57,800 nucleotides of DNA from positions 1 to 57,800 of the forward strand of contig JAFSXS010000093.1 of the NCBI GenBank assembly GCA_017443945.1. The letters run 5' to 3'. The notes below the pieces were generated by a model, which saw only the letters and a list, made by a program, of their open reading frames with translations, searched no databases and was not told where the DNA came from. Position numbers and translations under genes: made by a program. Origin of the DNA: Synergistaceae bacterium (GTDB taxonomy: Bacteria; Synergistota; Synergistia; Synergistales; Aminobacteriaceae). Position 1 is the first letter of the stretch; every line of letters starts with the position of its first letter. Below are positions 1-57,800 of the stretch, in pieces.

Positions 1-61
1 CCCGCTCGGCGGCGAAAAAAAAAGCGCGCAATAAAATTTTTCGCATATAAATTTTCTGCAC

Positions 62-72
62 TGATATAATAT
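62..72 (+). promoter_or_regulatory. Extended -10 promoter element upstream of the flavoprotein gene
   Basis: TGATATAAT lies about 45 bases before the start codon, preceded by AT-rich DNA; no convincing -35 box is seen. It follows a C-rich then A-rich stretch (1-45) that resembles the repeat copy at 35409-35530. Confidence 0.45.
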
Positions 73-117
73 TTGTAATTCAGAAATTTATTAATCATCA
101 AGAGAGGAGCAATTCTC

Positions 118-2022
118 ATGAAGTCGAAGAAGAGTATATTTTTTCTTGTGGCTGCAATCGCTATTATTTTCATAATGGTAAACACTCCCAGAGACAGCGA
201 TAATTCAATCACAGGAACAGGCACGGGCAACGGTTACGGCGGAAAAGATTCAATCACTGTAACAGTAACTCTCAAGGACGGCAAAATCTCAAATGTTACA
301 GCATCAGGCCCCAACGAGACTCAGGGCATAGGCTCTAACGCGATCGAAAAAATGCCCCCGTTAATGGTCGAGAAAAATTCAATTACTGTAGACACAATTT
401 CAGGCGCAACAATGAGCTCAACGGGAATTTTACAGGCAGCAGAAGCAGCACTCAAGGCCGCAGGAGTCAATCCTGAAAATTTCAAAGCAGCAAGCACACC
501 CGCAAAAGCTGACAACGCACCCGCAAAGCCCGTAGAGGACAAAGAATTTACTACCGATATAGTAATCGTCGGTGCAGGAGGCGCAGGAATGGTCGCAGCA
601 ATCACAGCAGCAGACGCAGGAAAAAAAGTCATCCTCATCGAGAAACAGTCAATGGCCGGCGGAAATTCAGTCAGAGCTACAGGAGGAATGAACGCAACAA
701 AAACACCTGAGCAGGACAATAACAAATTTACAGAAGATGCCGGGGTCGAGAAAACTTTAAAAGCTGCCGAAAAATTTGCTGACAATAAAGTAATAACAGA
801 ACTCGCTCAAACCGTAAAATCTCAATGGGACGCATATAAAGCAAACCCAACCGGATATTTTGACTCGGTCGAGTTAATGCAGCTTGATACTTTAATCGGC
901 GGTCATGGAATAAATAATCCTGAACTCGTGAAAATTTTTACGTCAAATGCTGCCGGTGCTGTAGAGTGGCTCAAGACAATAGATATTGATTTAAGCTCGG
1001 TCGGTGCATTCGGGGGAGCGTCAGTAAAACGCATTCACAGGCCGTTAAACGAAGATAAAAAAGTCGTCTCCGTCGGTGCTTACATGATCCCGAAATTAGT
1101 AGCAGCCTGCAAAGCCCGTGAAAATATTACAATGTTAATGGAGACAGCAGCAGCAGGAATCTTAACCGACAAGGACGGCCAAGCAGCTGGAATTATCGCA
1201 AATAGTTCTGACGGCGGAAAAGTTATAATTCACGCAAAAGCAGTCATTCTCGCAGCAGGAGGTTTCGGCGCAAATTTGAAAATGGTCTCAATATTTAAAC
1301 CTGAGCTCGAAGGCTTCATGACTACTAACGCACCCGGCGCAACAGGAGAAGTAATAACAATGGCTCAGACTCTCGGCGCAGCAGTTGTTGACATGAAACA
1401 AATTCAGATTCACCCGACAGTACAGGCCGATACAGCTTCACTCATAACTGAAGGACTCAGAGGCGACGGAGCAATTTTAGTTAATACGGACGGAAAACGC
1501 TTTACAGATGAGACCGGAACACGCGACGCAGTATCAGCAGCAGAAATCGCACAACCGGGGTCATTTTCGTGGCTGATAGTTGACTCAAAAATGGCAGACG
1601 CTTCAAATGTTATTAAGGGCTATATCTCAAAAGGTTTCACGAAAGAAGGCAAGACCTACGAGGAATTAGCAGCAAATATTGATATTCCCGCAGAAATTTT
1701 CGCAGAGACCATGAAAAAATGGAACAATTGCGTAACAAATCGAAGCGACCCAGATTTTAACAGAACAAGTTTTGCAGCTCCGTTAGACAAAGCACCCTTC
1801 TACGCAATCAGAGTTACAGCCGGAATCCATCACACAATGGGCGGACTAAAAATTGACGGCCAAACGAGAGTCCTTAAAGGCGACGGGACAGCGATTCCGG
1901 GACTCTTTGCGGCAGGAGAAATTACAGGCGGTATTCATGGCGGAAATAGACTCGGCGGCAACGCAGTAGCAGATTTCGTGATATTCGGACGTATCGCAGG
2001 ACAGAACGCAGCCAATTTCTAA
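118..2022 (+). CDS. Secreted FMN-binding/FAD-dependent fumarate reductase-type flavoprotein
   Basis: 634 aa. Residues 1-24 form an uncleaved-looking or signal-type hydrophobic segment. Residues about 30-117 are an FMN_bind domain with the flavinylation motif DTISGATMSS (92-101; Thr98 is the expected FMN phosphoester site, attached by ApbE in known cases). Residues about 145-634 are a FAD_binding_2 domain with the nucleotide motif VGAGGAG (151-157) and the family signatures GIHHTMGGL (about 569) and GGNRLGGNA. The layout is that of extracytosolic flavin reductases of the fumarate, urocanate or methacrylate type; the electron acceptor cannot be read from sequence. The start has a clear AGAGGAG site. 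It is monocistronic, with a terminator at 2041. No ApbE gene is visible in the window. Confidence 0.9.
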   Translation: MKSKKSIFFLVAAIAIIFIMVNTPRDSDNSITGTGTGNGYGGKDSITVTVTLKDGKISNVTASGPNETQGIGSNAIEKMPPLMVEKNSITVDTISGATMSSTGILQAAEAALKAAGVNPENFKAASTPAKADNAPAKPVEDKEFTTDIVIVGAGGAGMVAAITAADAGKKVILIEKQSMAGGNSVRATGGMNATKTPEQDNNKFTEDAGVEKTLKAAEKFADNKVITELAQTVKSQWDAYKANPTGYFDSVELMQLDTLIGGHGINNPELVKIFTSNAAGAVEWLKTIDIDLSSVGAFGGASVKRIHRPLNEDKKVVSVGAYMIPKLVAACKARENITMLMETAAAGILTDKDGQAAGIIANSSDGGKVIIHAKAVILAAGGFGANLKMVSIFKPELEGFMTTNAPGATGEVITMAQTLGAAVVDMKQIQIHPTVQADTASLITEGLRGDGAILVNTDGKRFTDETGTRDAVSAAEIAQPGSFSWLIVDSKMADASNVIKGYISKGFTKEGKTYEELAANIDIPAEIFAETMKKWNNCVTNRSDPDFNRTSFAAPLDKAPFYAIRVTAGIHHTMGGLKIDGQTRVLKGDGTAIPGLFAAGEITGGIHGGNRLGGNAVADFVIFGRIAGQNAANF

Positions 2023-2040
2023 CGATAAAAAATTTCATTG

Positions 2041-2072
2041 CCGGGTTGTGCTCATCAGCCCGGTTTTATTTT
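2041..2072 (+). terminator. Rho-independent terminator after flavoprotein gene
   Basis: Stem CCGGGTTG / CAGCCCGG (8 bp with one G-T pair), 7-base loop, followed by TTTTATTTT. It lies 18 bases after the stop codon. Confidence 0.9.
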
Positions 2073-2174
2073 GTCCGTAAAAATATTGAACCTCCCAGTG
2101 CATATGCAAAGGAAGGCTTTAAATAAGGTAATAATATGACTTATGATATAACGCGCTTATTTTAGCACAAGATT

Positions 2175-3686
2175 TTATTTCGTGCGTCTTACTGCTTCTT
2201 TCATGATAACGTCGTGCGCTCCGCCTTCTATTAACGTAACCGGCGACACAAGGGTAATTTTTGCTTTCTCGCGCATTTCACACAAATTCAACGCCCCGCA
2301 ATTACAGAACGTAGATTTTATTTTGCTTAATGTCTCAGTAACATTATCGCGCAAACTTCCAGCATAAGGCACATAACTGTCAACGCCTTCTTCAAATGAT
2401 AATTTTACCTGCGACGAATCGCCAGAGTCGTAACGCTGCCAATTTCTAGCCCTTGACGAACCTTCACCCCAATATTCTTTTACGTAATTCCCGTTGACCA
2501 TGACTCTATTTGTAGGACTCTCATCAAAGCGCGCAAAATATCGCCCTAACATGCAAAAATCTGCTCCCATTGCAAGAGCTAAAGTTATATGATAGTCCAT
2601 TACGATCCCGCCGTCTGAACAAATCGGGATATAAATTCCTGTTTCCTTAAAATATTTATCGCGTTCTTGTGCGACTTCAATAACTGCTGTAGCTTGACCG
2701 CGCCCGATTCCCTTTGCTTCACGCGTTATGCAGATTGAACCGCCCCCTATACCGATTTTCACGAAGTCCGCGCCTGCCTCCGCCAAGAATCTAAAGCCTT
2801 CAGCATCGACAATATTTCCCGCACCGACTTTCACTTCATCGCCGTATTTATCGCGAATCCATTTAAGAGTCCTCCTCTGCCATTCCGTGAATCCTTCTGA
2901 TGAGTCAATGCACAAAACATCTGCGCCCGCGTCAACTAATGCCGGGACTCTTTCCTCATAATCGCGCGTGTTAATGCCTGCTCCCGTTATGTAACGTTTT
3001 TTACTGTCAAGCAATTCTAAAGGGTTTTCCTTGTGCATGTCGTAATCTTTCCTGAATACGAACGCGACCATATTTCCTTTATCATCAATTACGGGAAGAG
3101 AATTTAATTTGTGCTCCCATAAAATATCATTTGCTTCACTCAAGCTCAAACCGTCATGAGCAGAAATAACTTTATCGATAGGAGTCATAAAATCGCGTAC
3201 TTTCGAGTCTAATTCGGTGCGGCTGACTCTGTAATCGCGGCTCGTTACGATTCCTAATAATTTGCCCGTCAAGCTGCCGTCATGAGTAACTGCTACTGTT
3301 GTGTGTCCGGTTAATTCTTTGAGCGCAAGAATATCTTTGAGAGTCTGATCCGGCCCGATAGCTGAGTCATTTGCAACAAAGCCGGCTTTATATCTCTTCA
3401 CGCGTTCGACCATTTCGACTTGTTTATCTATAGTTTGTGAGCAGAAAATAAACGAGATTCCGCCCTCACGAGCAAGAGCAATCGCCATATTGTCGTCAGA
3501 AACTGATTGCATTATTGCACTTGTGAGCGGGATATTAATAGAAAGGGGAGCTTCTTCACCCGCCCGAAATTTACAAAGAGGAGTCCGCAATGAGACATTT
3601 GACGGCACACAATTTTCGGATGAATACGTCGGAATCAGCAAATATTCCGAAAAAGTGTGAGAAGGTTCGCTATAAAAATAGGCCAT
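2175..3686 (-). CDS. guaB: IMP dehydrogenase
   Basis: 503 aa. Oxidises IMP to XMP with NAD, the first committed step of GMP synthesis. The barrel carries the catalytic loop [11 protein letters not shown] with Cys319, and the flap sequence ARNWQRYD supplies the Arg-Tyr dyad. A CBS pair is inserted at about residues 100-220 ([20 protein letters not shown] and the following repeat). The start is chosen at ATG 3686 because AAAGGAG lies just upstream; an open frame continues 22 codons further but has no ribosome site. The loop sequence [11 protein letters not shown] and the flap belong to the IMPDH subtype common in anaerobes and differ from the usual GPGSICTTR form. Divergent from yhcH. Confidence 0.95.
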
Positions 3687-3790
3687 GAAAAAATTTTCTC
3701 CTTTCAAATTATAAATATAATCAACAAAAATTTTTGCCCTGTATGATAACACATAATTTATATAAAAATTTTACGACTAATTAATGCGTG

Positions 3791-3796
3791 TATAAT
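3791..3796 (+). promoter_or_regulatory. Putative -10 box for the yhcH-tadA-recJ operon
   Basis: TATAAT preceded by GTG, in the 161-base divergent gap between guaB and yhcH and about 50 bases before the start of yhcH. The -35 match is weak. The minus strand of the same gap has a TATCAT for guaB. Confidence 0.4.
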
Positions 3797-3847
3797 AATC
3801 TGCAAAATTAAATCATTATAATTCTTTAACAGGAGATGAAATTTTTT

Positions 3848-4303
3848 ATGATACTCGGCACAATTCTATATCCTTCACGTTACAGCGGACTCGGTGAAGG
3901 CGTGAAAAAGGGTCTCGAATATATTGCAGAACATAGAAACGAGCTTGAAAATTTAAAACCGGGAAAATATCAGATCGACGGCGACAATATTTTTTTCGAG
4001 ATTCACGAGGAAATTACGACCAAACCCGAAGAAAAATTTTTTGAGGCTCATAAAAAGTATTTGGACATTCACATAACTTTAACCGGCGAAGAATGGTTTG
4101 GCTATGCAATGATAAAGCAGCTGAAGGAAGCAAAGCCCTACGAGGAATCAACTGACACAGCTTATTATATCGGTGAAGGACTATATAATCAGGCTCCGGA
4201 AGGACATTTTATATTATTCATGCCCGAAGACGCTCACAAGTGCGGAATTTATTTCAACAATAAGGGCGCAGTCAAAAGTTTAGTCCTGAAAGTGAAATTA
4301 TAA
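3848..4303 (+). CDS. YhcH/YjgK/YiaL family protein
   Basis: 151 aa, a single cupin-like domain of the DUF386 (YhcH/YjgK/YiaL) family, often linked to sialic acid or sugar catabolism. Supporting features are the segment YLDIHITLTGEEWFGYA and the late metal-type motif MPEDAHKCGI, in which acidic and His residues cluster. GGAG at 3832 lies directly before an ATG at 3836, which is too close to be used, so ATG 3848 is preferred; the same GGAG-AT-rich-ATG spacing occurs before guaB. No sialic acid genes are nearby, so the substrate is unknown. First gene of a run in which tadA follows without a gap. Confidence 0.85.
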   Translation: MILGTILYPSRYSGLGEGVKKGLEYIAEHRNELENLKPGKYQIDGDNIFFEIHEEITTKPEEKFFEAHKKYLDIHITLTGEEWFGYAMIKQLKEAKPYEESTDTAYYIGEGLYNQAPEGHFILFMPEDAHKCGIYFNNKGAVKSLVLKVKL

Positions 4304-4771
4304 ATGCCGGCCGATAATTTTTTTATGCAGGAAGCACTAAATCAGGCAAAAAACGCACTCTCGCGCGGTGATGTTCCCATCGGAGCTTTAATCGTTCATG
4401 ATGACAAAATTTTATCGTCAGGGAGCGACAAAAAATTTCTTGACCCTACAGAACACGCAGAAATTATCGCAATCCGTTCATGTGCCGAGAAATTACAGAA
4501 ATGGAATCTATCAGGCTGCACACTTTATGTAACGCTTGAACCTTGTCCGATGTGTGCGGGTGCGTGCGTGAATGCAAGAATCTCACGTGTAGTTTACGGC
4601 GCAAAAAATTTCAAGTCCGGTGCAGGGGGGACTCTCTACAATATTTTAAGCGACTCAAGATTAAATCACGTCTGCAAAGTTAAATCCGGTGTAATGGCCT
4701 CTGAGTGTCTGGAAATTTTGCAGGAATATTTTATCAGAAGGAGAAATAACAAATGCTGCCGACATGCTTAA
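4304..4771 (+). CDS. tadA: tRNA-specific adenosine deaminase
   Basis: 155 aa. Converts the wobble adenosine 34 of tRNA-Arg(ACG) to inosine. The zinc and catalytic motifs are complete: HAE at 51-53 and PCPMC at 80-84, with the downstream AGACVNARISRVVYGA block typical of TadA rather than of cytosine deaminases. The start codon follows the yhcH stop codon directly, and the last 19 bases overlap recJ, which suggests translational coupling. Confidence 0.92.
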   Translation: MPADNFFMQEALNQAKNALSRGDVPIGALIVHDDKILSSGSDKKFLDPTEHAEIIAIRSCAEKLQKWNLSGCTLYVTLEPCPMCAGACVNARISRVVYGAKNFKSGAGGTLYNILSDSRLNHVCKVKSGVMASECLEILQEYFIRRRNNKCCRHA

Positions 4772-6447
4772 TTTCTGACCTAAAAATTTATCAGCCCGGA
4801 GAAAGCACGAAGCAGCTTGCTAATTCTCTTTCCTGCCCTGAACTCGCCGCGGGTGTACTTGACATGCTGAAGGGAAGCAGTGATTTAGACTCTTTGCGCG
4901 AATGGATTAGACCCGACTTCACGAAACAAATAGCAAATTTGAATCTCGGCGAATCAAGTAAGGCAGCAAAAATTTTATGGGACTCTAAAAGCTCTCTCGG
5001 CAATGTTTTAGTTTACGGCGATTATGACACTGACGGAATCTCTTCAACTGTTCTAGCAATGGAAATTTTCAGGAGCAAGGCCGCGCAGGTACGTTATTTT
5101 ATTCCGAAAAGGGATGTTCACGGCTACGGGCTTAATGCTGATATTCTCGAAAAAATTACGTCAACCGGCTGCAACACTCTTGTAGTAGTCGACTGCGGAA
5201 CAAATGACTCCGGAATGCTCGAAAAATTGCGCGACTCAGGAATAAATATTTTTGTGTTCGATCATCATTCAGTTTCTGCACCCGTTACGATTGATACGAT
5301 TGTGAATCCCGTTTACAATTCGCAGGAGGAGTCGCAAAAAATTTGTGCAACCGCCGTATTATGGTGCTGGGCGTGGAAAGAAAATATTGTCTCGCGCGAT
5401 TTCCTGAAATACGAAATTGATTTAGTAGCACTTGCCACAATTGCTGACTGTATGCCGCTTCATAATTTGAATCGTTCACTAGTAAGACTCGGCATGAATT
5501 TAATGCGCACTAATCCCCGGCGCGGTTTGAGTGCATTATTTGACTGTCTCAGCATAAATAAATCGCAATTAACAGAAGAACATTTGTCAATGCGTATAAT
5601 TCCATGCTTGAACGCCCCCGGACGAATTGCAACAGCTGATGTAGGAGTCAGAGCTTTACTCGGTACCGGCAGCAATGACGCAATTTATTCGTGTGTAAAT
5701 GAATTGACGCGCATAAATAGAAAACGTCAGACTCTCACTGAAACTATCGCGAAAACAATCGACGACGGACTCACAGAAGGAACAATTACTAACAAAGTTT
5801 TATATAATGACTCTTGGCCGATAGGTGTTCTTAGCGGTGTTGCGAGTCGAATCTGCGCACAATATAATATCCCGATTGCTTTAGCTGCACCCGTCGGACG
5901 TGATATAATTCGCGGAACTTTGCGAGTCCCTGAAGGCGGTGATGCAGTAGGAATTTTGCGCGAAATTGCAGAAAAGCTCGACGCATGGGGCGGACATAAA
6001 TACGCAGCTGGATTTTCCGTAACTGTAAAAAATTGGCGCGAGGTCAGAAAAATTCTTGACTCAATGCTCGCAAATATCGAGATAATACCTGGCAGCTTGA
6101 CTCCCGTTATAAATATTGAGCCTTCAGATATTACTATTTCAGATTGGCGGGCTGTCTCTGCTCTTGGACCGTTCGGAAATAATAACCCTTCGCCGAAATT
6201 TTTTGTTGATCCCGATATAAATCATACAGAAATTAACCCTATGGGCAAGGACGGCAAACACAGTTATATACGCGTGAACAATGCAAGATTATTAGCTTTC
6301 AACACGTCCGCAAAAGATGTCGCCGATATGTTAGAGAAGGGCGTTAAAGGCTGGATTTATCATCCGAGATTAGATTATTGGAGAAATGAGGAGACTCTGC
6401 AATTTATTATCGACTGCGCAGTAACTGACACAAAAGGAGGTGTCTAA
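4753..6447 (+). CDS. recJ: Single-stranded-DNA-specific exonuclease RecJ
   Basis: 564 aa. 5'-3' exonuclease on single-stranded DNA in RecF-pathway recombination, mismatch and base-excision repair. DHH-superfamily motifs are present: GDYDTDG (89-95), VVVDCGT (about 145) and DHH (170-172), then the DHHA1 region with GGHKYAAGFSV and a C-terminal OB-type domain. Start ATG 4753 has AGGAG nine bases upstream, inside tadA. The protein is slightly short but complete in order of motifs. Confidence 0.92.
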   Translation: MLPTCLISDLKIYQPGESTKQLANSLSCPELAAGVLDMLKGSSDLDSLREWIRPDFTKQIANLNLGESSKAAKILWDSKSSLGNVLVYGDYDTDGISSTVLAMEIFRSKAAQVRYFIPKRDVHGYGLNADILEKITSTGCNTLVVVDCGTNDSGMLEKLRDSGINIFVFDHHSVSAPVTIDTIVNPVYNSQEESQKICATAVLWCWAWKENIVSRDFLKYEIDLVALATIADCMPLHNLNRSLVRLGMNLMRTNPRRGLSALFDCLSINKSQLTEEHLSMRIIPCLNAPGRIATADVGVRALLGTGSNDAIYSCVNELTRINRKRQTLTETIAKTIDDGLTEGTITNKVLYNDSWPIGVLSGVASRICAQYNIPIALAAPVGRDIIRGTLRVPEGGDAVGILREIAEKLDAWGGHKYAAGFSVTVKNWREVRKILDSMLANIEIIPGSLTPVINIEPSDITISDWRAVSALGPFGNNNPSPKFFVDPDINHTEINPMGKDGKHSYIRVNNARLLAFNTSAKDVADMLEKGVKGWIYHPRLDYWRNEETLQFIIDCAVTDTKGGV

Positions 6448-6449
6448 TT

Positions 6450-8789
6450 ATGCCCGATGACGATGATAAAACGTTAGATACTTTAGAGATGGGCGGAGAA
6501 AGTTTTTCGTCAATTATGAACAGCGTTCCGTCAATCGAAGACAACTCTACAAATTATTTGCGTGAAATGTCAGACCTTAGGGACGAATTTTTTTCGCGCA
6601 TACCGGCAGCATCACAGCAAGAATGCGTGCGTTCATTATGGCAGGAATTATGGACAAAATCTCTGTTATCATTAACGCCCGAACAGCTTCACACACTAGG
6701 AGAGGCGTTTGTTTTTGCTGCCATTGCCCATAAAGACCAGCTCAGGAAATCGGGAGATCCATATATAATTCACACGTTAAATGCTGCTTTGATTCTTGCG
6801 GGAATGAGACTCGATATTGCGACTCTTGTTGCTGCTCTGCTTCATGATGTATTAGAAGATACTGATGTAACTGATGAAGAATTATCGGCCAAGTTCGGCG
6901 AAGATGTATTAATGCTCGTGCAGGGAGTTACGAAATTAGCGGGCGATGAAGTCAAAAAATTTATGTCCCGTGAAGATCTGACCGGCGAAAATATTCGTAA
7001 AATGTTCGTTGTAATGGCGCAGGATATTCGAGTCGTGTTAATTAAACTTGCTGACAGACTTCACAACATGAGGACTCTTGACGTTATGAGGCCCGACAAG
7101 CAGCAGAGAATCGCACGTGAAACAATGGAAATTTACGCGCCTTTAGCTCACAGACTCGGAATCTACCAGATAAAAAGCGAACTCGAAGACTTGTCATTTA
7201 TGTATTTGCAGCCCGATATTTACAAAGAGTTAGAGTTCAGAGTCAAAAAACGTCTCCCGAAAATGGAAGAAGTAATCAGCAAGGCTATAGCAGTACTTGA
7301 GGACAAATTACAGAAGGAAAATATCCCGTGCAGAATCAAAGGCCGTTCAAAACATTTTTACAGCATATACGAGAAAATGCAGCGTAAAAAATTATCGTTC
7401 GATGAGCTTTATGACATTTTAGCAGTTAGAGTCCTAGTTTCTGACGTGTCGACTTGTTATGCTGTTCTCGGAATCGTACATGCTTTATGGGTACCAGTGC
7501 CCGGACAATTTGATGATTATATTGCGACTCCTAAAAGCAACATGTATCAATCTCTTCATACAACTGTAATGGCGTTCGGTGTGCCGTTAGAGGTTCAAAT
7601 ACGTACTTACGAAATGAATCACTTTGCAGAATACGGAATCGCGGCTCATTGGGTCTATAAGTCAGGCGGCGGCAAAAAGTTAATCAAGGGTCTTGACGCA
7701 AAATTAATGTGGGTTCGTCAGGCTCTTGAGGCCGGGCAGGAAGGCGACTCTAAAGAATTTATGGAAGTCTTGAAGAGTGATATTTTGCTAACAAGTGAAG
7801 TATACGTTTTCACGCCTGATGGGAAGCCTGTAATTTTGCCAAATGGGTCAACAACTTTAGATTTTGCTTATTCTGTGCATACTGAAGTCGGAAATCACTG
7901 CGTCGGTGCAATGATTAACGGCCGTATAGTTCCCCTCAATACACAATTACACAGCGGCGACATCGTGAAAATTTTGACATCTCCTCAGGGCTCACCTTCT
8001 AAAGACTGGCTAAAAATTGTAAGTTCAGGCAAGACTCGCGCAAAAATTAGAGCATATTTCAGACAGGCAGAGAAGGCAGAACGAGACGAGAAAATCGAAC
8101 GCGGCTGGAAATTAATAGAACGCGAGTTACGCAGACGGGGACTAAATGACGTTAAGCGCGAGGACTTCAGCAACATTGACGAGCAATTAATCGCAGTAGG
8201 ATCCGGAACAATCGGCCCGGGTGCAGCAGCGCAGAAAATTTCACTCGCATATCTTCAGCATCATTCGCCGGAACCGCAATTAACTCCCGTTGAAATCGAC
8301 AACACACCGCCGGTACGCAAGAACGAAATAAAATCTGATATTCTCGTAGAAGGCGAGTCAGGAGTAAGCGTTACTCTTGCAAATTGCTGTTCACCTGTTC
8401 CCGGTGATGAAATTATCGGTTACTCGACTTTAAAGCGGGGGATTACGATTCATAGAGCCGACTGTCCAAGCGTCAAGAAACAAAATCAGGATCACAAAAT
8501 AAATGTAACATGGGCCGATTACGATAAAAGCATAATTCCAGGGCGCGACACAAAATATTACACTGCACGACTCAAAGCTGAAGCAATCGACCGCGACGAC
8601 TTATTATCAGACGCAACAAAAGCAATAGGCCTTAACGGTTCGAGCATTCTCGGTATAAAGGCTTCAATCGTGGGTAATAGTTTAGTACGCATGATTATAG
8701 ATATTAGAGTCAGGAATCTAGAGCATTTATACTCAGCTATTGCAAGATTAAACGAGGTTCGCGGAATTATGGAAGTTACAAGGGGGTAA
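6450..8789 (+). CDS. Bifunctional (p)ppGpp synthetase/hydrolase
   Basis: 779 aa, RelA/SpoT homologue (Rsh). The N-terminal hydrolase domain has HD residues His108 and His132-Asp133 (LLHDVLEDT) and the KLADRLHNMRTL motif, so hydrolase activity is expected. The synthetase domain starts near residue 290 (RIKGRSKHFYSIYEKM) and includes the substrate-loop region ending in LEVQIRT. It is followed by TGS (about 450-510), a zinc-finger or CC region with ANCCSPVPGDEI, and a C-terminal ACT domain. About 60 acidic N-terminal residues are extra. The gene starts 2 bases after recJ with a strong AGGAGGTG site. Confidence 0.94.
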   Translation: MPDDDDKTLDTLEMGGESFSSIMNSVPSIEDNSTNYLREMSDLRDEFFSRIPAASQQECVRSLWQELWTKSLLSLTPEQLHTLGEAFVFAAIAHKDQLRKSGDPYIIHTLNAALILAGMRLDIATLVAALLHDVLEDTDVTDEELSAKFGEDVLMLVQGVTKLAGDEVKKFMSREDLTGENIRKMFVVMAQDIRVVLIKLADRLHNMRTLDVMRPDKQQRIARETMEIYAPLAHRLGIYQIKSELEDLSFMYLQPDIYKELEFRVKKRLPKMEEVISKAIAVLEDKLQKENIPCRIKGRSKHFYSIYEKMQRKKLSFDELYDILAVRVLVSDVSTCYAVLGIVHALWVPVPGQFDDYIATPKSNMYQSLHTTVMAFGVPLEVQIRTYEMNHFAEYGIAAHWVYKSGGGKKLIKGLDAKLMWVRQALEAGQEGDSKEFMEVLKSDILLTSEVYVFTPDGKPVILPNGSTTLDFAYSVHTEVGNHCVGAMINGRIVPLNTQLHSGDIVKILTSPQGSPSKDWLKIVSSGKTRAKIRAYFRQAEKAERDEKIERGWKLIERELRRRGLNDVKREDFSNIDEQLIAVGSGTIGPGAAAQKISLAYLQHHSPEPQLTPVEIDNTPPVRKNEIKSDILVEGESGVSVTLANCCSPVPGDEIIGYSTLKRGITIHRADCPSVKKQNQDHKINVTWADYDKSIIPGRDTKYYTARLKAEAIDRDDLLSDATKAIGLNGSSILGIKASIVGNSLVRMIIDIRVRNLEHLYSAIARLNEVRGIMEVTRG

Positions 8790-8792
8790 ATT

Positions 8793-9239
8793 ATGAGATT
8801 ATTAATTCAACGTGTAAAGCGCGCTTCAGTCCTGATAAACGGTCAAGAGAGACGCTCAATAAATCAGGGAATGTGCGTATTAATAGGCATAACAACAGGC
8901 GACAACGAGTCAAAAGCTAACTGGCTCGCAGAAAAAATGACGGGCTTGCGAATCTTTGAGGACTCAGACGGCAAAACAAATTTATCACTTTCTGACATCA
9001 ACGGCGAAATTTTATTAGTCTCTCAATTTTCATTATATGCATCGTGCGCAAAAGGGAGACGGCCAAGTTTTACGGGAGCAGGAGACCCAAACGAAGCAGA
9101 AAAAATTTATAATTATTTCGTCGATAAAGTAAAATCATATGGCTTTAAGACAAATTGCGGGGAGTTCGGCGCAGATATGGAAGTAGAAATTATTAATGAC
9201 GGCCCATTAACTTTTATAGTAGACTCTCCTGACAAATAA
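8793..9239 (+). CDS. dtd: D-aminoacyl-tRNA deacylase
   Basis: 148 aa, the usual family length. Hydrolyses D-amino acids and glycine mischarged on tRNA. Family signatures are the SQFSLYA segment in the middle and NDGPLTF near the C-terminus (the usual form is NxGP(V/F)T). Starts 3 bases after the relA/spoT homologue with AAGGGGG as ribosome site; this rel-dtd-MBL order is frequent in bacteria. Confidence 0.93.
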   Translation: MRLLIQRVKRASVLINGQERRSINQGMCVLIGITTGDNESKANWLAEKMTGLRIFEDSDGKTNLSLSDINGEILLVSQFSLYASCAKGRRPSFTGAGDPNEAEKIYNYFVDKVKSYGFKTNCGEFGADMEVEIINDGPLTFIVDSPDK

Positions 9240-9272
9240 TAAATTTTACGAGTGAAAGAAGGATTTATTTAC

Positions 9273-9899
9273 ATGAATTATAAACGGTTCCCGCTGGGAG
9301 CATTATGGACAAATAGTTTTTTATTCTGGGATGAGGACTCAAAGCAGGCATTTATTGTAGATCCGGGCGGAAAGACTAAGGACGTAAAAAAATTTCTCGC
9401 TGAACATAATTTGAATCTCACAATGATTTTATTGACTCATGGTCATATAGATCACATAGCCGGCATTCATGAGTTAGTGCCGTTTGTCGGGAATAATATT
9501 TATATAGGAAGTAAAGACGCTGACTCATTGCGTAATCCTTCAAAGAAATTGCAGGCTTTATTAGGTGTTCACTGCGACGGCATAAGCGATTTCAAAGAAG
9601 TAAAAGAGGGCGATATTATACATTTTCCCGGCTGTGAGATAAAAGTTTTAGAGACCCCCGGACACACTGAAGGCGGAGTCTGTTATTTACTTCAGGGACA
9701 TAATATTTTAATTGTCGGTGATACTTTATTTGCTCAAAGTGTCGGCAGAACAGATTTAGAGGGCGGCGACGAAATAAAATTAGAGGCTTCATTACGCAGG
9801 CTCGATGAATTTCCCGACGGTTTAAGAGTCTTGCCCGGTCATGGCCCTGAAACGAGTATCGGTGCAGAGCGCGAATTAAACCCGTACTGGCCGAGATAG
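9273..9899 (+). CDS. MBL-fold metallo-hydrolase (glyoxalase II-like)
   Basis: 208 aa. Metallo-beta-lactamase fold with the zinc motif THGHIDH, then PGHTEGG and GDTLFAQSVGRTD, and a last ligand in LPGHGPET. The size and motifs match YcbL-type small glyoxalase-II-like hydrolases; the C-terminal substrate domain of true glyoxalase II is absent. Start chosen at ATG 9273 because GAAGGA lies nine bases upstream; an in-frame GTG at 9252 has no ribosome site. The substrate is not known. Confidence 0.88.
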   Translation: MNYKRFPLGALWTNSFLFWDEDSKQAFIVDPGGKTKDVKKFLAEHNLNLTMILLTHGHIDHIAGIHELVPFVGNNIYIGSKDADSLRNPSKKLQALLGVHCDGISDFKEVKEGDIIHFPGCEIKVLETPGHTEGGVCYLLQGHNILIVGDTLFAQSVGRTDLEGGDEIKLEASLRRLDEFPDGLRVLPGHGPETSIGAERELNPYWPR

Positions 9900-9914
9900 G
9901 GGAGCAGTCATAAA

Positions 9915-10973
9915 ATGTTTAATAAAATTTTACCCGGTATGCTTGGCCACGATATTGGAATCGATTTAGGCTCGTCAAATATTGTTGTTTACGTGAAGGA
10001 TAGAGGAATCGTGTTAAATGAGCCTTCCGCCGTTGCTGTACGAAAATTGCCTCGTGGCGGAGGTTTTGAAATTATTGCTGTCGGTCATGAAGCTAAAGAA
10101 ATGGCCGGTAAAGTTCCAGCAGGAATTAATGTAATTTGGCCGATTGAGGGCGGAGTCATTGCAAATTTTGATGTTACTCAAGAGTTGATTAAACACTGTC
10201 TGCGAAAAGTTTGCGCCGGAAGTGCTTTTATGATTCATCCGCGAGTCGTTGTCTCGATTCCAGCAGAAATAACCGGAGTCGAACGTAAAGCAGTTGTTGA
10301 CGCTACACTCGGAGCAGGCGCGGGCGAGGCTTATATCGTCGAGGAACCTATAAGCGCGGCACTTGGAGTCGGTCTTCCATTTGATAAACCTAATGGCTGC
10401 ATGGTCATTGACATTGGCGGCGGAACAAGTGAAGTCAGCGTTATATCACTGGGAGGAATCGTCGTAACAAGTTCACTCAGGACAGCAGGCAAAATGATGG
10501 ACGGTGCAATTTCTGCAATGATTCGCCAGCGTTATTCGCTATTAATCGGCGACACTACAGCGGAAGAAGTAAAGAATACAATCGGTTCTGCTTTACCCAT
10601 GAGTCCGGAATTAGAGATGCACGTTAAGGGGCGTGATTTGTCCGACGGTCTGCCGAAAAGTGATATAGTCTCGTCAATTGAAGTGCGTGAGGCAATGGAT
10701 CCTATTTTTGTGAGTATTGAAGATATGGTAAAAGTAGCTCTTGAGAAAATGCCGCCTGAACTCGCAAAAGATGTAGTCGACAGAGGCGTAATTTTAACGG
10801 GCGGGGTTGCTTTAATGAACGGTTTTGCGGAGAGACTCTCACGTGCGATAAATACTCCTGTAATAATTGCTGAGAAGCCGTTATATTCTGTTGCACTTGG
10901 AATCGGAAATATTTTAGACAATCTTGCGTCAATGCGTAGAATATTAAAATCTGTCGAACGCGGTTCACGTTAA
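9915..10973 (+). CDS. mreB: Rod shape-determining protein MreB
   Basis: 352 aa actin-like ATPase that guides lateral wall synthesis. The phosphate-1 motif DIGIDLGSSNIVVYVKDRG and phosphate-2 motif VIDIGGGTSEVSVISLGG are intact, as is the adenosine motif ILTGGVALMNGF. A short N-terminal extension (MFNKILPGMLGH) could act as the membrane-binding helix. It heads the mreB-mreC-mreD-mrdA set, 15 bases after the MBL gene with a GGGGAG site. Confidence 0.96.
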   Translation: MFNKILPGMLGHDIGIDLGSSNIVVYVKDRGIVLNEPSAVAVRKLPRGGGFEIIAVGHEAKEMAGKVPAGINVIWPIEGGVIANFDVTQELIKHCLRKVCAGSAFMIHPRVVVSIPAEITGVERKAVVDATLGAGAGEAYIVEEPISAALGVGLPFDKPNGCMVIDIGGGTSEVSVISLGGIVVTSSLRTAGKMMDGAISAMIRQRYSLLIGDTTAEEVKNTIGSALPMSPELEMHVKGRDLSDGLPKSDIVSSIEVREAMDPIFVSIEDMVKVALEKMPPELAKDVVDRGVILTGGVALMNGFAERLSRAINTPVIIAEKPLYSVALGIGNILDNLASMRRILKSVERGSR

Positions 10974-10982
10974 ATTAAGTTA

Positions 10983-11753
10983 ATGGACAATTTTCGCAGT
11001 ACTGCAAGAGAATGGGCGCACGGTTTAACAGCTTTGATTCTGGGATTATTTCTGCTGGGGATAAGTTCAGGACTCGGCATAGTGAAAAATATCGTTGATT
11101 TCTGGGGGGCTTTGCTGTCGATTCCTGAATATCCTGCTGTAATAATGCGTGAAATTTATATAAGCTGGCGCACACGTTCGAGAGATAAAAATTTTCTGAA
11201 TGACGAAATAACCCGTTTGCGTGAAGAGAACGCTAAATTACGTCTTGACCTCGCAAAATTATCATCGAGTCAAAATTTTTTGCCCGTCAGCAATGATATA
11301 AGAATAGCGCGTGTTACTTTGCGTGCGCCAATGTCATGGTGGAATGAAATACGAATCGATCGCGGTGAACATGACAAAATTACTCAAGGCCTCCCAGTTT
11401 TCTATAACGGATATTTAATCGGGCGCGTTAGTTCAGTCTCGTTAATGTCGTCGTGGGTAGAATTAATTACATCTCCGTCGTTCTTGATTCCTGCTGTAAT
11501 AGAAGAGACCCGCGAGCTTGGAGTCGTGGCCGGCGATGGTAACGGGGGAGTTGTTCTGCGTTATATTCCGGCGGCAAAGGGTGCAGCGCGTGCAGGAATG
11601 AAAATAAGTACTGCTATGATAGGCGAGCAATTTCCTTCAGGTTTGCCGATAGGGACTATTACGAATGAATTTACAGTAGGGCCGGACGGTTATGCGACGT
11701 ACAGAATCGACACGGGCGCGGATTTGTCGAGATTTTTTACGGTGAGTTATTGA
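10983..11753 (+). CDS. mreC: Rod shape-determining protein MreC
   Basis: 256 aa. One N-terminal membrane segment (about 15-35), a coiled coil (about 70-95, EITRLREENAKLRLDLAKL) and the periplasmic beta-barrel domain (about 100-256). Binds PBP2 and links it to MreB and MreD. It lies 9 bases after mreB; the ribosome site is weak, so translation is probably coupled. Confidence 0.93.
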   Translation: MDNFRSTAREWAHGLTALILGLFLLGISSGLGIVKNIVDFWGALLSIPEYPAVIMREIYISWRTRSRDKNFLNDEITRLREENAKLRLDLAKLSSSQNFLPVSNDIRIARVTLRAPMSWWNEIRIDRGEHDKITQGLPVFYNGYLIGRVSSVSLMSSWVELITSPSFLIPAVIEETRELGVVAGDGNGGVVLRYIPAAKGAARAGMKISTAMIGEQFPSGLPIGTITNEFTVGPDGYATYRIDTGADLSRFFTVSY

Positions 11754-11754
11754 C

Positions 11755-12225
11755 ATGCTGTTAGTTACTTTATGGCTATTACAGGATTTATTGACAGTTT
11801 TCAGCGGCGGAGGAATGCAGATTCCCGGATTATTTATGCTTGGAGTCGTGTATAAATTGCTGCTTGACAAGAACGACGAAGACGGACTCTGGGCGGTTTG
11901 GAGTGCGTTTGCGGGCGGAATTTTATGGGATTTGCGGTGGGTAGGTATTCCCGGATTTTTCACGCTGGGATATGTTGCAGTTGTCATGATAGTTATACAA
12001 GTCTGGGCATTGATTCCGCCTCAAGGCCGAGCGTCGGGGAGCAGTTTATTAATTTTTGCGCTGTTAGAAATTTCGCAGTTATTGCCGCCTATGCTGCCTG
12101 TTTTGATATTGGGAGGACGTACGGGAGGAAATTTTTTCATTATGCAGCAAATTTATTCGTTACCTGCTATATTATTGACTCTGCATATTTACTCGCGAAA
12201 AGTTAAAGACTCGCAGAAATTGTGA
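11755..12225 (+). CDS. mreD: Rod shape-determining protein MreD
   Basis: 156 aa, almost entirely hydrophobic with about five membrane segments, the usual size for MreD. Recognition rests on position between mreC and mrdA and on the topology; the sequence itself is poorly conserved. Begins 1 base after the mreC stop codon. Confidence 0.85.
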   Translation: MLLVTLWLLQDLLTVFSGGGMQIPGLFMLGVVYKLLLDKNDEDGLWAVWSAFAGGILWDLRWVGIPGFFTLGYVAVVMIVIQVWALIPPQGRASGSSLLIFALLEISQLLPPMLPVLILGGRTGGNFFIMQQIYSLPAILLTLHIYSRKVKDSQKL

Positions 12226-12247
12226 AAGGGGAAATTTTTTATAACGT

Positions 12248-13960
12248 ATGGAAATCTTAGACAGCAGACTCAAATTATTTATTTATTGTATGACTCTCTC
12301 AATGTTTATATTAATCGGCGGCTTATATTTCTGTCAGATATATCAAGGCGATAAATATATAAGGCTCGCTCACAGCAATAGATTACGGGTCATGAGGTTT
12401 GCTGCTCCACGAGGCGAAATTTTTGACCGCAACGGAGTCCCCCTCGCAGTAAATGACACGACATTTTGTATAATGGGTTACCCGTTAGATTTGAACACTC
12501 CTGAAAAATTAGAGAGACTCAGCAGAATATTAAAGCGTCATGGAATCCCGATGACCGTAGAAGATTTAGAGAAAACTATCAAGCAGCAGAGACTCGCCCC
12601 CTATCGAGTAATGCGAATCGTTCCTAATTTGACAATGCCTCAAATGGCCGAGTTAGTTGCAGATTACGAATTTCCCCGCGAATTATTCCCGTTAAGTGTA
12701 TGGCGGAGGACTTATCCGGCCGGAAGTCTTGCAGCAAATGTATTAGGCTATGTCAGCGAAATATCAGAAGAAGAACTGCGCTCACGTTCTGAAGAAGGCT
12801 ACACTGGCGGAGATTTAATCGGCAAATCAGGCATTGAACGCTCCTACGAGGAAATTTTACGTGGCAGACCCGGCCAAGAAGCTCTTGAAGTTGACGCACG
12901 CGGCAGAAAAATCCGCACACTTGACGCAAGCGACGCAGTAAAGGGTGAAGACTTGCATTTGACTCTCGATATGTCAGCGCAAAAATTAGCAGTCGACTTA
13001 ATGAAGGACTACAAGGGCGCAATTGTTGCAATGGACGTTAAAAACGGTGAAATATTAGTATTAGCTTCAAGTCCCGTCTATGACAACAACACATTAACGT
13101 GGGGAGTATCAGCGCGCGAATGGAATTCAATAATTAATAATCCAGACAGACCTATGTTAGATCGCGCTATTGCCGGAGTTTATCCGCCTGCGAGTACGTT
13201 TAAGGCGTTTATGTCGATTGCTACACTTGAAGAGGACGTTATAAATACTTCTACAATGTTTGCATGTCGGGGAGGTTTGCGGCTCGGCTCTCACTTGTTC
13301 AAATGCTGGAAACATTCAGGACACGGGAGTCTAAATGTTATAGGAGGTTTGCAGCACTCTTGCGACGTATTTTTTTATCAGGCGGGACTCAAGGCTGGAA
13401 TCGAAAGACTCGTGAAATGGGCTAGAAAATTTCATTTCGGCGAACCTACCGGAATAGATTTACCCGGAGAACGTGCCGGGATTCTTGCGGGGCCTGATTG
13501 GAAAGATAGAAGATTTCACACTCAATGGCTTAACGGAGACACAGTAAATTATTCAATCGGTCAGGGCTATGTATTGATGACTCCTTTGCAAATCGCGAGA
13601 GTTTATGCAGCAATAGCTAACGGCGGGAAATTAGTAACTCCGCATTTAAACCGGAAAAATTTTATAGAGCCTGAAGAAATCGGACTCACTCCCGAAAAAT
13701 TAGCAATTGTTCAGAAGGGACTCGAATACGTTGTAAGCAGGGGCACAGGTTCGCGCGCAGGAAGATTCGGAATCAGCATAGCAGGCAAAACAGGAACGGC
13801 GCAAAATTCTCATGGGCCCGATCACGCTTTATTTGCGGGTTATGCTCCTGTTGAGAATCCAAGATATGTAGCAGTAGCAGTTGTTGAGGCAGGCCGCCAC
13901 GGAAGTAGTGTCGCAGCTCCTATGGTTGGTCAGGTTTTAGCGCATTTATTGTCGCACTAA
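12248..13960 (+). CDS. mrdA: Penicillin-binding protein 2 (peptidoglycan transpeptidase)
   Basis: 570 aa. One membrane anchor (about 10-28), a PBP dimerisation domain (about 50-210) and a transpeptidase domain with the three active-site motifs: STFK (in PPASTFKAF), SCD (LQHSCDVFFYQ) and KTGT (AGKTGTAQN). Elongasome partner of RodA and MreC. The AAAGGGG upstream is 17 bases from the start codon, longer than usual. No rodA follows; the gene ends the operon with a weak CACGAT/ATCGTG hairpin at 13969-13991. Confidence 0.95.
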   Translation: MEILDSRLKLFIYCMTLSMFILIGGLYFCQIYQGDKYIRLAHSNRLRVMRFAAPRGEIFDRNGVPLAVNDTTFCIMGYPLDLNTPEKLERLSRILKRHGIPMTVEDLEKTIKQQRLAPYRVMRIVPNLTMPQMAELVADYEFPRELFPLSVWRRTYPAGSLAANVLGYVSEISEEELRSRSEEGYTGGDLIGKSGIERSYEEILRGRPGQEALEVDARGRKIRTLDASDAVKGEDLHLTLDMSAQKLAVDLMKDYKGAIVAMDVKNGEILVLASSPVYDNNTLTWGVSAREWNSIINNPDRPMLDRAIAGVYPPASTFKAFMSIATLEEDVINTSTMFACRGGLRLGSHLFKCWKHSGHGSLNVIGGLQHSCDVFFYQAGLKAGIERLVKWARKFHFGEPTGIDLPGERAGILAGPDWKDRRFHTQWLNGDTVNYSIGQGYVLMTPLQIARVYAAIANGGKLVTPHLNRKNFIEPEEIGLTPEKLAIVQKGLEYVVSRGTGSRAGRFGISIAGKTGTAQNSHGPDHALFAGYAPVENPRYVAVAVVEAGRHGSSVAAPMVGQVLAHLLSH

Positions 13961-14000
13961 AAAATTTTTCACGATATGATTATGAAATCGTGTTAAATTT

Positions 14001-14114
14001 ATTAAAGTCTTTCGGAAATGTGCATTTATAATTACGGGCGGGGAAAAAAACGGGTCGCACACATACAACAGCTCAACAAAGATATTTTGCCGTAGTTTTC
14101 CGAAAGTGTTTAAT
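14001..14114. repeat. 114-bp MITE-like element with terminal inverted repeats
   Basis: Ends are imperfect inverted repeats: ATTAAAGTCTTTCGGAAA (14001-14018) against the complement of the right end (14096-14114). The core holds GGGCGGGG and CGGG. Its left 65 bases recur at 27853-27913 with few changes. Non-coding. The rest of the 13961-14258 gap is AT-rich, with nothing else recognised. Confidence 0.65.
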
Positions 14115-14258
14115 CATGTCCGAGAAATTATAACTATTTGCAAGAAAAAATTTTTTTGTTATGGTTCATTTGCGTGGAAAAATTTATAATTGCATTCATA
14201 AAAATATTTCTATATAATTCGTGAATAAATAATTTTTTCGGAAGGATGTTGACTCTAC

Positions 14259-15170
14259 ATGAATATGGTTGCAGAATCGACGCAAGCAAGCAAGCAAGCA
14301 TATATTATCACAGCTTATAAAAATAATACAGAGCTAGTATTCAATACATTAATTCAAATGCTCGATCACCCCAAAAATGATATATACATTCAAATGGACG
14401 CGAAAAATAAATCATACGTTCCTGAAGATACATTAAAGCTCGTGAAGTTCAGCAAAATTTTTCATGCGCCTCGTATGAAAGTTCAATGGGGGAGTTATAG
14501 TCAAATAGTTTCTATTCTTGCAGCATTTGAAATGGCCTCTTCCAATGAGCATTACGAACATTATCATGTGATCACCGGACAGGATTTACCCATAAAGAAA
14601 CAGGACGAGATTATAGACTTCTTTGAAGCTCATCACGGTATAGAGTTTATAAGTTTTCAGACTCCCAAAATTTTAGATACGTTTTTAGATCGTGTGAAAT
14701 ATTATTATTTATTTCAGGAATATATCGGTAAAGGCACTAAGAACAGAATCATTAATAAATTAAACTGGTATTCTATGCGGCTTCAAAAATGGCTTAATGT
14801 AGATAGAACGAAGGGAATAAATTTTCAAAAAGGGTCGGATTATTTCAGCATTACAGATGATCTTGTGCGTTATCTTTTGTCCCAGCGGAAATGGATTCGC
14901 AAAACATTTAAATATACAGTTATTCCTACTGAAGAATGCTTGCATACACTCGTTATAAATTCAGATTTTCGCAATAAACTTTTTCATCGTGAATTAGATA
15001 ATTCGCGCGAATCTAATATGCGTCTTATAGATTGGCATCGCGGAGGGCCATACACGTTTACTATTAATGATCTCGACGAGATTAAAGCCTCTCCTTGTAT
15101 GTTTGCTAGAAAATTTGACCCCGCAGTAGACGAGCAAATTATACACGAAATCAAGAAACTTTATTCATAA
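14259..15170 (+). CDS. Core-2/I-branching (GT14-type) glycosyltransferase
   Basis: 303 aa. Resembles bacterial members of the beta-1,6-N-acetylglucosaminyltransferase family: N-terminal AYIITAYKN, LDHPKNDIYIQMD, the VQWGSYSQI and HVITGQDLPIK blocks, PTEECLHTLVINS and the C-terminal IDWHRGGPYTFT...FARKFD region. Expected to add a sugar to a surface glycan. A (GCAA)4.75 tract at 14282-14300 sits in codons 9-14, before the conserved fold. Start ATG 14259 has GGAAGGA twelve bases upstream; ATG 14265 is an alternative. Preceded by a MITE-like repeat and standing alone, so possibly an accessory gene. Confidence 0.82.
   Translation: MNMVAESTQASKQAYIITAYKNNTELVFNTLIQMLDHPKNDIYIQMDAKNKSYVPEDTLKLVKFSKIFHAPRMKVQWGSYSQIVSILAAFEMASSNEHYEHYHVITGQDLPIKKQDEIIDFFEAHHGIEFISFQTPKILDTFLDRVKYYYLFQEYIGKGTKNRIINKLNWYSMRLQKWLNVDRTKGINFQKGSDYFSITDDLVRYLLSQRKWIRKTFKYTVIPTEECLHTLVINSDFRNKLFHRELDNSRESNMRLIDWHRGGPYTFTINDLDEIKASPCMFARKFDPAVDEQIIHEIKKLYS
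14282..14300 (+). repeat. Tetranucleotide (GCAA)4.75 tract in coding sequence
   Basis: Four full GCAA units plus GCA, encoding Gln-Ala-Ser-Lys-Gln-Ala at the N-terminus of the glycosyltransferase. Gain or loss of one unit would shift the frame. Confidence 0.85.
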
Positions 15171-15181
15171 GCATAAAAAAA

Positions 15182-15254
15182 TGGGTGATACTGGATTTGA
15201 ACCAGTGGCCTCTTCCGTGTGAAGGAAGCGCTACTACCCCTGAGCTAATCACCC
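15182..15254 (-). tRNA. tRNA-Val(CAC)
   Basis: Complete cloverleaf on the minus strand: acceptor GGGTGAT/ATCACCC, D arm with GCTCAGGGGTAG, anticodon arm CTTCC-TTCACAC-GGAAG giving anticodon CAC, T arm ACTGG-TTCAAAT-CCAGT. CCA is not encoded, unlike the four tRNAs at 48.0-48.4 kb. Confidence 0.95.
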
Positions 15255-15288
15255 TTCAATAACTACCTAAAATTTTATCACACTTCAC

Positions 15289-15323
15289 AAAAAATAAAAT
15301 CCCCCTGACTCAACATCAGAGGG
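15289..15323 (-). terminator. Rho-independent terminator after PTS gene
   Basis: On the minus strand: CCCTCTGA / TCAGGGGG stem (8 bp with one T-G pair), 7-base loop, then ATTTTATTTTTT. Lies 25 bases after the PTS stop codon. Confidence 0.9.
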
Positions 15324-15347
15324 ACAAAATATTTTTTCGCTTAAATC

Positions 15348-17216
15348 TTACGCATTAACGCCGATTTTAACGCCTTCGTAATCGTCTGAGTTCGTGAGCA
15401 GTAAAACAACTGTGTCCGGGTGTCCTGCTGCTTTAATTTTTTCGCGGTCGAACTTCATAATTTTTTGGCCCTTCTTGACCTTGTCGCCTTCTTTGACGAA
15501 ATCTTCAAAGCCGTCGCCCTTCATTTCGACAGTATCGACTCCGACGTGAATTAATACTTCCATATCATTTGCGCCGCTTATGCCGATTGCGTGTTTGCTC
15601 TCTGCTACTGATGAGACTTCGCCGTCAATGGGAGCATAAACAAATTCGTCTTCAGGCTGAATCCCTACACCTTGTCCGAGCGTACCTGCTGCAAACGTAG
15701 GATCCGGAATTTCTGTATACGGGATAACTTTTCCGGCTGTGCACTGTGCTATGTCGCCTGCTGATGAAGTAATGACGGTTGCGAACTCTAAAACTTTTTC
15801 TTCAGTCTCAACTGGAGCAGCTTCGGGAACTGCTTCAACTTCGGGGGCTTCTTCCTTCCACATAATCCAAGAGAGAACAAATGCGATACCGCCGGAAATT
15901 GCTAATAAAATCGTGTATTGAACTGGCTGCTGAATCGTCAAATAACCGGGTATTCCTGTAACGCCGTATGCAGCTGCACCGATTCCGGAAAATGCGCCGT
16001 AAATTGCTCCGATTGTGCCGCCGATCATACCTGCAATAATGGGCTTGAAGAATCTTAAGTTAATACCGAAAATTGCCGGTTCAGTGATTCCGAGAGCTGC
16101 GGAAAGTGATGAAGGAATTGCGACAACTTTTGTGCGGTTGTTGCGTGCCTTGAGACCTACTGCGAGACATGCTCCGAACTGTGCGAAATTTGCCGCGCTT
16201 GCAATGGGCATCCACGTATTTAAGCCGCCTTCAACTGATAACATACCAGCTTCAATTACGTTATACATGTGATGCAAGCCCATTACGACCGTCCAAGGAT
16301 AAATCGCACCCATTACGCCGCTTCCGATGGGATTCTTGACGAGGATTTTTGCGGCCTCAAGTACCCATGTCTCTAACTGCGAGAAAATCGGCCCAATAAT
16401 AGTAAATGTGAAGAAAGTTGTAACTAAAACTGTAGTAAACGGGACGACAAACAAGTCAATCATTTCGGGTGTGTGCTTATGAAGCCATTTTTCAAGAGCG
16501 CACATAAACCAGACAGAAATTATAACGGGGATAACGTGTCCTTGATAGCCGACTTTCTGAACGTTGATAATGAAGTTAAGAATCTTGAAGTCCCATGTTG
16601 GAATCTGAGACATTGAGCCTACTACCCACGCGTTTACTAAATTTGCGTGAATCATAGCAAGACCGATTACTGCACCCAAGAAAGTATTTCCGCCGAAGAC
16701 TCTAGCTGCTGAAATTGCAACGATGACGGGTAAATATGCAAATGCTGTGTTTGCTACCATGTCTAAGAAGTCATACCATGAAGTTTGCGCGAACTCCGGA
16801 TAAACTTTACCCATTGCCTCGACAAATCCCATCATGAGGCCTGATGCAACGATAGCAGGGAGAATCGGCACAAAAACGTCTCCGATAGCTTTTAATACGC
16901 GCTTCCAAATGGGTTGTCCTGCTGCAGCTGCTGCTTTAACGTCGTCCTTTGTGGCTTCTGTCATGCCTGTAACGCTCAAGAATTCTGCGTAAACTTTATT
17001 GACTGTGCCTGTACCGATAATTAATTGCAATTGTCCGTTATTCTCGAACATGCCTTTGACTCCGTCGACGTTCTCAAGTGCTTTCTTGTCAACTTTGCCG
17101 TTGTCCTTGATCATGAGTCTGAGTCTCGTTGCGCAATGGGCTGCTTGTGTTATGTTATCGCGCCCGCCGATGTGAGAAACAATTTCTTCCGCACATTTTC
17201 TGTAATCCAGTGCCAT
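15348..17216 (-). CDS. PTS transporter subunit IIBCA, sucrose/trehalose-type
   Basis: 622 aa single-chain sugar permease. Order: IIB (about 1-90) with phosphocysteine in HCATRLRL; IIC (about 105-460) with about ten membrane segments and the substrate-site region GLHHMYNVIE and GITEPAIFGI; linker rich in Glu, Pro and Ala; IIA of the glucose class (about 490-622) with phospho-His in VLIHVGVDTVEMKGDGF. The IIC sequence groups with sucrose- and trehalose-type permeases; which sugar is carried is inference. Strong AGGAGG site. Forms a two-gene unit with the upstream HAD phosphatase; no hydrolase or antiterminator lies nearby. Confidence 0.9.
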   Translation of the reverse strand: MALDYRKCAEEIVSHIGGRDNITQAAHCATRLRLMIKDNGKVDKKALENVDGVKGMFENNGQLQLIIGTGTVNKVYAEFLSVTGMTEATKDDVKAAAAAGQPIWKRVLKAIGDVFVPILPAIVASGLMMGFVEAMGKVYPEFAQTSWYDFLDMVANTAFAYLPVIVAISAARVFGGNTFLGAVIGLAMIHANLVNAWVVGSMSQIPTWDFKILNFIINVQKVGYQGHVIPVIISVWFMCALEKWLHKHTPEMIDLFVVPFTTVLVTTFFTFTIIGPIFSQLETWVLEAAKILVKNPIGSGVMGAIYPWTVVMGLHHMYNVIEAGMLSVEGGLNTWMPIASAANFAQFGACLAVGLKARNNRTKVVAIPSSLSAALGITEPAIFGINLRFFKPIIAGMIGGTIGAIYGAFSGIGAAAYGVTGIPGYLTIQQPVQYTILLAISGGIAFVLSWIMWKEEAPEVEAVPEAAPVETEEKVLEFATVITSSAGDIAQCTAGKVIPYTEIPDPTFAAGTLGQGVGIQPEDEFVYAPIDGEVSSVAESKHAIGISGANDMEVLIHVGVDTVEMKGDGFEDFVKEGDKVKKGQKIMKFDREKIKAAGHPDTVVLLLTNSDDYEGVKIGVNA

Positions 17217-17237
17217 TAATAAAACCTCCTGAAAAAG

Positions 17238-18077
17238 TTAAATTAAATTTAAATCCGCAAACGCCTTTGCAAGCCCGTCATCACTCACTGAAGGACACAC
17301 AATATCAGCAAGTTTCTTGAGAGCTTCCGCACCGTTTGCCATACAGACGCTTGTACCTACTGTCTGTATCATTTCTAAATCGTTCATGCTGTCCCCGAAG
17401 CCAATAGAGTCGCTTATTGGAACTCCGAATTTTTTGCAGATAATTTCTACTCCTTTGCCCTTGTCGAATGCTTTATTAATAATTTCGCCGTTAATGCAGC
17501 GTGAGTCAGAGCCTCCGACTTTTACTTCTTGCACGACGATATTAAAATCGTTTCCCAGAGCCTTTTTGCAGTCGTCTAACTGTTCCATTTTTTGGCACAT
17601 AATAACGACTTTATAAATTGGTGAGCCGTCATATTGACTCATAGGTTTAATGCCGAGATTCTCTGATAATGCTTTGCGCCAACGTTCTAACTCGCTATTG
17701 CCTTCGCCTTGACCCTTTAGGAAGTCGCCGAGATTCTCATCGCCCCAAGAACCTTTTTCGGCCTCGATTGTGCAAAAAACGCCGTTATCGTGAAGAGTCT
17801 TTAAAGCTATGTCTCTTTCTTTGTCTGTCATGGGGTGATCGAATAAAATTTCCTCGCAATTTTCCCCGACAGCTACATAACCGCCCGCACATGATATAAC
17901 ACCGTCAAATTTGTATTTGAGAAGCGGCTTTAACATGTCAGGATTACGGCCTGTGCATAGAAAAATTTTGTGTCCGTTTGCCCTTGCTTTGTTAATTGCG
18001 TCGACTGCGCTTTGAGGCGGGATATTTTCTCCCGGTTTTGTTAGTGTGCCGTCGATGTCAAGAAATATTAATTTCAC
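17238..18077 (-). CDS. Cof-type HAD-IIB family hydrolase
   Basis: 279 aa. HAD phosphatase with motif I DIDGTLT (Asp nucleophile at residue 7), a Thr-containing motif II (LCTGRN), a C2B cap domain in the middle and motif IV GFGDSMNDLEM near residue 235. Probably a sugar-phosphate phosphatase working with the PTS gene 21 bases downstream. GTG start with AAGGAGGG ten bases upstream. Confidence 0.88.
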   Translation of the reverse strand: MKLIFLDIDGTLTKPGENIPPQSAVDAINKARANGHKIFLCTGRNPDMLKPLLKYKFDGVISCAGGYVAVGENCEEILFDHPMTDKERDIALKTLHDNGVFCTIEAEKGSWGDENLGDFLKGQGEGNSELERWRKALSENLGIKPMSQYDGSPIYKVVIMCQKMEQLDDCKKALGNDFNIVVQEVKVGGSDSRCINGEIINKAFDKGKGVEIICKKFGVPISDSIGFGDSMNDLEMIQTVGTSVCMANGAEALKKLADIVCPSVSDDGLAKAFADLNLI

Positions 18078-18108
18078 TAGTTTTTGCCCTCCTTATATTT
18101 ATAAAATT

Positions 18109-18357
18109 TTAAGCTAACCCGATTTCACGCCTTAATCCAGTAATAAACTCTACAGGGCGTTTTACTACTGCTGCGATCTGTTCATCTGAAAGCAGGCCGG
18201 ATTTTATGAAATCGCAAATATTTTGCCTGATACCTTTTTCGATACCCTCTTTGTTACCCTTTTCGAGTCCTTCTTTGTTACCTTTTTCGAGTCCTGCTTT
18301 GAGTCCTTCTTCCTTGCCTGCGTCCCACGCTAATTCAAGTTCACCTTTGTATCTCAT
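18109..18357 (-). CDS. Free-standing copy of Rpn C-terminal tail (RpnS-like small protein)
   Basis: 82 aa. Nearly identical to residues 258-331 of the Rpn nuclease immediately upstream, but with an ATG where that gene has GTG, and with seven four-residue units (KEEG, LKAG, LEKG, NKEG, LEKG, NKEG, IEKG) instead of five. The DNA copy spans about 240 bases in direct tandem. Its ATG lies 5 bases after the stop codon of the nuclease and has no clear ribosome site, so expression would depend on coupling. It may be a second antitoxin-type tail or a decaying duplication remnant. Confidence 0.6.
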   Translation of the reverse strand: MRYKGELELAWDAGKEEGLKAGLEKGNKEGLEKGNKEGIEKGIRQNICDFIKSGLLSDEQIAAVVKRPVEFITGLRREIGLA

Positions 18358-18362
18358 AGTCT

Positions 18363-18587
18363 TTAAGCTAACCCGATTTCACGCCTTAAAGCTCTAATAA
18401 ACTCAATCGGGCGTTTTACTACTGCTGCTATCTGTTCATCTGAAAGCAGGCCGGATTTTATGAAATCGCAAATATTTTGCCTGATACCTTTTTCGATACC
18501 CTCTTTGTTACCTTCTTCCTTGCCAGCCTTGAGTCCCTCTTCCTTGCCTGCGTCCCACGCTAATTCAAGTTCACCTTTGTATCTCAC
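18363..18587 (-). CDS. Candidate intragenic RpnS-type product from internal GTG start
   Basis: In frame within the Rpn nuclease gene. AAAGGAG is followed by a 7-base spacer and GTG at codon 258 (18587-18585), which would give a 74-residue tail protein. This matches the known arrangement in which an internal start makes a small antitoxin that inhibits the full-length nuclease. Expression is inferred from the ribosome site only. Confidence 0.55.
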   Translation of the reverse strand: MRYKGELELAWDAGKEEGLKAGKEEGNKEGIEKGIRQNICDFIKSGLLSDEQIAAVVKRPIEFIRALRREIGLA

Positions 18588-19358
18588 GCCGTTTCTCCTT
18601 TCTTCAAATAGGGTGTCTACATATTCCCTAAATTCCAAACGATATTGAATATCGCTAAGACTCATGACTCTTTCAAGATACATGATAAACCCCCGCCGCT
18701 TTTCTTTGTCTAGTCCCCTGTCAGATAATAATTTTGCTATTTTCTTCATGTAGCCGACTTTGCTTTTATCTGACTTACGGTACTTGGCCGCAATCTTTAC
18801 GGAATATATGAACAAGTCAACGAGGCTGTCTCCTGACAATAATTCTTCGTCGCTGAGTGCATAAGCCTTCACAATATTATATTTATACTCTATGGAAGTC
18901 CCGAATAAATCAACTTTGTAAATTCCCGGGTCTCCCTCGCGTTTTGGCCTGCCCGCTGTGAGTATAGCTAAAGCCGTCGGGTTCTTGCCGTAATGAATAA
19001 ATAACAAGCAGTAATAACGGAACATCCTCAACGAAAAATTTTCTCCGCCCTTACCCTGAATCTCAATGTGAAGTAACACCCATTCTTCACCGCCGTTTTT
19101 GAGAAAAATTTTCAGCAGCTTATCTACATATCTTTTCGGGGTCTTGCTGTCGTTGTCATTGAATGACGCTAATATATCGTGAAGTTCTTTATCGAGAAAT
19201 TCAGGTTCGCGATTCAAATCTGCCTTCTTATATAATGACGGTATAAATTTTTTGAGAATCTCCTGCCAGAAATCAGCAATAAAATCTTTCCAGAGTTCGT
19301 CATAATCAAACGCCTCTTGCTGTTCATCAGTTAAAATTATTGCAGTCTCTTCCGTCAT
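18363..19358 (-). CDS. Rpn family recombination-promoting nuclease/putative transposase
   Basis: 331 aa. PD-(D/E)XK nuclease of the Rpn/transposase_31 (PDDEXK_2) group. Likely catalytic residues are Asp79 and Glu99-x-Gln101 in LLHIEIQGK, followed by the conserved RMFRYYC and FIHYGKNP segments. The C-terminal tail (258-331) carries five four-residue repeats (272-291) and a conserved end domain. Start ATG 19358 has GAAGGGA ten bases upstream. An internal GTG at 18587 has a strong AAGGAG site. Such proteins act as DNA nucleases linked to phage defence in E. coli; that role here is inference. Confidence 0.88.
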   Translation of the reverse strand: MTEETAIILTDEQQEAFDYDELWKDFIADFWQEILKKFIPSLYKKADLNREPEFLDKELHDILASFNDNDSKTPKRYVDKLLKIFLKNGGEEWVLLHIEIQGKGGENFSLRMFRYYCLLFIHYGKNPTALAILTAGRPKREGDPGIYKVDLFGTSIEYKYNIVKAYALSDEELLSGDSLVDLFIYSVKIAAKYRKSDKSKVGYMKKIAKLLSDRGLDKEKRRGFIMYLERVMSLSDIQYRLEFREYVDTLFEERRNGVRYKGELELAWDAGKEEGLKAGKEEGNKEGIEKGIRQNICDFIKSGLLSDEQIAAVVKRPIEFIRALRREIGLA

Positions 19359-19458
19359 GAGAGATTAATCCCTTCAATAAAATTTTTATGCCGTGAAAAT
19401 ATCTTGAATAGAGAAAATTATAATATCAAATTTTTATACAGGCAATAAAGAACGGTGT

Positions 19459-19464
19459 TATAAT
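19459..19464 (+). promoter_or_regulatory. Extended -10 box for MATE gene
   Basis: TGTTATAAT, 35 bases before the TTG start codon, in the gap between the divergent Rpn and MATE genes. Confidence 0.5.
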
Positions 19465-19498
19465 CACGCAAAATATTAAATTTCGGGAGCTTCTAAAT

Positions 19499-20848
19499 TT
19501 GAGACTACATAATCATTCGCACAATATGGACATGCTTCACGGGTCTTTGCTGGACAAGATTCTAATTTTCGCGCTGCCTCTAGCATTCAGTATGATATTG
19601 CAGCAATTATTTAACTCGGCTGATGTCGCAGTCGTAGGAAGATTCGACAGTCCTCAAGCTATGGCCGCAGTAGGCAGTAACGGAGCAGCAATTAATTTAA
19701 TGGTAAATTTATTTGTCGGACTCTCAATCGGCGCAAACGTAATTGTCGCAAAATATATCGGCAAGGGCGAGACACAAAAAATTCACGATGCAATTCATAC
19801 ATCAATAGCAGCAGCACTAATCAGCGGAGTAATTTTGCTTGTATGGGGCTTATGTGTGGCGAGATATTTATTAACTCTCATGAATACACCTGATGATATT
19901 ATTGACTTAGCAGTTATTTACTTCAGGATTTATTTTCTCGGAATGCCGTTTATCATGTTATATAATTTCGGTTCTGCAATTTTACGCAGCAAAGGAGACA
20001 GCAGCCGCCCTATGTGGTGTCTTATTGCCGGAGGAGTCATAAACGTGATATTAAATTTGATTCTCGTGATAATATTCAAATTAAGCGTCGTAGGAGTTGC
20101 CGCCGCTACAGTGATTTCTAATATAATAAGCGCGTTGATGATACTTTATTATTTATTGCACGAAGAAGCTCCGTTTACGTTCAGATTTAAAGATTTGTGC
20201 CTGATAAAAATTTACATGACCCAAATTATAAAAATAGGGCTCCCTGCCGGCCTTCAAGGTATGTTGTTCTCGATCTCAAATGTAACGATTCAGACGGCCA
20301 TAAACAGTTTAGGATCTTATGCGAGTGCGGGAAGTGCAGCGGCGTTAAATTTTGATTTCATCACATATTATTTTGTCGGAGCATTTACTCAAGCGGCCGT
20401 AACTTTCACGTCACAGAATTTCGGAGCGGGCGATTATTTGCGTTGTAAGCGGGTATTTAATTTGTCAATGCTTGCGGGACTATTTTTCACGGGGCTTGCG
20501 TGTTTTATCTGCGTTTTCTGGGACGAAGAAATTTTGCGGCTTTACACTACGAATCCTGAAGTAATGCATTATGCACGTGTAAGAATGATTCACGCGGTTG
20601 GATTCTTGTGGTTGTGCAACGTTTACGAGGTTCCCGGAGGAGCTTTGCGCGGGATGGGATATTCGACTCTGCCGACTGTAATTATATTGCTGGGGTGCTG
20701 TGTTTTGCGTATTGTCTGGTGCTGGACAATTTTTGCGTACATGAAAGATTTTGCGGTCTTGATGGACGTTTACCCGGCCTCATGGACTATAACGGGAATT
20801 GCGACTCTTATTGCATATTATTACGTCAGGAAAAAATTATTTGTGTAA
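19499..20848 (+). CDS. MATE family efflux transporter
   Basis: 449 aa with about twelve membrane segments in two six-helix halves. N-terminal family motif LPLAFSMILQQLFNSADVAVVGRF (in parts) and the mid-protein GLPAGLQGMLFS segment identify MATE exporters, which expel cationic drugs or metabolites using an ion gradient. A TTG start at 19499 is chosen because GGGAG lies nine bases upstream; ATG codons at residues 10 and 12 are alternatives without a ribosome site. Convergent with the Hsp70-like gene with only 4 bases between. Confidence 0.9.
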   Translation: MRLHNHSHNMDMLHGSLLDKILIFALPLAFSMILQQLFNSADVAVVGRFDSPQAMAAVGSNGAAINLMVNLFVGLSIGANVIVAKYIGKGETQKIHDAIHTSIAAALISGVILLVWGLCVARYLLTLMNTPDDIIDLAVIYFRIYFLGMPFIMLYNFGSAILRSKGDSSRPMWCLIAGGVINVILNLILVIIFKLSVVGVAAATVISNIISALMILYYLLHEEAPFTFRFKDLCLIKIYMTQIIKIGLPAGLQGMLFSISNVTIQTAINSLGSYASAGSAAALNFDFITYYFVGAFTQAAVTFTSQNFGAGDYLRCKRVFNLSMLAGLFFTGLACFICVFWDEEILRLYTTNPEVMHYARVRMIHAVGFLWLCNVYEVPGGALRGMGYSTLPTVIILLGCCVLRIVWCWTIFAYMKDFAVLMDVYPASWTITGIATLIAYYYVRKKLFV

Positions 20849-20852
20849 ATTA

Positions 20853-21800
20853 TTAATTATTTGCGGGGGATTTGATTTCTTGTATGAGATTCTGCAAGAT
20901 TTCAAGTATTCCCGCGTCGTTAATGCCTTCAGCTTGTTTTACGAGCAAATATAATCTGTCCTTCTGTGAACGTGTTAAAAGCTCTTCTATTATGAGAATC
21001 TGCCCGCGTAACTCTTTAAATTTCTGAGCTGTATCAACTTTTGATTTAATTTTCCCGCCGTCAGAACTTGCAGCAATTGCCGCGCCCTTTGCGATTAAGT
21101 CATGATTTATTTCGGGAGTTAAATTTAATTCGTCAGCAAAAATTTTCGTTACTGCCTTAATATTACACATTCCGCCGGTTAAGATGACTCGTTCAGGCTT
21201 GTATATTCTGAAAAATTTTTTTGCAGTGTGTGCAGCCCGCTTAATTTGAAAGTGTATCAACCTCTCTAAATCTTCACGGAAAATTTCAATTCCGCGCCAG
21301 TTAATAGACTCGTTTTCTGACAGTGAAATTTTTATCTGTTCTGCCTTAGTGTTGTCGATAAGATTCAGATTCAATCTTTCGCAGAGCCATTCAGAAAAAG
21401 TTTTGTCGATTATATTTCCGCTGAGGTCAGAAATTATTTCGCTGTCGAGAATCTCATTATCATCAATAACTGACATAGAAAATTTTGATGCTCCGAAATC
21501 GCAGATTAAAGCGCTTCCCGTGTCGGAATAAATTAATGCCTCGTTAGAATCAATTATATTTACGTCATCAAAGCCAGAACGCCCGGCAATTTTTATAATT
21601 TCGTTGCGCTGACTTTTGCTGTAATTTTCCGGAACTGCGATAACGCAAGCTGTTACAATGTCGTCTAAGAAAATTTCTGACTCTTCGCGAAGTGCGTTGA
21701 TGTCAAAGCCTTCGAGTCTCGCCGTTATTCTTCCGGAGTGAGCAGCCTTTAAATATTTTGTTCCTGCGTCAATGCCTATAGATAGTTTTTCTTCTGTCAT
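20853..21800 (-). CDS. Hsp70-like ATPase lacking a substrate-binding domain
   Basis: 315 aa. Actin-fold ATPase with Hsp70 motifs: phosphate-1 IGIDAGTKYLKAA, CVIAVPENYSKSQRNEI, phosphate-2 LICDFGASKFSMSVID and adenosine motif VILTGGMCNIK. After about residue 270 only a short helical tail remains, so the beta-sandwich and lid of DnaK are missing. The role is unknown; it could be a dedicated chaperone-like regulator or an assembly factor. It ends a minus-strand set with Sel1, prmA and mtaB. Confidence 0.75.
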   Translation of the reverse strand: MTEEKLSIGIDAGTKYLKAAHSGRITARLEGFDINALREESEIFLDDIVTACVIAVPENYSKSQRNEIIKIAGRSGFDDVNIIDSNEALIYSDTGSALICDFGASKFSMSVIDDNEILDSEIISDLSGNIIDKTFSEWLCERLNLNLIDNTKAEQIKISLSENESINWRGIEIFREDLERLIHFQIKRAAHTAKKFFRIYKPERVILTGGMCNIKAVTKIFADELNLTPEINHDLIAKGAAIAASSDGGKIKSKVDTAQKFKELRGQILIIEELLTRSQKDRLYLLVKQAEGINDAGILEILQNLIQEIKSPANN

Positions 21801-21837
21801 AAAATTTTACTGTCCCTCACTTGCAAAAAATTATTTC

Positions 21838-23130
21838 TCATATGACCGCCTTTAATATTCCGTCTGACTCGCTGACTGCCTTTGCTGTGATTATTTCGCC
21901 GCGATTCAAATTTTCGCCCTCGCATACTGCCTCTATATAATTTTCTGTATGGCCGAAATTTTCGCGTTCGATTAATATTTTAACGTCTTGGCCGATAAAA
22001 TTTTTCACGTAATTATTATATAGTTCACGTCCTAATTTTATAGCTTGTGAGACCCTGAAAATTTTTGTCTCGTGTGAGATTTGATTTTGCATTATTGCCG
22101 CCTGAGTCCCTTTCCTGATTGAATACGGGAAAACATGAACGCGCCCGAGTCTTGACTCTCGCATAATATTTAGAGTGTGATTAAATGCTTGTTCGCTCTC
22201 ACCGGGGAAGCCTATTAATATATCGCTTGAAATATGCAAATTTTCGCCGAGTTTTTTCCGTGCATTACCGCAAATTTTTATGAAATCGCCAGAAGTATAA
22301 CCCCTTCTCATGAGTGATAAAATTTCGTCGTCCCCGCTCTGTAACGGCAAATGCAAATGATGACAGAACGACTCGCAGTCAGCTAGTGAGTCAAGCAAAT
22401 TATTATCGAGCGAAAAAGGTTCAAGAGATCCGAGTCTTATTCGTTCAAGTCCGGGAATCTTTGCTGCCTCGTTAATTAATTGTGCAAGTGAAAAATTTAT
22501 GTCCCGTCCGTAAATCCCTAAGTGAATCCCAGTAAAAATTATTTCCTTCGTGCCATTGTCGATTAAGCGTCTTATCTCGTCAAGAATGCTGTCAATTGGG
22601 CGGCTTACAGGTCTTCCGCGCAAAAATGGAATTATACAATATGTGCAAAAATGGTCGCAGCCGTCTTGAATCTTCATAAATGCGCGTGAATGCATGACGG
22701 GTGAATTAATCGCGAGCTCCTCCCATTGTGAAGGCTCAAATATATTTTGCGTTCGTAAATCCTGAAAACTTGAGTCTTTCAACGCAATTTTTGACGCAAT
22801 AATATCCGGTAAAATATTTTTACTCTTGGAACCCGCTAATAAATTTATTCCCAGTGAAAGAGCTTCGGACTTGCCGAGACTTTGACTCCAACACCCGCAG
22901 ACAGCAAGAATCTTATCAGGTGCTAGAGTCTTTCTCACGCGCCTAACTAATTGACGGCACTTTTTATCAGCTTCACCAGTTACCGAGCAACTAACTATTA
23001 CGGCAGCATTTATATTTTCGCTGAGATCTTCTGTAATGTCATATCCCATTGACTTAAGCGCGCCCGCAATAAATTCGCCCTCACAGAGACTCGAACGGCA
23101 CCCGAAAACGTGAATATAAATTAACCCCAT
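21838..23130 (-). CDS. mtaB: tRNA t6A37 methylthiotransferase
   Basis: 430 aa radical-SAM methylthiotransferase that converts t6A37 to ms2t6A37 in tRNA. The N-terminal UPF0004 domain has the first cluster cysteines (FGCRSSLCE, CSVT, CGCW); the radical-SAM motif is CDHFCTYC; a TRAM-like C-terminal domain follows. Start ATG 23130 places the first residues (MGLIYIHVFGC) as in the family and overlaps the prmA end by 10 bases; a GTG at 23154 is in frame but adds unrelated residues. Confidence 0.9.
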   Translation of the reverse strand: MGLIYIHVFGCRSSLCEGEFIAGALKSMGYDITEDLSENINAAVIVSCSVTGEADKKCRQLVRRVRKTLAPDKILAVCGCWSQSLGKSEALSLGINLLAGSKSKNILPDIIASKIALKDSSFQDLRTQNIFEPSQWEELAINSPVMHSRAFMKIQDGCDHFCTYCIIPFLRGRPVSRPIDSILDEIRRLIDNGTKEIIFTGIHLGIYGRDINFSLAQLINEAAKIPGLERIRLGSLEPFSLDNNLLDSLADCESFCHHLHLPLQSGDDEILSLMRRGYTSGDFIKICGNARKKLGENLHISSDILIGFPGESEQAFNHTLNIMRESRLGRVHVFPYSIRKGTQAAIMQNQISHETKIFRVSQAIKLGRELYNNYVKNFIGQDVKILIERENFGHTENYIEAVCEGENLNRGEIITAKAVSESDGILKAVI

Positions 23131-24065
23131 GCTTTGACCGCTCTGCATCCCCACCAGTCCCCGAATCTTAATTCTTTCTCGATCTGCATACCTGACGAAT
23201 TAAGAACAGAAATAAAAGTGTAGCTCTCTACGTTTGTCATGCCTGAAAAAATTGCGAATCCCTTAGGCTTTAAGACTCGTTTTACATCGGGCAGCATTGC
23301 TAAATTCGGATTCAGCAAAATATTAGCCGTCAATAAATTCACTTGGCCGCGAAAATTTTTTAACAAGTCAGCAACTGAAAGCTCGCAAACTTTCGGGTTA
23401 ATGCCGTTGAGATTCATATTTCGTTTAGCTTCGTCAATAGTATCCGGGTCAATGTCGCGCGCTATGGCCTTATCTGCTCCGAGCTTTAATGCAGCAATAA
23501 ATAATATTCCTGTTCCTGTGCCTACATCGAGAATAACATCACCGCTTTTAACGACTTCTTCAAGCAGAGTCAGAGCTATTCTTGTGCTCTCGTGATAACC
23601 TGTTCCGAATGCGCTTGCAGGAAAAATATAAATCGGAGTCCTTCCCGGTTTAATTTCTTCTTTTGCGTGCCAAGGTGCCATAACGACGAGACTTTTTCCG
23701 ACATTCAACGGCGGAAACGCGTCAAAGTGCTGACGTTCCCAAGGCTGATTACTTGTCTTGTAACATCGTGATAAATCAACGTCTTCAAATTCTGAGTCTT
23801 TCAACACATTTTCAGCGTTATATAAAACGTCGTCGATTCCTCTTGAGCCGTCATAATCTGCCCGCATGAATAAACGCCTCCCTCCTGTGTAATCATGTTC
23901 GTAAAAGAAAAATGAGCCTATCGAGTCCGTTAATGCTGCAATAGTGCTTAATTTTTCCTCGTTTATATCACTATTTTTGTGCGATACGGGGACGCTAAAT
24001 TCTATTGTCCACCAGTAAATATTTTTCTCGTCTTGAGATTTCTTATAGCTTTCTAATTCGTCCAT
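23121..24065 (-). CDS. prmA: Ribosomal protein L11 methyltransferase
   Basis: 314 aa. SAM-dependent enzyme that trimethylates ribosomal protein L11. The N-terminal substrate domain (about 1-115) precedes the Rossmann methyltransferase domain with motif I DVGTGTGILFIAALKLGA and post-I ARDIDPDTI, plus the NILLNPN motif (family form N(I/L)L..PL). Overlaps mtaB at its 3' end; follows the Sel1 gene by 6 bases. Confidence 0.9.
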   Translation of the reverse strand: MDELESYKKSQDEKNIYWWTIEFSVPVSHKNSDINEEKLSTIAALTDSIGSFFFYEHDYTGGRRLFMRADYDGSRGIDDVLYNAENVLKDSEFEDVDLSRCYKTSNQPWERQHFDAFPPLNVGKSLVVMAPWHAKEEIKPGRTPIYIFPASAFGTGYHESTRIALTLLEEVVKSGDVILDVGTGTGILFIAALKLGADKAIARDIDPDTIDEAKRNMNLNGINPKVCELSVADLLKNFRGQVNLLTANILLNPNLAMLPDVKRVLKPKGFAIFSGMTNVESYTFISVLNSSGMQIEKELRFGDWWGCRAVKAWG

Positions 24066-24071
24066 GTTAAT

Positions 24072-25085
24072 TTACCATTTGAGTCCTAACTCTTTGAGCT
24101 GATTTTTTGCTATCTCGTTGCCGTGCCTGGCTGCTGATTTCCACCATTTTACGGCCTCGTCGTAGTCCTGCTTTACTCCATATCCGTATCTGTACATGAA
24201 TCCTAAATTTTTTTCTGCGCTTGCGTGGCCTTTGTCTGCTGCTAATTTGTACCATTTGAAGGCTTCTATATAGTCTTGTTTGACTCCGTGTCCGTCATAG
24301 TACATGTTGCCTAAACTATTTTGTGCCGATAAATTATTTTGTTCTGCTGCTGCCTTGTACCATCTGACAGCCATAAAATAGTCCTGCTTGACCCCGTAGC
24401 CGTTATAGTACATGTGTCCGAGATTGCTTTGTGCTGCTGCGTGATTCTGTTCTGCTGCTGCCTTGTATAACTTGAATGCTTCAGAATAATTTTTCAGGAC
24501 TCCGCGCCCGAAATAATACGCATTACCTAAATTATTTTGTGCGATTGCGTAATTTTGTTCTGCCGCTAATTTGTACCATTTGACGGCCTCGAAAAAATCT
24601 TGTCTGACTCCACGCCCGTTATAGTACATATTTCCAATAATATTTTGAGCTTGAGCGTGATTTTGTTCTGCCGCCAGCTTATACCATTTTAGAGCCTCTT
24701 TATAATCCTGCCTGACTCCATAGCCGCTGTAGTACATATTGCCTAAATTATATTGTGCTTGTGAGTGATTCTGTAAGGCTGCTAATTTGTACCACTCGAC
24801 GGCCTCAAAATCGTCCTGCTTGACTCCGCGTCCGTAATAGTACATGTCGCCTAAATTATTTTGTGCGGGTGCATAATTTTGTGAAGCTGCTAATTTGTAC
24901 CATTTGACAGCCTCAAAATAGTCTTGCTTGACTCCCGTGCCTTTGCAGTAAATATCGCCTAAAATATTTTGTGATACTGTGTCGCCGCTCTCTGCCTTAA
25001 TTATTATATCTCTGGAAATTTCCCCCCATGCAGGAACAGCAGCTAATAAAGTAATTATTAACAGTGCAGAAAATTTTTTATACAT
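24072..25085 (-). CDS. Secreted Sel1-repeat (TPR-like) protein
   Basis: 337 aa. Signal peptide 1-20 (MYKKFSALLIITLLAAVPAWG), then about eight Sel1 repeats of 36 residues with the consensus A-x-x-N-L-G-x-M-Y-Y-x-G-x-G-V-K-Q-D-Y and WYKLAA. The repeat is also visible in the DNA as 108-base units. Sel1 proteins are periplasmic or surface adaptors for protein-protein contacts. ATG has GGAGG nine bases upstream. Its place before prmA is probably incidental. Confidence 0.88.
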   Translation of the reverse strand: MYKKFSALLIITLLAAVPAWGEISRDIIIKAESGDTVSQNILGDIYCKGTGVKQDYFEAVKWYKLAASQNYAPAQNNLGDMYYYGRGVKQDDFEAVEWYKLAALQNHSQAQYNLGNMYYSGYGVRQDYKEALKWYKLAAEQNHAQAQNIIGNMYYNGRGVRQDFFEAVKWYKLAAEQNYAIAQNNLGNAYYFGRGVLKNYSEAFKLYKAAAEQNHAAAQSNLGHMYYNGYGVKQDYFMAVRWYKAAAEQNNLSAQNSLGNMYYDGHGVKQDYIEAFKWYKLAADKGHASAEKNLGFMYRYGYGVKQDYDEAVKWWKSAARHGNEIAKNQLKELGLKW

Positions 25086-25091
25086 TTTTGT

Positions 25092-25283
25092 AGCCCTCCT
25101 TCAAGTTTCATTTTGCTAAATACTGTTATGCTATCATATAAATTACTTGAGTGATAAATTATGAGACGTAAATTTTTTTTCGCTGCAACAGGCATTAAAG
25201 CAATTATTAACAGTGCCGATTTATAGTCCTCCTTCAAGATTTATTTTGCTAAATATTGTTATGCTATCATATAACTTGCTTGA
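25092..25283. repeat. Duplicated divergent promoter segment between Sel1 and capA genes
   Basis: Two direct copies of about 59 bases (25092-25150 and 25225-25283) share CTCCTTCAAG, TTTTGCTAAATA and TTATGCTATCATATAA. Each holds an extended -10 (TGCTATCAT) toward the plus strand and a minus-strand ribosome site. The first copy runs into ATGAGACGTAAATTTTTTTT, a truncated 21-codon relic of a capA-like gene start. Confidence 0.6.
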
Positions 25284-25314
25284 AAGTCTAAATTTTTGCG
25301 GGAAGTGATAAATT

Positions 25315-26496
25315 ATGAGAAATAAATTTTTTGCATTCACGTTATTATTATTAATTATTGCGTCAGGTTCGGAGGCTTCAACGAGAGCGAGATTTTTATT
25401 TATCGGTGATATTATGGCACACAAACAGCAGTTAGACGCAGCACGCTACAAGGGCAAAGATAAATCACTTCTAGGCACGTACGATTTTTCGCCGCAATTT
25501 CGCAGAGTCAGACCTTTATTAGCTGATTCGTTCTTGGTTGGGAATCTTGAGACAGTTTTTGCAGGTAAGACAAAAAAATTAAATTATTCCGGTTATCCCA
25601 TGTTTAACACGCCTGATTCACTTGCTGACACGTTAAAAAATTATTTGGAGGCCGATTTATTGACTCTTGCGAATAATCACATTTTCGACAGAGGCGCGGC
25701 AGGAGCAAGACGCACAACAGAAATTCTTGACTCGGCTGACTTAAAGTGGACGGGGCTGGGACTTGATAATATCCCGTCAAATGATGCAGTAATTCTCGAC
25801 AACAACGGAATCAAAGCAGCGTTCATAAATTATTCTTACGGGAGCAACTTATGGCCGAAATCTAATGACGTTCATTTAAATACTTTGAGTGAGGCAAATA
25901 TTAAAGCAGGTCTACAGCGCGCAAAAAGTTTGAGTCCAGATGTAATAATTGCTTGCTATCACTGGGGCTATGAGTACCATTTTACACCGAGCATTTACCA
26001 GAAGAACGACGCAAATACGACTCTCAACAATGGCGCGACTCTTGTAATCGGGACTCATCCGCATGTTTTGCAGCCCGTCGAAGTAAGAATCTCCGAAAAA
26101 TATCCGGTGAAGGCTGTTGCTTGGTCGCTTGGAAATTTTGTATCGTTTCAGAGGACTTTACCGCGCGAAAGGACTTATATTTTGTCTGCAGAATTTGAGA
26201 AGAATGACAACGGAGTCACGCGGCTTGTAAAATTATCTGCTGCACCTCTTTACGTTATAGCGCCGGGTCAAAATAAGACTGAAGTTACATATGCAGGCAC
26301 ACACGAAGATACGATTAATAAACTTGATTTCACGGGATTGTCGAAATCGCAGCTTGCAAATTTGCGCAAAATAGGCCGTGCTGTGCTTGATTTTCTCGGA
26401 GCTAGTGAAGAAATTGACGAGTACGGATTTTATACGCTATGGAAGGAAGAATCATTTGACGTTTTGCCGGTGAGTCGCCGTAAGAGTCCGAAATAA
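25315..26496 (+). CDS. CapA family protein (PGA-synthesis CapA-like metallophosphatase fold)
   Basis: 393 aa. N-terminal signal segment (about 1-21), then a CapA domain: FLFIGDIMAH, VGNLETVF, TLANNHIFDRG, CYHWGYEYHFTPS and the IGTHPHVLQPVE motif, which together supply the metal ligands of this calcineurin-like fold. CapA proteins are linked with poly-gamma-glutamate or capsule retention, but many stand-alone relatives have no known role. No other cap genes are nearby. Confidence 0.88.
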   Translation: MRNKFFAFTLLLLIIASGSEASTRARFLFIGDIMAHKQQLDAARYKGKDKSLLGTYDFSPQFRRVRPLLADSFLVGNLETVFAGKTKKLNYSGYPMFNTPDSLADTLKNYLEADLLTLANNHIFDRGAAGARRTTEILDSADLKWTGLGLDNIPSNDAVILDNNGIKAAFINYSYGSNLWPKSNDVHLNTLSEANIKAGLQRAKSLSPDVIIACYHWGYEYHFTPSIYQKNDANTTLNNGATLVIGTHPHVLQPVEVRISEKYPVKAVAWSLGNFVSFQRTLPRERTYILSAEFEKNDNGVTRLVKLSAAPLYVIAPGQNKTEVTYAGTHEDTINKLDFTGLSKSQLANLRKIGRAVLDFLGASEEIDEYGFYTLWKEESFDVLPVSRRKSPK

Positions 26497-26504
26497 TTTG
26501 TTTT

Positions 26505-26555
26505 CTCCCCCTCGGGGTTGGGAGGGGGTCGGGGGGAGGGGTGGGGGATAGCGGG
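26505..26555 (+). other. G-rich tract with quadruplex potential
   Basis: Seven consecutive runs of three to six G (26514-26555) separated by 1-5 bases follow CTCCCCCTC. It lies just after the capA-like stop codon, in a 217-base non-coding gap; the start may also pair as a short hairpin (CTCCC/GGGAG). Confidence 0.75.
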
Positions 26556-26576
26556 ACGGCAAAATAACGTAACCGA

Positions 26577-26627
26577 TATAGTCAGCACACTTTAATAACA
26601 GTAAAAACTTTTTGTGTTGGGAGTGTC
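26577..26627 (+). repeat. Dispersed repeat, half copy (C)
   Basis: TATAGTCAGCACACTTTAATAACAGTAAAAAC and the following bases match the left arm of the element at 27958-28104, in the same orientation. It lies downstream of the orphan gene, so that gene has related repeats on both sides. Confidence 0.55.
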
Positions 26628-26713
26628 AGATTTTTTGTGTAAATAGAATTCGAAATTCAGTGATTGCAAGGCTTCAATTTTTCAATTACACAAAATTTAT
26701 AACAAACCTATAT

Positions 26714-27808
26714 TCAGGGTCCCATGAAAGAAATCAAATTATAGCCTTTTTCACTGCCGACTCTCAACATGTATTCCATTCTATAAATAAATCGGCGATA
26801 AAAATCTATAATCAAATCAACCGGAGTATCATCTTCCTTGGGAATATTAGCATTATACTCATCTATCTGTTCTTGCGTCATATTCTTTGAGTAAAGCAAT
26901 TTATAAGTCTCAGTGCCTCGTTTTTTCCTTAATTTAGCAGTAAATTCATTTTCTCTGCCGGAAGACAAAGCCTCAATAGTATCCCTAATGTCTGCTAACA
27001 TATTCATAATAGATTGGTGCGTGTAGAAATTGTGCGTCAAATACCATTCAAAGCCTTTAGTGTATATAATATTTCCGTCTTTATCTTTTGGATTCCAATA
27101 TTTAACCCTTTTTTTATTAGCTTCAAGTTCATCATCGTAATATTTATAAAGAAATGGAGTAAGATATTGCGCAACATCATCTTCTTCTATTGATATTTCA
27201 GAGCTTTTCATTTTAGCAACACTGTCTAAGCCGTTACTATCAGCATAATCAATAACTCTAACCGGCATAATCCAGAAATATGAAGAACTATCATGACCGT
27301 CGACTATTCCAATTTCGCGCTTGAAAATATCCCTGCCGATAATATCAAAACTTAATTTCTGAATCTGATTGATGACATTTTCGTTATCTTCGTGAATTGA
27401 ATCTGCATTGTCAAAAAGTTTTCTCAATTCATAATAAGATCTATGACGAATATCCGACTCATCTAAAAACTTTTGAGACGCATAATAAATTAAATCATTC
27501 GACATATAATCCGGATAATCTTCTTTGAGCAAATCTAACATTTTTATAATATATAACTCTGATGGATCACAACGCCTTGTAAAATCAGTTTCTTTCTGCG
27601 GGAGAATACCCCCTAATGCATTCATGATTTCTTCTTTGCTGACATCTTGATAATTATTAACTGTTATACAATCATAACCGGAATTCTTATACTTTTTCCA
27701 ATTTTTATATTTGGGATCATAAATATAATAAATATATCTGCCCTTAGTTACAAAAATTAAATTTTCTTCAGTAAACTTTACGGCTTCAAAATTGTCAAAT
27801 AATTTCAT
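26714..27808 (-). CDS. Hypothetical protein, orphan
   Basis: 364 aa, not recognised. No signal peptide, no membrane segment; charged, Tyr- and Asn-rich, probably cytosolic and mostly helical. There is an N-terminal beta-like region (FVTKGRYIYYIYDPKYKNWKK in part) and a C-terminal helical region. Start ATG has GGAG seven bases upstream, so it is likely to be translated. It stands alone with repeat copies on both sides (26577-26627 and 27853-28104), and a minus-strand TATAAT in the upstream repeat faces it, which suggests an accessory gene. Confidence 0.6.
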   Translation of the reverse strand: MKLFDNFEAVKFTEENLIFVTKGRYIYYIYDPKYKNWKKYKNSGYDCITVNNYQDVSKEEIMNALGGILPQKETDFTRRCDPSELYIIKMLDLLKEDYPDYMSNDLIYYASQKFLDESDIRHRSYYELRKLFDNADSIHEDNENVINQIQKLSFDIIGRDIFKREIGIVDGHDSSSYFWIMPVRVIDYADSNGLDSVAKMKSSEISIEEDDVAQYLTPFLYKYYDDELEANKKRVKYWNPKDKDGNIIYTKGFEWYLTHNFYTHQSIMNMLADIRDTIEALSSGRENEFTAKLRKKRGTETYKLLYSKNMTQEQIDEYNANIPKEDDTPVDLIIDFYRRFIYRMEYMLRVGSEKGYNLISFMGP

Positions 27809-27852
27809 TCTCTTACTCCATCAAAAAGTTTTTATTCATGGAAAATTATAAC

Positions 27853-27913
27853 ATTAAAGTCTTTCGGAAACGTGCATTTATAATCATGGGCGGGGAGCTC
27901 GCACACATACAAC
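27853..27913 (+). repeat. Partial copy of the 14001-14114 MITE-like element
   Basis: ATTAAAGTCTTTCGGAAA, then GTGCATTTATAAT, GGGCGGGG and TCGCACACATACAAC in the same order and spacing as 14001-14068. The right end is missing; the sequence runs into the next repeat. Confidence 0.75.
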
Positions 27914-27957
27914 AAATTTATTGTATCGTTCTCTCATGGAATATCGGGCAACAGCAT

Positions 27958-28104
27958 TATAGCAAACACACTTGAATAACTGTAAAAACTTTTGCATGTC
28001 GGAGCTACCCCCTTAAATCAGGGTGGGTGGGCAGAACTAATTATATAAGCGCGATAAATTTTTGCATTGTATCTGGATATAACAAAATAAGTGCGTTGAC
28101 TATA
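27958..28104 (+). repeat. Dispersed palindromic repeat with G-rich core (copy B)
   Basis: About 147 bases. Outer arms are inverted (TATAGCAAACACACTT at 27958; TATAGTCAACGCACTT on the other strand ending at 28104). The centre is CTACCCCCTTAAATCA followed by GGGTGGGTGGG (28021-28031). The right half recurs inverted at 57717-57800 with about five differences in 83 bases. The minus strand contains TGCTATAAT (27954-27962 region) facing the orphan gene. Confidence 0.7.
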
Positions 28105-28215
28105 TCAAAAGCGAAACCTTTTTTACACCGGTGCAGATGGCCACATATAAATATATTCAGAATAATTTACAGCGCAAACAGACTAAATTTTACAAGTATT
28201 CAAGTGTAACTGCTA

Positions 28216-28226
28216 TATAATATAAT
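28216..28226 (+). promoter_or_regulatory. Overlapping -10 boxes for rarA
   Basis: TATAATATAAT with TTCAAG at 28199-28204 as a possible -35, 16-base spacer; 26 bases before the TTG start codon. Confidence 0.5.
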
Positions 28227-28251
28227 ACTCACATGAAAGGAGAAAAATTTT

Positions 28252-29550
28252 TTGTCAGAGTCTTTATTCACAATTCCAAATAATGAGCCTTTAGCCGCAC
28301 GAATGAGACCGGACTCACTCGAAAATTTCGCAGGCCAAGAGCATTTAATCGCATCCGGAAAAATTCTACGACGCATAATCGACAGCGATAATATTCCGTC
28401 AATGATTTTCTGGGGGCCCCCTGGTGTCGGAAAAACTACCCTCGCAAGCATAATAGCTCACAAGACTAAGGCAATATTCATAAATTTTTCGGCAGTTACC
28501 AGCGGCATACGGGAAATTCGCGAGATCATGAAGCAGGCCGACTATAACAAAAAATTTGGTCAACGCACAATTTTATTTATTGATGAGATTCATAGATTCA
28601 ATAAAGCACAGCAGGACGCATTTTTGCCATTTGTCGAGAAAGGAAGCATTATTTTAATCGGTGCTACAACAGAAAATCCTTCGTTCGAGATTAACGGAGC
28701 TTTATTGTCGCGCTGCAAAGTCTTTGTGTTGAAGGCTCTTACTCCCGAAGAAATTATTAAATTATTGCGTCGTGCATTAGAGACTCTCGGAAAAAATTAT
28801 TTCGCCGATGATGATATTTTGCACTCAATAGCTATTTTCTCAAACGGTGATGCGCGCTCGGCCTTGTCCTTACTCGAAATGATGAGCATTAACGCAGAAG
28901 TAAATCAAGACGGAAAAATTATTTTGACACGTGAAATTCTCGAACAGTGTACATCAAGAAAATCGCTTTTATATGACAAAAACGGAGAAGAACACTACAA
29001 TTTAATATCAGCCCTGCATAAATCTATGAGAAATTCAGACCCCGACGCTGCTGTTTATTGGCTCGCAAGAATGTTAGAGTCCGGCGAAGACCCTTTGTAT
29101 ATTGCCCGGCGATTAATACGTTTTGCAAGTGAAGATATTGGACTCGCTGACCCCGGCACACTTTCACTCGCTGTAGCATGTTACAATGCATGTCATTTTA
29201 TCGGTATGCCGGAATGCAGCGTGAATTTGACTCAAGCAGTTATTCATATGTCAATAGCTCCGAAATCTAACGCACTCGACGTAGCATACAATCTCGCAAA
29301 GAAGGACGCTTTAACGACTCTTGCTGAACCTGTGCCGCTTCAAATTCGTAATGCTCCGACAAAATTAATGCGCGAACTTGATTACGGGAAAAATTATCAA
29401 TATGCACACGACTATGACGCGAAATTAACAACTATGCAATGTCTGCCGGATTCATTAACCGACTGCGAATATTATAAGCCTCAAGACACTGAATCACGTT
29501 ACAAGCAAAGACTCGAGGCCATCAAAAAATGGAAGTCAGAGCACAAATAA
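28252..29550 (+). CDS. rarA: Replication-associated recombination protein A (MgsA/RarA ATPase)
   Basis: 432 aa AAA+ ATPase that acts at stalled replication forks. Walker A GPPGVGKTTLA, Walker B LFIDEIHRFNKAQQD, sensor 1 IGATTENPSFE, then the MgsA C-terminal tetramerisation region (SGEDPLYIARRLIRFASEDIG in part). TTG start with AAAGGAG nine bases upstream; the N-terminus MSESLFTIPNNEPLAARMRP fits the family. Its stop codon is 1 base from the convergent stop of the next gene. Confidence 0.93.
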   Translation: MSESLFTIPNNEPLAARMRPDSLENFAGQEHLIASGKILRRIIDSDNIPSMIFWGPPGVGKTTLASIIAHKTKAIFINFSAVTSGIREIREIMKQADYNKKFGQRTILFIDEIHRFNKAQQDAFLPFVEKGSIILIGATTENPSFEINGALLSRCKVFVLKALTPEEIIKLLRRALETLGKNYFADDDILHSIAIFSNGDARSALSLLEMMSINAEVNQDGKIILTREILEQCTSRKSLLYDKNGEEHYNLISALHKSMRNSDPDAAVYWLARMLESGEDPLYIARRLIRFASEDIGLADPGTLSLAVACYNACHFIGMPECSVNLTQAVIHMSIAPKSNALDVAYNLAKKDALTTLAEPVPLQIRNAPTKLMRELDYGKNYQYAHDYDAKLTTMQCLPDSLTDCEYYKPQDTESRYKQRLEAIKKWKSEHK

Positions 29551-29551
29551 T

Positions 29552-31216
29552 TTATTCGCCCTTTATCGGTTCAGGCCGCCCGAAATAAAATCCCTGCGCT
29601 AAATCACAGCCGGCTGACTTGAGAAATTCTAACTGCTCGCGAGTCTCGACTCCTTTCGACAGTGCCGGGATTCCTAATTTCTTGGCCATATTTATTACTG
29701 CTGCAATAATTATATTTCCCCGTTCATCATCAAGACTCTTTATCATGTCAATATCAATTTTGAGTCCGTCAAGATTAAAATCTTTCAGCACCCTCAATGA
29801 CGAATAACCCGACCCAAATGCGTCCATCCAGACTTTAAAGCCGTGATTCCTGAGTCTGTCTGTCTCGTGCTTCATTGCGTCCATGTCTACAGCTATCAAA
29901 CTTTCTGTAAGCTCAAATCTTAACATTTCACGCGGAATATTATTTTTTGCGATTGCGTCTTCTATCACACGCACTATATCTGTTAATTCAAAGTCTAGCC
30001 GCGATAAATTCAATGAAACCGGTATTAATTCCTCGCCGTTATCCTTCTCACGTTTAAGCTCCTCGCAGACTCTTTCAATCACGAACGAATCTAATTTATG
30101 AATCTGATATGACTCTTCAAGCACATATAAATAATTTGCCGGCGATAATCTTCCGTATTCCGGATCTTCCCAGCGCGTAAAGGCCTCGACTGATGCAACT
30201 TTCCCCGTGATAACATCAACAACCGGCTGAAAATATACTTTGATTCTATGAGACTGCAACGCTTCAGAGAACGAATCTAATATATGATCCTGCAAATGTA
30301 ATTGTCTGTCCATATTGCCGTCATAAAATTTTACAAGAGTCCCGTATTCGCGCTTGATTGAATCACACGCCATTTTTGCACAGTCGCAAATTATACTGAT
30401 GTCCATTTTGGGATTCTGAATCACGTAAATTCCTGCTTTAAGCTCGACAATGACTCCATGACGCATATTATTTATTCGCACACTTAAACGCTCTATTTTT
30501 TCGGGCAAATCGTCTTGAGGGGTAATAACTGCAAAATGATCGTCATCGAATCTTGCTGCAAGTCCGCGCGGAAATGTGTCCGACAAAATTCTTGCAATAG
30601 ATTTCAGCATTCTATCACCGCCGGAGAGTCCGTAAGCCTCGTTATATGTGCGGAAATTTCTGACGTTGAAATAAATGCATTTCGGTTCGCCGCCCTGTTT
30701 GACTAATTTTTTTATCAAGTTCGGTGCCTCTTGCCTGAAATATTTCATGTTCGGGAGTCCCGTTAAAGTGTCGATTATGTTCGCTTTAGGTTCAGGGAGA
30801 CTCGTTTGGCCAGAAAGTTTTAAAAGTTTGTCGCGTATGTCCATATCATGAAGGTATACATAAAATAAGCCGCCCATTTCAGAATCGTTTACAAGTTTCC
30901 CCCAGTCCTCGATTTTCTTGATGCTGCCGTTTTTCGTGATGATTCGATATGTTACATAGTCATAGCCGCCGCTCGCGTGAATTTGCGATTTAATTATCTC
31001 GTTGACTTCTTCTATGTCTTCAGGATAAACGACTGTGGCAAAGCTCCCGCCCGTGAATCTCATAAAATCCTGCGGTGAGTCGCATTCAAATATCCGCGCA
31101 ATTTCCTCACTTGCAAAAATAATTTCCTCGTCAGGGTTATCCTTATAAACGAGCAAAGCACCGGGCATATTGTCAGAAATTTTTTCGAGCGTCATAAAAT
31201 TTTCGTGATTGAACAA
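29552..31216 (-). CDS. PAS-GGDEF-EAL protein with degenerate catalytic motifs
   Basis: 554 aa, no membrane segment. PAS domain about 10-130; GGDEF domain about 148-300; EAL domain about 310-550. The GGDEF signature is FDDDHF and the metal Asp of the FxDxDxF strand is Asn (YFNVRNF), so cyclase activity is unlikely. The EAL domain keeps EAF, NLS, ELTE, LKID and QGFYFGRP, but DDFG is DAFG and EGVET is KGVET, so phosphodiesterase activity is doubtful. It may bind c-di-GMP as a sensor or act as a scaffold. It lies just downstream of two hybrid kinases on the same strand (28-base gap) and may share their transcript. Confidence 0.85.
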   Translation of the reverse strand: MFNHENFMTLEKISDNMPGALLVYKDNPDEEIIFASEEIARIFECDSPQDFMRFTGGSFATVVYPEDIEEVNEIIKSQIHASGGYDYVTYRIITKNGSIKKIEDWGKLVNDSEMGGLFYVYLHDMDIRDKLLKLSGQTSLPEPKANIIDTLTGLPNMKYFRQEAPNLIKKLVKQGGEPKCIYFNVRNFRTYNEAYGLSGGDRMLKSIARILSDTFPRGLAARFDDDHFAVITPQDDLPEKIERLSVRINNMRHGVIVELKAGIYVIQNPKMDISIICDCAKMACDSIKREYGTLVKFYDGNMDRQLHLQDHILDSFSEALQSHRIKVYFQPVVDVITGKVASVEAFTRWEDPEYGRLSPANYLYVLEESYQIHKLDSFVIERVCEELKREKDNGEELIPVSLNLSRLDFELTDIVRVIEDAIAKNNIPREMLRFELTESLIAVDMDAMKHETDRLRNHGFKVWMDAFGSGYSSLRVLKDFNLDGLKIDIDMIKSLDDERGNIIIAAVINMAKKLGIPALSKGVETREQLEFLKSAGCDLAQGFYFGRPEPIKGE

Positions 31217-31244
31217 ATTATTTTCTCTCCTTCATGTAACAAAA

Positions 31245-33185
31245 CTATCTAATTTTCAGGCCTTCAGGAATATAACGCGCTAAAATTTTTCTAAGTGCGT
31301 CGGACTTCATCGGCTTGGGCATGTAGTCATTAAATCCGTTATTTATGTATTCTTCCCTGAAACCTGTTCCGGAATGAGCAGTCAAAGCTATATATTTCGC
31401 GAGTCGTGAAGGACCGTCAATGAGTCTAGCTTTATGCAGAGTTTCTATACCATCAAGACCGGGCATTCTGTGATCGAGAAAAATTATATCGTAGTGATTA
31501 GTCTCTAACAGCTTTAAGCATTCTTCACCGGACTCGACTGTCTCGACTTGTGCTTGATATTCCTTCAGCATTCCGCGAGCTACAACAAGATTAACGGGCG
31601 TATCATCAACAACTAAAATTTTTGCGTCAGGACACGTAAAAGGCTCGTCATCATCGGGCAAATTTCCGGCCATTGCTTCAGGAAGATTCGCTAACATTGT
31701 TTCATATTCTGCGATTGTGCCTCTAAAACCTTCCTGCGCTAACTGCTGTGTAAATTCAATTGTGAACGTGCTGCCCTCTCCGTATTTGCTTTCTGCGTAA
31801 ACTTTTCCGCCCATTAACTCAATTAAATAACGCACAAGAGTCAGGCCAAGTCCCGCGCCCTGAATGCTTTGAGTCTCACCGAGATTCACGCGTTCAAATG
31901 ACCTGAACAAATGCGGCAGATCTTCAGCTCTGATTCCGATTCCTGTATCCTTTATCGCAATTTTCATGTGAAGTCTTGAATGTTCGTCAAGCTCGCCGGT
32001 AATCTGCAATGTAATCGTGCCTTCGTTCGTATATTTTACGGCGTTGTCGATTAGATTCATGATTATCTGCCTTAAATGATCCTCATCACCGTATAAATGT
32101 TCAGGCAAATTTTTATCAATGTCGAGAACGAGGACTAAATTTTTCTCATGAAGCGACTCAAAATTGCTCTCTTCTATGTCCTTGAGTAACTGCCATAAAT
32201 GATAATCAGTGTTGAATAATTCCATTTTGCCCGACTCAATTTTTGAAATGTCGAGGATATTATTTATTATCGTGAGTAAATGATTTCCCGCGCGCCTGAT
32301 GTCAAGTGAAGCCTGCCTAATATCGGGGTCTCTGCTTTCCTTGAGAATCATTTCATTCATTCCTAAAATTGCGTTCATGGGCGTGCGAATCTCGTGTGAA
32401 GTGTTCGCGAGAAAATCACTTTTTGCGCGGTTGGCTGCGTTCTTGAGTCGTGTAGAGTTTTCCGCGTTGATTCTTGACTCCTCCAAATCCTTCTCTACAG
32501 TGTTCATGCGCCTATAAGTCGGAGCTTCATAATAGAAGAATATGATAAATAATAAAATTGTCGCCGTTACATAGACAAACAAAAACTCTCTGATTATTAT
32601 ATATTGAATCACAAACGACGCTATTAATATGCAGCCTAAAATATTCATGACTATATACTGCGATTTCGCCGTGTAAAATTCTTTGTGAGTCAATTGCAGG
32701 TAAACAGCAGCAGCAACAAAATATACAACATAAACGCTCCGCCATAAAGTATTATAGGGGCCTCTCTGCAAACCTCCTGCCGTGTCAATCAGGAAAAAGA
32801 ATCCAGCTGTAGCAGGAAATAAATTAAACACTAACACAGCAAAACTCGACGCAAGCAAAATAGCATTCAACATGTCAAAATTTTCGTCTTGAACGTGTAC
32901 ATATTCCTCAACGTAACGCATTAAATAATAAGCATTGAGATTCACTACAGCATAATAAAGAGTCCTCACCGCCAAATTTAAGCCGTGCCGATGTCCCCAG
33001 CCGTCAATTAAAAGTGTCGAGATAACCTCAAGCAATGCCGCTAAAAACGTTGACAATGATAAATATCTGAATCTTTTATTTATTTCCGCATTAGTCGCAT
33101 ATCTTATAAACAAAAACGCCGTGAGTACTCCTAAAAACGGGAGCATCGTAGCTTCAAGACCGACATTAATTCCGTAAGTCAACAT
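31245..33185 (-). CDS. Hybrid histidine kinase with 7TM-like sensor
   Basis: 646 aa. About seven membrane helices in residues 10-220, a short coiled coil, HisKA with phospho-His264 (SHEIRTPMNAILGMNE), HATPase with N, G1 and G2 boxes (IMNLIDNAVKYTNEG, DTGIGI, GAGLGLTLV), and a C-terminal receiver with LVVDD and phospho-Asp in FLDHRMPGLDG. No Hpt or output domain. ATG lies within the 3' end of the upstream kinase (20-base overlap); a G11 tract nine bases upstream stands where a ribosome site would be. Confidence 0.92.
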   Translation of the reverse strand: MLTYGINVGLEATMLPFLGVLTAFLFIRYATNAEINKRFRYLSLSTFLAALLEVISTLLIDGWGHRHGLNLAVRTLYYAVVNLNAYYLMRYVEEYVHVQDENFDMLNAILLASSFAVLVFNLFPATAGFFFLIDTAGGLQRGPYNTLWRSVYVVYFVAAAVYLQLTHKEFYTAKSQYIVMNILGCILIASFVIQYIIIREFLFVYVTATILLFIIFFYYEAPTYRRMNTVEKDLEESRINAENSTRLKNAANRAKSDFLANTSHEIRTPMNAILGMNEMILKESRDPDIRQASLDIRRAGNHLLTIINNILDISKIESGKMELFNTDYHLWQLLKDIEESNFESLHEKNLVLVLDIDKNLPEHLYGDEDHLRQIIMNLIDNAVKYTNEGTITLQITGELDEHSRLHMKIAIKDTGIGIRAEDLPHLFRSFERVNLGETQSIQGAGLGLTLVRYLIELMGGKVYAESKYGEGSTFTIEFTQQLAQEGFRGTIAEYETMLANLPEAMAGNLPDDDEPFTCPDAKILVVDDTPVNLVVARGMLKEYQAQVETVESGEECLKLLETNHYDIIFLDHRMPGLDGIETLHKARLIDGPSRLAKYIALTAHSGTGFREEYINNGFNDYMPKPMKSDALRKILARYIPEGLKIR

Positions 33186-35112
33186 CAGTTAGTACCCCCC
33201 CCCCCTGCGTAATTTTACTGGGAGGAATATATTTCGCTAACATCTCCTCAAGCTCTGCACCGTTTACAGGTTTGCTCAAGAAATCATCAAAGCCTGCGGA
33301 CAATAATTCAGCCCTCACGCCTACAAGAGCATTTGCAGTACAGACTATAACTTTTGCGCTTGCTCCGGGTGCATTTGTCATCTGCTTTAATTTCGCGAGA
33401 GTCTCTTTGCCGTCCATGTGAGGCATCATGTAGTCCATCAAGATAACGTCATAAGGATTCTTTGCGATTTTATTTAAGCACTCTTCACCCGATTCGGCCT
33501 CGTCAATTTTTATCTGCGTTTCCTTCATTAATGAGCGCAAAACGATTCTATTCATGTCATTGTCATCAACTATTAAGACTCTTGCGTCGGGAGCTTTCAA
33601 AACTTTGCGGGACTCTTTCTTCTGCTTTGAGTCTTCTGATTCGTATTGCTTGATTGTCTTGCTGCCGACTACTTTTTGAGGGATTACAACGTGAAATGTC
33701 GAACCGATTCCATATGTTGAAGTAACTTCTACTGTGCCGCCCATTAACTCAATTAAGCGTCCTGTTATGGCGAGTCCGAGTCCTGTTCCCTCGATGTTAT
33801 GCGTTTCTTTCGAGGTTATGCGGCTGAACGATTGAAATAATTTCGGTATGTCTTCCGCGTGAATGCCGATTCCTGTATCAGTTACTGTTATGTGCAAAAC
33901 AATTAATGACGGGTCATCAGCTTTTGCTCCCGAAAGAGTAAATTTAACGCTGCCCTTTTTCGTGTACTTGACGGCGTTGTTAAGAATATTTACCATTATT
34001 TGATGAACTCTGATTCTATCGCCAAAAAGTTCTTCAGGCAAAGACTCATCAATCTGCGAAATATATTTTAAGCCCTTCTGCTCGGCTCTGATTCGAATCA
34101 TGTTATCAACGTCGCGCAAGACTCGTGCTAAATCGTAATTTCTTGACGATAATTCAAGCTGGCCGGACTCAATTTTCGAGAAGTCAAGAATATCATTTAT
34201 TATGTGCAATAAAGTATTTCCCGCGCTTTGAATATCACGTGCATATTCATAAATGGGGCCTGACTCATATTTTCGCAAAATTACTTCGTCCATTCCTAAA
34301 ATTGTAGTAAGAGGCGTGCGAATCTCATGAGACATATTTGCAAGAAATTCACCTTTTGCTGCGTCGGCGGCGATTGCTGCTGCGTTTGCTTCGTCGGCGA
34401 TTTCCTTTGCTTTACGTAAACGTTTAAGAGTGCGCTCAAGATCTCTATATGCAGGAGTCTCTAACAGGAAGAAGAAATAATATACGTTCACCGAAATTAT
34501 TATGAAATTTACAGGAATATCCGGGAAGAAATTAATCTGCGCAATCTGAATCACCCAGCAGACCGCGAAATTTGCAAACAACGCCCATAATTGACCGCGA
34601 GAAAAATTTTTACTGTAAATATAAATTTCTACCCATGTCCATACAGCCCAAACAGCCGGGAAACCGTACGAAATAAACCAGCTTAACACGCCGGGAACTA
34701 ATTCGCCGTTATTTATTGCGTAATTTGCGCCGGTAAAGTGTCCTACGAGCATTAAATAAAAGAATATTCCCAACACTATATTTTGCGCGTAAAGCATTCG
34801 TTTTTTGCCGATAGTTTTATCAGTGCTGAAGCCCGCTATGTAACGCATGAACATGAAATATACTCCGCAAGAGGCCATTTGCCAGACGAGCATACAATAA
34901 TATTTTGACGTAATTGACCATGTAGAATCTTTCGCAAGAATCACAGACACAAATACATCAACAATGCTGCTTGCCGTCGTCATGTAGCAGTAACGCAATA
35001 AACCCTTTTTATCAGACGTTGAACCCGAATATATAAGCTCAAGATATACACATAGCGTAACACTTAGAAAAATTACGGCGATTTCTGATTCTATTATGTA
35101 ATGACTTTCCAA
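33166..35112 (-). CDS. Hybrid histidine kinase with membrane sensor
   Basis: 648 aa, same plan as its downstream neighbour: about seven membrane helices (1-220), coiled coil (225-250), HisKA with His262 (SHEIRTPLTTILGMDE), HATPase (MVNILNNAVKYTKKG, DTGIGI, GTGLGLAIT), receiver (LIVDDNDMNRIVL; MDYMMPHMDG). The two genes are probably paralogues. The last codons cross a run of 11 G (33195-33205 on the complementary strand) that encodes Gly-Gly-Gly; the frame ends inside the next kinase gene. Confidence 0.92.
   Translation of the reverse strand: MESHYIIESEIAVIFLSVTLCVYLELIYSGSTSDKKGLLRYCYMTTASSIVDVFVSVILAKDSTWSITSKYYCMLVWQMASCGVYFMFMRYIAGFSTDKTIGKKRMLYAQNIVLGIFFYLMLVGHFTGANYAINNGELVPGVLSWFISYGFPAVWAVWTWVEIYIYSKNFSRGQLWALFANFAVCWVIQIAQINFFPDIPVNFIIISVNVYYFFFLLETPAYRDLERTLKRLRKAKEIADEANAAAIAADAAKGEFLANMSHEIRTPLTTILGMDEVILRKYESGPIYEYARDIQSAGNTLLHIINDILDFSKIESGQLELSSRNYDLARVLRDVDNMIRIRAEQKGLKYISQIDESLPEELFGDRIRVHQIMVNILNNAVKYTKKGSVKFTLSGAKADDPSLIVLHITVTDTGIGIHAEDIPKLFQSFSRITSKETHNIEGTGLGLAITGRLIELMGGTVEVTSTYGIGSTFHVVIPQKVVGSKTIKQYESEDSKQKKESRKVLKAPDARVLIVDDNDMNRIVLRSLMKETQIKIDEAESGEECLNKIAKNPYDVILMDYMMPHMDGKETLAKLKQMTNAPGASAKVIVCTANALVGVRAELLSAGFDDFLSKPVNGAELEEMLAKYIPPSKITQGGGVLTDVDLRN
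33195..33205 (-). repeat. Homopolymer G11 tract at the junction of two kinase genes
   Basis: Eleven C on the plus strand, read as GGG codons near the end of the upstream kinase and lying nine bases before the ATG of the downstream kinase. Confidence 0.95.
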
Positions 35113-35408
35113 ATTTATGCCTGCTCCTTACTGCACGAAAAATATTATTTGTGAGAAATTATATTTATGAAAAGTATAGCACCTATGAAGTATTTAGCGT
35201 GATATAATTATTAAAAATTTTCCCCCATTTGAGTCAAAGAAAATATTTTTACTAATACTTCTACTAATACAAAAATGTTAGCTTGTGATTTATCGTGCAA
35301 AGACTCGCAAATATTTTTTTCGCGATAAGGCGTTAATTTTTACTCACATGTTTGCGCAAAAAAATTTTTATGAGATTCAACTTATTCATTTATTGCGATT
35401 TCATGCTA

Positions 35409-35505
35409 TAAATTTATCGTGCAAAAACGTTCGTCCCGCCCACCCGCCCGCCCGGATTGAAGGGGTAGCGCGAACACGCAAAAATTTTTTTCTCACAGTT
35501 ATAGC
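35409..35505 (-). repeat. Dispersed repeat with quadruplex core (copy E)
   Basis: Read on the minus strand it follows copy B: ATAACTGT, TTTTTGC, GCTACCCC, GGG-rich core, then GCACGATAAATTT. The core on the plus strand is CCCGCCCACCCGCCCGCCC (35435-35453), that is five GGG runs with one-base loops on the minus strand. The rest of the 425-base gap 35113-35537 is AT-rich with nothing else recognised. Confidence 0.6.
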
Positions 35506-35521
35506 ACCTGCACTCTAAATG

Positions 35522-35530
35522 TGATATTAT
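35522..35530 (+). promoter_or_regulatory. Extended -10 promoter, probably giving a leaderless mRNA
   Basis: TGATATTAT ends 7 bases before ATG 35538, so transcription should start at or next to the A of the start codon. No ribosome site is visible between. The element directly follows repeat copy E. Confidence 0.45.
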
Positions 35531-35537
35531 TCAACGC

Positions 35538-37991
35538 ATGAACACTCAATATTTACGACAATTTATAACAGCTCCAGCCAATGGAAACGGAGCAGCAAAT
35601 ATAAAATCTTTGTGTATGTGCGCATTTGGTGCGGTCTCTTCGTTTTCTATGGGATTGCTGGGCATTATAAGACTCGTACAGGGCTTTAACAGATCTGCTG
35701 TGATGTATTTAATTCTCTGTATGCTGTCTATTTTTGTGCTTGTTTACTCGATGAAAAATATTTCGCGCCGTACTCCCGAAAAACTTTCATGGCTTGAGTA
35801 CCCGTTATCAGCAGGAATATTTATATTCGGCCTTACAGCTTTATTCTTCATTGATGGAGGCACAGACGGAGGAGTCCCGGTTTTCTTTATTCTTGCGGTA
35901 GTTGCGACTCCGTGCTTTATGAATTTTTCTGACGCTGTTGTAATGCTCTGTCTAGAAATTTCCGCGTATATTTCTAATGCAATTTTCGCACATTTTTACC
36001 CCGGATCTATTAATTACGCTCTTGCAGTGAGGGGCAGCACATTTTTGCCGATTTTGATCGTAACCGGATCGCTTGGTATGTTGTGCTTGATTTACACGTA
36101 TTCATATAGAAGACAGCAAATAAGACTCGACAGCGCAATAAAGGAAGCAAACGCAGCTAACGAGGCGAAAAGCTCATTTCTTGACAACATGTCTCACGAG
36201 ATAAGAACGCCGATGAATTCAATTTTAGGCATGAACGAAATGATTTTACGCGAGGAAGACCGCCCCGAAATAAAAGAATATGCGCTTGTGATTCAAAGGA
36301 GCGGACGTGCTTTACTGGGAATAATTAACGATATTCTTGACTTCTCAAAATTGCAGGACAACAAAATGGAAATTTCTCCGGTCAGATATGATTTAAGCTC
36401 GTTAATAAATGACATGGTAAATATCGCAGCTGAACAGGCCAAGAAAAAATCTTTGAATTTCACCGTAAATGTAGATAAATCAATTCCCAGAATCTTGGAC
36501 GGCGACGAGTATCACATCAGGCAGGTAATGTTAAATCTTCTCAACAACGCAATAAAATATACTGAACGCGGCGGAGTTACTATTACAATCGGATTTGAAG
36601 CAATTGACAATTATACGATTCTGCTAAAATGTGCAGTGAGCGATACAGGAATCGGAATCAAAGCAGAAAATATCGAGTACATTTTTACACCGTTCGAGCA
36701 TTTGGAAACATCAAGAAAATTCAGCGCGGACGGTTCAGGGCTTGGACTTCCTATCGTGCAGAAATTATTACAATTAATGGGCAGCGAATTAAAAATTGAA
36801 AGCGTGTTTCACAAAGGTTCTACATTTTCATTTGATGTGCGTCAAAATGTTATCAAGTGGGAGCCGATCGGAGACTATGAACGCGCTTATTCAATGGCGA
36901 CAACACATAAGGACGTGAAATTTACGCAGTCGTTCCAAGCACCTGGCGCAAGAGTCCTAGTTGTTGATGACGCAGACGTTAATTTGTTAGTGTTCGCTAA
37001 CCTGCTGAAGAAGACGAAAATAAAAATTGACACGGCCTCAAGCGGAGTTGAAATGCTGCAAATGGCTCGAATGAATAAATATGATATGATTTTCCTTGAT
37101 CACAGAATGCCCGGTATGGACGGAATCGAGGCTTTCCACAACTTGAAGAAATCTCCTGAAGGCTTGAATTATAATACTCCTGTTGTAGCGTTGACTGCAA
37201 ATGCTGTGTTAGGCGCAAGACAATTATACATTGATGAAGGATTCAGCGATTATATTTCTAAACCGGTCGACACTGTGAGACTTGAACAAATTTTGCTGGA
37301 ATATCTGCCCGATGATTTAATAATTAGGGGCGACGCAATGACTCAAGATTACGAACCGGCAATTAATGAGTCAATCAGCGAATCAGAGTCAGAATCAGCG
37401 CAAGAGTCAGAGTCTTCACCGTATAAAAATATTCCTGGAATAGATTATAATGCAGCTGTAACAAATTGCGGGAGTGAAGATACATTCATTCAGGCACTAG
37501 AAATTTTTTACAACACACTCGACAAGAAGGCCGATGACATAGAAAAATTTGCGCGTGAGAAGGACATAAAAAATTATACAGTTCTTGTTCATGCGTTAAA
37601 GAGTGCGGCGCGTCTGGTCGGGGCGTTGAATCTTTCGGCCGATGCAAAATATTTGGAGGAATGCGGCGACAAAAACGACGTTCACGAGATAGAGACAAAG
37701 ACTCCTGCGCTGTTATCGCAATATAGGGGTTATAAAGAAGTTCTCGCAAAAGTTTTCGGCAAGAATGAACCTGATTTATCACTTCCGGAAATTTCTATAG
37801 AAGATTTGCACGAAATGTATTCGCTCATAAAGGGTTTTGCGGCAGATTTTGATTTGGACAATATTGACAATTTGATAAACGAGGCTAAAAATTTCCGTAT
37901 ACCCGACTCCGAGCGTGAGAGATTCGAGCAAATAAAAGACTGCGTAACTGCAGCGGATTGGTCAACTCTTGAGCAGTTATTGGAAAAATAA
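35538..37991 (+). CDS. Hybrid histidine kinase with receiver and Hpt domains
   Basis: 817 aa. About six membrane helices (30-190), HisKA with His220 (SHEIRTPMNSILGMNE), HATPase (MLNLLNNAIKYTERG, DTGIGI, GSGLGLPIV), receiver (LVVDDADVNLLVF; FLDHRMPGMDG; about 472-590), a Ser/Glu-rich linker (about 612-635), and an Hpt domain with HALKSAARLVGA (phospho-His near 680). It thus holds a full phosphorelay apart from the final receiver, which the next gene can supply 17 bases downstream. No ribosome site precedes the ATG. Confidence 0.92.
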   Translation: MNTQYLRQFITAPANGNGAANIKSLCMCAFGAVSSFSMGLLGIIRLVQGFNRSAVMYLILCMLSIFVLVYSMKNISRRTPEKLSWLEYPLSAGIFIFGLTALFFIDGGTDGGVPVFFILAVVATPCFMNFSDAVVMLCLEISAYISNAIFAHFYPGSINYALAVRGSTFLPILIVTGSLGMLCLIYTYSYRRQQIRLDSAIKEANAANEAKSSFLDNMSHEIRTPMNSILGMNEMILREEDRPEIKEYALVIQRSGRALLGIINDILDFSKLQDNKMEISPVRYDLSSLINDMVNIAAEQAKKKSLNFTVNVDKSIPRILDGDEYHIRQVMLNLLNNAIKYTERGGVTITIGFEAIDNYTILLKCAVSDTGIGIKAENIEYIFTPFEHLETSRKFSADGSGLGLPIVQKLLQLMGSELKIESVFHKGSTFSFDVRQNVIKWEPIGDYERAYSMATTHKDVKFTQSFQAPGARVLVVDDADVNLLVFANLLKKTKIKIDTASSGVEMLQMARMNKYDMIFLDHRMPGMDGIEAFHNLKKSPEGLNYNTPVVALTANAVLGARQLYIDEGFSDYISKPVDTVRLEQILLEYLPDDLIIRGDAMTQDYEPAINESISESESESAQESESSPYKNIPGIDYNAAVTNCGSEDTFIQALEIFYNTLDKKADDIEKFAREKDIKNYTVLVHALKSAARLVGALNLSADAKYLEECGDKNDVHEIETKTPALLSQYRGYKEVLAKVFGKNEPDLSLPEISIEDLHEMYSLIKGFAADFDLDNIDNLINEAKNFRIPDSERERFEQIKDCVTAADWSTLEQLLEK

Positions 37992-38008
37992 AGAAAGAGG
38001 GCAGAGAT

Positions 38009-38875
38009 ATGAGCAAAATATTATTTATCACTGAAAAAATGAGCTTTATATCACAAGGAATAATTAACCATTTGAAGACTCAAGATTTCGAGGTCTTGAC
38101 GGTGCATCCGGACGTTACTGCAATATCAAATTTCTTGAAGGAAGATAACGCGCCCGCCTCGGACGAGTCTTCAGTTGATCCCGAAGTCGCAGCACTGTTG
38201 AGCGAAGAAGGAGCAGACCCCGCAGCAGGAGAAGCAGCAACGCAAAAAACTTCAGATATTCCGCGAATATTTATACTTTATTTGCAGGGTGAAGACAATT
38301 TAATGATTGATGTACTCGGCTATATTCGTGATTTAGTTGAGGACAGAGGCATAAGATTCTTTGTAATCGGCACGCAGGAAGAACTTGACGCAATTATCGG
38401 CAAGAAAGCTGATTACGTTGCAGGAATGTACACGAGGCCGGTAGATCTTCAAGACTTGATTGCACGCTTACAGAAAGAGGGCGAGGCGGTCGACAAGTTA
38501 AGAGACTTCAAGAGCATATTAATTGTTGATGATGATGCAACGGCTTTGCGCTCAATGAAGAGTCTTTTATCGACGAGATATAAAATTTTAGTCGCAAATT
38601 CCGGCATGAACGCAATTACTATATTAGCGAAAAATAAAGTTGATTTAATCCTGCTAGATTTTGAAATGCCGATAGTGAACGGGCCGAAAGTTTTAGAGAT
38701 GATTCGCTCGGATCCTAACACTGCAAATATTCCGGTAATGTTTCTTACTGCTAAGGGCGACAAACGCAGCATCATGGAAGTATTACGCTTCAAGCCCGAA
38801 AAATATTTATTGAAGACTATGCTGCCGAAAGATATTCTTGATAGCATTGACGAATTTTTTAGAATGAGACGCTAA
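38009..38875 (+). CDS. Response regulator with degenerate N-terminal and intact C-terminal receiver
   Basis: 288 aa. Residues about 1-145 look like a receiver-type fold without the acidic pocket, interrupted by an acidic, Ala-rich insert (about 48-80). Residues about 165-288 are a canonical receiver: SILIVDDD, phospho-Asp in LILLDFEMP, Thr in FLTAKG and Lys in KYLLK. No DNA-binding or enzymatic output. It probably takes the phosphate from the Hpt of the preceding kinase. Strong GAGGG ribosome site and a downstream terminator. Confidence 0.85.
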   Translation: MSKILFITEKMSFISQGIINHLKTQDFEVLTVHPDVTAISNFLKEDNAPASDESSVDPEVAALLSEEGADPAAGEAATQKTSDIPRIFILYLQGEDNLMIDVLGYIRDLVEDRGIRFFVIGTQEELDAIIGKKADYVAGMYTRPVDLQDLIARLQKEGEAVDKLRDFKSILIVDDDATALRSMKSLLSTRYKILVANSGMNAITILAKNKVDLILLDFEMPIVNGPKVLEMIRSDPNTANIPVMFLTAKGDKRSIMEVLRFKPEKYLLKTMLPKDILDSIDEFFRMRR

Positions 38876-38906
38876 CTAACATAAAACACTCCTTTCTCAA
38901 AACAAT

Positions 38907-38941
38907 AAGGCTCCTGACTATAAATAATGGCCGGGAGCTTT
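38907..38941. terminator. Rho-independent terminator, probably bidirectional
   Basis: AAGGCTCC / GGGAGCTT(T) stem (about 8 bp), 18-base loop, T-rich on the right side and A-rich on the left, between the convergent response-regulator and era genes. Confidence 0.75.
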
Positions 38942-38951
38942 ATTAATTATT

Positions 38952-39830
38952 TTACGCATAACCCAGACGCTTTAACGCGATATTATTTTTTCGCCAGCCC
39001 GGAATAACTTTCACCCATAATTCAAGAAATACAGGAAGTCCTGTAATTTGTTCGAGTGAATTTCTTGCAGTCTCGCCGATTTTCTTAATCATTGAGCCCC
39101 CTGCACCGATTAAAATTTTTTTCTGGCCTTCTGTCTCTGTTATCAATGACGCGCGGATATATAATTTTTTCCTGTCTGGAAATTCGTCCGGGCTCTTGTA
39201 TTCGTCAATTTCGACGGCGACTCGGTGGGGCACTTCATAACGCAGCAGCATTAAAATTTTCTCGCGTATAATTTCACTCGCCATAAATCTTTCAGTCGTG
39301 TCCATTAATATATCAGGATCATAAATCGGCTGGCCGTCGGGCAATAAATTTTTCAAGAGTGCTATTAATTCATCGAGACCGCTTTTACGTTTGGCAGAGA
39401 TTGCGATTTTATGCTTGAACGCGCAAATTTTGAGATATAAGCCTAACGCTTGTGCAGGGTTGAATCTGTCTGACTTATTTATCGCGAGTATAACCGGTTT
39501 TGATTTAACGAGTTCTGCTGTATGAAAGTCTTCAGGGTCTAAACTTTTTGTATTTGCGTCGACGAGCCATAAAATTAAATCAGCTTCTTCTATTGCGTCA
39601 AGAATTGAATCATTTAAGAAATTTCCGAGCTTATCACTTGCATTCAAGACTCCCGGCGTATCAGTAAAAATTATCTGCGAGTCCGAATCATTATATATGC
39701 ACCTGATTAAATTTCTTGTTGTCTGAGGTTTGGGCGATATTATGACTGCATGAGTCTTTAACAGCGCATTAATTAACGAAGATTTACCAGCATTTGGACG
39801 GCCTATAACCGCAACAGTTCCGCACTTCAT
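38952..39830 (-). CDS. era: GTPase Era
   Basis: 292 aa. GTPase for 16S rRNA maturation and 30S assembly. G1 GRPNAGKSS, G3 DTPG, G4 NKSD and G5 SAKR are intact, followed by the C-terminal KH domain with ILIGAGGSMIKKIGE. Starts 3 bases after cdd, an order seen widely in bacteria. Confidence 0.95.
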   Translation of the reverse strand: MKCGTVAVIGRPNAGKSSLINALLKTHAVIISPKPQTTRNLIRCIYNDSDSQIIFTDTPGVLNASDKLGNFLNDSILDAIEEADLILWLVDANTKSLDPEDFHTAELVKSKPVILAINKSDRFNPAQALGLYLKICAFKHKIAISAKRKSGLDELIALLKNLLPDGQPIYDPDILMDTTERFMASEIIREKILMLLRYEVPHRVAVEIDEYKSPDEFPDRKKLYIRASLITETEGQKKILIGAGGSMIKKIGETARNSLEQITGLPVFLELWVKVIPGWRKNNIALKRLGYA

Positions 39831-39833
39831 GAT

Positions 39834-40274
39834 TTAATCAGGATCCAGCGTGAAATAATGAGGCAATAATTTTTTCAGCTCGTAGACTTTTGCGCCATCT
39901 TTGGAAGCCATAACAACGAGCATATTTTTGTTAAATTCCATTAGCGCCTGACGACAAGCTCCGCAGGGTGGACACTCAATCGTAAAATAATCGTCTCTAT
40001 CCTCGTGCGAACCAACAACGGCGACTGCTAAAGGGTTTCTTTTTCCCTGCGACACCATGATAACGACTCCGGCACGCTCTGCACAAATTGTAACGCCGTA
40101 AGAAGCATTCTCAACGTTGCAGGATAAAATTATTTCGTCATTCTCGAATAACATAGCTGCTCCGACATGAAAACGCGAATACGGCACATAAGCTCTATCT
40201 GCTGCCTCACGTGCTTTATTTAACAAGTCTTCAGGCGTAATTTTCTCTGAAGGCCAGAAATCTTTTGCGGACAA
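39834..40274 (-). CDS. cdd: Cytidine deaminase
   Basis: 146 aa. Pyrimidine salvage, cytidine to uridine. Zinc motifs are CAERAG and CPPCGACRQ, with the substrate segment SRFHVGAAM and NVENASYG. A TTG start at 40274 is supported by family alignment and by a GGCAGG upstream. Followed by era. Confidence 0.93.
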   Translation of the reverse strand: MSAKDFWPSEKITPEDLLNKAREAADRAYVPYSRFHVGAAMLFENDEIILSCNVENASYGVTICAERAGVVIMVSQGKRNPLAVAVVGSHEDRDDYFTIECPPCGACRQALMEFNKNMLVVMASKDGAKVYELKKLLPHYFTLDPD

Positions 40275-40339
40275 TTTATTAACCTGCCTTAATGAATGAA
40301 ATAATTAGTAACGGGAATATTTTACACCATAAAAATTTT

Positions 40340-40966
40340 TTAATACAACGACGGCAGCAACATCCACAATAATCTTATAATCGGCGAGAAAATAAAATCT
40401 ATAATTCCCGTCATAAGCAGCACTAGCAAAATAATCATTCCATAACGTTCAAGCCAGTAATAAATGTGCAGATATTTATATGGCAAAAACGCCTCAAGCA
40501 CCCGCGAACCGTCAAGAGGAGGAATCGGAATCAAGTTAAACGCAGCCAAGCCCATATTTATATTTATCATCTTGGACAAAACTATAATAAGCGGCTCACC
40601 ACCGAAATTATAAATTCTGTAAATGCCTATGAGTCTTATAATCAAGACAGTTATAATTGCCGTTAAAATATTTCCGACAACACCTGCAAGCGAGACAATA
40701 ATTAAATCTCTTCTCGGATTCTTGAAATAACGCGTATTAATCGGAACAGGTTTAGCCCATCCAAAGCCGACAAATAAAAGCATAAGAGTCCCGATTAAAT
40801 CAAAATGGTGAAACGGGTTAAGAGTCAATCTTCCGTAACGCTCTGCTGTGTCATCGCCGACCATTTTTGCAGCAAAGCCATGACAAAATTCATGAAACGA
40901 TAACGCCCATAATAACGCCGGAACAGTCAATAAAATTTCTCGTATATTCAAATTTATATATCTCAT
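40340..40966 (-). CDS. Site-2 protease family membrane metalloprotease (M50B)
   Basis: 208 aa, about five membrane helices. Zinc motif HEFCH near residue 25 and the third ligand in NLIPIPPLDGSRV (near 155). The length and lack of PDZ or CBS domains match the minimal YwhC-type group; substrates are unknown. The start overlaps the AsmA/TamB-like stop codon by 4 bases (ATGA), so the two are likely coupled. Confidence 0.9.
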   Translation of the reverse strand: MRYINLNIREILLTVPALLWALSFHEFCHGFAAKMVGDDTAERYGRLTLNPFHHFDLIGTLMLLFVGFGWAKPVPINTRYFKNPRRDLIIVSLAGVVGNILTAIITVLIIRLIGIYRIYNFGGEPLIIVLSKMININMGLAAFNLIPIPPLDGSRVLEAFLPYKYLHIYYWLERYGMIILLVLLMTGIIDFIFSPIIRLLWMLLPSLY

Positions 40967-43953
40967 TCTAAGAGTCCTCCTAAACCTAGTTTTAAACCTT
41001 TGCGGATCTCATCGCGCGCACGTTCTCTGAGTTCGTCTTTAAATTTTTCGCGCATATTATCTGAGTCAGCCTGCAAATTTTTATCTCCTGCCGATAAATC
41101 AAGCGAGTCAGCACTTCCCGAAATTCTTAGCGTTACCGGTCTGAAATCGCCCGAATCTTTTGCACCGTCCCGCAATAAATCTATAACGTTCACAAATTTT
41201 GCGTTAATGCCCATTTCCGCAATTAAATCTATTATGACATCTTGACCCGTGAAATTTATAATGCCGTCATGAATTAATTTCGCGTACTTGTATAAAGTTT
41301 CGTGCTTGTTGGGGTTAATTGCTGATCCCGTTTTGATAATTAATTTTCCTGCCTGCAATAATAAAGGCGCGTTAATTCCCGAAAATTTTAGACCGTCAGA
41401 CTTATTTACGAGACTCAGCCAGTCAAAACCGGTTATGATTCCTTCTCCTGCGCTGAAATTTCCTGTGCCCGAAAAATTTTTGTTGTCGCCTGAGATTCGC
41501 ATTATTAATTTCGCAGAACTCGATATTTTGCCGTCAAGTGTGCCGATTAAGTCATTTAACAGCAAATTTAAATCAAGTCCGGACGCGCTTATGTTATCAG
41601 TAAATTTTTGTGCGTTGACATCGAGATTTAATGCGTTCTTGGCCGTACCGTTATAGATTTCAAATGTCCCGTTTGATGATAATTTACCGTCAGAATAATT
41701 TAACGGCAGATTTACATCATTGAGTCCGACCTCGTAAAAATTTATAGTGTCAGCATTGATTGAGCCTTTACCGGTGATATTTTTTCCTGTGCCTGAGAGA
41801 TTAAACGCGAGATTTGCGCCTCCTGAAAGATTTTGCGTGATTCTTTCGAGTCTGAAATTTTGCGAGTTGAGAGCGAGATTTAATTTTACAGCCGGATAAA
41901 CTTGCATACTTCCCGAAAAAATAATTTCTGCGCCTTTAGTGCCTGTTCTTACGTCGTCGAGAGTCAAATTTTCCGGAGTGCCTGAAATTTTCGCGTTAAA
42001 TTGTCCGAGATTCAAGCCCTGAAAGATTGCAGACTTAGAATTTGCGAGTAAATTAATTTTCCCGTCATCGTTATTAATTTCCGCGTTGAGTCCCGAAAGA
42101 GTCAGCCCTCCAGCAGTTAAAGATTTTGCATGAACATTTATTTTGCCGTCAATTTGCGTTAATTCAATATTTCGCGCGTGAATAGAGTCCATTGCGTGAA
42201 GATTTGGCGAGAAAACTAATAGACTCATGACCGGATTATTTATTGTGCCGGAAATTTTTGCGCCCGCGTTGATATTGCCCTTGAGAGAATATTTATTTAT
42301 TTCGGGAACAAAATTTTTTAATTGTTCAGGAGTCATTGTAAGTGCAGCATTTAAATTTAATTTCGGGTCTGCTGATGTGATAGGCTCTATAATTCCCGTT
42401 AAATTTATGTTCATTCCGTTAATAGTGCCTTCGCTGCGTGAGAGAGTCAATTTGTCATTCCTGCACGAAAAATGTAAAGCGGGCTTGATTAATTTGTGAT
42501 TTGCTGCTGAAATTTCCTGACTTGAGAGACTACCGGCTATAACAGGTCTCCAAGCACTTCCGGTGATGTTTGCCGAGAGATTAATTTTTCCAGCGAGCTT
42601 ATAATCTGATTCATATTCATATGGGATGAAGTCGGCTGCTCTGTTAATGTCCAAATCTACAATTTTTGCTGTTAGCTTGAGAACAGGTTTAATCAGGAAG
42701 GACTCAATTTTTCCCTGTAAATAACCTTGTGCGCCGTCGATTATAAATTTTCCGTTGAGATTTGCCGAGTCAGTGTTAGAAAACTTTATTTGAGTCTTTA
42801 TGTTCGCAAAATTTTTATCATCATAAACAATTTTAGGAGCCGAGAAATTTATCACGCCGCTTAATGAGTCCGGATTTCCTGTAATATTAGCGTTGAAAGC
42901 CTCAATTTTTCCGGATAATTCTTTCATGTCAGGAACGTCTAAATTTGTTTCGCTTGCATCAAGTTTTATCATGAGGGAAATTTTTTCGTTCGGCCTTGAA
43001 GCAATTGCGATTTCTCCCTGAATGGGCACATTGAACGCGCTGGCCTGTAAATCATTTATTGTCAAGACGTTTTCAGAGTATGCAAGATTTGCGCTGACTC
43101 GTTCGACTATAAGCCCGTAAATTTTTTTGCCGATATAATCAAGACTTCCGGATAATTTGAGATTTTCTTTATCGCCGGTTATGTCAATGTTTAAATTTGT
43201 AACGCCTTCAAAGCTGCCCATTTCTGACAGTGCCGGGAATAATAAATCTATTTCGCTCAAATCAAAATCTTGAATCGACGCATGTAAATCTACAGTTTTA
43301 TTATCGAGCAATCCCCCTGTAGCGAAAAATTTTCCTGAGCCTAACGAAATATCAGATCTATTAATTGCGTTGAAGCCGGCTGACTCGTTGAAGTCGATAA
43401 CGCCTTTGACCGGAATATTATTTATAGCTGCGTCAATGTCGATATCAAATTTTTCGAGGTCTGCGCGTAATGACTGCACGTTAATGACTCCCAGACGCGA
43501 ATTAAATTTGCTGTGAAATATATTTATTTTGGGCGGTATTAAATTTTGTGATAGGTCGCTGAATTTTCCCAGTGAGTCAAATAATGAGTCGAGATTCATA
43601 TTTACGCCGTCAATAGAAATTTCTGACGGTTTTATTTTCCCGCGCAGTAGAGTCGAAAAAATTAGATTGCCCGTCAACTTTTGAGCCGAGAAAACTTTTC
43701 GCCCGTCGTTGTTGCGGAGTTCGAAATCTTTCAGCGTGTACCCCTTGAAAGGATTTCCCGTAATGCCTTGTGTGTAGAGGGATAAATTATATTTCTCGAA
43801 TAAATAATTTCTTGCCAGAGATAAAATCATATTTCCGCCGATGTCAGCGAACGAAAAAATTACTCCCATGAATATAAGCAGAATCACAAGAAAATTTATA
43901 AATCTCCTGCGTGCTTTTCTCTTATTCTTGTGTGTGCGCGTAGTTTCACGCAA
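40963..43953 (-). CDS. AsmA/TamB-type envelope protein
   Basis: 996 aa. One N-terminal membrane helix (about 17-38) after a basic stretch, then about 950 residues of repeating beta-strands with many short motifs such as ISIDGVNMNL, GSLDYIGKK and INLSANITGSAW, the pattern of the bridge-like lipid-transfer proteins of the AsmA, TamB and YhdP group. The C-terminal part has the TamB-like LRISGSADSLDL. It probably spans the periplasm between the two membranes. TTG start with AAGGGA upstream and a minus-strand TATAAT at 43995-44000. The exact subfamily is uncertain. Confidence 0.7.
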   Translation of the reverse strand: MRETTRTHKNKRKARRRFINFLVILLIFMGVIFSFADIGGNMILSLARNYLFEKYNLSLYTQGITGNPFKGYTLKDFELRNNDGRKVFSAQKLTGNLIFSTLLRGKIKPSEISIDGVNMNLDSLFDSLGKFSDLSQNLIPPKINIFHSKFNSRLGVINVQSLRADLEKFDIDIDAAINNIPVKGVIDFNESAGFNAINRSDISLGSGKFFATGGLLDNKTVDLHASIQDFDLSEIDLLFPALSEMGSFEGVTNLNIDITGDKENLKLSGSLDYIGKKIYGLIVERVSANLAYSENVLTINDLQASAFNVPIQGEIAIASRPNEKISLMIKLDASETNLDVPDMKELSGKIEAFNANITGNPDSLSGVINFSAPKIVYDDKNFANIKTQIKFSNTDSANLNGKFIIDGAQGYLQGKIESFLIKPVLKLTAKIVDLDINRAADFIPYEYESDYKLAGKINLSANITGSAWRPVIAGSLSSQEISAANHKLIKPALHFSCRNDKLTLSRSEGTINGMNINLTGIIEPITSADPKLNLNAALTMTPEQLKNFVPEINKYSLKGNINAGAKISGTINNPVMSLLVFSPNLHAMDSIHARNIELTQIDGKINVHAKSLTAGGLTLSGLNAEINNDDGKINLLANSKSAIFQGLNLGQFNAKISGTPENLTLDDVRTGTKGAEIIFSGSMQVYPAVKLNLALNSQNFRLERITQNLSGGANLAFNLSGTGKNITGKGSINADTINFYEVGLNDVNLPLNYSDGKLSSNGTFEIYNGTAKNALNLDVNAQKFTDNISASGLDLNLLLNDLIGTLDGKISSSAKLIMRISGDNKNFSGTGNFSAGEGIITGFDWLSLVNKSDGLKFSGINAPLLLQAGKLIIKTGSAINPNKHETLYKYAKLIHDGIINFTGQDVIIDLIAEMGINAKFVNVIDLLRDGAKDSGDFRPVTLRISGSADSLDLSAGDKNLQADSDNMREKFKDELRERARDEIRKGLKLGLGGLLE

Positions 43954-44297
43954 AAAAATTCACATCCCTTATCGTGATTAAATATACGCGAGCAATTATA
44001 AGCTATAAAACGCGTTTAGTTAGCTGTAAATAGTATGATTTGCAATATAGTTAATTACAGCAAAAATTTTCGTAAATATAATATTTTGCATTCCTGCTGC
44101 AACCAAAGAGAGCAGCTAACACCACGAATACGGCAAAAGGTTTTAGCTTTTGACTTTGCTGTTATATTTAGTGTGTTGATTTATACATTTAGTGAGAACA
44201 GCCAAAATTTTCACGAATCCATTCTCAATAATCCAGCCTTCATATATTATAAACGTGTGATATAGTAATAAAAAATTTTAGGGGGAACTCGTTATTG
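43954..44297. other. Divergent intergenic region, non-coding
   Basis: 344 bases between the AsmA/TamB-like and C69 genes. Contains TATAAT on the minus strand (43995-44000) for the former and TGATATAGT on the plus strand (44261-44269) for the latter. A stretch near 44130-44190 is faintly like repeat copy E, too weak to call. A 76-codon ORF here has no ribosome site. Confidence 0.5.
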
Positions 44298-46064
44298 ATG
44301 ACATTATTAATTTTTCTCGCAGTATTTATATATTTCTTTCTCTTGCGCGCAAAAATTTCTTTCGCCTGCATGACCGTCTTAGTCGGCCGCAAAGCATCTG
44401 AGTCCGGCAATGTCTTAGTAGCTCACAACGAGGACGCGCCAGGACGTTATACAATGCAGACTCATTTAGTTCACAAATTGCGCAGACACCCGGGAACAAC
44501 TATAAAATTTGAACCCGACACAGCAGAACTAGAATTAAACCCTACACGCACGAGTCTTTTATGGTCAGAGGCAAAAACTTATAATCCCGACAAGCCGGAG
44601 CCTTCATTTTGTGATTTGTACGTGAACGGATTCGGAGTTGTAATCTGCTCAAATAACTGCGCTGACTCAAAAGAAGACTCACCCGAATTATTTAACGGCG
44701 GCATTGCTTACGGTTTACGGCGTTTAGTCGCGGAAAAGGCCATGAACGCAAGAGACGCACTCAATATCGCGTGTGATTTAGTTGACAAGTACGGTTATGC
44801 ATCAAGCGGGAGATCTTACGCATTTGCAGACTGCGACGAAATTTTTGTAATGCAGATAGTAAACGGCAAACATTACGCAATTCAGCGAGTCCCCGACGAC
44901 GAAGCCGCAATTATCCCGAATCATTACACGATTCATGACTGCGACAAGAAAGCACGCGGTTATAACGAACTTGTGAATTATGCTATTAAACGAGGCTGGC
45001 ACGATCCCGAAAATATATTTGATTTCGCAAAAGTTTATCAGAGTGAAGCAACTTACGGACTCGAAAAAAATACTCACAGACACGTCCGGGCATTTGAAAT
45101 TTTGCTTGATATTGACTTGAGCGGATTATTAGATCATGAATGGGAGTCGCTGCCTTTCTCGATTAAACCTGCTCACAAGGTAAATATTGATACCCTCAAG
45201 AAAATTTTGCGGACTCACTTTGAGGGCACAAGCTCGAATAATTCAAACGGTAACACGCCGCATTTCGACTCGCCACTTACGATTTGCAACATTGACACGT
45301 TAGAAAGCACTATAGCCGAGATTCGCCGCCGACCTGAACGAATAATTTTGCGTAAAGCTCTTGGCCGGCCTTGTTTTGCGCCTTATGTGCCGTTTTATTT
45401 CGGGATAAATTCAATTCCTGAAGGTTACGAGGATGTAGAATCAGAAAAATCTTTGCGCGAACATTTTAATACGCAGCCTCAAGACTTAGATTACAAGAAT
45501 AATGCGTGGTTCATGAATCAGGAAGTTCAAGCGGCCTGCGATTTGTTGTACCCTGAAAAAAGTGAGATAATCCGCGAAAAAATTTCTGAAGTCGAGTCAG
45601 TTATCGAGAAAAAATTATCTGACATTGACCCGCAAATAGAATTACGAATCAAGACAAATCCCTACATAGCCGGTGCAATGATAGAAGGTGCTGTAATGTC
45701 ATGGGCTGAGGACGCGAAAAATTTAATGAACGAGCTAAAATCGGAGCTTGCTATAATTCCGGCTGAAGCAGAAAATAACATTTCGCCAGAGAAAAATTTT
45801 GTCGTGAGAATCAATAATGACAAGTTTGACTCTGAATCGCTTGATATTTCGCAATGCAGGTGCGGACCTTCATATTTGCCGGTTAAAAAATGGTCTGAAT
45901 GCTTGAATATTGTCAGGAACGATAAATTTTTTACTCTCAAATTTGCTGATTCAGAATGGATTCATGACGCTGTGCCGTGTTTTATGGATTTATATATTTT
46001 GCTGGTGAATAAAGACGGCTCTAAACGTGCTGCAACAGTGAAAATAAAAATTTTGGAGGTCTAA
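44298..46064 (+). CDS. C69 family dipeptidase
   Basis: 588 aa. N-terminal hydrophobic segment (1-22), then Cys24 (ACMTVLVGRKAS), the expected nucleophile freed by processing in this Ntn-hydrolase family. Family features follow: VAHNEDAPGRYTMQTH, VCSNNCADSKED-like segment, GGIAYGLRRLVAEKA and EIFVMQIVNGKHYA. Releases N-terminal amino acids from dipeptides, probably outside the cytosol, which fits amino-acid fermentation. ATG 44298 preferred over the adjacent TTG 44295 because AGGGGGA lies about 11 bases upstream. Confidence 0.9.
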   Translation: MTLLIFLAVFIYFFLLRAKISFACMTVLVGRKASESGNVLVAHNEDAPGRYTMQTHLVHKLRRHPGTTIKFEPDTAELELNPTRTSLLWSEAKTYNPDKPEPSFCDLYVNGFGVVICSNNCADSKEDSPELFNGGIAYGLRRLVAEKAMNARDALNIACDLVDKYGYASSGRSYAFADCDEIFVMQIVNGKHYAIQRVPDDEAAIIPNHYTIHDCDKKARGYNELVNYAIKRGWHDPENIFDFAKVYQSEATYGLEKNTHRHVRAFEILLDIDLSGLLDHEWESLPFSIKPAHKVNIDTLKKILRTHFEGTSSNNSNGNTPHFDSPLTICNIDTLESTIAEIRRRPERIILRKALGRPCFAPYVPFYFGINSIPEGYEDVESEKSLREHFNTQPQDLDYKNNAWFMNQEVQAACDLLYPEKSEIIREKISEVESVIEKKLSDIDPQIELRIKTNPYIAGAMIEGAVMSWAEDAKNLMNELKSELAIIPAEAENNISPEKNFVVRINNDKFDSESLDISQCRCGPSYLPVKKWSECLNIVRNDKFFTLKFADSEWIHDAVPCFMDLYILLVNKDGSKRAATVKIKILEV

Positions 46065-46067
46065 CAA

Positions 46068-46670
46068 ATGCCGCGAAGAAAAAATTTTAATCTCACTCCT
46101 GCCGATATTAAGAAGCTGGGCGGCAAAAAAAGTATAATTATTCTGCTTGTTCTTGCTGTATTCTGGTTCTTCAACGTCGATATTTCGCAGTTTATAGGCG
46201 ATAATAATAACGTACCAAATAATAATATCGGCTCTGACATTGTGTCCGGAACAGTAAAAAGAGTCATTGACGGCGATACACTTGTAATCACAATAAATAA
46301 TCAAGATAGGCGCGTTAGATTATTAGGAGTCGACACCCCCGAAACAGTTCACCCGAAAAAAGGTGTGCAGCCCTATGGACGAGAAGCAAGCAATTTCACA
46401 AAGCAGTCATTAACCGGCAAAATAGTATGGCTTGAGTATGACTCATCACCGTTAGACAGATACGAACGTCATTTAGCTTATTTATGGCTTGAGAGGCCCG
46501 ACAGAATCAACGAGTCATCAATACGGCGCGACATGTTCAACGCGAGATTATTATTAGGAGGTTACGCAAGAGTCATGATAATAAAGCCTAATAAACGCTA
46601 TGAAGATTTATTCAAGAAATTTCAATCAGAGGCGCAGAACTCAAGGCGCGGACTCTGGGCAGCAAATTAA
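46068..46670 (+). CDS. Thermonuclease (SNase-like) family protein
   Basis: 200 aa. One N-terminal membrane helix (about 22-38), then a staphylococcal-nuclease-fold domain: KRVIDGDTLVI, RLLGVDTPETVHP (Arg and Asp of the active site), YGREASNFTK and LDRYERHLAYLWL (Arg of the active site; the usual form is DRYGR). Probably a membrane-anchored or secreted nuclease. Starts 3 bases after the dipeptidase gene with GGAGG. Confidence 0.9.
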   Translation: MPRRKNFNLTPADIKKLGGKKSIIILLVLAVFWFFNVDISQFIGDNNNVPNNNIGSDIVSGTVKRVIDGDTLVITINNQDRRVRLLGVDTPETVHPKKGVQPYGREASNFTKQSLTGKIVWLEYDSSPLDRYERHLAYLWLERPDRINESSIRRDMFNARLLLGGYARVMIIKPNKRYEDLFKKFQSEAQNSRRGLWAAN

Positions 46671-46713
46671 AAGAGGGTGAATTACTCTGAAGAAATTATT
46701 TAGTAACTCGTTT

Positions 46714-47970
46714 ATGACGTGGCACGCAGGATTTGCATTATACCGCTCATTAGTCAGCACATTTTTTAATCTCGGAGGGCTGCAAATTCTCAAGCGCAAA
46801 TATAAAGGCGATATTTCAGAACGTCTCGGCCAAGTTGAAAATATTTCGCAAAAACCTATATGGGTTCACGCGGTCTCAGTCGGTGAAGTTCAGTCGGCAA
46901 GCTCATTAATTCGGCGCATAAAGAACAAGAATCCCCGTCCCTGCATAATTTCAACAGTAACAGCTACAGGCCGTGAGACAGCGCAAAATCTTTTAAGCGA
47001 CATTGTTGACAAGATCATTTACAGCCCATTTGACGCAAAAAAATTTGTCTCGCGTGCAATAGAAAATATCAACCCATGCGCTTATATCACAATGGAGACG
47101 GAATTATGGCCGGAAATGTTATATCAGTTAAAGGCGCGTAATATTCCGGCATTCTTGGCAAACGGGAGACTCTCGGAGAAAAGTTTTGCGAGATTGAGAC
47201 GTACAAAATATTTCTGGCAAGGTGTGCTTGAGTGCTTGAATAAATTAATGGTCAGATTCGACGATGACAAGAGAAAATTTTTAGAGCTTGGAGTCCCTGA
47301 AGAAAAAATTATTGTAACAGGAGATTGCAAAGTTGACGCGCTTTTAGATCGCCGCAAATCAGCAGACCCGGAAAAATGGCGGTGGCTCAAGAAAAGTTCT
47401 GACTCGCCGTTATTCACAGCTGGGAGCACTCATCAAGGCGAAGACGATGTAGTTATCGCTGCATTCAGAAGCCTGCGCAAAAAATTTCCTGACGCGAGAC
47501 TCGCAATAGTTCCCCGACACCCTGAACGCGCTTTAATGACAGTTGCGTCTGTACTGCCTTATAGCGATTTGAAGGCGGAATTACTTTCACGAATCGAACG
47601 GGAAAATAATAATTATGATGTAATAGTCGTTGATAGAATCGGCGTGCTATTTGATTTGTATGCAGCTTCTGACTCAGTTTTTGTCGGAGGAAGTCTCGTC
47701 AACAAGGGCGGCCAGAATCCATTTGAACCGGCTTTATTTGGACTTCCTGCGATTCACGGGCCGAGCATGTCAGATTTTCCCGACACAGAACGAATGGACT
47801 CAATGGGTGCGGCTTTCTGCGTGCATAATGATTTAGAGCTTGCGCGTACATGGGAAGAGTCAATTAATCCCGAAAACGTAAAACAAGCACTGAAGAATTG
47901 CGCTGATTACTTCAAGACACTAGGCGGGGCAGCAGATAAAACTTGGCAGCAAATAGAATCTCAAATTTAA
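46714..47970 (+). CDS. waaA: 3-deoxy-D-manno-octulosonic acid (Kdo) transferase
   Basis: 418 aa from ATG. GT30 enzyme that adds Kdo to lipid A precursor at the inner membrane. N-terminal domain with HAVSVGEVQSA (catalytic Glu region), METELWPEML, ANGRLSEKSF, then the CMP-Kdo domain with AGSTHQGEDDV, VPRHPER, DRIGVLFDLYAASD and GGSLVNKGGQNPFEPA. ATG 46714 has no ribosome site; an in-frame CTG at 46687 has GAGGGTGA upstream and adds LKKLFSNSF, so the true protein may be 427 aa. Evidence for an LPS-type outer membrane. Confidence 0.92.
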   Translation: MTWHAGFALYRSLVSTFFNLGGLQILKRKYKGDISERLGQVENISQKPIWVHAVSVGEVQSASSLIRRIKNKNPRPCIISTVTATGRETAQNLLSDIVDKIIYSPFDAKKFVSRAIENINPCAYITMETELWPEMLYQLKARNIPAFLANGRLSEKSFARLRRTKYFWQGVLECLNKLMVRFDDDKRKFLELGVPEEKIIVTGDCKVDALLDRRKSADPEKWRWLKKSSDSPLFTAGSTHQGEDDVVIAAFRSLRKKFPDARLAIVPRHPERALMTVASVLPYSDLKAELLSRIERENNNYDVIVVDRIGVLFDLYAASDSVFVGGSLVNKGGQNPFEPALFGLPAIHGPSMSDFPDTERMDSMGAAFCVHNDLELARTWEESINPENVKQALKNCADYFKTLGGAADKTWQQIESQI

Positions 47971-47972
47971 AT

Positions 47973-48001
47973 TTGACAGAATCAACGCTCAATAGTAAAA
48001 T
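47973..48001 (+). promoter_or_regulatory. Strong sigma70-type promoter for tRNA cluster
   Basis: TTGACA (47973-47978), 17-base spacer, TAAAAT (47996-48001); 24 bases before tRNA-Val. Confidence 0.85.
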
Positions 48002-48024
48002 ACGCTTTGTGTTCGACGAAAGCC

Positions 48025-48099
48025 GGGCGGATAGTTCAGCGGTAGAACACCTGCTTTACACGCAGGGGGTCGTAGGTTCGAACCCTGCTTCGCCCACCA
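48025..48099 (+). tRNA. tRNA-Val(TAC)
   Basis: Acceptor GGGCGGA/TTCGCCC, anticodon arm CCTGC-TTTACAC-GCAGG with anticodon TAC, T arm with GGTTCGAACCC, encoded ACCA end. First of four tRNA genes behind one promoter. Confidence 0.96.
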
Positions 48100-48115
48100 G
48101 AGATTTATAAAACGC

Positions 48116-48193
48116 GGGGTCGTAGCTCAGTCGGTTTAGAGTGTCGGCCTGTCACGCCGAAGGTCGCGAGTTCAAGTCTCGTCGGCCCCGCCA
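48116..48193 (+). tRNA. tRNA-Asp(GTC)
   Basis: Acceptor GGGGTCG/CGGCCCC, anticodon arm TCGGC-CTGTCAC-GCCGA with anticodon GTC, discriminator G, encoded CCA. Confidence 0.96.
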
Positions 48194-48217
48194 TAAAATA
48201 TAAATCGCAAAGTGTGA

Positions 48218-48293
<76 letters not shown>

Positions 48294-48326
48294 GTGTGAA
48301 CAATAAATAAATATAATTATTACAAT

Positions 48327-48401
48327 GCGGAAGTAGCTCAGGGGTAGAGCACAACCTTGCCAAGGTTGGGGTCGCGGGTTCAAATCCCGTCTTCCGCTCC
48401 A
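48327..48401 (+). tRNA. tRNA-Gly(GCC)
   Basis: Acceptor GCGGAAG/CTTCCGC, anticodon arm CAACC-TTGCCAA-GGTTG with anticodon GCC, discriminator T, encoded CCA. Last of the cluster. Confidence 0.96.
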
Positions 48402-48425
48402 TTTTTTTGTGATATAGAGTATATT

Positions 48426-48452
48426 ACCCGGATCAAGTGTCCGGGTTTATTT
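48426..48452 (+). terminator. Rho-independent terminator after tRNA cluster
   Basis: Perfect ACCCGGA / TCCGGGT stem, 7-base loop, then TTATTT. Confidence 0.88.
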
Positions 48453-48457
48453 GTGCG

Positions 48458-48575
48458 CTATAATGTCGTGAAGTCAAAATCAGGGCGGGAATGTTGCATT
48501 AAAATTTTTTGCCTCAAAGAATTATCGAACGGCCATAATGCACCGAGCTTGTAATCATATTCGTCTGGTGTTAAA
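48458..48575 (-). pseudogene. Out-of-frame 3' end of the TupA-like gene
   Basis: Reads TPDEYDYKLGALWPFDNS and on to DFDFTTL before TAG at 48460-48458, in the +1 frame relative to the upstream ORF. It ends just beside the tRNA terminator. Confidence 0.65.
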
Positions 48576-49475
48576 TTTTTGTGTTCCGTTTGCATGTGTA
48601 AATGTCATCTCACCGCAATATACTTTACCGCCAATCGAATATAAATCGACTCTAACATGCGGTAAACCCTCGCACAATTTCGCAGCAACTTTTTTCATTT
48701 CGTCAAAATTTTCAGGTTGGTGAACTTCTGCGTTATGAGTGGGATAACCTAAACCGAATGGCTGTAATTCCCAGTTCATATTATAAAAATTTCGTTCACT
48801 TATGTTGTGTTGTTCATTGTGAAAATCAATAGCACAATAATACGGGATACCATCAAAACAAAAAAATCTATAATCATTAATTGCTGCTTCATCCATAAAT
48901 TTCTCGATTAAAATTTTCGGCTTAATATCGCGATAATGCATCTCCCAGCCAAGCCAAGCATAATTTCTCTTGATTAAAGCATCATATTTTTTCTTTAGTT
49001 CAGAAATATTTATTTTGCTTTTATCATGTACAAGAGTAACGCTCCCCGAGTCATGATTGCACTTAATAACAAATTTATCCGGCAATGAGTTAAAATCGAT
49101 CTCATCAAATGAGTCATAAATTCCATAAAGCGGGATTAAATATTGCTCGCCTAGTTTATCGCGTATCCATTCACGGACGATATATTTATCTGCGAGTCTA
49201 GTTTTTTCTGGAGTGGGCATGTAAACTTTTGCGACGTTAATTTTTTCGTTGTAAGTCTGCGGGGCGTCCCAGTTTAATTTGCGATTGAAAATTTTTTGAT
49301 ATTGCTCGCCGATTGCTTGCTCGATTTGCGCGTAAGTCATTCTTTGAAGTCGGAGATATGCGGTTTCTTCTGCACGTTTGATTCTGCGTTGATTGAGACT
49401 CGTTAAAAATTTTGAGTTGTCGATTAAATGAGTCCTAATAAAATGCCGTGCTTTCTTGAGTGCAGCTTTAATCAT
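48555..49475 (-). CDS. TupA-like ATP-grasp protein, frameshifted near the 3' end
   Basis: 306 aa from ATG 49475 (AGAGG upstream; a GTG at 49517 is in frame but less likely). TupA-like ATP-grasp fold, found in polysaccharide gene sets: QTYNEKINVAKVY, DKFVIKCNHDSGS, the ATP-grasp Lys in KILIEKFM, DYRFFCFDG and HVRVDLYSIGGKVYCGEMTFTH. After GTQKF the frame ends in NTRRI and TGA. Skipping one base at about 48574 instead gives TPDEYDYKLGALWPF and continues to a stop at 48458-48460, matching the usual family end. So the gene carries a single-base insertion (or a sequencing error) that removes about 37 residues. Confidence 0.8.
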   Translation of the reverse strand: MIKAALKKARHFIRTHLIDNSKFLTSLNQRRIKRAEETAYLRLQRMTYAQIEQAIGEQYQKIFNRKLNWDAPQTYNEKINVAKVYMPTPEKTRLADKYIVREWIRDKLGEQYLIPLYGIYDSFDEIDFNSLPDKFVIKCNHDSGSVTLVHDKSKINISELKKKYDALIKRNYAWLGWEMHYRDIKPKILIEKFMDEAAINDYRFFCFDGIPYYCAIDFHNEQHNISERNFYNMNWELQPFGLGYPTHNAEVHQPENFDEMKKVAAKLCEGLPHVRVDLYSIGGKVYCGEMTFTHANGTQKFNTRRI

Positions 49476-49684
49476 GAACGATCCCGCCTCTCTGTACACA
49501 TAAAAACGCCCGTGCACGAATCACACGGACGCAAATTTATTCGTGAAAAATTGTTAGAATTTCTGTGTATTAAATGGGAATTTGAGAGGACAGAATCCGC
49601 ACGAGCCACAAGTTATTATACAAATTTTGCTTCAATTCTGTCAATCCTTTCATTTTATGAATTCCATGTAAGTATATCACACAT

Positions 49685-51547
49685 TTATTCTGTTTTCTTG
49701 CCTGTGAGTCTTGCCCAACGTTTACGCCATTTTTTACGCGCTTCTAATCTTTCGCCGAGATCCCTTGCTCCCACGCCATAGACTAAATAAAGAATTATCC
49801 CCGAAACTATCATGATAAACACTGTCGACGCACAACGCCGCCCAGACGCATTTATGTTATAGCCCTCCCGGCCTTCTTCCATTGTCATATTTTGTATTAT
49901 CATTGCGTAGGTCTTCCCGTACGATGATTGAAACGTCGCGCCCATATCGTATTCTGTAAATAATGCATTGAAATTTAACGCAAATACAGCTAACACACTC
50001 GGCAATATAATCGGCAATTTCACTTTCAAGAACGTATAAACCGGTGAAGCTCCTAAATTTTTTGCTGCGTCCTCAAGTTCGTCATCTATCGCGTAAAATG
50101 CTGCTTTGATCATTCTCAAGGCAAACGGCAATTTTGTAACTGTATACGCCATTATTATTAAGAATCTCACGTTTTCACGCCAGTATAAATTATTCCCGAA
50201 CACATACCAGACTTCGCGATTAAAAAATATTCTATACGAGTAGCATATTAAAATCGTAGGTAACAGCCACGGAAATAATAAGCAGCTTTCTGTAATTAAT
50301 GCACGTTTCTTGTTGCGATTCTTGAAAATGTACGAGACCGCAAGCACTACTATAACGCAGGCAAGTGCAGCAGCTACAGCAGACATAATAAATGAAAGTC
50401 TTATGCCCCCGACCGCGTCAGAATTTGAGAATACTCCCGAAATTGAACCGATTCGAGTCCTTAATCTGCCTCGTGATGTCATGTACTCATAATTTTGCGT
50501 GCCGAAATAATTTATGAACGTCCAGTCAGTTAGATTCAGCATTTTACTTCTTATTGCCGGATAATTCTGGAACGAGAACAAGACAATCATTACAACAGGA
50601 GTCATGTAAATCACAAATAATATATACGCGTAAAGATGTGCTGTTACATTCCAGAACGGGCTGTTAATTTTTTGCTTCACGAGTTTTGCTTTAGTCTTCG
50701 AGACCGATAAATAATGCCCCTTGCGCTCATAGTGATTCAGGACGCTTAATAATATAATCGTGAACATCGCAAGTATCACGCTCAAGAGTGCCGCACGTGC
50801 CTGAGGAAATGACTCATCTGCTGCGCTTGAACCTGCTAATCTCACTATTTCGGGATTTATTGAATTATAACCTAACAGAGTCGGTGCTGACATCGCACAA
50901 AGTCCCGTTATAAATGTCATTACAGTTAGTGAAAATAAAGTAGGCAAAAGAGTCGGCATTACAACGCGGAATAAAACTTTGAAGGGACTCGCACCCAAAT
51001 TTCTAGCTGCCTCGACTGTGTTGTAATCTATATTTCTAATGGCGTTGCGCAGAAATAACGCGTGATTTGACGTACATGCAAATGTCATTGTGAATAATAC
51101 AGCGTTGAAGCCCGAAAACCATTGACGATTCATATGCGGGAAAATTTGAGCCAGCCAAGTCGTCATCATTCCGTTTGTGTCGTATAAAAATTGATAGCCC
51201 GTAACCAGTGCCACGCCCGAATAAATTAATGTCGTCATATAACCCATTCGCAAAATTGACGCGCCTTTGATGTCAAAATATTCGGTTAAGAGTACGATAC
51301 TAATTCCGACGATATTTACTGTAATGACAAGACAAATTGCAAGTTTAAGCGAGTTCCACACAAAAAGCGGCATAGTTCCGGCCATGAAAAATTTTATGAC
51401 TGCAAGAGGGTCATTATTGGTCGTAAAAATTGACGTTAAAGTATTCAAACACGGCATGACCATAAATCCCAGAAATAAATATAGAAATAGCGCGAGTCCG
51501 AAAACTTTTGCGATAAATCCTGCGTCGAAAGTGTTATTTTTCTGCAT
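49685..51547 (-). CDS. ABC transporter permease, two fused domains, iron/polyamine type
   Basis: 620 aa, about twelve membrane helices in two BPD_transp_1 domains. Each has an EAA loop that contacts the ATPase: TVEAARNLGASPFKVLFRV (about 190) and LEDAAKNLGASPVYTFLKV (about 520). The double-length form is typical of ferric-iron permeases of the FbpB/SfuB type. Lies 18 bases after its ATPase gene; AGGGGTG ribosome site. No substrate-binding protein gene is next to it, so the ligand is unknown. Confidence 0.88.
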   Translation of the reverse strand: MQKNNTFDAGFIAKVFGLALFLYLFLGFMVMPCLNTLTSIFTTNNDPLAVIKFFMAGTMPLFVWNSLKLAICLVITVNIVGISIVLLTEYFDIKGASILRMGYMTTLIYSGVALVTGYQFLYDTNGMMTTWLAQIFPHMNRQWFSGFNAVLFTMTFACTSNHALFLRNAIRNIDYNTVEAARNLGASPFKVLFRVVMPTLLPTLFSLTVMTFITGLCAMSAPTLLGYNSINPEIVRLAGSSAADESFPQARAALLSVILAMFTIILLSVLNHYERKGHYLSVSKTKAKLVKQKINSPFWNVTAHLYAYILFVIYMTPVVMIVLFSFQNYPAIRSKMLNLTDWTFINYFGTQNYEYMTSRGRLRTRIGSISGVFSNSDAVGGIRLSFIMSAVAAALACVIVVLAVSYIFKNRNKKRALITESCLLFPWLLPTILICYSYRIFFNREVWYVFGNNLYWRENVRFLIIMAYTVTKLPFALRMIKAAFYAIDDELEDAAKNLGASPVYTFLKVKLPIILPSVLAVFALNFNALFTEYDMGATFQSSYGKTYAMIIQNMTMEEGREGYNINASGRRCASTVFIMIVSGIILYLVYGVGARDLGERLEARKKWRKRWARLTGKKTE

Positions 51548-51565
51548 TGAGAGTCACCCCTTTTA

Positions 51566-52555
51566 TTAAGCGTGATAGCTCATGATGTCGGACGGGTTGA
51601 TTATAACTTTCACTGAGTCGCCCGTGCTGTAAAGGTTGATTCCGTCGTTTTTCTCGATTACCTTCAAGACTTGGCCTTCTGTGCGGATATAATATTTGAT
51701 GTAAAGCCCGTAATATTCTTCTGACTCGATTGTGCCGTCAAAGCCTGTGTCTGACTCGTTATTGACTCTTATTCTCTCAAGCCTGATAAAATGATTCTGA
51801 TTTGACGGGAGATTTAGCGTGCTCGTTATATGAGGTTCGAGTTTGTTAATGTCGCCGATAAAGTTTGCTACAAATTCCGTGCTTGAGTGATTATAAATTT
51901 CGTTGGGTGTTCCTGTCTGCTCGATTACGCCTTTGTTGAATACTGATATGCAGTCGGAGAGAGTCAATGCTTCTTCCTGATCGTGAGTCACGTAAATTGT
52001 AGTGATGCCAAATTCGCGCTGCATTTTCTTGAGTTCGTTGCGGAGCTGGACTCTTAATTTTGCGTCGAGATTCGATAAAGGCTCGTCCATGCAGATAATT
52101 ACAGGTTCTGTAACAAGTGCGCGGGCGATTGCGACTCTTTGCTGCTGGCCTCCTGAAAGCTGACTCACTGCTTTTTGCAATTGTTCGGGGGTTAAGTCAA
52201 CTTTTTCTGCAATTTCCGTAACTTTTTGCTTAATTTCGGGCTTGCTCAACTTCTTTATCTTGAGTCCGAATGCGATATTATCATACACTGTCATTGTAGG
52301 AAAAAGTGCGTAAGACTGGAAAACGATTCCGATATTGCGTTTCTCGATTGGGACGTGTGTAATATCTTGACCGCGCATTAAAACACTTCCCGACGAAGGC
52401 TCAATAAAACCCGTTATCGTGCGTAATGTTGTAGTCTTTCCGCAGCCTGATGGGCCTAAAAACGTGTAGAACTGTCCTTCTTTTACATGAACGTTGATAT
52501 CGCGAAGAGCCTCGAACTGGTCAAACTTTACAAAAATGTTGTTCAGCTTTATCAC
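51566..52555 (-). CDS. ABC transporter ATP-binding protein, iron/polyamine type
   Basis: 329 aa. Walker A GPSGCGKTTTLR, Q-loop VFQSYALFPTMTV, signature LSGGQQQRVAIARALV, Walker B IICMDEPLSNLDA, H-loop VTHDQEEAL, then a TOBE-like C-terminal domain (about 240-329). Closest in type to FbpC/PotA importers. The GTG at 52555 is chosen because a strong AGGAGG lies nine bases upstream; the open frame extends 14 codons further without a ribosome site. Confidence 0.92.
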   Translation of the reverse strand: MIKLNNIFVKFDQFEALRDINVHVKEGQFYTFLGPSGCGKTTTLRTITGFIEPSSGSVLMRGQDITHVPIEKRNIGIVFQSYALFPTMTVYDNIAFGLKIKKLSKPEIKQKVTEIAEKVDLTPEQLQKAVSQLSGGQQQRVAIARALVTEPVIICMDEPLSNLDAKLRVQLRNELKKMQREFGITTIYVTHDQEEALTLSDCISVFNKGVIEQTGTPNEIYNHSSTEFVANFIGDINKLEPHITSTLNLPSNQNHFIRLERIRVNNESDTGFDGTIESEEYYGLYIKYYIRTEGQVLKVIEKNDGINLYSTGDSVKVIINPSDIMSYHA

Positions 52556-52623
52556 GATTTGACACCTCCTGAAAGTTTTTAATTTATCATAGCACATAAT
52601 ATTTCATAAGACCGGTAGTTTGC

Positions 52624-52663
52624 AAATAAAAAACGAGTCCCGCGCAAAAAACGCAGAACCCGT
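52624..52663 (-). terminator. Rho-independent terminator after HMA gene
   Basis: Minus strand: 12-bp imperfect stem (52652-52663 with 52633-52644), loop of seven bases, then TTTTTATTTG. Confidence 0.85.
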
Positions 52664-52681
52664 AAAATTTTTGAGATTCAA

Positions 52682-52900
52682 TTATGCTGCTTCGATCTTT
52701 GTTACGTCGTAGCCTGCCTCATCGATTGCGTTAATAATTTCTGAGTCGTCTATGTCGCCCGAAAGTGTGATAAGTGCCGAGTTTTTCTCAAGACTCACTT
52801 CAGCTTCAATAACTGACTCAAGATTCGTTAATGCCTCGTGAACGTGTTTAACGCAATTTTGGCAGCCCATTCCGTCAATGTGAATTAATTTTTTAATCAT
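52682..52900 (-). CDS. Heavy-metal-associated (CopZ-like) domain protein
   Basis: 72 aa ferredoxin-like HMA fold with the metal motif GMGCQNC (residues about 10-16) and the C-terminal GYDVTKIEAA segment. Would bind Cu(I) or a similar ion. It lies 9 bases after cstA and is closed by a terminator; no copper ATPase or CsoR-type regulator is near. Confidence 0.88.
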   Translation of the reverse strand: MIKKLIHIDGMGCQNCVKHVHEALTNLESVIEAEVSLEKNSALITLSGDIDDSEIINAIDEAGYDVTKIEAA

Positions 52901-52909
52901 GATTACGGC

Positions 52910-54424
52910 CTACTTTTTTGTTGCAGGGAAATAAACTTTGAATAAATAAATCAGGCAGAATAATACTGCAACACCGATTCCGATTCCATAAGCAAGAGTT
53001 CTGTCAAGCATTAAGTAACATTCAGGAGCAATACAGAAATATGTAACACTTACTGCGCTCATGAAAGTAGCCGGAATTGCCGCAATAAATCCGCGTCCGG
53101 GTGCTACGTTCCTGCAAAGATAAACAGCTCCCGCCCATAATGCGATCATTGCTAGAGTCTGATTCGACCATGAGAAATAACGCCATACGATCGTGTAATC
53201 AGCTAACGAAATAAAATATCCTGCTGCAAGTAACGGCACTGCAAGAATCAAACGAGGCGCAAAACCTTTTTGATCAATCTTGAACCAGTCAGCAATTGTT
53301 AATCTTGCACTTCTGAAAGCTGTATCTCCTGAAGTAATCGGACATGCAACAACGCCCAAAATCGCGAGAATACTTCCTACGGGGCCAAGCAAACCAATTG
53401 AAATTTCGTAGACTGAGTTAGAGTTACCGCCCTTTATTGCTGCAAGTGCTGCTGTTGAGAACTCGCCGCCCGTTCCTGTGTTGTAGAATGCTATACCTGC
53501 TGAAGCCCATATTAATGCGATAATACCTTCTGCAACCATTGCACCGTAAAATACAAATCTTCCTTTACGCTCTGAAGTCAAGCAGCGAGCCATTAACGGA
53601 GACTGAGTCGCATGGAATCCCGAAATAGCACCGCATGCAACTGTGATGAACATTAACGGCCAAATAGGCTGATTTGCTGCGTCAGGGTGCATGTTGTAAA
53701 GTCCTTCCCATACTTCAATCATGGGCTTGACTCCGTTTACGTGATTCATGACTGTAACGCCGCCGATTCCTATTGCCATGAAAATTAAGCAAAGCCCGAA
53801 CAACGGATAAATTTTTCCGATTACTTTATCAATAGGAAGAAGAGTCGCGAGGAAATAATAAACAAGTATTACAATCGTTAAAATTTTTGTCCATTCAGCA
53901 ACACTATAGCCCCATAAACTTGTAGCAGCTGATGCACTGCCGGAAACTGCGCTTGTACCCTGAACAAATAATTTCGCGAGCAAACCTGCAGGACCGACCA
54001 TGAAGACAACTCCGACCATTACGAGCAATACAACAGAAAATACACGCATAATTTGAAGCATAAAGCCGCCTAAATATTTTCCGGTAATTTCTGAAACGCT
54101 CGCGCCGTCGTTCCTGACTGAAAGCATACCCACTAAATAATCGTGAACAGCACCGGCAAAAATTGTTCCGAATACAATCCATAAATCAACCTGAGGCCCC
54201 CAAATCGCTCCGGATAATGCACCAAATATCGGCCCAAGTCCCGCAATGTTGAGAAGCTGAATCAAAAACGCTCTTCCCGCTGAAATCGGCACAAAGTCAA
54301 CGCCGTCCGGATGTTCAACGCAAGGAGTCTTTCTGTCGTCAGGCCCGAAAATCTTATCAACGATAAAACCGTAAATCATATAGCCGAGAACTAATATTAC
54401 AAGTCCGCCCAAAAACGAATACAT
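52910..54424 (-). CDS. cstA: Carbon starvation protein A
   Basis: 504 aa, about fourteen membrane helices. CstA family features: the N-terminal DGVDFVPISAGRAFLIQLLNIAGLGPIFGA region (in parts), the GAVHDYLVGMLSVRNDGASVSE segment and the SGFHATQSPLMARC motif. CstA-type proteins import pyruvate or peptides. Short form compared with the E. coli protein of about 700 aa; this size is common in anaerobes. Forms a pair with the HMA gene. Confidence 0.93.
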   Translation of the reverse strand: MYSFLGGLVILVLGYMIYGFIVDKIFGPDDRKTPCVEHPDGVDFVPISAGRAFLIQLLNIAGLGPIFGALSGAIWGPQVDLWIVFGTIFAGAVHDYLVGMLSVRNDGASVSEITGKYLGGFMLQIMRVFSVVLLVMVGVVFMVGPAGLLAKLFVQGTSAVSGSASAATSLWGYSVAEWTKILTIVILVYYFLATLLPIDKVIGKIYPLFGLCLIFMAIGIGGVTVMNHVNGVKPMIEVWEGLYNMHPDAANQPIWPLMFITVACGAISGFHATQSPLMARCLTSERKGRFVFYGAMVAEGIIALIWASAGIAFYNTGTGGEFSTAALAAIKGGNSNSVYEISIGLLGPVGSILAILGVVACPITSGDTAFRSARLTIADWFKIDQKGFAPRLILAVPLLAAGYFISLADYTIVWRYFSWSNQTLAMIALWAGAVYLCRNVAPGRGFIAAIPATFMSAVSVTYFCIAPECYLMLDRTLAYGIGIGVAVLFCLIYLFKVYFPATKK

Positions 54425-54535
54425 GAAATAATTTCTCCCTTCATAAAATATGATATATTGTATTTATAAAATTTTAGTCGATTCGCGATTTAAAGCAAGT
54501 ATATTAATTACGTAAATTAAGGAGGTTTATTTATC

Positions 54536-55240
54536 ATGCTGTCAAAACCTGTGAAAACTTTAGGCGTTCTCGGAGGAATGGGCCCCGCTGCATGTGCTGA
54601 ATTTCTTAGAATCTTGGCCAAAGACTCACCCGCAAAAAATGATTCTCAGCACCCGAAAATTATAATGCTCTCAGATCCAGAGACTCCAGACAGAAGCGAC
54701 GGCCTTATGGGACTCGGCCCTGATCCTGAACCGGTTATCAGGAAAAATTTATTTAAGCTCGCGGAATGGGGAGCAGATTTACTCGCCGTGCCCTGCAACA
54801 CCGCACATTATTTTATTGACAGATTCAGAAAAGATTTGCCCGTACCGCTGATTCATATTGTGGAGTCAACTGTCGAAGCTGCTAGAGAATTGAGTCAGGG
54901 TAATTGTTCGTGGTTATTAGCTACTGACGGGACGATAAAAAGTTTAATTTACCAGACCTGCGCGGAAAAATTGAATTATCACTTCTTGAGACCATCGCGG
55001 GAACAGCAAAATAATATTCAATCATGCATAAGACTCGTTAAAGCCGGAGATCTGCACACAGCCGGTGAACTTTTACGCGATACAGTAAATCAATTATGGC
55101 GTGAACGTAATGTGCCTGTTACAATGGGCTGCACTGAAATCCCGTTAGCTTATGCCGTGTCGGGACTTCCTGATGATAAACAAGTTTCTAGCTTGCAATC
55201 TCTTAGTAACGCGTGCATTCGTGTTTTATACGAGCTGTAA
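54536..55240 (+). CDS. Aspartate/glutamate racemase family protein
   Basis: 234 aa. Two-domain Asp/Glu racemase fold with both catalytic cysteines: PCNTAHYF (about 88) and MGCTEIPLA (about 199). The N-terminus VLGGMGPAACAEF is typical of YgeA/RacX-type amino-acid racemases with broad specificity; substrate not determined. AGGAGG about twelve bases before the ATG. Divergent from cstA. Confidence 0.9.
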   Translation: MLSKPVKTLGVLGGMGPAACAEFLRILAKDSPAKNDSQHPKIIMLSDPETPDRSDGLMGLGPDPEPVIRKNLFKLAEWGADLLAVPCNTAHYFIDRFRKDLPVPLIHIVESTVEAARELSQGNCSWLLATDGTIKSLIYQTCAEKLNYHFLRPSREQQNNIQSCIRLVKAGDLHTAGELLRDTVNQLWRERNVPVTMGCTEIPLAYAVSGLPDDKQVSSLQSLSNACIRVLYEL

Positions 55241-55249
55241 TGCTATAAT
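55241..55249 (+). promoter_or_regulatory. Extended -10 promoter for Wzz-like gene
   Basis: TGCTATAAT, 45 bases before the start codon, beginning 1 base after the racemase stop codon; no good -35 box. Confidence 0.55.
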
Positions 55250-55293
55250 CACACGGAAAAATTTTATTTCTCGAAAGGATTTGATTTAATACA

Positions 55294-56511
55294 ATGCCTC
55301 ATAATAGAGAAAAAGAGCAGGAACGCTACGAGGACGAATTATCATTATTTGACATAATTAATATTTTATGGCGCAGAAAATTTTTTATCATAATTGTTAC
55401 GATGTTATTCGGCATTGTTGCTGTTATCCGAGCACTTCTCGCACCGTTTACTTATAAAGCCGACTGCAAAATAATCCCTCAGCAAACAGCATCTAGAATC
55501 GAGGGTTTAGCTGCAAGTTTGGGAGGTCTCGCTGATTTTATGGGAATGTCCTCAAGGGGCAGCGGAGGAGCGTTATTATTAGGGATTCTAAGATCTGATT
55601 CTGTCGCCGATGCAATTATTGATAGATTTAATCTCATGGGAGAAGCCAGCGCCGACTCAAGAATAGAAATGAGAAAAGCCGTACTCGGAGGACTTCAAGC
55701 ATCAGAAGTTTTTGGAAGCGGAATAATAACAATTTCTTATATCGCACTAGACCCCCAGAAAGCAGCCGACATCGCAAACGCCTTTGTAGACGAACTGCAA
55801 AATAAATTGCATGATATGTCCGTAGCAAGTGCCCAGAAAAAACGCGAATTCTTCGAGGGACAATTAATCCAGGCTCAGAAAGAATTAAACGACGCAGAAG
55901 ACGCAATGATTAATTATCAGCAAAGAAGCGGTGTTGTAGTATTAGACTCGCAAACTAGCGCGTTGATTAATGCAATAAATGATCTAAGAAAGCAAGTAGC
56001 AGCCAAAAATGTGGAAGTTTCTTCGTTGAAAAGCTATGCAAGAAAAGATAACCCGCAATTAAAACTAGCTCAATCACAACTAGACGCAATGAGACGTGAG
56101 TTACAGAGCCTCGAAGAACAACAAAAAATTTCTGATTCAACACGAAGAAGCAGTAATCTACTATCAAGCGATGTCTTGTCAATGAGGCGCGTTCCTGAAC
56201 TCGGACGGGAATATAACCGTTACGCACGAGCATTACAATTCGCGACTGCAAAATATGAACTCATGCTAAGACAGTATGAAAGCGCAAAACTTACCGAAGC
56301 AAACGACATGGCCTCAATTTCTGTAATAGATTATGCATACCCGCCTGATGCAAGATTCGGCCCTCAACGCACCAGAATGGTTATAATTAATTCTACAATA
56401 GGGCTGGCTATCTCGGTATTCTGGTCATTTTTCGCTGAATATATGCGCAAAAAGAAAGAAGAACGCGAGCGCGCATACAATGACGATTACGACGACGATG
56501 ATGACGATTAA
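55294..56511 (+). CDS. Wzz/GumC-type polysaccharide chain-length protein
   Basis: 405 aa. Two membrane helices (about 30-50 and 362-382) flank a periplasmic domain with coiled coil (about 190-330, QLIQAQKELNDAEDAMINYQ). N-terminal ELSLFDIINILWRRK and the Pro-rich stretch before the second helix (DYAYPPDARFGPQRTRM in part) identify the Wzz family. The cytosolic end is very acidic (YNDDYDDDDDD). It would set chain length of a surface glycan; no polymerase or flippase is near. The 3' end overlaps the next gene on the other strand by 4 bases. Confidence 0.9.
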   Translation: MPHNREKEQERYEDELSLFDIINILWRRKFFIIIVTMLFGIVAVIRALLAPFTYKADCKIIPQQTASRIEGLAASLGGLADFMGMSSRGSGGALLLGILRSDSVADAIIDRFNLMGEASADSRIEMRKAVLGGLQASEVFGSGIITISYIALDPQKAADIANAFVDELQNKLHDMSVASAQKKREFFEGQLIQAQKELNDAEDAMINYQQRSGVVVLDSQTSALINAINDLRKQVAAKNVEVSSLKSYARKDNPQLKLAQSQLDAMRRELQSLEEQQKISDSTRRSSNLLSSDVLSMRRVPELGREYNRYARALQFATAKYELMLRQYESAKLTEANDMASISVIDYAYPPDARFGPQRTRMVIINSTIGLAISVFWSFFAEYMRKKKEERERAYNDDYDDDDDD

Positions 56512-56723
56512 ATAATATTTATCTCGTAATACGCTTTTATCCCGTAAACATCAACAAGAGCGTCAAGCACAGAACCTTTTATACCGCGCACTTCAGAGTC
56601 AGGTTCGGGCAAAACTTGAATCACAAAATAATCTTTGTCAAGCTGTTCGAGCCTGAAATTTTTTACTTCTTTTACCCGCGACATTCTTTCACGTAAAATA
56701 TTTTCTCTAGGTATATTTGACAT
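56508..56723 (-). CDS. Small hypothetical protein
   Basis: 71 aa, not recognised. Predicted basic start, then a compact beta-alpha-beta-like pattern ending GSVLDALVDVYGIKAYYEINII. No signal or membrane segment. GGGGAG eight bases before the ATG supports translation. Convergent with the Wzz-like gene, sharing 4 bases at their ends. Confidence 0.6.
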   Translation of the reverse strand: MSNIPRENILRERMSRVKEVKNFRLEQLDKDYFVIQVLPEPDSEVRGIKGSVLDALVDVYGIKAYYEINII

Positions 56724-56814
56724 TTTTTATTCTCCCCTTTTATATTATCATAATAGCAATTTTTTAATTCCGTACAAGTCAAGTTATTTATATTTATCAA
56801 GGAGGCGTTTTTTT

Positions 56815-57498
56815 ATGCGTAAAATTTTTTTAGCTGTTGTGTTGTCGTTGTGCATTGCTTCTCTTGCCTTTGCTGATGTTACCCCCTCACCGAGATGGCT
56901 TTATTCGCTTACTGCTGTTCAGGATGCAACACAAGTAATAATTATTTCGGGCTGTCCTGATAATCAAGGAAGAGGCGCAAGTTTTACCATGCACGAGAAA
57001 GACGGCGATAGATGGCATGAAGTTATTTCTTGTCATGCGTTTATCGGCAGAAATGGTTGGGGCAAAAAAGTCGAAGGCGATGGAAAAACTCCCTGCGGCG
57101 AATTTAGATTTACAAAGGCGTTCGGAATTAATAGAGCTCCAAGCGGAACTCAAGTCGATTACACAAAAGTTGATGAGGCTGACTACTGGAACGGAGACTC
57201 GGACTCGCTGCTTTATAATCAATTTGTATCAACGAACGATTATACAGATTTCGAGATCAGCAAGAGTGAGCATATAATCGATTACAATATGGCGTACAGA
57301 TATGCGCTTAATATCAGCTGGAATCCATTAGGCAAACCCAACAGAGGCAGCGCAATTTTCCTTCACTGCTACACAACACGCAAATATACCGGCGGCAGCG
57401 TTGCAATTCCTGAAAGTGTAATGGTCGAAGTATTAAGACGTGTAGAAGATGATTGCGTCGTTATCATGGACAAAGAAGAAAATATACAGTACTATTAA
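56815..57498 (+). CDS. L,D-transpeptidase (YkuD) family protein with Ser at the catalytic Cys position
   Basis: 227 aa. Signal peptide 1-20 ending AFA; periplasmic. YkuD-fold features: GDGKTPCGEF (88-97), SEHIIDYNMAY, GSAIFLHC with His184, and TGGSVAIPES (192-201). The last normally reads (A/G)GCVAIPE, so Ser195 replaces the cysteine that forms the acyl-enzyme. ATG 56815 chosen for its AAGGAGG site; a longer frame from 56635 runs into the upstream gene. Terminator downstream. Confidence 0.82.
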   Translation: MRKIFLAVVLSLCIASLAFADVTPSPRWLYSLTAVQDATQVIIISGCPDNQGRGASFTMHEKDGDRWHEVISCHAFIGRNGWGKKVEGDGKTPCGEFRFTKAFGINRAPSGTQVDYTKVDEADYWNGDSDSLLYNQFVSTNDYTDFEISKSEHIIDYNMAYRYALNISWNPLGKPNRGSAIFLHCYTTRKYTGGSVAIPESVMVEVLRRVEDDCVVIMDKEENIQYY

Positions 57499-57516
57499 TT
57501 GACTCAAAAATTTTTG

Positions 57517-57550
57517 CTCCGTCGTAGAAAATTTGCGGCGGAGTTTTTTT
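57517..57550 (+). terminator. Rho-independent terminator after YkuD-family gene
   Basis: CTCCGTCG / CGGCGGAG stem (8 bp with one T-G pair), 11-base loop, then TTTTTTT. Confidence 0.9.
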
Positions 57551-57716
57551 GTGCTTACTAAAAATTTTTTCTCCGTGAATAATTGCGAGTGCTGAAAAAT
57601 TTTAAAGTTTTTGTAGTTGCAAATGTAGTTGTAATATTTATTTTTCCGGGAATTGTTATAAAATTTTTTCTGCGAAGTCTTGAAGGATTATAGCATAAAT
57701 ATATTTGCACAATATA

Positions 57717-57800
57717 ATATAGTCAACGCACTTAATTTGTTATATCCAGATCAATGCAAAAATTTTATCGCGCTTATATAATTCGTTCTGCCCACCCGCC
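57717..57800 (-). repeat. Dispersed repeat, partial copy cut by window end (copy D)
   Basis: TATAGTCAACGCACTT, TTTGTTATATCCAGAT, GCAAAAATTTTATCGCGC and CTGCCCACCCGCC match the complement of 28022-28104 with about five differences in 83 bases. It ends in the C-rich core, so the rest lies beyond the window. The remaining part of the gap 57551-57716 is AT-rich with nothing recognised. Confidence 0.8.

Follow-up and report, generated by a model that had tools for sequence, protein, structure and literature searches.

Why should a nuclease gene that appears to encode its own inhibitor be followed directly by a second, free-standing copy of that inhibitor? The question is raised by a locus in the 57,800-nucleotide stretch of DNA analysed here (the window), which is one contig of a 2.4-Mb genome bin from an uncultured gut bacterium of the family Synergistaceae. 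According to the list of open reading frames of the window, the minus strand carries in order the gene of a 331-residue nuclease, a gap of 5 bases, the gene of an 82-residue copy of the nuclease tail and a gene for a HAD-type hydrolase. In E. coli, the tail of an Rpn nuclease is made from an internal start, and binds and blocks the full-length enzyme (Zhong et al. 2023, PMC10327210). Separate downstream RpnS genes have been described as well (ypaA behind rpnE, and another behind rpnC in some strains); they are of independent origin and subject to gain and to loss by deletion or fusion (PMC10327210). The arrangement of an intragenic antitoxin plus a downstream copy is already known from E. coli and is not new; the present analysis extends it to Synergistota with strong comparative support. 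The explanation that we prefer, with a probability of about 0.68, is that of an Rpn toxin with an intragenic RpnS and a maintained downstream paralogue that is off-register in its repeats and can take part in tail exchange.

The features of the locus, in coordinates of the window, are as follows.

18363..19358, minus strand: Rpn-type nuclease (RpnL), 331 residues, with head (residues 1-257) and tail (258-331); from the open reading frame, invariant residues, RpnE profile match and predicted head
19122..19124, minus strand: codon for Asp79, predicted catalytic residue equivalent to RpnA D63; invariant column, RpnA mutants (PMC5350276)
19056..19064, minus strand: codons for Glu99-Ile-Gln101, predicted catalytic ExQ equivalent to RpnA E82/Q84; E99 and Q101 invariant, aligned with IEHQ of RpnE
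18595..18601, minus strand: internal Shine-Dalgarno sequence AAAGGAG, 7 bases 5' of the internal start; duplex of -9.0 kcal/mol, kept in 29 of 30 homologs
18363..18587, minus strand: putative intragenic tail protein of RpnS type, 74 residues, GTG start; from the sequence, translation presumed
18489..18548, minus strand: repeats of the nuclease tail, five four-residue (12-base) units, read in the sequence
18109..18357, minus strand: free-standing tail copy, 82 residues, ATG start, weak ribosome site; open reading frame, dN/dS against the tail
18235..18318, minus strand: repeats of the tail copy, seven four-residue units, read in the sequence
17238..18077, minus strand: HAD-type hydrolase gene, the downstream neighbour, marking a conserved site within the genus; family named from sequence
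19499..20848, plus strand: MATE-type transporter gene, divergent, on the upstream side; family named from sequence

MATE-matching antisense frames also lie upstream of the nuclease at two related loci (L090 and L091), and a plasmid search with the DNA of the locus gave no match. A duplication created by the assembly is unlikely, since the tail and its copy have diverged at many positions and independent genomes show this layout too.

The nuclease and its putative internal start

In an alignment of 30 homologs, E58, D79, E99, Q101 and R111 of the nuclease are invariant. The spacing of D79, E99-x-Q101 and R111 equals that of D63, E82-x-Q84 and R94 in RpnA, by which the core of Rpn L/S systems (PD-(D/E)XK, COG5464-like clan) is recognised, and in RpnA these four residues have been mutated with changes that affect activity (PMC5350276). 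Furthermore, hhalign comparison of the nuclease alignment with E. coli RpnE (E 1.1e-6, 217 aligned columns, probability 91%) places D79, E99, Q101 and R111 on the corresponding RpnE residues, and gives homology of core and tail to a characterised Rpn protein. The model of the nuclease (pLDDT 82) has a head of mixed alpha/beta structure whose best fold matches are all weak; PD-(D/E)XK nucleases such as EndoMS, Card1 and Kpn2I recur among them, as does Can2 (Z up to 5.7), and the head is predicted to resemble a PD-(D/E)XK nuclease. Besides D, ExQ and R at matching spacing, the protein shares with RpnA/RpnAS (PDB 7TH0) and RpnC a small C-terminal tail of three helices, the first of which holds the insertion point of the four-residue repeats; at 49 residues, the chain of RpnAS in 7TH0 is shorter than the window tail with its 74, and the main text of the E. 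coli study describes no downstream copy for RpnA (PMC10327210).

The Pfam and NCBIfam models left the head of the window nuclease unrecognised, PF04754 (Transposase_31) did not match the protein, and TIGR01784 matched in the tail region only, at 18.3 bits against a cut-off of 52.1. Because these curated cut-offs were not reached, we do not assign the window nuclease to the subfamily models PF04754 and TIGR01784; PF04754 is weakly matched by 9 of the 30 relatives (best E 1.1e-4). No PADLOC model matches the nuclease, PHROGs and Pfam scans with it yielded no useful family, and a direct sequence search of solved structures returned chance matches only. Matches to FliH and Yae1 were set aside as repeat or low-complexity matches.

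Codon 258 is a GTG (18587-18585) preceded by AAAGGAG (18601-18595) across a spacer of seven bases, AAACGGC, which had been pointed out in an earlier reading made from the sequence alone (the sequence-only reading) and is borne out by our re-reading. Taken alone, a single internal site is only suggestive of a real start; across the window, 0.9% of start triplets are preceded by a duplex this strong, and 12 of the 518 in-frame internal ATG or GTG codons in its long open reading frames have one as strong. Among the homologs, a site of -7 kcal/mol or stronger is present at the head-tail boundary in 29 of 30, whereas of the 392 in-frame starts elsewhere 4% are that strong (Fisher p about 3e-32). 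The boundary site had been picked as the best in a 20-residue stretch, and the same best-of-window scan was hence repeated along the whole alignment, where both scan windows at the boundary gave 29 of 30 and those clear of it at most 7 of 30. A wider survey with a more lenient search range found a boundary site at 69 of 71 loci. Because the boundary site is conserved in homologs and other in-frame starts are rarely so strong, these alignments show strong selection on the internal ribosome site, and translation would then begin at the GTG at 18587. The sequence-only reading would have been undermined by relatives that fail to conserve the site; the homologs, with the one exception, keep it. Collectively, the conserved site, the matching catalytic residues and the RpnE profile match support its proposal of an Rpn-type toxin with an intragenic antitoxin.

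In such a toxin-antitoxin locus, full-length RpnL would act as a PD-(D/E)XK nuclease, and RpnS made from the internal GTG would bind the RpnL tail via its long repeat helix and keep the nuclease off. We infer toxicity and inhibition, as well as the mismatch of specificity treated below, from comparison with the E. coli proteins. The model of the tail puts the repeats on one long helix and adds two short helices, a predicted layout that agrees with RpnAS as described in PMC10327210, and the tail profile matches YpaA (E 3.5e-6). The best PDB match of the tail profile, the 'cap repeat' of 8VD6, adds up five weak stretches and was discounted; 7TH0 is not among the matches listed in the fold search with the tail model, which is uninformative either way. 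The predicted C-terminal part of the tail resembles a helix-turn-helix, TrpR and a serine recombinase being among its weak matches, as one would expect if the tail proteins were mainly DNA-binding regulators of the locus and not antitoxins. We hold this to be very improbable, because the fold matches, none of them with a Foldseek E below 0.001, are weak and RpnS has been shown to act as an inhibitor in E. coli (PMC10327210).

The free-standing copy of the tail

The 74-residue tail has five repeat units (GKEE GLKA GKEE GNKE GIEK), and the copy has seven, 24 bases more, with its ATG at the codon equivalent to the GTG of the tail. These points agree with the sequence-only reading, which had further called the second gene a copy of exactly this tail; a copy it is, but not an exact one, 68 of 73 aligned residues being identical. 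The differences outside the repeats mostly cluster near the 3' end (PIEFIRALRR in the tail, PVEFITGLRR in the copy). In both proteins the repeats begin at residue 14 and their number varies in four-residue steps, which falls within the 8-20 residues past the RpnS start where variable repeats are expected of Rpn L/S pairs.

The ribosome site of the copy is weak (-3.7 vs -9.0 kcal/mol for the internal site), and the copy is probably translated by coupling to the nuclease stop, 5 bases upstream. Of 71 related nuclease genes, 14 have a recognisable copy directly downstream. With a single exception these copies start between -1 and about 50 bases past the nuclease stop, and three of them overlap that stop in ATGA. 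Because these distances are mostly short, coupled translation is likely for the copies as a group. The tandem duplication of the tail would thereby provide a third product of the locus, a separate RpnS paralogue coupled to the upstream stop.

For the tail and the copy of the window, synonymous changes number about 9.8 (48 sites) and nonsynonymous changes about 7.2 (171 sites), at dS 0.24 and dN/dS 0.18. The frames are intact in each of the 14 tail/copy pairs from Synergistaceae, with dN/dS from 0 to 0.57, and several pairs have dS above 0.5. As one unconstrained member would give a higher dN/dS, these values show purifying selection on the pairs, and they support the view that the duplicated tail is maintained as a coding sequence. 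The combination of dN/dS and intact frames rules out a decayed copy, and the plain decay in relatives that would have spoken against the sequence-only reading is not what we found.

One could still see in the copy a functionless by-product of tandem slippage or recombination, in transit to loss. This would account for the patchy occurrence at one site, since among 30 congeneric genomes the place upstream of the HAD gene holds a nuclease with a copy, a nuclease alone or, in many, neither, and it would also suit the weak ribosome site of the window copy. We nevertheless regard it as unlikely, given that 14 of 14 pairs are intact with dN/dS below 1, several of them at dS above 0.5, and that several other copies keep their own ribosome site or the ATGA overlap.

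As to the age of the copies, pairwise scores place eight of nine nearest to their own upstream tail, the exception being a far-diverged gene of the nearest relative, L003. L003 is 89% identical, and its tail is 16 residues (four units) shorter. In a tail tree that is weakly resolved, with support limited by the short sequences, the window tail groups with the L003 tail and not with its own copy (support 95/82). The duplication may thus be older than the split between the window and L003, in which case L003 would have lost its copy or had it replaced.

The downstream genes of relatives take several other forms. L003 (2440-2764, reverse strand; in L090, 5785-6109, reverse) has in the place of the copy a 99-residue S-like gene that possesses a strong ribosome site but resembles the tail only weakly, in the C-terminal part; it may be a far-diverged RpnS. 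At L012 (2378-2954) the downstream gene encodes 173 residues with apparently three tail C-terminal domains in a row, and appears to be a tandem fusion of RpnS units. At L026 (2406-2760, reverse strand) the copy comprises, in addition to the tail, a piece of the nuclease head (profile positions 202-235), which shows that a duplication can begin elsewhere than at the internal start codon.

Repeat number in tail and copy

We compared lengths within each pair over the interval between the equivalent start and the C-terminal domain, with anchors set by hand. For the 14 Synergistaceae pairs, the copy differs from the tail by +8 (window), -12, -4, +4, +4, 0, +4, +1, -4, -8, -4, -4, -8 and -12 residues. 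In 12 of the 14 the difference is a multiple of four other than zero; the exceptions are L016, with equal repeat number, and L026, nearly equal at +1 residue.

The pair rpnE-ypaA of E. coli (PMC10327210, NC_000913.3) resembles the window locus in its internal start, behind AAAAGGAGAGATTA, in a tail copy that begins at the equivalent codon, in a diverged C-terminal third and in the differing number of four-residue units (in K-12, no extra unit in the rpnE tail and one in ypaA). It differs in that the E. coli copy has a strong ribosome site of its own and starts 12 bases past the stop, whereas in the window the site of the copy is weak and the gap is five bases; in addition, K-12 RpnE is annotated as inactive, and the nuclease heads are only remotely alike. 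A query with rpnE-ypaA matches 5,371 E. coli genomes; tail and copy were unequal in nine of nine distinct combinations sampled for rpnE/ypaA (units in tail/copy: 0/1, 5/1, 5/2, 1/4, 8/6, 8/4, 5/0, 3/1 and 5/1). Random re-pairing of the E. coli alleles gives 0.56 expected matches, with 0 seen (P about 0.50). This shows that independent drift suffices, and selection for mismatch is therefore unsupported; what the sequences of both groups indicate is that the copies fail to track the repeat number of the tail. The main text of Zhong et al. 2023 (PMC10327210) makes no mention of repeat number in the downstream copies.

The consequence of a mismatch has been measured for RpnC only, where one added repeat on one side alone abolishes inhibition, in both directions (PMC10327210). 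If this rule is general, the differing repeat numbers make the copies a poor fit as spare antitoxins. With two units more than the tail, where one extra was enough to abolish inhibition in RpnC, the window copy would not be expected to neutralise its neighbour, and it is probably not a plain spare antitoxin for it. An extra dose of RpnS with repeat number of little importance would be in keeping with the tandem, same-strand and probably coupled position, with purifying selection on the pairs and with the finding that E. coli does produce its downstream RpnES protein (PMC10327210). Set against the RpnC result, in either direction, and unequal repeats in 12 of 14 and nine of nine pairs, we consider such a plain spare improbable. 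The sequence-only reading had offered a spare antitoxin of different specificity or an intermediate in tail exchange; different specificity and exchange gain from the repeat mismatch and from the E. coli C-termini described below, while the idea of a spare loses by the RpnC rule.

A further possibility is that the copy acts as a decoy that pairs with the intragenic RpnS and frees the nuclease, as an anti-antitoxin or trigger. RpnS does dimerise through its repeat-bearing helix (PMC10327210), and the copy has the same ends of helix 1 at a different length. Unequal repeats reduce pairing in the sole tested case, however, which would weaken a decoy too, and we give it very little credence. Under the preferred explanation of a maintained, off-register paralogue, the copy would be kept as a protein while changing in repeat number by a drift of its own, apart from the nuclease tail, and being usually in a different register it would probably neutralise its own neighbour poorly. 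The recurrence of the mismatch in two phyla sharpens the question of the role of downstream RpnS left by the E. coli work, and makes the view of the copy as a spare antitoxin directly testable.

Probable tail exchange and other Rpn-type loci

All sampled E. coli loci without ypaA carry a ypaA-type C-terminus on the nuclease itself (L053/L143, L055, L144 and L145), the end being further altered in L145. Since strains without the copy bear the C-terminus of the copy on the nuclease, tails appear to be exchanged at such loci. In E. coli, the stretch from tail to copy may have been deleted, or else the copy-type tail may be ancestral; both amount to a changed nuclease tail, and we infer the direction of exchange from the E. 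coli allele types.

In the window, tail and copy share two long identical runs, one of about 50 bases close to the start and one of about 84 bases midway, which are long enough that the locus could undergo the same exchange. Given this near-identity, recombination could delete the interval and put the repeat number and C-terminus of the copy on the nuclease. Gene conversion within the pair is possible; a search of 43 congeneric genomes for a recent DNA donor of the clustered 3' differences found none. Taken together, we favour altered specificity and tail exchange over spare dosage as the role of the copy. More speculatively, free-standing RpnS copies might be systematically off-register and kept for something other than neutralising the adjacent nuclease: as a store of alternative tails (repeat number and C-terminal helices) that recombination would install on the nuclease so that the locus can switch specificity, or as protection against foreign Rpn toxins of another register, a proposal that we advance tentatively and rate as rather doubtful.

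The genome of the window holds a second Rpn-type locus (L094, contig C35, 3022-1868, minus strand), with a PF12784-type nuclease that has an internal AAAGGAG...ATG at its tail; six bases past the nuclease stop begins a separate S-like gene of 86 residues. It is like the window locus in the ribosome-site-like motif at the tail boundary and in the S-like gene right past the stop, and unlike it in that the downstream protein is diverged from its own nuclease tail (44% identity over 45 residues), shows no clear units of four residues and is preceded by a GGGAGG site of its own. The number of Rpn-type loci varies between genomes, the congeners of the window having none to five Rpn-type matches and the related genome G046 about 20 (e.g. 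L121 and L127), some of them in tandem pairs.
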